Positions 1-34,171 of a DNA stretch of 34,171 nt are shown one piece after another. The position numbers and the translations under genes were made by a program. How positions within the stretch are numbered: position 1 is the stretch's first letter; each line of letters starts with the position of its first letter. This stretch comes from Actinomycetota bacterium. Its GTDB lineage: Bacteria; Actinomycetota; Thermoleophilia; Gaiellales; Gaiellaceae. The notes beneath the pieces are model-generated. The model had not been told where the DNA came from, ran no database searches, and saw nothing but the letters and a program-made list of their open reading frames with translations. The stretch covers positions 1 to 34,171 of the forward strand of contig JAFAHG010000175.1 in the NCBI GenBank assembly GCA_019237315.1, written 5' to 3'.

Positions 1-2
1 AG

Positions 3-413
3 CGCCGCCGGCCGGCCGGCCTCGGCGAGCGGGTCGGGACGATCGACCTCGACGAGCTGTGCCGCCGGGCCGGCATCACCTCCGAGCAGGCGAAGGAGCT
101 CGAGGATTACGGCCTGCTGGCGCCGAGCGGGCGCGGTGCCGACAAGCGCTACGTGGAGACGGATGCCGACGTCGCGGGCGTCTGCGCGCAATTGCACCGC
201 TACGGCGTGGCTCCGCGTCACCTGCGCACCTTCCGCACGGCGACCGACCGCGAGGCGTCGCTCCTCGAGCAGCTGATCGCGCCTGCACTGCGCGCCCGCA
301 ACGCAGACCGCCGCGCCGCGGGGCTGCGCGACCTGCAGGCGCTCGGCGAGCTCGCGCAGGAGCTCTCGGCGCTCCTCCTCTGGCGTGACCTACGCGAGGT
401 GGCGAACGCATGA
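3..413 (+). CDS. MerR-family regulator, FtsR-like (5' partial)
   Basis: C-terminal 136 residues of a gene that begins before the window; the reading frame is open from base 3. The first visible part (LDELCRRAGIT, then EDYGLLAP and a KRYVETDAD segment) is a MerR-type winged helix. It is followed by a helical region with GVAPRHLRTFRTATDRE and LLEQLIAPALRARN. This second block matches the actinobacterial FtsR group of MerR regulators, which in Corynebacterium activates ftsZ; that role is family knowledge and is not shown here. The gene ends in an ATGA overlap with apt, so the two are probably co-transcribed. What lies upstream cannot be seen, and the assignment to FtsR rather than another double-domain MerR protein is by remembered motif only. 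Confidence 0.75.
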   Translation, partial: RRRPAGLGERVGTIDLDELCRRAGITSEQAKELEDYGLLAPSGRGADKRYVETDADVAGVCAQLHRYGVAPRHLRTFRTATDREASLLEQLIAPALRARNADRRAAGLRDLQALGELAQELSALLLWRDLREVANA

Positions 414-928
414 CGGTCGACCTGCGCACGCGCATCCGCGAGGTGCCGGACTTCCCGACGCCGGGCGTCGGCTTCAAGGACATCACGCCGCTCCTCGCCG
501 ACCCCGAGGCGCTGCACGCGACGATCGGGCAGCTCGGTACGTGGGTCGAGTCGAAGCAGCCCGACCTCGTGCTCGGCGCGGAGGCGCGCGGCTTCATCCT
601 CGGCGCGGCGATCGCGGCGGAGGCGGGGTGCGGATTCGTCCCGGCGCGTCGACCCGGCAAGCTGCCCCCCGAGACGGTGAGCGCGACCTACGCGCTCGAA
701 TACGGCCAGAACTCGCTCGAGCTGCACCCTGATCTCGTTCCGAAGGGATCGCGCGTCGTGATCCACGACGACGTCCTCGCGACGGGCGGCACCGTCGAGG
801 CGATCTGCGGTCTCGTCGAGCGGCTCGGCGGCGAGGTCGTCGGCGCGTGCTTCATCATCGAGCTGACCTTCCTCGGCGGCCGCGAGCGGCTCGCCAAGCA
901 CGAGCTGTTCTCGCTGATCGAGTACTAG
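410..928 (+). CDS. apt: adenine phosphoribosyltransferase
   Basis: Converts adenine and PRPP to AMP in cytoplasmic purine salvage. The 172-residue length is normal for the family. Diagnostic segments are VPDFPTPGVGFKDITPLL near the N terminus, LGAEARGFILGAAIA in the middle, and the PRPP-binding loop VIHDDVLATGGTVEA with its paired acidic residues. The ATG overlaps the stop of the upstream regulator gene (ATGA), and AGGTGG lies about 10 bases before it. A nucleoside-type ABC transporter at the far end of the window would fit a salvage theme, but the two loci are about 27 kb apart. Confidence 0.96.
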   Translation: MTVDLRTRIREVPDFPTPGVGFKDITPLLADPEALHATIGQLGTWVESKQPDLVLGAEARGFILGAAIAAEAGCGFVPARRPGKLPPETVSATYALEYGQNSLELHPDLVPKGSRVVIHDDVLATGGTVEAICGLVERLGGEVVGACFIIELTFLGGRERLAKHELFSLIEY

Positions 929-975
929 AGCGCACCCTGCGGCGCTCCGTCCGCGTTCTCAGCTATGACGGAGTG

Positions 976-1578
976 GTGTACGACGCGCTGACGACGACCT
1001 ACGGCTTCTCGTGCCCGGCACGAGGCGAGGCGCGCGTCCGGCTCTCGGGGTTCCGGCGGCTCGAGGAGCTGCCGGGGCCGCACCATCCCGCGGTCTTCCA
1101 GGTCGACTTCACGTGCGGCTGCGGCGACGAGCACGCCGGCCTCGTCACCCACGACGAGCTCGACCTCGCCCCGCTCGGCCTCGAGGAGGCCGCGACCTAC
1201 GTGAACCTGATGACGTCGCGCGTCGAGCCGCTCGCCACCGAGCTCACCGACGTCGCAGCCGCGCGCATCCGCGCGGGGGAGTGGCCGTGGAGCTTCTTCT
1301 GCTGGCCGGAAGACCGGCCGCGGCCCGTATTCCCCTCGGCGTTTCGCCTGCTCACGGACGCGGCCGGTGACCGCATCGTCGTCGCAGTCCTGTGCCCCGT
1401 CTGCGCGCGCGTGTCCGTGAACCTCGTCACGCGGGCGCACGTCGACGTGCCGTTCCACAACGACCGCGAGGTGGGAGTCGTCGAGCACGTCTTCGCGCGG
1501 GACGCGGAGGCGACGCTCGAGTCCTTCCGCGCCGAGCTGTACTCGGCCACGTTCGACGCCCGCCGGCTGAACCTTTAG
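976..1578 (+). CDS. hypothetical protein with zinc-ribbon-like cysteines
   Basis: About 200 residues; no family recognised. The protein has spaced cysteine groups: FSCPARGE near residue 12, FTCGCGDEH near 50, FFCWPEDRP near 110 and VLCPVCARVSVNL near 140. CGC and CPVC look like halves of metal-binding knuckles, so a zinc-ribbon fold is possible, but this is inference. The segment LGLEEAATYVNLMTSR and a well-mixed composition suggest a real gene. The start is uncertain between two adjacent GTG codons (973 and 976) and a CTG at 937. TATGAC ends six bases before GTG 976, which would suit a leaderless transcript. The gene follows apt by less than 50 bases. Confidence 0.7.
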   Translation: MYDALTTTYGFSCPARGEARVRLSGFRRLEELPGPHHPAVFQVDFTCGCGDEHAGLVTHDELDLAPLGLEEAATYVNLMTSRVEPLATELTDVAAARIRAGEWPWSFFCWPEDRPRPVFPSAFRLLTDAAGDRIVVAVLCPVCARVSVNLVTRAHVDVPFHNDREVGVVEHVFARDAEATLESFRAELYSATFDARRLNL

Positions 1579-1637
1579 GCCATCCGTTCACCAGGGTCAG
1601 GGATCCTGGGGACGACCCCGCTGCCGATACCTCAGGC

Positions 1638-1802
1638 ATGACCGCAGGAGCCGAACCGATCGAGGGCCGCGGCGACAGCAGCCGCGCGGAGTCGGAGGAA
1701 CGCGGGGCTTTCGACCGGCTCGCCGAGGCCGTGGGGCCCGACTTCGCGCGCCGGCTGGTCGATGCGCTCGTGGGTCAGCGGGCGGCGTCCCCGCCGGCGT
1801 AG
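1638..1802 (+). CDS. small hypothetical protein (54 aa)
   Basis: Short frame from an ATG, with a charged, disordered-looking first half and a helical end (FDRLAEAVGPDFARRLVDAL). No clear ribosome binding site is present. GATACCT just upstream could be a -10 element for a leaderless message. Its last 28 bases overlap, tail to tail, a second small candidate gene on the other strand. Chance is a serious alternative at this GC content. Confidence 0.35.
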   Translation: MTAGAEPIEGRGDSSRAESEERGAFDRLAEAVGPDFARRLVDALVGQRAASPPA

Positions 1803-1933
1803 AGCCGCACGAGAAGCGCCGCGGCGGCTGCGGTGCCGAGGCCGAACGCAAGCGCGCTCCACCGCGACGATCCGGCTGCGACGGCACCGAGCCACACGGC
1901 CGCGCCCGGTGCGAGAGGCCACGTCGTCCGCAT
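1775..1933 (-). CDS. small two-helix membrane protein (52 aa)
   Basis: A short frame with a strongly hydrophobic product. Residues about 6-20 (PLAPGAAVWLGAVAA) and 26-45 (SALAFGLGTAAAAALLVRLY) form two membrane-helix-like stretches joined by a GSSRW turn, the layout of a small hairpin membrane protein. The ATG is preceded by AGGA nine bases upstream. It converges on, and overlaps by 28 bases, the plus-strand frame ending at 1802. The hydrophobic segmentation argues for a real gene, but no homology can be checked and the function is unknown. Confidence 0.45.
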   Translation of the reverse strand: MRTTWPLAPGAAVWLGAVAAGSSRWSALAFGLGTAAAAALLVRLYAGGDAAR

Positions 1934-1972
1934 GCGGGACGATCCTAAGCGACGGGGCGGAGGGGACCAAAA

Positions 1973-2083
1973 AAATTCACCGAGCCGGCGGCGCTTTCGT
2001 CCCCCGAACCCGCTGGCTTTCCGCTTCCGCGTACTGCCCTCGGGCCCGGCTTCGACCTACTCGCGCTCCGTGCTCGGTGCAAG
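1973..2083. repeat. direct repeat copy 1 (111 bp)
   Basis: Matches 2236-2346 base for base with no gaps at an offset of 263, with about 9 substitutions in 111 positions. Read on the minus strand it contains AGCCGG near its start and CCGGCT near its end, which could close a long-range helix, and a central GGGGGACGAAAGCG segment. Directly beyond it on the minus strand is a run of seven T, rare in DNA this GC-rich. It could be a structured RNA, a dispersed repeat, or the relic of a duplication. Confidence 0.85.
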
Positions 2084-2206
2084 ACGCAACTTAGAGCCGC
2101 CCGTCAGGGCCCGCAAGGGGGTTGTCACGAGAACGCCCGCAATTTGCGACAACTTCGATACACGCCGGACGGGATAGCGAATCGTGCAGTGTGCTCTAAA
2201 GACGAA

Positions 2207-2226
2207 GAGCGCCCGCGAGGGCGCTC
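2207..2226 (-). terminator. 8-bp hairpin with tetraloop, terminator-like
   Basis: GAGCGCCC and GGGCGCTC flank a four-base loop (GCGA on the plus strand, TCGC on the minus). On the minus strand the stem is followed by TTCGTCTTT, a partial T tract, so a weak intrinsic terminator for a leftward transcript through repeat copy 2 is plausible. On the plus strand the loop would be a GNRA tetraloop with no T tract. Confidence 0.4.
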
Positions 2227-2235
2227 CGAAGACAG

Positions 2236-2346
2236 AAATTCGCCGAGCCGGTGGCGCTTTCGTCCCCCGAGCCCGCTGGCTTTCCGCTTGCGCGTACAGC
2301 CCTCGGGCCCGGCTTCGACCTAATCACGCTCCGTGCTCGGCGCAGG
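2236..2346. repeat. direct repeat copy 2 (111 bp)
   Basis: Second copy of the unit at 1973-2083. The closing AGCCGG/CCGGCT segments are unchanged between copies. On the minus strand it is followed by the perfect hairpin at 2226-2207 and a T-rich stretch (TTCGTCTTT), so both copies are followed by terminator-like sequence in the same direction. Confidence 0.85.
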
Positions 2347-2394
2347 CAGGAAACTACTCCTGCGGCCATGGCCCTTCAAGACCCGCGGGCCGCG

Positions 2395-2413
2395 AAAAAG
2401 CCGCACTTTGCGG
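2395..2413 (-). terminator. small hairpin plus T5, terminator-like
   Basis: Minus strand: CCGCA-AAG-TGCGG, then C and TTTTT. The five-pair stem is short but GC-rich and the T run is immediate. No minus-strand gene precedes it, so it would have to end a transcript starting in or near the rpoD promoter region. Confidence 0.3.
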
Positions 2414-2421
2414 GGAGGGGG

Positions 2422-2461
2422 TTCTCCACATTTCCCCAGCTGTGCGCGGTTTTGGGGACAA
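2422..2461. promoter_or_regulatory. two DnaA-box-like nonamers, inverted
   Basis: TTCTCCACA at 2422-2430 (plus) and TTGTCCCCA at 2453-2461 (minus) each match a DnaA box (TTATCCACA or TTGTCCACA) at eight of nine positions. They lie 22 bases apart in opposite orientation, just upstream of a sigma gene. No dnaA, dnaN or AT-rich unwinding element is present, so an origin is unlikely. DnaA control of the sigma gene, or chance, are the alternatives. Confidence 0.25.
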
Positions 2462-2548
2462 CTCCCGACTTGACATAACGACGCTTCTCGTGCGTCGGCA
2501 ACGAGCGTGTTTCGCGGGCGCTCGGAGCGGCAATCACCGGCAGGCCGA

Positions 2549-3607
2549 GTGTCGGAAGACGCCGAGATCCTGCTGCTGAGCGACGACCTCCTGCGCCTGG
2601 TCGAGGCGTCGGAGGAACGCGGCACGCTCCCGGAGGCCGAGCTCCTCGACGTGCTCGAGCCGCTGCAGCTCGATCCGCTCGAGACGGACACCGTCTACCG
2701 CGAGCTCGAGAAGCGCGGCATCGAGGTCGTGCCGGAGATCGCGGAGCCCGAGGAGCCCGCACCGGCGGCGCCGGTGGCCTACTCGTACGAGACGACGACC
2801 GACGCGCTGCAGCTCTTCCTGCGCGAGGCCGGCCGCCATCCGCTGCTGACCGCCGCCCAGGAGGTCGAGCTCGCGAAGCGCGTCGAACGCGGCGACCGCG
2901 AGGCGAAGCAGCGGATGATCCACTCGAACCTCCGCCTCGTCGTCTCGATCGCCAAGCACTACCGGAACCAGGGCATGCCGTTTCTCGACCTGATCCAGGA
3001 GGGCACGCTCGGCCTGATCCGCGCGATCGAGAAGTTCGACTGGCGCCGCGGCTACAAGTTCTCCACCTACGCGACCTGGTGGATCCGGCAGGCCGTCGCC
3101 CGCGGGCTCGCGGACAAGTCGCGGACGATCCGGATGCCCGTGCACATCGTCGAACGCCACCACAAGCTGAACCGCGCCGAGCGCGAGCTCTGGACACGCC
3201 TCGGGCGCGAGCCGACGCTCGAGGAGATCGCCGAAGAGGCAAACCTACCGCTCCAGCAGGCGAAGGAGGTGCGGAGCGCCGCGCGCGCCGCAGCGTCCCT
3301 CGACGCGCCGATCGGCGAGTCCGACGACGCCGTCCTCGGAGACTTCGTCGCAGGCGAGGAGCCGCTTCCGGACGAGCTCGTCGAGGACGCGTTCCGCTCG
3401 CAGATCCTCGCCGACGCGGTCGGCTCGCTGCCCGAGCGGCAGCGCGCGGTGCTGATCCTCCGCTACGGCCTCGACGACTCGGAGCCGCGCACCCTCGAGG
3501 ACATCGGCAAGCGGCTCGGACTGACGCGCGAGCGCGTGCGCCAGATCGAGGTCGAGGCGCTCCACCGCCTCGCCACGTTGCACGAGATGGAAGCGGTTGC
3601 GTACTGA
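2549..3607 (+). CDS. rpoD: RNA polymerase sigma factor, RpoD/SigA type
   Basis: Promoter-recognition subunit of RNA polymerase. From GTG 2549 the protein has 352 residues. Residues 1-60 resemble a short region 1.1 ([20 protein letters not shown]). Region 1.2 is near 84-117 ([20 protein letters not shown]), region 2 near 120-190 with [20 protein letters not shown] and [13 protein letters not shown], region 3 near 200-275, and region 4 near 287-345 with RYGLDD and [20 protein letters not shown] at 2507 is an in-frame alternative start; GTG 2549 was chosen because [10 protein letters not shown] begins the folded part. It converges on a second sigma gene. Whether this or the neighbour is the vegetative factor cannot be decided from sequence; region 1.1 favours this one. 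Confidence 0.9.
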
Positions 3608-3620
3608 GTAACTGCAAGGT

Positions 3621-3640
3621 GCCAGAGCGCAAGCTCTGGC
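3621..3640. terminator. shared hairpin between convergent sigma genes
   Basis: GCCAGAGC-GCAA-GCTCTGGC, a perfect eight-pair stem with a GNRA tetraloop, sits between the stop of rpoD (3607) and the stop of the opposing sigma gene (3657). It lacks a T tract on both strands but is ideally placed as a bidirectional terminator. A seven-base direct repeat, AGTAACT, flanks it at 3607-3613 and 3652-3658. Confidence 0.6.
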
Positions 3641-3656
3641 TCCGTCAACCCAGTAA

Positions 3657-4562
3657 CTAGAGGTACTCGGACAGCCCTGGCGACCCTTCGCGCAGTGCCC
3701 GCAGCGCCCGCATCTCCAGCTGACGTACCCGCTCGCGCGTGACGCCGAGGTCGGCGCCGAGCTCCTCGAGGGTCTGCGGCGCGTCGCCGTCCAGCCCGTA
3801 CCGCCGCTCGACGACGCGCCGCATGCGCGGATCGAGTGCTGCGAGCGCCTCGGCGAGGTCCGCCGACCGCGCGTGCTCGGTGCTCACGGCGTCGGGCGAG
3901 TCCGCAGCGCGGTCCTCGATCATGTCGCCGTAGACGCTCTCGCCCTCGCCGACCGGCGCCTCGAGCGAAACCGTGTCGGCGATCAGCTCGAGGAGCTCCC
4001 CCACCCGCGCCGACGGGAAGCCGGCGTCGGCTGCGATCTCGTCGAGCGTCGGGTCGCGGTTCAGCTTCTGGCCGAGCTGCCGCCGCGAGCGGAGCACGCG
4101 GCGCACCTGCTCGGCGACGTGGACCGGCAGCCGGATCGTCCGGCCCTGGTCTGCGAGCGCGCGAGTGATCGCCTGGCGGATCCACCACGTCGCGTAGGTG
4201 GAGAGGCGGAAGCCGAGCCGGTAGTCGAAGCGTTCGACCGCCCGGATCAGGCCGAGGTTCCCCTCCTGGATCAGGTCGAGGAGCGGAACGCCGGCCTTCG
4301 TGTAGTTCCGCGTGATGGACATGACGAGCCGGAGGTTCGCCTCGATCAGGCGCCGCTTCGCCCCCTCGTCGCCGAGGTCCTTCAGCCGGGCGAGCTCGCG
4401 TTCCTCGCCCGGGGTCAGCAGGCGGCGGCCGAGTCCGCGGACGTAGAGCTTGAGCGGGTCGTCGACGACCGCGACGACCGGCTCGTCCTCGTCCGGGTCC
4501 GCCGGCAGGAGCTCGAGCGCGAACTCCGAATGCTGCTCCGCATGCGTCTCCGGGAGGGCCAC
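3657..4562 (-). CDS. sigma-70 family RNA polymerase sigma factor (group 2 type)
   Basis: 301 residues. Region 1.2 is near 35-60 ([20 protein letters not shown]), region 2 near 70-140 with [20 protein letters not shown] and [18 protein letters not shown], region 3 near 145-215 and region 4 near 235-290 with RYGLDGD and [16 protein letters not shown]. There is no region 1.1, only an acidic 30-residue N terminus, which fits a group 2 (SigB/SigC-like) factor. The GTG start is fixed by an excellent ribosome site, GGGAGGA, four bases upstream, and by the start of the conserved part. It is divergent from the amidotransferase gene with a 69-bp gap. The open frame runs much further upstream on this strand, but that part is the shadow of the neighbour. 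Confidence 0.92.
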
Positions 4563-4631
4563 AGTTCCTCCCGGGTGGTATCGGCCGTGCGCTCCGGTAC
4601 CTTGAGAGCAGTGGAGGGCGTTTAGAGACAC

Positions 4632-5423
4632 ATGTGCGGGATCGCCGGTTACAGCCTCCCCCGCCGCTCGTCCGTCGACCGGACGCTGGCGGCCCAGGCG
4701 CTGCTCGCGGCGATCGCCGAGCGGGGCGCGGACGCCGTCGGATACGCCTTCCGCTGCCCCGGTGACGCCTACCCGACGGTCGTCAAGCAGCGCACGCCCG
4801 CCTCGCAGCTCCTCGACCGGGTCGAGGTGCCGGCCGAGGCCACCCAGCTCCTCGTCCACGTGCGGGACTACACGAAGGGCCACCCGTCGATCGCGGCCAA
4901 CAACCACCCCGTTCGGCACGGGCCGGTCGTCGGCATCCACAACGGGATCATCCTGAACGACGACGAGCTCCTCGCCGCGCACACGTGCGCGCGGGCCGAG
5001 CCGAAGATGACGGTCGACTCCGAGGCGATCTTCGCCGTCGCGGCCCATTCGCGGAACGACGCGCGCGCCCTCGAGGACCTCGAGGGCGCCATGGCGACCG
5101 GCTGGCTGGACGAGCGGGAGCCCGAGGTTCTCTTTCTCGCACGCGGTGTCGGCCGGCCGCTCTGGACGGGCGAAGGCGCCGATGGCACGTTCTTCGCCTC
5201 GACCCGGCTTGCGCTCGAGATCCTCGAGCACTACGCAGGCGTCGCGCTCAAGAAGCGCCAGCTCCGCGAGGGGACGTTCCTCGCGCTCACCGAGGGTCAG
5301 GCCGTGCGGCGCGAACGGTTCCGGCCGCAGCCCTACGTCGAGGTCGACGTCCTCCCGGTCGTGCGCGCCCCCGGGGAACGCGAGTCGTGCCTCAGCCGGC
5401 TCGCCCTGATCGCCGCGGCCTGA
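4632..5423 (+). CDS. stand-alone class II glutamine amidotransferase
   Basis: 263 residues. The N terminus MCGIAGY gives the catalytic cysteine as residue 2, exposed after Met removal. [32 protein letters not shown] and a later TVDSEAIF segment follow the GlmS/PurF-type glutaminase domain (family GATase_6/7). There is no synthase domain, so ammonia from glutamine must go to an unknown partner, or the protein is a glutaminase. The ATG is set by the Cys2 requirement; GGAGGG lies about 15 bases upstream. It converges on, and overlaps by 32 bases, the next gene. The substrate is unknown. Confidence 0.88.
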
Positions 5424-6108
5424 TCGAGCCGTCCGGCGCGACATCGACGCCTTCCTCGAGGAGGCGCGCCCGCACGAGGTACTGGAAGGTCGCCCATGCG
5501 CCGCGCCGGGCCTCGAAGAGCCGGTAGACCTGCCACTCCGTGAGCGCCGGGCCGCCGGGCGCGCGGCGGGCGTCGGCCCAGTCCGCGAACTTGGGCAGAC
5601 GTCCGAGCCGCTCGGCGAGCACGGCGCCGTCCGACACGGCGCGCTCGACGCGCTCCTCCCCCACGGTCACGTCGAAGCCGGCATCGCGGAGCGCCGCGGC
5701 GAACGAACCGAACGTGTGCCAGTAGAGCGACTTCGACGGCGTGCGCCCTCGCCGCTCGTCGAGGTCGCGGGACGTCGGGGTGCGGCCGAGCTCGGCGCCG
5801 AGGTCGCGAAGGATGCGCAGAAGCTCCTCGCGCGTCACGAACCGTCGAGGCACGAGCCCCGCGGCACGCTTCGCCGCGTTCCAGGAGCCGAAGTGCTCGA
5901 TCACGGTCTGCGGGTGTACCTGTGTGGCGGCGTCGGCGGCGAACTCCCGCATCGTCGGCGAACGGCCAAGGCGCTCGGCGCTCGCACGCAGCTCGGCGAG
6001 GATCTGGTCGTCCGAGTAGCGGCGGCGGAGCGCGGCGCGGAACGCGGCGAGCTCTCCCTCGTCGATCTCCGGCAGCCCACGCTGGCGACGCGGTCGCGGC
6101 ACCGCCAA
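5392..6108 (-). CDS. homing endonuclease-associated repeat protein
   Basis: 238 residues with three tandem units of about 50-60 residues: [13 protein letters not shown]...[14 protein letters not shown] (about 35-85), [13 protein letters not shown]...[14 protein letters not shown] (about 95-150) and [13 protein letters not shown]...[14 protein letters not shown] (about 160-225). The pattern LGRxPT, then (F)GSWxxAxxxAG, is that of the HNH-associated repeat, a small DNA-binding helical module first seen beside HNH homing endonucleases. No nuclease motif is visible here, so it is probably a stand-alone DNA-binding protein. The start is TTG 6108 or GTG 6102, neither with a clear ribosome site. It lies 37 bases after the GGEEF/HD-GYP gene on the same strand. 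Confidence 0.8.
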
Positions 6109-6145
6109 GAATGGTAGAGCAGGCTAGTGGTTCTGCAAGTACGCC

Positions 6146-8887
6146 TTAAGAGGCGACTGCGACCGGCGCCGCTGCGACCCGCGGAACCTGCAGCGCTCCG
6201 CTCGCGACGACGGATTCGAGGGCCCCGACGCAACGCGGGCAGAACTGCGTCCCCGACTTCGACCGCAGCTCCTCGAGCGCCGCCTCCATCGGCCGCGCGG
6301 GCCGGTAGACGCGCGTCGAGAGCATCGAGTCGAACGCGTCCGCGACGTGGATGATGCGGGCGCCGAGCGGGATGTCCTCCCCGGCGAGCTTGTCCGGATA
6401 GCCGTGGCCGTCGAAGCGCTCGTGGTGGTGGCGGATCGCCGGCACCGCGTCGTTCAGGAAGCCCAGGCGGTGGATGATCGATGCGCCTTCGTCGGCGTGG
6501 CGCGTCATCAGCGTCCACTCCTCGTCGGTCAGGCTGGCGGGCTTCAGGAGGATCGCGTCCGGAACGGCCAACTTGCCGATGTCGTGGAAGAGCGCCGCGT
6601 AGCCGAGGAGCTCGAGCTCCGTGTCGGACAGCGCGAGCTCGTCGCCGATCGCGAGGGCGATCTCTTGCACGCGGCGGGAGTGACCGGCCGTGTACTCGTC
6701 GCGCGCGTCGACCGTCGCCGAGAGCGACTCCATCGCCGCGGTCGAGCGCTCCTTGAGCTGCTTGTTCACCTGCTCGAGCGAGACGTTCTGCGACTGGATC
6801 GTCTCGGCGGCCTCGCGGAGCTTCTTCGTCGAGCGCTCGGTGTGGCGCAGGTAGGCCTCCTGCGTCTTGCGCATGAGGAGGAGCGGCAGGGCGAACACGA
6901 CGAGCGCCCACACGCCGATCGGCTTGTACGCCTCGTAGATCACGGCGGCGATCAGGCCGTACACACCGTAGTGGAGGACGAGCCAGCTGAACCGCTCACG
7001 CCACACGCGCCACGGGTTCTCGCGGCCCTCGACGGCGACGGCGAGCGCGAGGAGGCCGGTGTTGACGACGAAATACGCGAGCCCGGCAAGGACGCCCATA
7101 CCGATGTACGCAGGCTTGCCCTGACCGAAGACGTGGATCGAGAAGATCTCGGCGGCGGCGAGCGAGGCGAGCGTCAGCGCACCGACGTTGAACAGGAGCT
7201 GGTGGAAGAGGCTGCGGCGCGCGCTCCACTCGACCGCGGCCATCGTCACAGCGAGCGCGAGCGCCACGCGCGGACCGAGGATCGCGGCGCCCGCGAGGGC
7301 GCCGACTGCGCTCACCGAGATCGTGCCGGTCTGCTCGACTTCGAGCGAGAGGGCCTGGCCGACGCCGACGAGAACCACGATCGCGACGATGCCGAGGACG
7401 TCGGTGCTCGACCCGAGGAAGAGGCCGACGACGCCGATTGCCGTCCCGACGACGCCGACGAGGCCGACGAGGATGCCGAGCCGGCGGGGAACCCAGAAGA
7501 AGTGGGGCCCGGCAGGTGCGTGCGGACGCGGCGCGTTCCGGCGCTCGACCTCCGGCTTGACCTCAGGTGCGGGAGGCAGGACCCGAACCGGCTCGCTCGG
7601 CTCGTCGGGGAGGGTGACGAGGCGCGGCGCCCGGCGGTCCGGCTGGGCGAGCAGCGGCTCGTTCGACGCGTCGAGGACCCGGTTCCGGCCCTGCAGCTTG
7701 GCGCGGTAGACGGCAAGGTCGGCCTGGTGGACGAGCTCGTTCGCGTCCACCCCGTCCCGCGGGAATCCGGCGACGCCGAGTGACACGGTCGCGCGGATCG
7801 GCTCGTTCGAGGTCTCGACCTCGAACTCGGCGCGGGCCACGGCGCGGCGGATCCGCTCTGCGATCTCGAGCGCGTCCTGGGGTGTCGTCTCCGGGAGCAG
7901 GATCGCGAACTCCTCGCCGCCGAAGCGTGCGGGGATGTCGTACTCGCGGAGTTCCTCGCGGAAGATCTTGGCGATGCCGGCGAGTACCGCGTCCCCGGCG
8001 AGGTGGCCGTACGTGTTGTTGATGTCGCGCAGCAGGTCGAGGTCGGCCATGATCAGCGCCATCGGCCGGTCGAAGCGCGCGGCGCGGCCGAGCTCCTCGC
8101 GCAGCGCGCTTGCGAAGTGGCGCGCGTTGTAGAGCCCCGTCTTCGGGTCGACACGCGCCTCGGCCTGCAGCGCGGGCACCGAGAGGGAGCGGTGGACGAG
8201 GACGAGCGGGGCGAGCGCGAACGGCGTCAGCCACACGTCGTAGTGCCAGAGCATCGCGAACCCGACACCGAGCGCGCCGAGGACGAGGTCGGTCGAGAGG
8301 TTCTCGAAGGTGAAGAGTCCCGACTCGCGCAGCGACAGCCCACGCGCGAGGTGGAGCATCGGTGCGAGGAGGACGTGGTTCAGACCGACGAAGACGAGGC
8401 ATGCGGCGACGCCGGCGGCGAGCGGGACCGCTCCGTGCGGCGAGAGGACATGGCTCGTCCGGATGGCGTGGGCGACGCCCCAGGCGCCCATCGTGGCGAG
8501 CGTGTAGTTCGCGATGTTGAACGCCTGGATGTGGAACGGCAGCCGCCGCTTCAGCCAGTCCGGCACGTGCTGGACGAACGCCATCAGCGCGACGAGCTCC
8601 GGCGGGAGCAGAAGCGCAGCGGGCAGCAGGAAGACGCCCGTCGTGTGGTAGCTCTGGTTCCCCGGCGTCACGACGACGAAGATCTGGGCGACCGCCACCC
8701 CGACACTCAGGACGGCGAACGTCGCCCAGCCGTGCGTATCGGGGTTCAGGCGCGCGAGGAACGGGACCGTGGCCGCGATCGCGGCGCCGATGACGAGCCA
8801 GAAGTACGCGGCCGCCATGCGCGAGAGGCCCGACCCGCCCTCCTGGGCAGGGTCGGCGTACGTGACGTCACTCGGAATGGCACTCAT
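6146..8887 (-). CDS. membrane GGEEF / HD-GYP dual-domain c-di-GMP protein
   Basis: 913 residues in four blocks. A first membrane domain (about 28-235) has six or seven helices. A diguanylate cyclase domain (about 245-405) has RFGGEEFAIL with GGEEF at 323-327 and the inhibitory-site motif REYD five residues before it. A second membrane domain covers about 468-672. A short coiled linker leads to an HD-GYP-type domain (about 718-880) with FHDIGKLAVP at 767-776 and HHERFDGHGYP at about 821-831. Both catalytic motifs look intact, so it could make and degrade cyclic di-GMP. The two membrane domains resemble each other, so the gene may be a fusion of two related sensors. GTQFCPRC replaces the usual GTQFDP near the end. 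The ATG has GGAGGAG about 11 bases upstream. Confidence 0.93.
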   Translation of the reverse strand: MSAIPSDVTYADPAQEGGSGLSRMAAAYFWLVIGAAIAATVPFLARLNPDTHGWATFAVLSVGVAVAQIFVVVTPGNQSYHTTGVFLLPAALLLPPELVALMAFVQHVPDWLKRRLPFHIQAFNIANYTLATMGAWGVAHAIRTSHVLSPHGAVPLAAGVAACLVFVGLNHVLLAPMLHLARGLSLRESGLFTFENLSTDLVLGALGVGFAMLWHYDVWLTPFALAPLVLVHRSLSVPALQAEARVDPKTGLYNARHFASALREELGRAARFDRPMALIMADLDLLRDINNTYGHLAGDAVLAGIAKIFREELREYDIPARFGGEEFAILLPETTPQDALEIAERIRRAVARAEFEVETSNEPIRATVSLGVAGFPRDGVDANELVHQADLAVYRAKLQGRNRVLDASNEPLLAQPDRRAPRLVTLPDEPSEPVRVLPPAPEVKPEVERRNAPRPHAPAGPHFFWVPRRLGILVGLVGVVGTAIGVVGLFLGSSTDVLGIVAIVVLVGVGQALSLEVEQTGTISVSAVGALAGAAILGPRVALALAVTMAAVEWSARRSLFHQLLFNVGALTLASLAAAEIFSIHVFGQGKPAYIGMGVLAGLAYFVVNTGLLALAVAVEGRENPWRVWRERFSWLVLHYGVYGLIAAVIYEAYKPIGVWALVVFALPLLLMRKTQEAYLRHTERSTKKLREAAETIQSQNVSLEQVNKQLKERSTAAMESLSATVDARDEYTAGHSRRVQEIALAIGDELALSDTELELLGYAALFHDIGKLAVPDAILLKPASLTDEEWTLMTRHADEGASIIHRLGFLNDAVPAIRHHHERFDGHGYPDKLAGEDIPLGARIIHVADAFDSMLSTRVYRPARPMEAALEELRSKSGTQFCPRCVGALESVVASGALQVPRVAAAPVAVAS

Positions 8888-9093
8888 GCGCCCGCGTGCT
8901 CCTCCCCCACCGTGGTGCCGCAGTCCCCCCGCGGTTCCGTCGGAACGACGGCAACGCTATGGCGGATCGGTGCGGAACGCGTCCCCCGAAGGGGGGAGCG
9001 AACAGTTCTTGCCGAGTTCATACCGGCGAAGGACGAGAGGGAGACCGGTCGGGTCCCCCTCTCGCTCGCTCTGGTGGCGGCCGCAGCGCCCAT
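8884..9093 (-). CDS. possible small leader ORF (69 aa)
   Basis: ATG with AGGAG seven bases upstream. The frame ends in an ATGA overlap with the start of the GGEEF/HD-GYP gene, the layout of a translationally coupled leader. The product is Arg/Ser/Thr-rich and shows no fold. A strong hairpin (9034-9064) lies inside it, so it may be fortuitous. Confidence 0.22.
   Translation of the reverse strand: MGAAAATRASERGTRPVSLSSFAGMNSARTVRSPLRGTRSAPIRHSVAVVPTEPRGDCGTTVGEEHAGA
9034..9064 (-). terminator. 13-bp imperfect hairpin after the subtilase gene
   Basis: CGAGAGGGAGACC pairs with GGTCCCCCTCTCG at 12 of 13 positions around a five-base loop. It begins 68 bases after the stop of the minus-strand subtilase gene, a suitable place for its terminator. 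There is no true T tract (TCCTTC follows). A second hairpin, CCCCC-GAA-GGGGG, lies at 8983-8995. Confidence 0.45.
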
Positions 9094-9131
9094 TGCACCA
9101 CTCCTATCGGCGCCGGAGCCGCGTTTCTTGA

Positions 9132-11672
9132 CTAGTGCGTGAGCGTGGTCACGGCCGACGTGACCGTGAAGGTCGCCGTCGTCGTGGTGGTCGAGGTCGT
9201 GGTCGTCGCCGCCGGCGGGTCGAGCAGGGCCTGCGCTGCGTCGAGGACGTCCGGCGGCACCGACGTCGGGTCGAAGTTCGGGTCGCTCAACATCGCCGCC
9301 ACGTCTGCGGGTGCCAGGCCGAGCCGCGACGTGTCCGCCGTGTTGTCGCCCTCCGCCGCATCCTCCCTCGAGGCGGACGTGGCCGCGACGCTGTTCCACG
9401 AGGCCGAGTTCCACGATGCTGAGTTCCACGACGCCGAGTTCCACGAGGCGCTGTTCCAAGAGACGGAGTTCCAGGAGGCACTGTTCCACGAGGCCGAGTT
9501 CCACGACGCTGAGTTCCACGAGGCGCTGTTCCACGACGCGCCCGACTGCGCGGCGCTGTTCCACGACGCGGCGTTGAAGATGATGCTGCTGCCGGAGCCT
9601 CCGTTCGACGTCGTGAGGTAGTTGTCGAGCCCGAGGTTCGGGTTCGGCGGGTTGTTCACCCTCACCGCCTGGTCGCCCTGGACGATGCCGACCCCGCCCG
9701 CACCGTTCAGCGAGGCGCCGGCCTTCGCGGTGAGCATCAGCGCGCCCTTGACCTGGTCGGGCGTCCACGTCGGATGCTGGGCGAGGACGTTCGCGGCGTC
9801 GCCTGCGACGACCGGCGCCGCGAACGACGTCCCGGAGAGCTGGATGTACGTGCCCTGGGCGAGCGCCGCGAGCGTCTTCGGATCGGGGTTCTGTCCGCCG
9901 AGCGAGGCAAGCGCCGTGCCCGCGATGATGCTGTCGGGGCGCTCGGTCAGGAGGGTCGAGCCGGCCGGCTGCGGAGCGACCATGTAGCGGCCGGGTGCCG
10001 AGATCTCGGGCTTGAAGAATCCGTCCGGCGTGTACCCGTAGGCCGACCAGGGGGCCATGAAGGCCTTCTTGGGATCGGTCGAGTGATCGGTGTCGGCCGC
10101 GCCGACGGTGATGACGAACGGGTCGTCGCCCGGGCTGTAGATGACGCCGCTCGGCGAGCCGTCGGTGTTGCCGTAGTTGCCGGCCGCCACGACGACGGTG
10201 ATTCCGTGGAACCACAACTGCTCCACCGCGCGGTCGAGCGGGTCGATGTAGAAGGGCGCGGTGATGTCGCTGTGCAGCGAGAAGTTCGCGACCTTGATGT
10301 TGTAGGTCGACGCGTTGTTCAGGATCCACTGGCAGGCGTTGATGATGTCGCTCGTCAGGCCCATGCCGTCCGCGCCCATCACCTTCACGCTGACGAGGTT
10401 CGCGGCCGGGTTCGAGCCCGTAATGCCGGCGAGGCCGTCGGCTGCGATGCCGGCGACGAAGGTGCCGTGGCCGTTGTCGTCCTGCGTGCCCTGGCCGTCG
10501 GCGAGCGTGCTGAGGTCGACGGAAGCGACGACGCGTCCGCCGAAGTCGGGGAGCGACGAGGCGATGCCCGAGTCGACGATGGCGATCGACGGAACGTTCT
10601 TGACGAAGTTCGGGTCCTTGTCGGGACCCCAGTTCTGGGCGCTGTGCGACTCGTACGGCCAGAGCTGCGTCGAGGTGTAGTTCACCGGCGCGGTCGCGGC
10701 GGACTGGGTCGGAGCATTCGGCGTGATCGCGAGCAGCCCAGCCGGATGCGCGGCCAGGTTCACGATCTCGTCGCCCGTCAAGGTCGCGGCGACGCCGCTG
10801 ATCGACGAGAACTCAGCAGTGATCTGCTGCTGCAGGATCTGGTCGCTGAGTTGGCGGACGCCGGCGTGGGCGCTGCTGTCGGCCGCCTGCGCCTGCGTGA
10901 TGGCGGCCTGCGCGGCGGCGACGGCCTGCTGCGCCTGCGCGACGACCTGCGCCTTCTGCTGTGCGTGCGCCTGAGCCTGGGCGGCGTCCTGCTGGGCTTG
11001 GGTCGCCTTCTGTGCGAGGTCCTTCGCGGCGTTTGCGGCCTGGTTGGCGGCGTCGCTCGCCTTTTGCGCGGCGTTCTTGTCGGTGCCGGCGCCGGCGATC
11101 TTCGCCGCAGTTGCAAGTTGCGCCGCGGTGGCCTGTGCGGCAGCCGCCGCCTTTGCAGCCTGTGACGCAGCTTGTGCCTTCGTGGCCACCACTGCCTGGG
11201 GCTGAGCCAGGTCGCTCTGTGCCTGCGTCAGCTTCTGCTTGACCTGTGCGAGCTGCTGAAGTGCCTGCTGCACGTTCTGGTCGGCCTGGGTGGCAGCGTC
11301 CGCGAGCTGGTGGTTGGCCTGCGCGGCGAACTGCGCCACCTGCTGCGCGACATGATCGGCATCGCTGCTGCCGTCGCCCTGGACGATCACGTTGAACATG
11401 GCGTGGGGGCTCGTCTGCGCCTGCACGAGGAGCTGGCTCGAGATGTAGAGACTGCTCGAGCCGGAGCCGTTTGCGTCCTTCACGGCGGTCGTCCGTCCGA
11501 TGGCGCTCCACGGCAGAAGCATGGCGGCGATGGTCGCGCCCGTGAGCACGACGAGGGAACGTCCGCCCTTGCCCCACAGAACGCTCCCGCGCGCACCGTC
11601 GCCGCGCCTTCCCCCCGTCCCCCAGAGGGCGCTCGCCCTCGTGCCGTGCGCCGAACCCTCGCTCCTCGACAT
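9132..11672 (-). CDS. secreted S8 (subtilisin-like) protease with coiled coil and SWN repeats
   Basis: 846 residues from ATG 11672. An Arg/Gly-rich N terminus carries two LWGxGGR motifs (about 16-22 and 32-38), directly followed by a hydrophobic signal segment (about 39-57). Residues about 105-280 are almost pure Ala/Gln/Lys/Asp and should form a long coiled coil. The peptidase domain has AIVDSGIA (Asp 367), DDNGHGTFVAGIA (His 402), VVAAGNYGN (Asn 499) and QLSGTSFAAPVVAG (Ser 616), a complete subtilase triad. Residues about 703-760 contain eleven SWNS units. The C terminus is Thr-rich (a run of T and S), probably a linker or glycosylated tail. It is most likely exported. There is no sortase motif. 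Upstream in-frame codons to 11762 do not look like protein. Confidence 0.92.
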   Translation of the reverse strand: MSRSEGSAHGTRASALWGTGGRRGDGARGSVLWGKGGRSLVVLTGATIAAMLLPWSAIGRTTAVKDANGSGSSSLYISSQLLVQAQTSPHAMFNVIVQGDGSSDADHVAQQVAQFAAQANHQLADAATQADQNVQQALQQLAQVKQKLTQAQSDLAQPQAVVATKAQAASQAAKAAAAAQATAAQLATAAKIAGAGTDKNAAQKASDAANQAANAAKDLAQKATQAQQDAAQAQAHAQQKAQVVAQAQQAVAAAQAAITQAQAADSSAHAGVRQLSDQILQQQITAEFSSISGVAATLTGDEIVNLAAHPAGLLAITPNAPTQSAATAPVNYTSTQLWPYESHSAQNWGPDKDPNFVKNVPSIAIVDSGIASSLPDFGGRVVASVDLSTLADGQGTQDDNGHGTFVAGIAADGLAGITGSNPAANLVSVKVMGADGMGLTSDIINACQWILNNASTYNIKVANFSLHSDITAPFYIDPLDRAVEQLWFHGITVVVAAGNYGNTDGSPSGVIYSPGDDPFVITVGAADTDHSTDPKKAFMAPWSAYGYTPDGFFKPEISAPGRYMVAPQPAGSTLLTERPDSIIAGTALASLGGQNPDPKTLAALAQGTYIQLSGTSFAAPVVAGDAANVLAQHPTWTPDQVKGALMLTAKAGASLNGAGGVGIVQGDQAVRVNNPPNPNLGLDNYLTTSNGGSGSSIIFNAASWNSAAQSGASWNSASWNSASWNSASWNSASWNSVSWNSASWNSASWNSASWNSASWNSVAATSASREDAAEGDNTADTSRLGLAPADVAAMLSDPNFDPTSVPPDVLDAAQALLDPPAATTTTSTTTTTATFTVTSAVTTLTH
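9393..9566 (-). repeat. tandem 15-bp repeat encoding (A/V)SWNS
   Basis: Eleven SWNS motifs, ten of them in an unbroken five-residue period, near the C terminus of the subtilase. One unit has V in place of A, and the first is separated from the rest by AAQSG. The DNA repeat has scattered silent changes, so it is not a fresh slippage product. A Trp/Asn period of five suggests a stacked beta or solenoid-like surface element. Confidence 0.9.
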
Positions 11673-11817
11673 GCCCCTCGTATCCCCCTTCCGCGCTACC
11701 CCGCGCGGTTCCGCAGTTGCCGCTGAAAAAGCCCGCGGAACGTAGGACAGGCCCCGGGGCAACGCTTCCCCTTTTCGGGGGAGGTCACATGGCCTACCCC
11801 GAAGTTCCCCCGTCCGA

Positions 11818-11847
11818 GTGACTCGAAAGAGGGAGCAAAGCTACCCT
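11818..11847 (+). promoter_or_regulatory. candidate promoter for leaderless murT
   Basis: TACCCT at 11842-11847 fits the actinobacterial -10 pattern TAnnnT. GTGACT at 11818-11823, 18 bases before it, resembles TTGACA at four of six positions. The ATG of murT begins six bases after the -10 box, where transcription should start, and no ribosome binding site is near it, so a leaderless mRNA is likely. Confidence 0.45.
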
Positions 11848-11853
11848 CATCTG

Positions 11854-13215
11854 ATGCGTCTCCCGCTCGCGGTGGAAGTCGCCGGTGCGCGTGCGGCGGG
11901 AGCGCTGTCGCGTCTCGTCGGTGCCGGAGGCGGCACGACGGTGCCGGGCAAGCTCCTCTGGAAGGTCGATCCGGATGCGATCGACCGGCTCGCGGCCCGT
12001 CTGCCGCAAGGCGCCGTCCTCGTCTCGGCAACGAACGGGAAGACGACGACCGCCGCGATGGTGGCGGAGATCATCGGGGGGCGCGTGCGGCTCGCGCACA
12101 ACGCCGCCGGCGCCAACCTCGTGTCGGGCATCGCATCGACGCTCCTTGCCTCGCGCGATGCCGAGCTCGGCCTGTTCGAGGTCGACGAGGCAGCATTGCC
12201 GGAGGTCGCCGAGCGGGTGCGCCCTCGGGCGCTCTGCCTCGGGAACCTCTTTCGCGACCAGCTCGATCGCTACGGCGAGCTCGAGCTGATCGCCGAGCGC
12301 TGGCGACGCACCGTCTCGGCGCTCCCGGGGGCGCGGCTTGCCGTGAACGGGGACGACCCGCTGGTCGGCGACCTGGGCGAGGGACGTGCCCTCGCGTTCG
12401 GTGTCGACGACCCGCGCGTCGCGCGCTCCGGGCTGCAGCACGCCGCCGACTCCATCCACTGCGTCCGCTGCGGCACGCCGTACGACTACGCGGCGGCGTA
12501 CGTCGGGCACCTCGGCGACTACGCGTGCCCGACGTGCGGCCATTCGCGCCCGTCCCTCGCCCTCGCTGCTCGCGACGTCGAGTTGCACGGTCTCGACGGC
12601 GTCGCGTTCACGCTCGCGACCGACTCCGAGTCCGCCCGGGTGCGTCTCGCCGTCCCCGGCCTCTACAACGTCTACAACGCACTCGCTGCGACGGCGCTCG
12701 CGCTCGTGCTCGACGTGCCGCTCTCGGATGCGGCGAGCGGGCTCGAACGCTTCTCCGCCGCCTTTGGCCGCTTCGAGCGCATCCCGGTCGGCGACCGGCG
12801 CCTGCTTCTCCTCCTGATCAAGAACCCCGCAGGGGCGAACGAGGCGATCCGCACGCTGCTCGAGGGCGAGCGCTTCGGTACGGCCGTGGTCGCGCTCAAC
12901 GACGAGATCGCGGACGGGCGCGACGTCTCCTGGATCTGGGACGTCGACTTCGAGCCCTTCGCGGCGCGGCTCGACCGGCTCGTGGCGACGGGCTCGCGAG
13001 CGGCCGAGCTCGCGCTCCGCTTCCGCTACGGCGGGCTTCCCGAGGAGCGGATCGAGGTCGTGCCCGAGCTCGCCCAGGCGCTCGACCGCGGCCTCCAGTT
13101 GACACCGGCCGGCGGCGAGCTCGTCGTCCTCCCGACCTACACCGCGATGCTCGCCCTGCGCCGTATCGTCGCGCGGCGCGGGCACACGACGAACTACTGG
13201 GAGCGTGCGGCTTGA
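11854..13215 (+). CDS. murT: lipid II isoglutaminyl synthase, MurT subunit
   Basis: 453 residues. The Mur-ligase-like subunit activates the D-Glu carboxylate of lipid II with ATP and receives ammonia from GatD, giving D-isoglutamine in the stem peptide. Visible parts are the P-loop ATNGKTTT (59-66), HNAAGANLVSGIAS (82-95), a four-cysteine zinc ribbon (C203, C206, C225, C228) inserted in the central domain, KNPAGANEAIRTL, and the C-terminal domain with DVSWIWDVDFEPF, which carries the conserved Asp-Trp region of MurT. GTG 11818 is an in-frame alternative, but MRLPLAVEVAGARAAG aligns with usual MurT starts. It overlaps gatD by four bases. Confidence 0.95.
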   Translation: MRLPLAVEVAGARAAGALSRLVGAGGGTTVPGKLLWKVDPDAIDRLAARLPQGAVLVSATNGKTTTAAMVAEIIGGRVRLAHNAAGANLVSGIASTLLASRDAELGLFEVDEAALPEVAERVRPRALCLGNLFRDQLDRYGELELIAERWRRTVSALPGARLAVNGDDPLVGDLGEGRALAFGVDDPRVARSGLQHAADSIHCVRCGTPYDYAAAYVGHLGDYACPTCGHSRPSLALAARDVELHGLDGVAFTLATDSESARVRLAVPGLYNVYNALAATALALVLDVPLSDAASGLERFSAAFGRFERIPVGDRRLLLLLIKNPAGANEAIRTLLEGERFGTAVVALNDEIADGRDVSWIWDVDFEPFAARLDRLVATGSRAAELALRFRYGGLPEERIEVVPELAQALDRGLQLTPAGGELVVLPTYTAMLALRRIVARRGHTTNYWERAA

Positions 13216-13952
13216 AGATCGTGGTCGGGCATCTCTATCCGGACTACCTGAACATCTACGCGGATCGCGGCAACATCGCCGTCCTCTCGGCGCGCGCGCA
13301 GGCACGGGGGCACGAGCTCGAGGTGCGGCCGATCTCGCTCGGCGACGCGGTACCGACGGGCATCGACCTCTTCTATGTGGGCGGCGGACAGGACCGCGAG
13401 CAGGCCCTCGTCGCGGTCGACCTCGCGACGAAGGCGGACGCGCTGCGCGAGGCTGTCGAGAGCGGGTCGGCGTTCCTCGCCGTGTGCGGCGGCTACCAGC
13501 TCCTCGGACGCTTCTACCGCGACCGTCTCGGCAGTGAGCTCCCGGGGATCGGGCTGCTGCCTCTCTCGACCGTGGCGGGCGAGCGGCGGATGATCGGCGA
13601 CGTGCTGCTCGCGTGCGACTGGGCCGGTGGCCGGACCCTCGCAGGCTTCGAGAACCACGCGGGGCGCACCCACCTCGACGAGGGTGCGGAGCCGCTCGGC
13701 CGCGTGCTCGCCGGATTCGGCAACGACGGCGCGTCGGGGTTCGAAGGCTGCCGCGCCGGGCGTGTGTACGGCACGTACCTGCACGGCCCGCTGCTGCCGC
13801 GGAACGGCTGGTTCGCCGATCGGGTCCTGGCCGACGCACTCGCGCACGTGACGGGTGAGGAGCAGGAGCTCGCCCCGCTCGAGGACGAGCTCGAGTCAGC
13901 GGCTCACGCCGTCTCTGCGGAACGTGCGCGCAGACGCGGCGGGCGCTTCTGA
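13212..13952 (+). CDS. gatD: lipid II isoglutaminyl synthase, glutaminase subunit GatD
   Basis: 246 residues. Class I (CobB/CobQ-like) glutaminase that supplies ammonia to MurT. KIVVGHLYPDYLNIYADRGN is the typical GatD N terminus; YVGGGQDREQ, FLAVCGGYQLLG with the nucleophile Cys 92, and GTYLHGPLLPRN with the catalytic His 191 follow. The start is TTG 13212, forming a TTGA overlap with the murT stop; GTG 13221 is the next option but would cut the first strand. The 3' end overlaps the opposing membrane-protein gene by 49 bases. Confidence 0.94.
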   Translation: MKIVVGHLYPDYLNIYADRGNIAVLSARAQARGHELEVRPISLGDAVPTGIDLFYVGGGQDREQALVAVDLATKADALREAVESGSAFLAVCGGYQLLGRFYRDRLGSELPGIGLLPLSTVAGERRMIGDVLLACDWAGGRTLAGFENHAGRTHLDEGAEPLGRVLAGFGNDGASGFEGCRAGRVYGTYLHGPLLPRNGWFADRVLADALAHVTGEEQELAPLEDELESAAHAVSAERARRRGGRF

Positions 13953-14710
13953 GTCGCCGCAGCGAGCAGTGCCGCCTGCGCGACGACGATCACCACGACG
14001 CCGAGCGCGAACGCCGGCCCGGTCGCCAGCGAGCCGAGCCCCACGCTCACGGCGAAGCAGAACGAGGAGTACGCGACCATGCCCGACGCGACGCCGCGGA
14101 GGACGCCTCGCGCCTCGGCGGCGCCGAGCTGGGAGTGCGTGAACGCGACGAGGATCGGCGAGGTGATTGGGAACGCCGACACGATGCCGCTCAGCTGCGG
14201 GCCGAGCGTCTTCGCGGCGCCGGTGATGAGGACGATCGGGAGGATCGTGCAGCCCACGCGCACGGCGAGATCCCAGCGGGGGCGCGTGTCCGGCCGGGTT
14301 GGCGGGGACGTGCGCACACGCGGCAGCAACACGAGCGTGAACGCGATCCCGACACCGGCGACGGCGAACGCGGTGGCCGGGCCGACGTGCACGGGCCGCA
14401 GGACCGCTGCAACGGGCGCGAAGGTCGCCCACGCTCCGGCGAGCGCAACCCGCCAGCCGAAGCGACGGCTGAGCGCGGTATAGGCGAGCACGAACGCAAG
14501 GGGACCGACGACCCCCAGGAGCGCTCCCGTCGCCGCCTCGCGTGCGAACCGACGTCCGTGGTCGAGCGCGAGCACGAGCAGGATCGAGCCGGTGATGGCG
14601 GGGAACGTCGCGAGGACGCCGCCGACCCGCGAACCGAACCGGCGGGCAGCGACGGACGACGCGACGACGAGCGCCGGCCCGAACGTCAGCTTGAGAACGA
14701 GAACCGCCAC
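13904..14710 (-). CDS. multi-pass membrane protein with internal duplication
   Basis: 268 residues with about eight hydrophobic segments and no soluble domain. Two halves share a motif: GGVLATFPAITGSILLVLALDHG, then FAREAATGALLG, in the first; SGIVSAFPITSPILVAFTHSQLG, then AEARGVLRGVASG, in the second. This is the mark of a duplicated transporter-like fold. I do not recognise the exact family; small two-fold exporters or permeases are possible. The start is GTG 14710 without a clear ribosome site. It lies just after the Nudix gene on the same strand and converges on gatD. Confidence 0.85.
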   Translation of the reverse strand: MAVLVLKLTFGPALVVASSVAARRFGSRVGGVLATFPAITGSILLVLALDHGRRFAREAATGALLGVVGPLAFVLAYTALSRRFGWRVALAGAWATFAPVAAVLRPVHVGPATAFAVAGVGIAFTLVLLPRVRTSPPTRPDTRPRWDLAVRVGCTILPIVLITGAAKTLGPQLSGIVSAFPITSPILVAFTHSQLGAAEARGVLRGVASGMVAYSSFCFAVSVGLGSLATGPAFALGVVVIVVAQAALLAAATQKRPPRLRARSAETA

Positions 14711-14732
14711 CCGTCGAGGGTAGCTGGCGGGC

Positions 14733-15185
14733 TCACCGTGCCCAGAGCGATCCGAGGTACACGGCTGGGTCGCCGGGCTGCCATCGCTGCAGGAACCGCT
14801 TGATCGGCGGGTGGACGACGATGTCGTCCAGGTCGTCGAGAGCGAAGAGCCGGGTCCCGCGGACGACCGCGTCGTGCGGTTCGACGTCCTCGAGCGAGCG
14901 GTGCGAGAGGTCGGTGGCGAAGATCACGTGGACCACGTGCCGGTCCTGCGGCGTCCACTGCGGCGGCATCGACTCGGCGATCGCGATCGGTCCTTCGAAC
15001 ACGAGCTCGCCCGCGAGCCCGATCTCCTCCTCGAGCTCGCGCCGCAGTCCTGCGAGAAGCGACTCGCCCGCCTCCGCCCCGCCGCCCGGCAGGAGCCAGT
15101 ACTCCTTGCCGGGCTTCTCCTGGCGGCACAGGAGGATCCGGCCGTGCCAGCGAAGGAGCGCCGCGACGCGGAGGCGCGGCCCCAT
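14733..15185 (-). CDS. Nudix hydrolase
   Basis: 150 residues. The Nudix box runs from G35 to L57 and contains the full REL-x-EE-x-GL pattern, so Mg-dependent hydrolysis of a nucleoside-diphosphate derivative is expected. RVAALLRWHGRILLCRQ precedes it. The ATG overlaps the dut stop by one base (TGATG), so the two are translationally coupled. Being next to dut suggests a nucleotide-pool cleaning role (inference). The substrate is unknown. Confidence 0.92.
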   Translation of the reverse strand: MGPRLRVAALLRWHGRILLCRQEKPGKEYWLLPGGGAEAGESLLAGLRRELEEEIGLAGELVFEGPIAIAESMPPQWTPQDRHVVHVIFATDLSHRSLEDVEPHDAVVRGTRLFALDDLDDIVVHPPIKRFLQRWQPGDPAVYLGSLWAR

Positions 15186-15577
15186 CAGCGCCGCGACGAC
15201 CCGAAGCCGCGCACGCCCCGCTCGGAGTCGGGCAGCTCGTCGACTTCCACGAGCTCGAGCTCCGGAATCGGCACGACGACGAGCTGGGCGATCCGCATGC
15301 CCGGCTCGACCACGAACGACTCGTTCCGGTCGGTGTTCAGAAGGATCACGCGCAGCTCGCCGCGATAGCCGGAGTCCACCAGTCCGGGCGTGTTGACGAT
15401 GGTGATGCCGTGCTCGCGCGCGAGGCCGGACCGCGGTTGCACGAAGCCGGCATGGCCGTCGGGGATCGCGACGGCGAGGCCGGTGCCGACGAAGGCACGC
15501 TGCCCCGGCCCGAGCTCGACGCGCTCGCATGCGGCGAGATCGAGCCCGGCGTCCCCGGCGTACGCGCGGGTCGGCAC
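15185..15577 (-). CDS. dut: dUTP diphosphatase
   Basis: Hydrolyses dUTP to dUMP and keeps uracil out of DNA. All five trimeric dUTPase motifs are visible: GDAGLDLAA (motif 1), PRSGLA (2), NTPGLVDSGYRGELRVIL (3), RIAQLVV (4) and ERGVRGFGSS (5). GTG 15577 is the only usual start and gives 130 residues, short for the family. The upstream codons still encode family-like sequence (LLIRRLHPHAVV), so translation may start at CTG 15610, CTG 15607 or ATC 15604, where GGAG is nearby. The frame starts within a few bases of the hflX stop, and the stop overlaps the Nudix ATG. Confidence 0.93.
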   Translation of the reverse strand: MPTRAYAGDAGLDLAACERVELGPGQRAFVGTGLAVAIPDGHAGFVQPRSGLAREHGITIVNTPGLVDSGYRGELRVILLNTDRNESFVVEPGMRIAQLVVVPIPELELVEVDELPDSERGVRGFGSSRR

Positions 15578-15615
15578 GACGGCGTGCGGATGCAGACGCC
15601 TGATCAGCAGCTCCG

Positions 15616-16899
15616 TCAGGCGGTCTCCCGGCGCTCTGCGTCGGCGACGAGGTACGGCGCGAAGCGCGCGAGATCGCGGCGCGGCACGCGGACGAGCACG
15701 AAGACGCCGTTCGGGCGGTCTTCCCGCTCCTCGACCGGCGCGCCCAGCGCATAGAGCTCCGAGAGCCGCGCTCCGTCCTCGTACGGGATGAGGAGGCGCA
15801 CGCGTTCGAAGCGTCCGCCGAAGCGCTCGGCCACGAGCGCCCTCAGCTCGTCGAGCCCCTCACCCGTGCGCGCGGAGACCTGCGGCGCGTCCTGGAACCG
15901 GTTCGTCAGCCGACGGCGCGTGACCTCGTCGACGCGGTCGACCTTGTTCAGCACGAGCTGAACGGGCAGCTCCCCCGCGCCGATCTCGTGCAGGACGTCG
16001 GAGACCGCGCGGACCATCTCGTCGAGACGCTCCTCGGCGACGGACGCATCGGCGACGTGCAACACGAGATCCGCGACGAGCGTCTCTTCAAGCGTGGACG
16101 CGAATCCCTCGACGAGCTGATGCGGCAGCCGCCTGATGAACCCGACGGTGTCGGTGACGAGGTAGCGACGGCCTTCGAACTCGAAGCCGCGCGTTGTCGG
16201 GTCGAGCGTCTCGAACAGGCGGTTCTCGACGGAGACGTCCGCGCCGGTAAGTGCGTTGAGCAGCGTCGACTTGCCGACGTTCGTGTAGCCGGCGAGCGCG
16301 ACGGTCGGCGTCTCGGCGCGGCGACGCGCCTTGCGGCGCGTCGAGCGCTGCCGCTCGACCGTGCGCAGACGTTCCTTCAGGACCGAGATGCGCCTGCGCG
16401 CGATGCGGCGGTCGGTCTCGAGCTGCGACTCGCCCGGGCCGCGCGTGCCGACGCCGCCGCCGAGCCGTTCGAGGTGCTGCCACATGCCGCGCATGCGCGG
16501 GAGGTTGTATTCGAGCTGCGCCAGCTCGACCTGCAGCTTTCCCTCGGCGGTCTGCGCGTGCTGGGCGAAGATGTCGAGGATCAGCTGCGTCCGGTCGACG
16601 ACGCGCGCGCCGAGCGCGTCCTCGAGGAAGCGCTGCTGCACCGGATCGAGCTCGTCGTCGACGAGGAGGCTCTCGGCACCCGACGCCGCGAAGAGCTCCT
16701 TCACCTCCTCGAGCTTGCCCTTCCCCACATACGTGCGCTGCGCCGGCCGCGGGCGGTGCTGGACCGCACGCCCGACCGGCTCGACCCCCGCGGTGCGGGC
16801 GAGCTCCTCGACCTCGGCGAGCTCCTCGTCGGCGTCCGCTCCCTGCGCCAGCACGGCGAGGACGAAGCCCCGCTCGGGCTCGGCGGAACCTGGAATCAT
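15616..16899 (-). CDS. hflX: ribosome-associated GTPase HflX
   Basis: 427 residues. HflX splits stalled or hibernating ribosomes using GTP. The N-terminal domain has TYVGKGKLEEV; the middle has GGGVGTRGPGESQLE (148-161) and a basic helical linker. The G domain has GYTNVGKST (G1, 204-212), DTVGFIRRLPHQL (G3, from 250) and LNKVD (G4). The C-terminal domain is complete. The ATG is only 10 bases from the dapE ATG on the other strand; see the promoter entry. It is followed at once by dut. Confidence 0.95.
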   Translation of the reverse strand: MIPGSAEPERGFVLAVLAQGADADEELAEVEELARTAGVEPVGRAVQHRPRPAQRTYVGKGKLEEVKELFAASGAESLLVDDELDPVQQRFLEDALGARVVDRTQLILDIFAQHAQTAEGKLQVELAQLEYNLPRMRGMWQHLERLGGGVGTRGPGESQLETDRRIARRRISVLKERLRTVERQRSTRRKARRRAETPTVALAGYTNVGKSTLLNALTGADVSVENRLFETLDPTTRGFEFEGRRYLVTDTVGFIRRLPHQLVEGFASTLEETLVADLVLHVADASVAEERLDEMVRAVSDVLHEIGAGELPVQLVLNKVDRVDEVTRRRLTNRFQDAPQVSARTGEGLDELRALVAERFGGRFERVRLLIPYEDGARLSELYALGAPVEEREDRPNGVFVLVRVPRRDLARFAPYLVADAERRETA

Positions 16900-16912
16900 C
16901 GAGGTGATTATG
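16900..16912 (-). promoter_or_regulatory. candidate -10 element of hflX overlapping the dapE start codon
   Basis: CATAAT on the minus strand (16912-16907) matches TATAAT at five of six positions and is followed by seven bases (16906-16900) and then the hflX ATG at 16899. This would give a leaderless hflX mRNA. The hexamer covers the dapE ATG at 16910. The same seven bases, read on the plus strand, contain GAGGTG, the dapE ribosome site. Confidence 0.4.
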
Positions 16913-17962
16913 CCGCCTGGCGCGCCTGCTTCAGCCCTCGCCCAGAGGACGCTCGAGCTCGTCGACCTGCCGTCGGAGTCGCGGGACGAGGGCCTCGTCT
17001 ACGACTACGTCCGCGGGGCCGTCCACCTCCCGCTCGTCCACGACGACGGCGAGTCGCTTCTGTACGCGAAACGCGCCGGGAACCCACTCGTGCTGCTGGC
17101 GGGGCACCTCGACACGGTGCCGCCGCAGGGGAACATCCCCGGGCGGATCGAGGGCGGCGCCGTCCATGGCCTCGGCGCGACCGACATGAAGGGCGGCCTC
17201 GCGGTGATGGTCGAGCTCGCGCGCTGGGCGGCGCACGCCGACCTCGCGTACGACCTGGGGTTGCTCTTCTTCCCGCGCGAGGAGGTCGGACCGGACGAGA
17301 ACCCGTTGCCCGCGCTCTTCGAGGCGACCCCGGTCGTCGACGAGGCGGCGCTCGTCGTGTGCCTCGAGCCGACCGACAACACGCTGCAGCTCGGCTGCCT
17401 CGGCAACCTCGTCGCGCGCGCGGTCTTCGAGGGCCGGTCCGCGCACTCGGCGCGGCCGTGGCTCGGCGTCAACGCGATCAAGCTGGCCCTCGAAGGCCTC
17501 CGACCCGTGCTCGACTCCGAGGCGGTCGACGTCGACGTGCAGGGCCTCGTCTTCCGCGAGGTGATCAGTGTCACGCAGATCCACGGTGGCATCGCGACGA
17601 ACGTCATCCCGGCGCGCTGCGAGGCGACGCTGAACTTCCGGTATGCGCCGACACGGTCGATGGCCGACGCCGAGGCGCGCGTGCGCGAGCTCGTCGGCGC
17701 GGACATCGAGATCCTCCAGCACTCGCCGGCCGCGCACGTCGCGCTCGACTCACCCCTCGTCACCCAGCTGCGCGAGATCGGCGGATTCGAGGTGCAGCCC
17801 AAGCAGGCGTGGACGAACGTCGCGGACTTCGCCGCGCGCGGGCTCGACGCCGTGAACCTCGGGCCGGGCGCGACGCGCTACGCCCACACGGCCGACGAGC
17901 AGGTGGAGATCGCCGCGCTCGTGAAGACGTACGATGCGTTGCAGCGCTTCCTCGCGGCGTGA
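16910..17962 (+). CDS. dapE: succinyl-diaminopimelate desuccinylase
   Basis: 350 residues. Zinc peptidase-family (M20) enzyme that releases succinate to give LL-DAP, the step before DapF. Metal and catalytic motifs: GHLDTVP (H66, D68), GLGATDMKGG (D92), PREEVG (E124, E125), a later CLEPTD and the C-terminal GATRYAHTADEQ. GRSAHSARPWLG lies in the dimerisation domain. The ATG has GAGGTG four bases upstream. It overlaps dapC by four bases (GTGA). With dapC and dapD it forms an operon, which favours DapE over other M20 deacylases. Confidence 0.93.
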   Translation: MPPGAPASALAQRTLELVDLPSESRDEGLVYDYVRGAVHLPLVHDDGESLLYAKRAGNPLVLLAGHLDTVPPQGNIPGRIEGGAVHGLGATDMKGGLAVMVELARWAAHADLAYDLGLLFFPREEVGPDENPLPALFEATPVVDEAALVVCLEPTDNTLQLGCLGNLVARAVFEGRSAHSARPWLGVNAIKLALEGLRPVLDSEAVDVDVQGLVFREVISVTQIHGGIATNVIPARCEATLNFRYAPTRSMADAEARVRELVGADIEILQHSPAAHVALDSPLVTQLREIGGFEVQPKQAWTNVADFAARGLDAVNLGPGATRYAHTADEQVEIAALVKTYDALQRFLAA

Positions 17963-19092
17963 TTCCGCGCTCGCCGGTTCTCTCGGCACTCGCGCAGTAC
18001 CCGTTCGCGCGCCTCGACGACTGGCGCGCCGAGGCGCGCGCTCGCGGTGTCGACGTGATCGACTTCGGTGTCGGCGACCCGCGCGAGCCGACGCCCGAGT
18101 TCATCCGCGACGCGCTCGCGCAGGGTGTGGCCGACGTCTCGTCGTACCCACGCGCGGTCGGGCTGCCGGAGTACCGCGAGGCCGTCGCCGCGTGGCTCTC
18201 GCGCCGCTTCGGCGTCGAGGTCAACGCAGGGACCGAGATCGTCCCGACCCTCGGGTCGAAGGAGGCGATCTTCTCGTTCGCGCAGGCGGTCGTCGGCGAG
18301 CGCCGTCTCGTCGCAGTGCCGGAGCCTGCGTATCCGGTGTACGAGCGCGGAGCGCTGTTCGCCGGAGCCGAGGTCGTGACGTTGCCACTTGCGGAAGCGA
18401 ACGGCTGGCTGCCGGACCTCGAGTCGTTCGACCGCTGGGACGAGCTCGCGCTCGTCTGGACGTGCTACCCGAACAACCCGACAGGTGCGACCGCTCCGCT
18501 CGCGTTCCTCGACGAGCTCGCAGCGCGTGCGCATGAGCACGGCTTCCTGCTCTGCTCCGACGAGGCGTACTCAGAGCTCTGGTTCGGCGACCCGCCCGTG
18601 TCGGCGTTGCAGGTGCGCGAGCGCGAGAACGTGGTCGTCTTCAACACGCTCTCGAAACGCTCGTCGATGACCGGGTACCGATGCGGCTTCGTCGCCGCGT
18701 CACGCGACGTCTGCGACGCGCTGCGTGCATTCAGGCCGACGCTCGGGACCGCCCCGCAGGAGTTCGTGCAGCGCGCCGGGCTCGCGGCGTACGCGGACGA
18801 GGCGCACGTCGAGGCCGTTCGCTCGGTCTACAGGCGGAAGCGCGAGGTGCTCCTCCCCGCGCTCGAGGCTGCCGGATTCCGCTCGGCGGGCGGCGACGCG
18901 AGCTTCTTCCTCTGGCTCGCGGTCGACGAGCCGTCGGAGAAGGTTGCACGGCGGCTGCTCGAGCGCGGGCTCCTCGTCGCTCCAGGGTCGTTCTTCGGGC
19001 CCGCAGGAGAGGGGTACGTGCGGCTCGCTCTCGTTCCCGACGAGGACGACTGCCGCCGTGCGGCGGCGATCCTCCTAGGATCAGGCGCATGA
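17959..19092 (+). CDS. dapC: succinyldiaminopimelate transaminase
   Basis: 377 residues, fold-type I aminotransferase. It should transfer an amino group from glutamate to N-succinyl-2-amino-6-oxopimelate. IDFGVGDPREPTP near the N terminus, CYPNNPTGA (169-177), SDEAYSELWF with Asp 201, and FNTLSKRSSMTGYRCGF with the PLP lysine K233 are all in place. The start is GTG 17959, overlapping the dapE stop. The specific substrate is inferred from being between dapE and dapD; the sequence alone gives only the aminotransferase class. Confidence 0.92.
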   Translation: MIPRSPVLSALAQYPFARLDDWRAEARARGVDVIDFGVGDPREPTPEFIRDALAQGVADVSSYPRAVGLPEYREAVAAWLSRRFGVEVNAGTEIVPTLGSKEAIFSFAQAVVGERRLVAVPEPAYPVYERGALFAGAEVVTLPLAEANGWLPDLESFDRWDELALVWTCYPNNPTGATAPLAFLDELAARAHEHGFLLCSDEAYSELWFGDPPVSALQVRERENVVVFNTLSKRSSMTGYRCGFVAASRDVCDALRAFRPTLGTAPQEFVQRAGLAAYADEAHVEAVRSVYRRKREVLLPALEAAGFRSAGGDASFFLWLAVDEPSEKVARRLLERGLLVAPGSFFGPAGEGYVRLALVPDEDDCRRAAAILLGSGA

Positions 19093-19823
19093 CGACCGAC
19101 GAGACGATCGCCGCGCTCGACCGCGGCGAGATCCGCGTCGCCGAGCCGCAGGGCGACGACTGGGTCGTCCACCCCGAGGTGCAGGAGGCGATCCTCGACT
19201 ACTTCCGGTCGCGGAAGATGGAGCCGCGCGAGGTCGGGCCGTTCGAGTACCACGACAAGATCCCGCTCAAGTCGGGATACGACGCGCTCGGTGTGCGCGT
19301 CGTCCCGCCCGCGGTCGCACGGTACGGAGCATTCCTCTCGCCGGGTGTCGTGTTGATGCCGTCCTACGTGAACATCGGTGCATGGGTTGGCCCGCGCACG
19401 ATGGTCGACACGTGGGCGACGGTGGGGTCGGGTGCGCAGATCGGCGCCGACGTGCACCTCGCGGGCGGCGTCGGGATCGGCGGCGTCCTCGAGCCGCCGG
19501 GTGCCCGCCCCGTCATCGTCGAGGACGGGGCCTTTCTCGGCTCGCGCGTCATCGTCACGGAGGGAGTGCGCATCGGCCGCGAGGCGGTGATCGCCGCGAA
19601 CGTCTCGCTGACGGCGTCGGTTCCGATCATCGACGTCACCGGTCCGGAGCCGGTCGAGTACCGGGGCTACGTGCCGCCGCGCGCGATCGTCGTCCCCGGC
19701 ACGCGGCCGAAGGAGTTTCCCGCCGGGACGTATCAGCTCGCGTGCGCACTGATCATCGGCCGGCGCACCGAGGCGACCGACCTGCGGACGTCGCTGAACG
19801 ACGCGTTACGCGAGATCGACTGA
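19089..19823 (+). CDS. dapD: tetrahydrodipicolinate N-succinyltransferase
   Basis: 244 residues. Uses succinyl-CoA to open the succinylase branch of DAP and lysine synthesis. KIPLKSGYDALGVRVVPPAVARYGAFLSPG leads into a left-handed beta helix: MPSYVNIGAWVG, MVDTWATVGSGAQIGADVHLAGGVGIGGVLEP, PVIVEDGAFLGSRVIVTEGVRIG. This is the shorter trimeric DapD of the E. coli/Bordetella type by layout. The ATG overlaps the dapC stop, with AGGA upstream. The stop lies inside the palindrome GACCTAGGTC, one base from the stop of the opposing lipoprotein gene. Confidence 0.95.
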   Translation: MTTDETIAALDRGEIRVAEPQGDDWVVHPEVQEAILDYFRSRKMEPREVGPFEYHDKIPLKSGYDALGVRVVPPAVARYGAFLSPGVVLMPSYVNIGAWVGPRTMVDTWATVGSGAQIGADVHLAGGVGIGGVLEPPGARPVIVEDGAFLGSRVIVTEGVRIGREAVIAANVSLTASVPIIDVTGPEPVEYRGYVPPRAIVVPGTRPKEFPAGTYQLACALIIGRRTEATDLRTSLNDALREID

Positions 19824-19824
19824 C

Positions 19825-20223
19825 CTAGGTCGGCCCGGCCGACGCGCGCGTGAGGAGCACGACGGTGATCTTCGCCGCCTGCGCGGGCGTCGCCGAGATC
19901 GCGAAGAAGCAACTCCCCGGAGGACCGGGCGGCAGGACGACGCGCCCCGTCAGCGGCGTCTTCCCCGCCGGGCCGCGGCGGTGCCACTGCGGAGACTCGT
20001 TCCCGCAGTCGGCGGAGTAGTTCGTCGTCGACTGCACGTTCGGGCTCGCGTGCACCTGCACCTCGAGCTGCGACGGGCGGCCGACCGAGGTGTGCAGGTA
20101 GGCGGCCTCGTGCGGCTTGAACGTCTGCTGGACGAGCACGCTCCAGCTCCCGCCGGACGAACCGCCGCAGCCGGCGGCGACGCCGACGAGGGTAAGCGCG
20201 AGGACGGCGGAGAAGACGCGCAC
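19825..20223 (-). CDS. putative lipoprotein, paralogue of the upstream gene
   Basis: 132 residues. A lipoprotein signal, with VLALTLVGVAAGC as the lipobox and Cys 19 as the acylated residue, is followed by a GGSSGGS linker and a small domain with two further cysteines (SADCGN, GSCFFAI), which could form a disulfide outside the membrane. WSVLVQQ and VHASPNVQSTTNYSADC parallel WEVFGQG and VNATPNVTTKAHYQVQC in the preceding gene, so the two are tandem paralogues. Start GTG 20223 was chosen because the signal peptide begins there. Unknown function. Confidence 0.82.
   Translation of the reverse strand: MRVFSAVLALTLVGVAAGCGGSSGGSWSVLVQQTFKPHEAAYLHTSVGRPSQLEVQVHASPNVQSTTNYSADCGNESPQWHRRGPAGKTPLTGRVVLPPGPPGSCFFAISATPAQAAKITVVLLTRASAGPT
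19829..19843. terminator. short inverted repeat between convergent dapD and lipoprotein genes
   Basis: GTCGGCC-C-GGCCGAC, directly after the ten-base palindrome GACCTAGGTC (19822-19831) that holds both stop codons. As RNA only about five pairs with a five-base loop could form, and there is no T tract. A weak bidirectional terminator is possible. Confidence 0.25.
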
Positions 20224-20248
20224 GGAAGCCAATCCTAGACGGCTCGTT

Positions 20249-20695
20249 TCACTGGCTCGGGGCCGGACGCTCGAGGAGCGTGACCACGACCTCGGCACTC
20301 GCCGGCTTCGTGGCCCGGATGCTCACCGAGCAGAAGAGGCCGTGCGATTCCTGCGACCCGCCCGCGCTCGGGAGCGGGAGCTCGAACGTGAAGGGCGTCC
20401 GCGCTGCGTGCGTCCCTTGCGAGGCGCCGCCACCGCATTGCACCTGGTAATGCGCCTTCGTCGTGACGTTCGGGGTGGCGTTGACGCGGAACTCGATGCG
20501 TTCTGGATTCGACGCGATGCCGTCCGCGCCGGCGGTCGTGGCTCCGCGGTTGTGGCTCCCCTGGCCGAAGACCTCCCAACCCCCACCGGCAGGGCCGCCC
20601 CGGGGCGGCGGCGTGTTCGAGGAGCCGGAACCGCCGCAGCCCGAGAGGAGCGCGACGGCCGCGCAGAGAACGGCGGCCCCTCCCCAGGAACGCAC
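20249..20695 (-). CDS. putative lipoprotein, paralogue of the downstream gene
   Basis: 148 residues. Signal peptide with lipobox VALLSGC (Cys 20), a Gly/Pro/Ser linker, then a domain of about 110 residues with two cysteines (VQCGGG, LFCSVS) matching the paired cysteines of its paralogue. A beta-rich composition (RIEFRVNATPN, TPFTFELPLPS, VSIRATKPASAEVVVTLLE) suggests a small beta sandwich on the outer face of the membrane. Start GTG 20695; the gene follows dapF by nine bases. No family recognised. Confidence 0.82.
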   Translation of the reverse strand: MRSWGGAAVLCAAVALLSGCGGSGSSNTPPPRGGPAGGGWEVFGQGSHNRGATTAGADGIASNPERIEFRVNATPNVTTKAHYQVQCGGGASQGTHAARTPFTFELPLPSAGGSQESHGLFCSVSIRATKPASAEVVVTLLERPAPSQ

Positions 20696-20704
20696 GCCGG
20701 GATT

Positions 20705-21388
20705 CTAGGCCGGTGCAGCCGGACCGGTCAGGAACGCGCGGTCGCCTTCGAACCGGACGCGGAGCCCGCCTGCCGGGAAGTGGACCGTCGCGTCCGCGAG
20801 GCCGAAAGCCGCGGCGACGGCGACCGCGCTCGTCCCCGACGATCCCGTCTCGCCGACCCCCCGCTCCCAGACGCGCGCCTCGAGCTCGCCGGGGCCCAGC
20901 CGTCGCGCGACCTGGACGTTCGTGCGCTGCGGGAACCGCGAGTGGCGCTCGAGGAGCGGCCCGACGCGCAGGATCTCGGCAGGGTCGCCGTCGACGACCG
21001 CGTGCGGGTTGCCGACGTCGACGGGCGTGAAGGCAATTCCCTCGAGCTCCTCACGCTCACCGACGCGCACCGTGCCGAGGTCCTGCTCGACGAGGTCGTC
21101 GTCGAGGAGGCGCGCGTGGACCTCGCGTGGGCCGACGCGCACGGTCACGTCGCGCGCGCCGGTCTGCGCTGCGAGCCAGCACGCGGCGATCCGCGTGCCG
21201 TTGCCGGACATCTCCGCAAGCGAGCCGTCCGTGTTCCAGATCGCGATCTCGAGCCAGTCGTCACCGCGTGCGCGTACCTCGAGCATCCCGTCGGCGTCGC
21301 CGACGTTCTCGCGCACGAGCTCGGGCGTCAGCTGGTCCTCAGCGACGAGGTAGACGTTCCCTTGCGCCTGCCAGCGCGACGATCTCAT
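20705..21388 (-). CDS. dapF: diaminopimelate epimerase-like protein without the catalytic cysteines
   Basis: 227 residues; DapF family, which turns LL-DAP into meso-DAP. Family segments are WQAQGNVYLV at the start, WNTDGSLAEMSGNGTR (51-66), VDVGNPHAVV (124-132), RTNVQVAR (155-162) and WERGVGETGSSGTSA (174-188). Known DapF enzymes use a Cys pair in NG(I/T)RC and ACGTGA. Here Ile 67 and Ser 184 stand at those positions; the nearest cysteine is C70. Also short by about 45 residues. The fold is clear, and the cofactor-free racemase mechanism is uncertain. The ATG lies 50 bases inside miaA, and GGAGGA about ten bases upstream supports it; no later start keeps the conserved WQAQGN segment. Confidence 0.88.
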   Translation of the reverse strand: MRSSRWQAQGNVYLVAEDQLTPELVRENVGDADGMLEVRARGDDWLEIAIWNTDGSLAEMSGNGTRIAACWLAAQTGARDVTVRVGPREVHARLLDDDLVEQDLGTVRVGEREELEGIAFTPVDVGNPHAVVDGDPAEILRVGPLLERHSRFPQRTNVQVARRLGPGELEARVWERGVGETGSSGTSAVAVAAAFGLADATVHFPAGGLRVRFEGDRAFLTGPAAPA

Positions 21389-22223
21389 CCGCGATGTCCT
21401 CCGGCGATCGGTCTCCGTCGAGGGTAACGACGCCCGGGAAGCGGCGGATCCACTTGCGCTGGTAGCGGGCCAGCCTGCGGGTCGCGCTGACTACCGCTTC
21501 AACCGCCTCGTCCGCCGGCAGCGTCGCGAACTCCTCGAGGCCGAGCACCTTGCGGGCGGTCGGCGACAACGGCCTCGACCAGGCTCTGGCCGCTTCTTCG
21601 GCTGCGCCTTCGGCGAGCATCCGTTTCGCGCGAGCCCGGATGCGATTCTCGAGGCGCGCCGGATCGACGGTGAGCGAGAAGACGATCCCGGGACGGCGCA
21701 GCTCGCCGGCCCACAGCTCGTCGCCCGCGAGCGACGCACCCGCTTCGGCCAACTCGAGCGCACGCACGACGCGGCGCCTGTCGTTCGGGTGGACACGGGC
21801 CGCGGCGTCGGGGTCGTTGCGGGCAAGGAGCTCGTGCGCGGCCTCGGGGCCGAGCTCGTCGTAGGCCTGGGACCACCGCTCGCGCACGCCGGGCGCCGGC
21901 GGCGGCGGGATCTCGAGCGATCCGAGCGCCGCGCGGAAATACAACCCCGGGCCGCCGACGAGAATCGGGATGCGGGCGGCGCCGAGGACCTCGTCGATCG
22001 CGTCGTGCGCGAGGTGCTGGTACTCGCCGACAGAGACCTCGTGTTCGAGCGGAAAGACACCGACGAGCCGCGCCGGGTAGTCGGGAGCGGCAGTGATGAC
22101 CGGCAGGTCGGCGTAGAGCGCGGCGGAGTCGGCCGACACGACCTCTGCGTCGAGCCGCTCGAGGAGCGCGGCGGCGAGCGTCGTCTTCCCGGACGCGGTC
22201 GGTCCGAAGAGCGCGAGGATCAC
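21339..22223 (-). CDS. miaA: tRNA dimethylallyltransferase
   Basis: 294 residues. Adds a dimethylallyl group to A37 of tRNAs reading UNN codons; MiaB then methylthiolates it. P-loop GPTASGKTT (7-15), SADSAALY (the usual Gln is Ala here), PILVGGPGLYFRA, HPNDRRRVVRALE and RYQRKWIRRF are present. The start is GTG 22223, overlapping the miaB stop by four bases. The 3' end overlaps dapF by 50 bases on the same strand. Confidence 0.95.
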   Translation of the reverse strand: MILALFGPTASGKTTLAAALLERLDAEVVSADSAALYADLPVITAAPDYPARLVGVFPLEHEVSVGEYQHLAHDAIDEVLGAARIPILVGGPGLYFRAALGSLEIPPPPAPGVRERWSQAYDELGPEAAHELLARNDPDAAARVHPNDRRRVVRALELAEAGASLAGDELWAGELRRPGIVFSLTVDPARLENRIRARAKRMLAEGAAEEAARAWSRPLSPTARKVLGLEEFATLPADEAVEAVVSATRRLARYQRKWIRRFPGVVTLDGDRSPEDIADEIVALAGARERLPRR

Positions 22224-23545
22224 GCAGCGACGAGTGCGTGCTGCGTACCGCGGAGCGTCGTCGACGTCGCAGACTCGACCAGCACCGTGACGAGCTCGCC
22301 CGGGCGCGCGTCACCCGCGAAGTTGACCGTCGTGTTGCGGCGGGTGCGGCCGCGCAGGAGCGACGGCTCGGTGCGCGACGGGCCTTCGACGAGCACCTCC
22401 TCGACGCGGCCGACGCGACCGGCGTTGCGTTCGCGTGCGATCCGCTGCGTCAGTTCGACGAGCCGCTCCACGCGCTCGATCTTCAGCTCGTGAGGAACCT
22501 GGTCCGGCATCGTCGCGGCCTCGGTTCCCGCGCGCGGCGAGTACACGAACGTGAACGCGCTGTCGTACCCGACTTCCTCCACGACCTCAAGCGTCGCATT
22601 GAAGTCCTCCTCGGTTTCGCCCGGGAAGCCGACGATGATGTCGGTGCCGATCGCGAGGTCCGGAATCGCGTCGCGTAGACGGGCGACGAGCTCGAGATAC
22701 CGGTCGCGGCCATACGTGCGTCGCATCGCCTTGAGGATGCGCGTCGAGCCGGACTGGAGCGGCAGATGCACCTGCTCGCACACCGCCCCGCACTCGGCCA
22801 TCGCGGCGATGACCGGCTCGCGGAAGTCCTTCGGGTGCGGGCTCGTGAAGCGGATGCGCTCGATGCCGTCGACCGCGTCGCACGCGCGCAGGAGCTCACC
22901 GAACTCGGTGTCGATCCCAGGGGCGAGTTCGCGGCCCCAGGAGTTCACGTTCTGGCCGAGGAGCGTGATCTCGCGGACGCCTTCCGCCGCGAGGCGGGTG
23001 ACCTCGGCGACGATCTCGCCGGGACGGCGGCTCTGCTCTCGGCCACGCACCGATGGGACGATGCAGTACGAGCACACGGAGTTGCAGCCCATCGAGACCT
23101 GCACCCACGCCTGGAAGCTGCGCTCGCGGTGGTGCGGGAGCTCGGCGGCGAAGTCGCGGTCGTCGAGCCCGAAGCGGCCGCGCGCGACGCCGACACCGCC
23201 CGCTCCGAGCCAGTCGGCGAGGTGCGCGATCGAGCCCGGGCCGAACGCGACGTCGACCTGCGGGTAGAGCTCGAAGATCCGCTCACGCTGGGCTTCGGCG
23301 TAGCAGCCGCCGACCGCGATCACGCGGTCGGGGTCGTCGCGCTTGCGCGCCGCGGCCTCGCCGAGGTACGCGGCAAGCTTCGTGTCCGGCTTCTCGCGGA
23401 TCGTGCAGGTGTTGAAGACGACGACGTCGGCGTCGTCGCGCGTGGGTGCTTCGCCGAGCCCCAGGTCCTCGAGCATGCCCTTGATCCGCTCGGAATCGTG
23501 GGCGTTCATCTGGCAGCCGAAGGTCGTGACGTGGTAGCGGCGCAC
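22220..23545 (-). CDS. miaB: tRNA-2-methylthio-N6-dimethylallyladenosine synthase
   Basis: 441 residues, radical SAM methylthiotransferase. The N-terminal domain has three Fe-S cysteines (C11 in TTFGCQMN, C47 in FNTCTIR, C81 in VGGCYAE), the radical SAM core has C154, C158 and C161 in MGCNSVCSYCIVP, and the C terminus is a TRAM domain. Lineage motifs such as LLGQNVNSWG and SPHPKDF are present. The start is GTG 23545: the upstream in-frame codons are low-complexity Arg-rich shadow. It is followed by miaA with a GTGA overlap, so the two steps of A37 modification are coupled. Confidence 0.96.
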   Translation of the reverse strand: MRRYHVTTFGCQMNAHDSERIKGMLEDLGLGEAPTRDDADVVVFNTCTIREKPDTKLAAYLGEAAARKRDDPDRVIAVGGCYAEAQRERIFELYPQVDVAFGPGSIAHLADWLGAGGVGVARGRFGLDDRDFAAELPHHRERSFQAWVQVSMGCNSVCSYCIVPSVRGREQSRRPGEIVAEVTRLAAEGVREITLLGQNVNSWGRELAPGIDTEFGELLRACDAVDGIERIRFTSPHPKDFREPVIAAMAECGAVCEQVHLPLQSGSTRILKAMRRTYGRDRYLELVARLRDAIPDLAIGTDIIVGFPGETEEDFNATLEVVEEVGYDSAFTFVYSPRAGTEAATMPDQVPHELKIERVERLVELTQRIARERNAGRVGRVEEVLVEGPSRTEPSLLRGRTRRNTTVNFAGDARPGELVTVLVESATSTTLRGTQHALVAA

Positions 23546-23565
23546 GTGCCGAAGGGTACCGCCGG

Positions 23566-23970
23566 TCAGCCTGCGTCCCCGAGCGCCTCCTCGACCGCTT
23601 CCGGAGCGAAGCCCTTGCCGACGAGCCGCCGGCCGGTCCGCGGGCTCGCACCGTCCCGCGTGACGATCGCCGCGAGGCGGTCGGCCTCCGGTTCGAGCGA
23701 TGCGAGCGCTGCCTCGGCTTCGGCCCCGCCGACTCCCTGGTGGCGCAGCTCGGCGTCGATCCACGCGTCGCCGTACCCGCGCGCGGCGAGCGCCTCCGCG
23801 CGAGCCGCCGCATAGCGCGCGTCGTCGACGTAGCCTGCGGCGCGCAGGCGCTCGACCGCGGTGCGCGCCTCGTCGGCGTCGTAGCCCTTCCGTTCGAGGT
23901 ACTCGACGAGGTCCGCGCCCGCGCGGTCCCGCCGCGCGAGCGCCGCCGTCGCAGCCTCGAGCGCCGTCAT
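23566..23970 (-). CDS. recX: RecX-family regulator of RecA (short)
   Basis: 134 residues. RecX proteins bind RecA filaments and limit their growth. The repeated three-helix pattern is visible: LARRDRAGADLVEYLERKGY, then RLRAAGYVDDARYAAARAEALAARGYGDAWIDAELRHQGV, then a third weaker unit to GKGFAPEAVEEALG. Many RecX proteins are 150-200 residues or more, so this is a compact version. The ATG is four bases beyond the recA stop, the normal position of recX. Confidence 0.9.
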   Translation of the reverse strand: MTALEAATAALARRDRAGADLVEYLERKGYDADEARTAVERLRAAGYVDDARYAAARAEALAARGYGDAWIDAELRHQGVGGAEAEAALASLEPEADRLAAIVTRDGASPRTGRRLVGKGFAPEAVEEALGDAG

Positions 23971-23974
23971 CCGT

Positions 23975-25038
<1,064 letters not shown>

Positions 25039-25042
<4 letters not shown>

Positions 25043-25575
25043 CGACCTCCTAGCGACACGGTTTCGAGGACCTCGTACCGGGCCCCACCGGGGCCGAGTC
25101 GAGACATGTAAACAGCGGCGTCGGACGGCACGATCTCGCCGGGCTCCGGCAGGGGTGGCCGAAGCCGGGGACGCTCGCGGAAGCGCAGGACGGTGACGTG
25201 CGGGAGCCACGGCCTGCCCTCGCGCCGGTACAGCCCCGCGGCTTCGAGCCGCTCCTGCACGCGGCCCGCGAGCGCGGTCGCGACGCCTCCCCCGTCGTCG
25301 AGGGTCAGCATCGCCACGCTCCGCGTCTCCCTGTACCCGGCGACCCGAAGGCGCACCGCTCCGGTTTCGGGCGCGGCTTCGCGGAGCGCGGACACGACGC
25401 CGGCGAGGTCGCCGGCAGGACGGTGTCCGAGAAAGGCGAGGGTGACGTGCAGGTCGTGGGCGGGTACGACGCGTCCCCCGCGGAGCTGCCGGGCCTGCCA
25501 CTCGGCGAGGCATCCGGCGACGTCGGCGGGGAGCCGGAGTGCGCAGAAGAGCCGTAGCCGTTCATCGCCGCCCAC
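25039..25575 (-). CDS. thpR: RNA 2',3'-cyclic phosphodiesterase (2H family)
   Basis: 178 residues. Two HxTx motifs, HVTL (H43, T45) and HVTV (H126, T128), define the 2H phosphoesterase fold. [10 protein letters not shown] at the start is the usual ThpR/LigT opening. The enzyme opens 2',3'-cyclic phosphates on RNA ends, at least in vitro; its cell role is not settled. The start is GTG 25575. It sits between cinA and recA, a common arrangement in actinobacteria. Confidence 0.93.
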
Positions 25576-25602
25576 GCTAGCGAGGCACGTGCAACGTGTC
25601 TG

Positions 25603-26868
25603 TCACGACTCTGTGACAAGTCTGCGCACGAGATGCAGCGCAGCGACCGTTGCGCGGCGGCGGATGCTCTCGCGGTCGCCGCCGTACGAGAAGTCGGCCG
25701 CCAGCTCGCCCGCGGGGCCCGAGGCGTGGAGGTACACGAGGCCCACCGGTTTCTCCGCGGTCGCCCCGCCCTGCCCCGCGATGCCCGTCACCGCGACACC
25801 GATGTCGGCCCCGATCCGTTCCCGCACGCCGCGTGCCATCGCCGCAGCCGTCGCCGCTGAGACCGCGCCGTGTGCGCGCAACACCTCGGCGGGGACGCCG
25901 AGGGCGCTCTCCTTGACCGCGTCTGCATACGAGACGACCGATCCGACGTAGACGTCGCTCGAGCCCGGAACGGACGTCAGCCGCTCGGCGACCATGCCTC
26001 CCGTACACGACTCGGCCGTCGCAAGCGTCCAGCCTCGTGCCCGACACGCGTCGAGCACGACGGCCTCGACCGGTGCCTCGCCGCGCGTGTACAGGAACCC
26101 TTCGACGGGCGGAAGAAGAGCCGCCTCGAGGGCGTCTGCGCGACGCTCGGCTCCCGGCGCGACGACGAGGTCGACGTGGATCTCGAAGTGGCGTGCACAG
26201 ATCGTCGCATCGACCCCGTCGCCGTCCCCACCCGCAGCCTCGAGTGCCGCGGCGACGCTGGACTCGGAGACGCCGTAGAAGCGCAGCGTGCGTCGCTGCG
26301 GCGGCTGCGCGCGTGCGACGACGCTGCGCACGACGTCGAGGTCGAGCGCGCGATGCCAGAGCGCCTGCAGCTCCCCGGGTGGGCCCGGCAGCACGACTGC
26401 GACGCACTCGCCGACGATGAGCGCGAATGCGGGCGCGGTCCCGGCTAGACCGGCGACGACGGCGCCGCGCGGGAGCGTCGCCTGTTTCGTGACGCCCGAG
26501 GCGAAGTCCGCATAGGGACGCCGCAGTCGCTCGGCAACCGCGCGCGAACGGGCTTCGATCTCCCGTTCGACTGCGGCGTCGACCTCGAGCTCGACACCGG
26601 CTGCCCGTGCGAGGAGCTCGACGGTTCGGTCGTCGTGTGTCGGGCCGAGCCCGCCGGACGTGACGAGCACGTCGTAGGCAAGCCCCTCGCGAAGCGCAGC
26701 CTCGAGCTCGTCGGGTGCATCCCCGACGATGGTGATCCGCGCCGGCTCGACGCCGAGTGAGAGCAGCTCGTGGACGAGGAACGGACCGTTGAGATCGCGC
26801 CGGTCGCCCCGGACGAGCTCCGACCCCGTGACGACGACGGCCGCGCGCGGGCTCAGCCGAGATGCCAC
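25603..26868 (-). CDS. cinA: CinA, competence/damage-inducible protein and NMN-deamidase type
   Basis: 421 residues. N-terminal molybdopterin-binding-like domain (AAVVVTGSELVRGDRRDLNG, VTSGGLGPTHDDRTVELLA, VLPGPPGE) and a C-terminal CinA domain (TLATAESCTGGMVAERLTSVPGSSDVYVGS, GVAVTGIAGQGGATAEKPVGLVYLH). CinA proteins process pyridine-nucleotide by-products (NMN deamidase or ADP-ribose pyrophosphatase); which activity applies cannot be told. The start is GTG 26868, overlapping the rodZ-like gene by 16 bases, without a ribosome site. A TGTCAC/GTGACA inverted repeat (25601-25618) spans its stop. Confidence 0.94.
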   Translation of the reverse strand: MASRLSPRAAVVVTGSELVRGDRRDLNGPFLVHELLSLGVEPARITIVGDAPDELEAALREGLAYDVLVTSGGLGPTHDDRTVELLARAAGVELEVDAAVEREIEARSRAVAERLRRPYADFASGVTKQATLPRGAVVAGLAGTAPAFALIVGECVAVVLPGPPGELQALWHRALDLDVVRSVVARAQPPQRRTLRFYGVSESSVAAALEAAGGDGDGVDATICARHFEIHVDLVVAPGAERRADALEAALLPPVEGFLYTRGEAPVEAVVLDACRARGWTLATAESCTGGMVAERLTSVPGSSDVYVGSVVSYADAVKESALGVPAEVLRAHGAVSAATAAAMARGVRERIGADIGVAVTGIAGQGGATAEKPVGLVYLHASGPAGELAADFSYGGDRESIRRRATVAALHLVRRLVTES

Positions 26869-27539
26869 GAGGTCGGCGTCACCGTGACGACGCGCGGCCG
26901 GTAGCCGACGAGCGAGATCTTCTTCCCACGCACGCGGATGACGAGATTCTCGGGCGAGCTCACGTTCACCCAGAAGTGCGTGCCCGCGAACGGCTCGGTC
27001 TGGCCGCGTGCGACCGTGCCTTCGAAGAGCACCGGGCCGGACGCGCTGCCGCGGTGCACCGCGAGGAACGACGAGCCCCGTACCGCCGCGACCGAGAGCG
27101 CCGGCGGTGCGACCGGCGCCGCCTTCTGCTTCACGAGGCGCGGCGTCTGCCGCGTCACGACGTGCGAGCCGGACGAGGTCCACGCGCTGATCACGACGAC
27201 GGTGACGAGGCCGATCGCCGCGACCGCAGCGCCGACGATCGCCGTCTCCAGGCGGCGACTCCGGCGATCGCGTCCCACACTGCGGCTGCGCTCGTGAGCG
27301 TCCCCGATGACGAAGCGCGAGTTGTACTCGTCGACGTACAGCTGCCCGTCGAGCCCGAGATAGTCTGCGTATGTGCGCAGGAAGCCCTTGACGTACGTCG
27401 GCGACGGCAACAGCTCGAACTGCTCGTCTTCGAGCGCGCGGAGGTACTTGCCGCGGACCTTCGTCGCCTGCTCGGCCTGCGCGAACTCGATCCGCCGCCG
27501 CGTCCGCGCCTCGCGCAGGCTGTTGCCGATCTCGAACAC
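26853..27539 (-). CDS. RodZ-like helix-turn-helix membrane protein
   Basis: 228 residues. Residues about 3-70 form a RodZ-type HTH domain (EIGNSLREARTRRRIEF, TKVRGKYLRALEDEQFELLPSPTYVKGFLRTYADYLGLD). A basic stretch and one membrane helix (about 99-120) follow, then an outside domain (about 145-220) of the DUF4115 type with FWVNVSSPENLVIRVRGKKISL. RodZ links MreB to the elongation machinery in rods; in actinobacteria without mreB the role is unclear. The start is GTG 27539. It precedes cinA in a frequent actinobacterial order. Confidence 0.9.
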   Translation of the reverse strand: MFEIGNSLREARTRRRIEFAQAEQATKVRGKYLRALEDEQFELLPSPTYVKGFLRTYADYLGLDGQLYVDEYNSRFVIGDAHERSRSVGRDRRSRRLETAIVGAAVAAIGLVTVVVISAWTSSGSHVVTRQTPRLVKQKAAPVAPPALSVAAVRGSSFLAVHRGSASGPVLFEGTVARGQTEPFAGTHFWVNVSSPENLVIRVRGKKISLVGYRPRVVTVTPTSWHLG

Positions 27540-27548
27540 GGGTCCAGG

Positions 27549-27875
27549 TTACCCGCGAAGAACGAGCAATCCGTAGAACCCGAGCGCGATCGCGCCCGCC
27601 GTCGCGAGGTAGAGCCCCGCCCAGGCGAGGAGCCGCGCCGACCGGACGAGGCCCGCGCCTGGCCGGGTCACGCTCAGTTCCAGGCGGTAGCGGGCCCTGC
27701 GCACGACCGCGAATGCCGCCAGCCCGAGGACGAATGCGACGGGGACGCCGAACTCCAGCGCACGGAGCAGCGTGAGGCCGTTCCCCGCCCACGACGCCGC
27801 GACTGCGACGGGGATCGTGAGGACCGCGAGCGCCGCGAGGCCGAGGCCCGCGCGGGCGCCGCTACTGCTTGACAT
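27549..27875 (-). CDS. small membrane protein, three helices
   Basis: 108 residues: hydrophobic segments near 10-28 (LGLAALAVLTIPVAVAASW), 35-58 (TLLRALEFGVPVAFVLGLAAFAVV) and 80-105 (ARLLAWAGLYLATAGAIALGFYGLLV). No family recognised. The ATG lies 14 bases inside the end of the second permease gene, so it is translated with the transporter operon, and rodZ starts nine bases after it. An accessory role in the transporter or in the envelope is possible, with no motif to choose. Confidence 0.85.
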   Translation of the reverse strand: MSSSSGARAGLGLAALAVLTIPVAVAASWAGNGLTLLRALEFGVPVAFVLGLAAFAVVRRARYRLELSVTRPGAGLVRSARLLAWAGLYLATAGAIALGFYGLLVLRG

Positions 27876-29067
27876 ACGGGCGGCCGTCGGCGGCCGGCGG
27901 GACGGAGCGGCCGATCACGCCGGCGACCGCGATCAGCGTGAGGACGTACGGAAGCGTCTGGAAGAGTGTCGCGGCAGAGCCCGAGTACACGGGCAGACGG
28001 TATGCGAGCGCCGTCGAGAACCCGAACAGAAGCGCCGCGCCCCACGCACCGAACGGACGCCAGTTGCCGAAGATCATCGCCGCGAGCGCGATGAAGCCGC
28101 GGCCTTCCGTCATGTTCTCGGTGAAGCTCCCGCCGAGGTAGCCGATCGAGAGGAACGCACCGCCGAGCGCCGCGAGCATCCCGGACGTCGTCACGGCCGC
28201 GTACCGCACCTTGTACACGTCGATGCCGACGGTGTCGGCGGCGCGTGGATGCTCGCCGCACGCGCGCACGCGCAGTCCGATCGGCGTCTTGAACAGGATG
28301 ACGTACGAGAGCGGAACGAGGAGGATGCCGACCCAGATCAGCAGGTTGAGATTGCCGATCGCCGGGCCCAGGAAGTGCCAGCGCGAGATGACCGGCAGGC
28401 GCACGTTCGGCACCGTCGACACACCCGACGGGATGTTCTGCTGCCCGTACAGCTGCTCGAAGAAGTAGCCGGTCACGCCGAGCGCGAGGAAGTTGATCGC
28501 CATGCCGCTGATGATCTGGTCGGCGCGGAAGTGGATCGACCACACCGCGTGGATGAGTGCGAAGAGACCGCCCGCGACCATCGCGCCCAGGATGCCGACG
28601 GCCCACGAGCCCGACTTGTCCGCGACGTAGACGCCCCAGAACGCGCCCATCAACATCATTCCCTCGAGCCCGACGTTCACGACGCCGCTCCGCTCCGAGA
28701 CCATTCCGCCGAGCGCACCGAAGGTGAGGGGCGTCGCGAACGCGAGGATCTGCGCGATCAGGTCCGCCGTGAAGACCGTGTTCAGGTTGCTCGAGCTCGA
28801 ACGCGTCGCGACCACGCCGAGCCCGATGCCGATCACGCCGGCGGCGATTGCGCCGATCCCGATCCGCCGCGCGCCGCGCGTGGTCGCCCAGATGCCCGCC
28901 GCAACCGCGAGCACACCGATCACGATCGGGACGACCGGCGAGCGCGCGGTGAACGGCGGGATCGTGCTCCAGAATGCGGCGACGCCGAGCACCCCGCCTG
29001 CGATCGCGATCGCGCGCGGCGACGGAACCCAGCCGCGCGTCGTCAACGGCTGCACGTGGTTCGTCAT
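27862..29067 (-). CDS. ABC transporter permease, nucleoside type (second permease)
   Basis: 401 residues with about ten membrane segments, BPD_transp_2 family. The family core is LIAQILAFATPLTFGALGGMVSERSGVVNVGLEGMMLMGAF, RADQIISGMAINFLALGVTGYFF, FKTPIGLRVRACGEHPRAADTVGIDVYKVRYAAV and GRGFIALAAMIFGNW. These match NupQ/BmpD-like permeases of purine nucleoside uptake. An extra hydrophobic N-terminal stretch of about 90 residues precedes the core. The ATG overlaps the stop of the first permease (ATGA). Confidence 0.92.
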   Translation of the reverse strand: MTNHVQPLTTRGWVPSPRAIAIAGGVLGVAAFWSTIPPFTARSPVVPIVIGVLAVAAGIWATTRGARRIGIGAIAAGVIGIGLGVVATRSSSSNLNTVFTADLIAQILAFATPLTFGALGGMVSERSGVVNVGLEGMMLMGAFWGVYVADKSGSWAVGILGAMVAGGLFALIHAVWSIHFRADQIISGMAINFLALGVTGYFFEQLYGQQNIPSGVSTVPNVRLPVISRWHFLGPAIGNLNLLIWVGILLVPLSYVILFKTPIGLRVRACGEHPRAADTVGIDVYKVRYAAVTTSGMLAALGGAFLSIGYLGGSFTENMTEGRGFIALAAMIFGNWRPFGAWGAALLFGFSTALAYRLPVYSGSAATLFQTLPYVLTLIAVAGVIGRSVPPAADGRPYVKQ

Positions 29068-30272
29068 GCGGGTGCGACCCGCCGTTTCAGCTTCCGGCGC
29101 GAGTTCCAGACGTAGAGGATCAGGATGTCCGCGCCGACGAACAGAACGATCAGCCCCTGGATCATCGACGTGAGGTTGCCGGCGAGGCCGGGATCGAACA
29201 CGTTCGGGTTGAGTCCGCGGGTCGTCCCGTAGAGGAGGCCGCCGAACAGGAACGCCGCGATGCCTGTCCCGACGGCTGTGTTGCGCCCGAGGAGCGCGAC
29301 GGCGATCCCGAGGAAGCCGATCTGCGAGGCCTGCACGTCGAGAACCCCGAACTGGAACAGGTACCCGAGCATGTCGAGCGCGCCGGCGAGGCCCGCGAAC
29401 GCGCCGGAGATCGCCATCGCCTGGATGTACTTGTTCCGCACGTTGATGCCGCCGTACGCGGCGGCGTCCGGGTTGAAGCCCGTTGCGCGAACCTCGTAGC
29501 CGAGCGTCGTGCGGTTGAGGATCAGCCAGAACACGACGAGCATCGCGAGTGCGACGAAGAACCCGACGTCGGTTCCCTGCAGCGCCGAGCTCCCCCAGAA
29601 GACCGGGATCTTCGCGCTCTGCACCACCGTCCCCGACTCGGGGGCGGCGGGGTTGTAGGTGTTCTGCAGCGGGCCGCCCTGGCCGAAGAGGTACTGCGCA
29701 CCCCAGATCGCGATCCAGTTGAGCATGATCGTCGAGATCACCTCGTGCGCTCCGGTCGTCGCCTTGAGGAACCCGGCGATGCCCGCCCACACCGCGCCCG
29801 CGGCCGCCGCGGCGAAGATCCCGAGGAGCACGTGCGGCAGCGTCGGCCAGCTCGCGAACGAGACGCCGACCCAGTTCGCGACGACGAGCCCGACGAGGTA
29901 CTGCCCCTGTCCGCCGATGTTGAAGAGCCCGCAGCGGAACGGGAACGCGACGGCGAGTCCGCACAGGATCAGCGTCGTCGTCAGCAGGAGCGTCTGGCTG
30001 AGGTTGAACGCGGAGAGGTTGATCGTGTTCGTGTTCCAGGGAATGTGGAACAGCCAGTTGAAACCGGCTCCCTGCCAGATGCCCTTGTAGGCGGTCCACG
30101 GGTTGTGACCGGTCGCGGCGACGACGATGCCGCCCGCGAGGAACGCGAGCACGCCGGTCATGACCGGCACGACCGCGCCGCCCGCACGCTGCGCGATCCC
30201 GAGCTTGACCGTGAAGTTGGTCGACGGCTCCTGCTCGGGCGGCACGTTCGCGGTCGGTGCTGCCTGGCTCAC
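29064..30272 (-). CDS. ABC transporter permease, nucleoside type (first permease)
   Basis: 402 residues, about ten membrane segments. Core motifs: PFRCGLFNIGGQGQYLVG, KATTGAHEVISTIMLNWIAI, LNRTTLGYEVRATGFNPDAAAYGGINVRNKYIQAM and GFLGIAVALLGRNTAVGTGIAAFLFGGL. This is the NupP/BmpC-like partner of the next permease; the two form the heterodimeric channel. The start is GTG 30272, overlapping the ATPase stop (GTGA). Confidence 0.92.
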   Translation of the reverse strand: MSQAAPTANVPPEQEPSTNFTVKLGIAQRAGGAVVPVMTGVLAFLAGGIVVAATGHNPWTAYKGIWQGAGFNWLFHIPWNTNTINLSAFNLSQTLLLTTTLILCGLAVAFPFRCGLFNIGGQGQYLVGLVVANWVGVSFASWPTLPHVLLGIFAAAAAGAVWAGIAGFLKATTGAHEVISTIMLNWIAIWGAQYLFGQGGPLQNTYNPAAPESGTVVQSAKIPVFWGSSALQGTDVGFFVALAMLVVFWLILNRTTLGYEVRATGFNPDAAAYGGINVRNKYIQAMAISGAFAGLAGALDMLGYLFQFGVLDVQASQIGFLGIAVALLGRNTAVGTGIAAFLFGGLLYGTTRGLNPNVFDPGLAGNLTSMIQGLIVLFVGADILILYVWNSRRKLKRRVAPA

Positions 30273-31795
30273 GCCGCTGCGGCCTTCCGCCCGCCGAGCA
30301 TCTCGAGACCGATCTCCTCCTCGCCCGCACCTGCACCGTGCTCTCCGACGATCTGCCCCTCGTACATGACGAGGATCCGGTCTGCGAGCGACAGAACCTC
30401 CTCGAGCTCGAGCGAGACGAGCAGGATCGCGTGACCCGCGTCGCGTTCCGCGACGAGCCGCCGGTGCACGTATTCGATCGCGCCCACGTCGAGGCCGCGC
30501 GTCGGCTGCGCCGCGATCAGCACCGTCGGGTCGCGCTCGACCTCGCGCGCCACGACGACCTTCTGCTGGTTCCCGCCCGAGAGCGCGCGCGCGAGCGTCA
30601 GCGGTCCACCGCCGCGGATGTCGAACTCGCGGATCAACCGGCCGGCGCGCGCGATGAGGCGCTTCGGGTAGAGCCAGCCGTGCTTCGAGTCGGGCTCGCG
30701 GTCATAGTCGTGGAGCGCAAGGTTCTCGGCGAGGTTGAACTCGAGCACGAGGCCGCGGCGGTGGCGGTCTTCCGGGATGTGCCCGATCCCCGCGTCGAGC
30801 ATCCGCCGCGGTGTCGCGTTCCCCTCGACCGGCCGGCCGCCGACGGCGACCGTGCCGGTGAACGGGCGGAGGCCGGTGATCGCCTCGATCAGCTCCGTCT
30901 GGCCGTTGCCGTCGACGCCGGCTATCGCCACGATCTCGCCGTTCCGGACGGTGAACGAGACGCCGCGAACCTTCTCGAGGCCACGCTCGTCGACCACCCG
31001 GACCTCGCGGACGTCGAGCGCGATCTCGCCCGGCCTCGCGGCGGCCTTGTCGACGCGCAGGAGCACGTCGCGGCCGACCATCATCCGCGCGAGACCTTCC
31101 TCGGTCGCCCCTTCGCGCGGCACCGTGTCGATCTTCTTGCCGCGGCGGAGAACCGTGATGCGGTCTGCGATCTCGAGCACCTCGTTCAGCTTGTGGCTGA
31201 TGAAGATGACCGACTTGCCGTCGGCGGTCAGGCTGCGCACGATCTCGAAGAGCTCCCCCGCCTCCTGCGGCGTCAGCACGGCCGTCGGCTCGTCGAGGAT
31301 CAGGATCTCCGCACCGCGGTAGAGCGCCTTCAGGATCTCGACGCGCTGCTGCTGGCCGACGGTGGTGTTCGCGACGAGCGCCGTCGGGTCGACGGCGAGC
31401 CCGAACTGGTGCGAGAGCTCACGGACGCGCTCCTCGGCGCCCTTCTCGTCGAGGAACACTCCTTCGCGCGTCGGCTCGACGCCGAGCACGATGTTCTCGG
31501 CGACCGTCATCACCGGGATGAGCATGAAGTGCTGGTGCACCATGCCGATGCCGGCCGCGATCGCGTCCTTCGCCGAGGTGAAGGACTTCTGCTTCCCGGC
31601 GATGACGATCTCTCCCTCGTCGGGCTTCGTCAGCCCGTAGAGGATGTTCATCAGCGTCGACTTGCCGGCGCCGTTCTCCCCGAGGAGCGCGTGCACCTCG
31701 CCGCGCTTCAGGTCGAAGTCGACGTGGTCGTCGGCGACGATCCCCGGGTAGACCTTCGTAATGCCCCGCAGCTCGAGGACGGTCTCGTCCACCAC
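30269..31795 (-). CDS. ABC transporter ATP-binding protein, duplicated (nucleoside type)
   Basis: 508 residues with two ABC domains. First domain: Walker A GENGAGKST, Q-loop region VHQHFMLIPVMTVAENI, signature TVGQQQRVEIL, Walker B LILDEPTAVLTP, and FISHKLNEV. Second domain: degenerate P-loop GVDGNGQTEL, signature LSGGNQQKVVVARE, and IAAQPTRGLDVGA, where Gln replaces the catalytic Glu. One competent and one degenerate site is the norm for this sugar/nucleoside ATPase class (NupO/BmpB). The start is GTG 31795. It lies 65 bases from the binding-protein gene, with a strong hairpin in the gap. Confidence 0.95.
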   Translation of the reverse strand: MVDETVLELRGITKVYPGIVADDHVDFDLKRGEVHALLGENGAGKSTLMNILYGLTKPDEGEIVIAGKQKSFTSAKDAIAAGIGMVHQHFMLIPVMTVAENIVLGVEPTREGVFLDEKGAEERVRELSHQFGLAVDPTALVANTTVGQQQRVEILKALYRGAEILILDEPTAVLTPQEAGELFEIVRSLTADGKSVIFISHKLNEVLEIADRITVLRRGKKIDTVPREGATEEGLARMMVGRDVLLRVDKAAARPGEIALDVREVRVVDERGLEKVRGVSFTVRNGEIVAIAGVDGNGQTELIEAITGLRPFTGTVAVGGRPVEGNATPRRMLDAGIGHIPEDRHRRGLVLEFNLAENLALHDYDREPDSKHGWLYPKRLIARAGRLIREFDIRGGGPLTLARALSGGNQQKVVVAREVERDPTVLIAAQPTRGLDVGAIEYVHRRLVAERDAGHAILLVSLELEEVLSLADRILVMYEGQIVGEHGAGAGEEEIGLEMLGGRKAAAA

Positions 31796-31821
31796 GCGCC
31801 GATTCTAGGACGGAAGCGAGA

Positions 31822-31848
31822 AGGGGGTGGACTCAGCGTCCACCCCCT
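31822..31848 (-). terminator. 11-bp hairpin between binding-protein and ATPase genes
   Basis: AGGGGGTGGAC and GTCCACCCCCT pair perfectly around a five-base loop. Read along the operon it follows the binding-protein stop by 12 bases and precedes the ATPase start. A partial terminator or mRNA 3'-end stabiliser at this place commonly gives more binding protein than permease. There is only a weak T tract after it. Confidence 0.6.
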
Positions 31849-31860
31849 CCCCCAGCTCGA

Positions 31861-32925
31861 CTAGTGGGTCGGGCCGACCGTGGCGCCCGGGAGCAGGCCA
31901 AGCAGGTCGGAGCCCTTCGCGACCGGCACCTTGACCGTGCCCGCGATGAGCTTCGCCTTGAGAGCGTTCATCGCCGCGACGTCGGCTGCCGGCACCTTCG
32001 GGCTGATCTTGCCCACGCCGATGCCGCCGTTCGCCAGGTCGAAGAGCAGGTCGGAGCCGCCCTTGAAATGGCCGCCCGACGCCTGCTTGATCGCGTCGAA
32101 GATGCCCGTGTCGACGCGCTTGAGCGCGCTCGTCAGGACGTTCTTCGCGACTGCGTACTGGTCGACGTCGACGCCGATGCCCCAGATGCCTGCGTCAGCC
32201 GCGGCGTTGAGCGCGCCGAGGCCGCAGCCACCCGCGACCTGGAACTCGACCTGCGAGCCCTGGCCGATCTGGTTCTGCGCGACGGTCTTGCACTTGTCCT
32301 GCGCGACGAAGTCCTGCGAGTACCCGACGAGCACCTTGATGCCGGGGTCCGCGAGCTTCGCGCAGTAGTTGTAACCGACGATGTAGTCGTCGACGGCCGG
32401 GATCTCGATGCCGCCCACGGCGCCGATGACCTGCTTGCCGCCCTTCGCCTTCGTCATCTCACCGGCCAGGTAGCCGACGAGGCAGCCGGCCTGGTTCGAC
32501 GCGTAGACGAGACCCTCGATGTTCTTGATCTCCTTCGCCTTCTGGAAATCGAAGCCGTGCACCGAGTCGTCGGTGATCGTGAAGTCGACCTTCGGGAACT
32601 GGGCCGCGACCTGCGAAAGCGTCGGCGCGAGCAGGTAGCCCGCCGCGGAGACGATGTTCGCGCCCTGGCGGACCATCGACGTCAGGTTCGGCAGGTAGTC
32701 CGAGCTCGAGTTCGACTGGATCGAGATGGTCTTGACGCCGAGCTTCGCCTTCGCCTCGTTCAGGCCGGCGAGCTGGCTCTGGTTGAAGCCCTTGTCGTTG
32801 AACTTGCCGATGTCGCTGACGAGAGCCGCGGTGAATGTCGCCTTGGGCGCCGCGGTGGCGACGCTCCCGGCCGTCACCACGGCCACCAGGGCGAGCGCGG
32901 CCGCCGCAAGTAGTGGTTTCCTCAA
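31861..32925 (-). CDS. BMP family ABC transporter substrate-binding protein
   Basis: 354 residues. The BMP/PnrA family binds purine nucleosides in known members. AALVSDIGKFNDKGFNQSQLAGL, LVYASNQAGCLVGYLAGEMTKAK, GGIEIPAVDDYIVGYNYCAK and GIGVDVDQYAVAKNVLTSALKRVD are its family segments. The signal peptide (1-25, ending VATA before AP) has no lipobox cysteine, so the protein should be released, or held otherwise, rather than lipid-anchored as usual. Four cysteines in the mature part could form disulfides. TTG 32925 is the start, supported by AGGAGGAG six bases upstream. Confidence 0.93.
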   Translation of the reverse strand: MRKPLLAAAALALVAVVTAGSVATAAPKATFTAALVSDIGKFNDKGFNQSQLAGLNEAKAKLGVKTISIQSNSSSDYLPNLTSMVRQGANIVSAAGYLLAPTLSQVAAQFPKVDFTITDDSVHGFDFQKAKEIKNIEGLVYASNQAGCLVGYLAGEMTKAKGGKQVIGAVGGIEIPAVDDYIVGYNYCAKLADPGIKVLVGYSQDFVAQDKCKTVAQNQIGQGSQVEFQVAGGCGLGALNAAADAGIWGIGVDVDQYAVAKNVLTSALKRVDTGIFDAIKQASGGHFKGGSDLLFDLANGGIGVGKISPKVPAADVAAMNALKAKLIAGTVKVPVAKGSDLLGLLPGATVGPTH

Positions 32926-32940
32926 CTTCTCCTCCTGATT

Positions 32941-32967
32941 GACGGAACTTCCGTTCCGTCGATGCTA
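32941..32967 (-). promoter_or_regulatory. palindromic operator-like site and possible -10 before the transporter operon
   Basis: GACGGAAC-TTCC-GTTCCGTC (32941-32960) is a perfect 8+8 inverted repeat with a four-base centre. It lies 16 bases before the TTG of the binding-protein gene. TAGCAT on the minus strand (32967-32962) directly upstream could be the -10. The site would then sit at the transcription start, suitable for a repressor, or form a leader hairpin. The inner core GAAC-N4-GTTC equals the half-sites of the Gram-positive LexA box, but the outer bases do not. Confidence 0.5.
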
Positions 32968-32987
32968 ACCCGCCCCGGCAGCGGTTG

Positions 32988-34171
32988 CTAGCGCTCGGCG
33001 GCCCGGACGAGGTCGTGCTCGGAGAGGAGGACGCGGCGCGGCTTGGAGCCCTCGTACGGCGAGATGATCCCGCGCCGCTCCAGCATGTCGATCAGGCGGC
33101 CCGCGCGGGTGTAACCAACTCTTAACCGACGCTGGAGGAGGCTGACCGACGCCGTCTGCGCCGTGACCACGATCTCGATCGCCCGGTCGAGGAGGGGATC
33201 CTCGTCCGGGTCGAACTCGCCCTCGTCCGATTCGACGTCGTCCGCGAACGGCTCGGGTGCCACGAGGAAGGTCTCGTCCACCTCCTGCTCGCGCTGGTTC
33301 TTGACGGCCTCGACCACGAGCGCGACCTCGTCCTCGGTGACGAACGCGCCCTGGACACGCTGCAGCCGCGAGGTGCCGAGCGGCTTGAACAGCATGTCGC
33401 CCTGGCCGAGCAGGCTCTCCGCGCCGTTCGCGTCGAGGATGACGCGCGAGTCGGTCTGGCTCGAGACCGCGAACGCGATGCGCGACGGGACGTTCGCCTT
33501 GATCATCCCGGTGATCACGTCCACGGACGGGCGCTGCGTCGCGAGCACGAGGTGGATGCCGACCGCGCGCGACTTCTGCGCGAGCCGGATGATCGCGTCC
33601 TCCACTTCCTGCGGGCTCACCATCATCAGGTCGGCGAGCTCGTCGATCACGACGAGAAGGTACGGAAGCTCCTCTTCTCCACGCTTGCGCAGGCTGCGGT
33701 TCGCCTCAGGGAGGTTGCGCGCGCGCAGGCGCGAGAGGTGCTCGTAGCGGCGCTCCATCTCCGTGACGACGTTCACGAGGACGGCGCTCGCCTCCTTCGG
33801 GCTCGAGACGACCGGTGTCAGGAGATGCGGAATCGATTCGTAGAAGTTGAGCTCGATGCGCTTCGGGTCGATGAGGATCATCCGCACCTGGTCGGGCGTC
33901 GAGCGCAGGAGGATCGACGTGAGGATCGTGTTGATGCAGCCCGACTTGCCGGATCCGGTCGTGCCGGCGATCAGGATGTGCGGCATGCGCGCGAGGTCGG
34001 TCCACACGGCGGCGCCGGAGATGTCCTTGCCGAGCCACACCGACACCGGGCTCGCCGACTGCGGAAGGTCGTCGAAGATGTCGCCCAGCGTGACGAGGTT
34101 CGGGCTGAGGTTCGGGACCTCGACGCCGACAGCCTGCTTGCCTGGGATCGGCGCGAGGATGCGGATCTCGG
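32988..34171 (-). CDS. ftsK: DNA translocase FtsK (5' partial)
   Basis: C-terminal 394 residues; the gene continues beyond the window. The visible part starts in the beta domain (EIRILAPIPGKQAVGVEVPN). It has Walker A AGTTGSGKSGCIN, MILIDPKRIELNFYESIPHLLTPVV, Walker B LLVVIDELADLMM, RLAQKSRAVGIHLVLATQRPSVDVITG and LGQGDMLF. The last 65 residues are the gamma winged helix (DRAIEIVVTAQTASVSLLQRRLRVGYTRAGRLIDMLERRGI) that reads KOPS-like polar sequences. An acidic linker (DDVESDEGEFDPDEDP) joins them. It moves chromosome ends through the division septum. Confidence 0.96.
   Translation of the reverse strand, partial: EIRILAPIPGKQAVGVEVPNLSPNLVTLGDIFDDLPQSASPVSVWLGKDISGAAVWTDLARMPHILIAGTTGSGKSGCINTILTSILLRSTPDQVRMILIDPKRIELNFYESIPHLLTPVVSSPKEASAVLVNVVTEMERRYEHLSRLRARNLPEANRSLRKRGEEELPYLLVVIDELADLMMVSPQEVEDAIIRLAQKSRAVGIHLVLATQRPSVDVITGMIKANVPSRIAFAVSSQTDSRVILDANGAESLLGQGDMLFKPLGTSRLQRVQGAFVTEDEVALVVEAVKNQREQEVDETFLVAPEPFADDVESDEGEFDPDEDPLLDRAIEIVVTAQTASVSLLQRRLRVGYTRAGRLIDMLERRGIISPYEGSKPRRVLLSEHDLVRAAER

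What the first reader, a model, noticed from the sequence alone, without database searches (positions are those of the whole stretch)
20705..21388. DapF-family protein with neither catalytic cysteine
Established: characterised diaminopimelate epimerases need two cysteines, in NG(I/T)RC and ACGTGA. Seen: NGTRIAAC and GETGSSGTSA, placing Ile 67 and Ser 184 at those sites; the only nearby cysteine is C70, three residues on. The rest of the family signature is kept, and the window carries dapE, dapC and dapD, so an LL-DAP epimerase is needed somewhere. Either a lineage uses another proton-transfer pair (as the related PhzF fold does with acidic residues), or this protein has a new substrate.
Basis: partly seen in the sequence, partly recalled or inferred. 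Interest (0 to 1): 0.68.

Follow-up and report, generated by a model that had tools for sequence, protein, structure and literature searches.

The report
Lysine-pathway epimerase using paired serines
A bacterial enzyme that makes a cell-wall and lysine building block, and is described as needing two cysteines, has serine at both of those positions here and in many relatives that seem to depend on it, so the textbook chemistry of this enzyme family may not be the only one nature uses.

Summary
The gene at 20705-21388(-) is a full-length dapF homologue (NCBIfam equivalog DapF, 124 bits against a cut-off of 114.65; confident model of the DapF fold). Every other LL-DAP contact checked is kept.

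It is not a degenerate copy. Both positions are Ser in all sampled relatives from six Thermoleophilia families; across 100 aligned DapFs these columns hold only Ser or Cys. It is the only DapF in the window's genome and in 13 single-contig class genomes tested. In tested genomes lysA is always present and DAP dehydrogenase never found. In many relatives it lies between miaA and a DAP aminotransferase gene. Patulibacter americanus has it as sole DapF, and its order has meso-DAP peptidoglycan. Ser/Ser DapFs also occur in other phyla; Ser/Cys and Cys/Ser forms exist.

Best reading: a working LL-DAP epimerase with a serine pair, probably arisen more than once. Function is inferred, not assayed. 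Engineered Cys-to-Ser mutants of this enzyme group are reported as nearly dead, which makes this interesting. No earlier report turned up in the library searched.

The parts
20705..21388 (-). dapF, DapF-family protein of 227 aa with a Ser61/Ser184 pair in place of the catalytic Cys73/Cys217 of H. influenzae DapF
   Evidence: TIGR00652 DapF equivalog 124 bits against cut-off 114.65; PF01678 90.1 bits; AlphaFold2 pLDDT 97.4, pTM 0.93; best Foldseek matches in PDB are DapF structures
21206..21208 (-). codon TCC = Ser61, first catalytic position (residue before GNG, just before helix 62-76)
20837..20839 (-). codon TCG = Ser184, second catalytic position (just before helix 185-194)
21339..22223 (-). 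miaA, immediately upstream; its end overlaps the dapF start
   Evidence: TIGR00174 151.8 bits against cut-off 148.65; miaA found beside dapF in 48 of 50 Ser-type loci numbered below L083
22220..23764 (-). miaB (true start lies inside this ORF)
   Evidence: TIGR01574 458.7 bits against cut-off 355.3
23975..25513 (-). recA (true start lies inside this ORF); order recA - putative recX - miaB - miaA - dapF
   Evidence: TIGR02012 546.8 bits; the recX name is the writer's reading of the ORF at 23566-23970
16928..17962 (+). dapE (approximate start), succinyl-DAP desuccinylase
   Evidence: TIGR01900 344.5 bits against cut-off 304.2
17971..19092 (+). dapC-like succinyl-DAP aminotransferase (approximate start)
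   Evidence: TIGR03537 367.9 bits, below cut-off 453.6
19089..19823 (+). dapD, tetrahydrodipicolinate N-succinyltransferase (approximate start)
   Evidence: NF008808 302.2 bits against cut-off 204

Best explanation
The protein is a working diaminopimelate epimerase (LL-DAP to meso-DAP) in which two serines, Ser61 and Ser184, stand where other DapFs have the thiolate/thiol cysteine pair and act as the two general acid/base groups on opposite faces of the alpha-carbon. Shown here: homology over the DapF cut-off, fold, single copy, retained LL-DAP contact residues, strict Ser at both sites across the sampled lineage, and a setting of DAP-pathway genes in relatives. Inferred: catalytic activity; that the serine hydroxyls themselves move the protons, polarised by the helix N-termini and by exclusion of water when the two domains close; and that the change arose more than once, with Ser/Cys and Cys/Ser forms as possible intermediates.
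For: One DapF in the window's genome; each of 29 Ser-type genomes tested, 13 of them single contigs, gave one DapF match. LysA, which needs meso-DAP, is in all 15 genomes tested and DAP dehydrogenase in none (the control C. glutamicum rings). MurE of 11 relatives carries DNPR, the motif known for DAP-adding MurE (writer's knowledge). The columns of Ser61 and Ser184 hold only Ser or Cys in 100 DapF sequences. Contacts to LL-DAP (N11, N52, G62, N63, N127, N157, E175, R176, G185, T186) are kept in all Ser/Ser groups, with a Thr/Ser swap at 186. The serines sit just before the helices whose N-termini carry the cysteines in known DapFs (for the Cys enzyme). dapF lies between miaA and a DapC-like aminotransferase gene in many relatives, 17 bases before the latter in L171. 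Patulibacter americanus DSM 16676 has one DapF, Ser/Ser, and all Solirubrobacterales are stated to have meso-DAP peptidoglycan (PMC3035278). A Ser/Cys pair works as an epimerase in the proline racemase superfamily (PMC4113996).
Against: No assay. Engineered Cys-to-Ser single mutants of DapF-like enzymes keep under 0.1% activity or are greatly reduced (PMC8225329; PMC11602996). A serine hydroxyl has a far higher pKa than a thiol. No compensating charged residue shared by the Ser/Ser groups was found. The window's genome is an incomplete draft (91% complete, 301 contigs). An unknown non-homologous epimerase cannot be excluded by homology searches. Proton transfer by serine itself is not demonstrated.
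Confidence: 0.66

Rival explanations
1. The Ser/Ser DapF has lost or nearly lost catalysis and an unrelated, unrecognised enzyme makes meso-DAP in these bacteria, the DapF being kept for another reason.
For: Cys-to-Ser mutants of DapF-like enzymes are nearly inactive. Some Ser/Ser homologues outside the class co-exist with a Cys/Cys DapF (Westiellopsis, Pseudomonas, Lacrimispora, Clostridium).
Against: Strict Ser (no Ala, Gly or Thr) at both sites with the substrate pocket conserved. Single copy in lysA-bearing genomes without detectable Ddh. Placement beside DAP aminotransferase or lysA genes.
Confidence: 0.12
2. The protein epimerises or dehydrates another amino acid; the serine pair reflects a new substrate or reaction.
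For: The family has members with other substrates (O-ureidoserine, histidine, 2,4-diaminobutyrate). In the related proline racemase superfamily the Ser/Thr member is a dehydratase (PMC4113996).
Against: All distal-carboxylate contacts to DAP are kept, whereas PddB lost them. DAP-pathway gene setting and absence of another DapF. meso-DAP is reported in the cell wall of the order to which a cultured carrier belongs.
Confidence: 0.07
3. It is an LL-DAP epimerase, but the protons are moved by something other than the serine side chains (bound water or hydroxide, or another residue), the serines being only positional.
For: Serine is a poor base at neutral pH. A further Ser is added near the second site: Ser187 in the window's family and most aromatic-type homologues, Ser183 in the f8-f11 clade.
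Against: No new ionisable residue is shared by the Ser/Ser groups. Ser is strictly kept although Ala, Gly or Thr might be expected if it were only positional. A Ser is one of the two catalytic residues in a Ser/Cys 4-hydroxyproline epimerase structure.
Confidence: 0.15

Closest known systems
Cys/Cys diaminopimelate epimerase (DapF, TIGR00652/PF01678; H. influenzae, E. coli, Anabaena DapF)
   Same: Fold, substrate-contact residues, GNG and ERGxGET motifs, position of the two catalytic residues at helix N-termini, pathway setting
   Different: Both catalytic residues are Ser instead of Cys; the window's family is about 40 aa shorter on average and 10 of 23 aligned members of it have no cysteine at all
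Ser/Cys 4-hydroxyproline 2-epimerase and Ser/Thr trans-3-hydroxyproline dehydratase of the proline racemase superfamily (PMC4113996)
   Same: Related fold; natural replacement of a catalytic Cys by Ser with retained 1,1-proton transfer in the Ser/Cys case
   Different: Different family and substrate; there one Cys remains in the epimerase, and the member lacking both Cys is a dehydratase
Aromatic-motif Ser/Ser DapF homologues of many phyla (ERGxG-[Y/F/W]-T; e.g. Westiellopsis, Pseudomonas, Aquificota, Dadabacteria, Bacteroidota; seen here)
   Same: Ser at both catalytic positions; over the DapF equivalog cut-off in the four tested (232-257 bits); the only DapF in 13 of 20 such genomes searched; beside lysA in two Bacteroidota genomes
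   Different: Aromatic residue replaces the Glu of GET; separate clade on the tree; site-1 serine codon AGY rather than TCN in most; sometimes accompanied by a Cys/Cys DapF
PhzF
   Same: DapF-like fold (Foldseek)
   Different: About 14-16% identity; acidic catalytic residue and a different reaction (writer's knowledge)

Membership tests
Diaminopimelate epimerase (DapF) | Scores over the curated equivalog cut-off | tested here: met
   124 bits against 114.65 for TIGR00652; 169-195 bits for four other Thermoleophilia Ser/Ser members
Diaminopimelate epimerase (DapF) | DapF fold | tested here: met
   AlphaFold2 pLDDT 97.4; top Foldseek matches are DapF structures, best E 2.2e-22, TM-score by query length 0.88
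Diaminopimelate epimerase (DapF) | Two catalytic cysteines | tested here: not met
   Ser61 and Ser184 instead
Diaminopimelate epimerase (DapF) | LL-DAP contact residues (Hi numbering N11, N64, N157, N190, E208, R209, G74, N75, G218, S219) | tested here: met
   N11, N52, N127, N157, E175, R176, G62, N63, G185, T186; Hi Q44 is G34, as in most Cys/Cys members aligned
Diaminopimelate epimerase (DapF) | Genomic link to DAP/lysine biosynthesis and need for meso-DAP | tested here: met
   dapE, dapC, dapD in the window; lysA present, Ddh not found; aminotransferase gene next to dapF in many relatives
Diaminopimelate epimerase (DapF) | LL-DAP epimerase activity | not testable with these tools
   needs an assay or complementation
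PhzF | PhzF family match | tested here: not met
   No PhzF hit in Pfam or NCBIfam at E <= 0.001; Foldseek E about 1e-12 against 1e-22 for DapF

The most novel reading that the evidence does not exclude
LL-DAP epimerisation is carried out by a serine/serine general acid-base pair that replaced the cysteine pair independently in several bacterial lineages, including ones in which it supplies all meso-DAP, so the thiolate/thiol pair is not essential to this reaction.
Probability: 0.5. Interest if true: 0.82.

Novelty: new variant of a known kind. Interest (0 to 1): 0.7.

Why it matters
DapF is a standard example of an enzyme that removes a very weakly acidic alpha-proton with a thiolate, and covalent inhibitors aimed at its cysteines have been designed. 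A natural, apparently essential form with serine at both positions would force a re-examination of how much of the catalysis comes from the thiol and how much from the closed active site. It predicts an enzyme insensitive to cysteine-directed reagents and to oxidative inactivation (C. glutamicum DapF is switched off by a disulfide between its two cysteines, PMC5296763), and it offers natural Ser/Cys and Cys/Ser forms for stepwise tests. It also warns that annotation rules requiring the cysteines would miss many DapFs.

Tried and rejected
Second canonical dapF in the genome: searched, not found. DAP dehydrogenase bypass: not found in 34 genomes. Sequencing error: rejected, since the same serines occur in all sampled family members. 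C70 as a substitute cysteine: rejected, since it is R, A, C or K within the family. A compensating charged residue: none shared by the Ser/Ser groups; Glu159 to Gln or Ser is frequent, but Glu is kept in the f3 member and in one of two Acidobacteria. Number of origins: the tree places Ser/Ser forms in separate clades, but the test against one clade for all is borderline (p-AU 0.051), and the Thermoleophilia forms alone may well be one clade (p-AU 0.70, the held tree being the more likely one), so independent origin rests on topology plus codon classes and is not proven. In one search the LysA query was the wrong ORF of L163, so lysA adjacency comes only from coordinates. An early motif pattern missed the aromatic-motif Ser/Ser proteins; a profile-based pass found them.

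Full report
Observation. The ORF at 20705-21388(-) encodes 227 residues and scores as DapF over the curated equivalog cut-off (124 against 114.65 bits; Pfam DAP_epimerase 90.1 bits). In the alignment to E. coli DapF (QCGNGARC) and in a 94-row alignment the catalytic position is the residue before GNG, which is Ser61 here. Codons are TCC and TCG. So the statement 'neither catalytic cysteine' stands, but the pair is Ser/Ser, not Ile/Ser.

Structure. AlphaFold2 on that alignment gives mean pLDDT 97.4 and pTM 0.93, with Ser61 just before helix 62-76 and Ser184 just before helix 185-194. In known DapFs the cysteines sit at the N-termini of helices, which is thought to stabilise the thiolate (PMC12039745). 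Foldseek against the PDB returns DapF structures first (E 2.2e-22); PhzF is about ten orders of magnitude weaker. The sequence searches returned no solved structure that I could identify as a natural Ser/Ser DapF; 2q9h and 2q9j are engineered C73S and C217S mutants.

Substrate pocket. PMC8225329 lists the H. influenzae contacts to LL-DAP and reports that the 2,4-diaminobutyrate racemase PddB lost the distal-carboxylate ones. In the window they are kept: N11, N52, N127, N157, E175, R176, G62, N63, G185, T186. They are also kept in the other Ser/Ser groups aligned. This argues for the same substrate.

Conservation in the class. Among sequences with readable motifs, Ser/Ser was found in 34 of 34 sampled members of the window's family (f1), 1 of 1 in f3, 10 of 10 in f8, 2 of 2 in f9, 18 of 18 in f10 and 3 of 3 in f11. 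Sampled members of f2, f4, f6, f7 and f12 are Cys/Cys, and f5 holds Cys/Cys and five Ser/Cys sequences. Families are code letters given by the tool; f10 includes a genome with a contig length (137,497) equal to that of a record titled Solirubrobacterales. In a set of 100 DapFs from many phyla the two columns contain only Ser or Cys (57/43 and 53/47). Not every genome of the class was read at these positions.

Is it the only DapF? The window's genome has one (draft, 91% complete). In the class, 286 of 300 genomes have a match, nearly all as two domain hits. In one search all 29 Ser-type genomes tested, 13 of them single contigs, gave one match each. lysA is present in all 15 genomes tested and DAP dehydrogenase in none. 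MurE of 11 relatives carries the DNPR motif. Patulibacter americanus DSM 16676, a named isolate, has a single, Ser/Ser DapF. PMC3035278 states that meso-DAP is the diagnostic peptidoglycan amino acid for all members of Solirubrobacterales and names Patulibacteraceae as one of its families. G190 (6.4 Mb, one contig, Ser/Ser) matches the published size of the Conexibacter woesei chromosome (6,359,369 bp), but its identity is inferred only. Solirubrobacter also contains meso-DAP (PMC10722151).

Gene setting. The window order recA, putative recX, miaB, miaA, dapF recalls the order around dapF in Mycobacterium tuberculosis (writer's knowledge). miaA is beside dapF in 48 of 50 Ser-type loci numbered below L083. 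In many f8-f11 loci a DapC-like aminotransferase gene follows dapF closely, 17 bases away in L171, and dapD lies beside it in L164. Outside the class, in Tangfeifania and in a Bacteroidales MAG the Ser/Ser dapF lies about 170 and 50 bases from lysA by the match coordinates.

Wider distribution and origin. Ser/Ser DapFs also occur in two Acidobacteria MAGs, a Chloroflexi MAG, and a clade spanning Aquificota, Dadabacteria, Methylomirabilota, Rokubacteria, Bacteroidota, Clostridia, a cyanobacterium and Pseudomonas, in which the Glu of GET is Tyr, Phe or Trp. In 13 of 20 genomes of that clade it is the only DapF found; in those 13 lysA matches are present and no DAP dehydrogenase was found. In others (Westiellopsis, Pseudomonas, two Lacrimispora, Clostridium sp. 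LS, a Sedimentisphaerales MAG) a Cys/Cys DapF is also present, so a separate role is possible there. A Rubrobacteraceae MAG is Cys/Ser. On a 100-row tree the Ser/Ser proteins fall into separate clades. With the two columns dropped, the fewest changes are five at site 1 and four at site 2. One clade for all Ser/Ser is borderline against the data (p-AU 0.051), while one clade for the Thermoleophilia forms is quite compatible. Site-1 serine is coded TCN in the Thermoleophilia Ser/Ser forms with few exceptions, but AGY in most of the aromatic clade and in four of five Ser/Cys sequences, which favours separate Cys-to-Ser events. Independent origin is therefore likely but not proven.

Mechanism. Inferred: the two serines take the places of the two bases, on opposite faces of the alpha-carbon, polarised by helix N-termini and backbone amides, in a pocket that excludes water on closure. 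The precedent is the Ser/Cys 4-hydroxyproline epimerase of the related proline racemase superfamily (PMC4113996). The difficulty is real: Cys-to-Ser mutants of PddB keep under 0.1% activity, and that paper says the same was reported for M. tuberculosis DapF; HisR mutants are greatly reduced. No shared compensating charged residue was found. Frequent co-changes are Gly8 to Ala, Glu159 to Gln or Ser, and an added Ser at 183 or 187; these are candidates for what makes serine work but differ between clades, and clade-specific drift is an equally simple reading of them.

Literature. Of the eight searches of the open-access library, five concerned Ser variants or catalytic residues of these enzymes, one the proline racemase superfamily and two the cell walls of the order. 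No listed title or abstract describes a natural Ser/Ser DapF. I read passages of nine papers, not every hit, and most subscription papers are not held. Novelty is therefore likely rather than established.

Verdict. The function is strongly suggested by genomics and by the cell-wall chemistry reported for a cultured order, but no activity has been measured.

Noticed in passing
L006, L008, L018, L020, L025 (family f5); L157 (Rubrobacteraceae MAG): Natural Ser/Cys and Cys/Ser DapFs, possible intermediates between Cys/Cys and Ser/Ser forms.
   Followed up: partly
L138, L147, L103, L095, L112, L117, L135 and others: A multi-phylum Ser/Ser DapF clade with Tyr, Phe or Trp in place of the Glu of ERGxGET; sole DapF in some genomes, beside a Cys/Cys DapF in others.
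   Followed up: partly
G313 contig C33 19152-21332; G326 contig C40 43609-45649: Ser/Ser dapF directly beside lysA in two Bacteroidota genomes.
   Followed up: partly
window 19825-20298(-) and 20249-20695(-): Two adjacent small ORFs with lipoprotein-like N-termini that look alike to the eye, between dapD and dapF; no NCBIfam match.
   Followed up: no
G311 (Westiellopsis): Three DapF homologues in one cyanobacterial genome: two Cys/Cys with Ile or Asn in place of the Glu of GET and one Ser/Ser.
   Followed up: no
window's family f1 (alignment A2): DapF about 40 residues shorter than in other families, and 10 of 23 aligned members have no cysteine at all.
   Followed up: no
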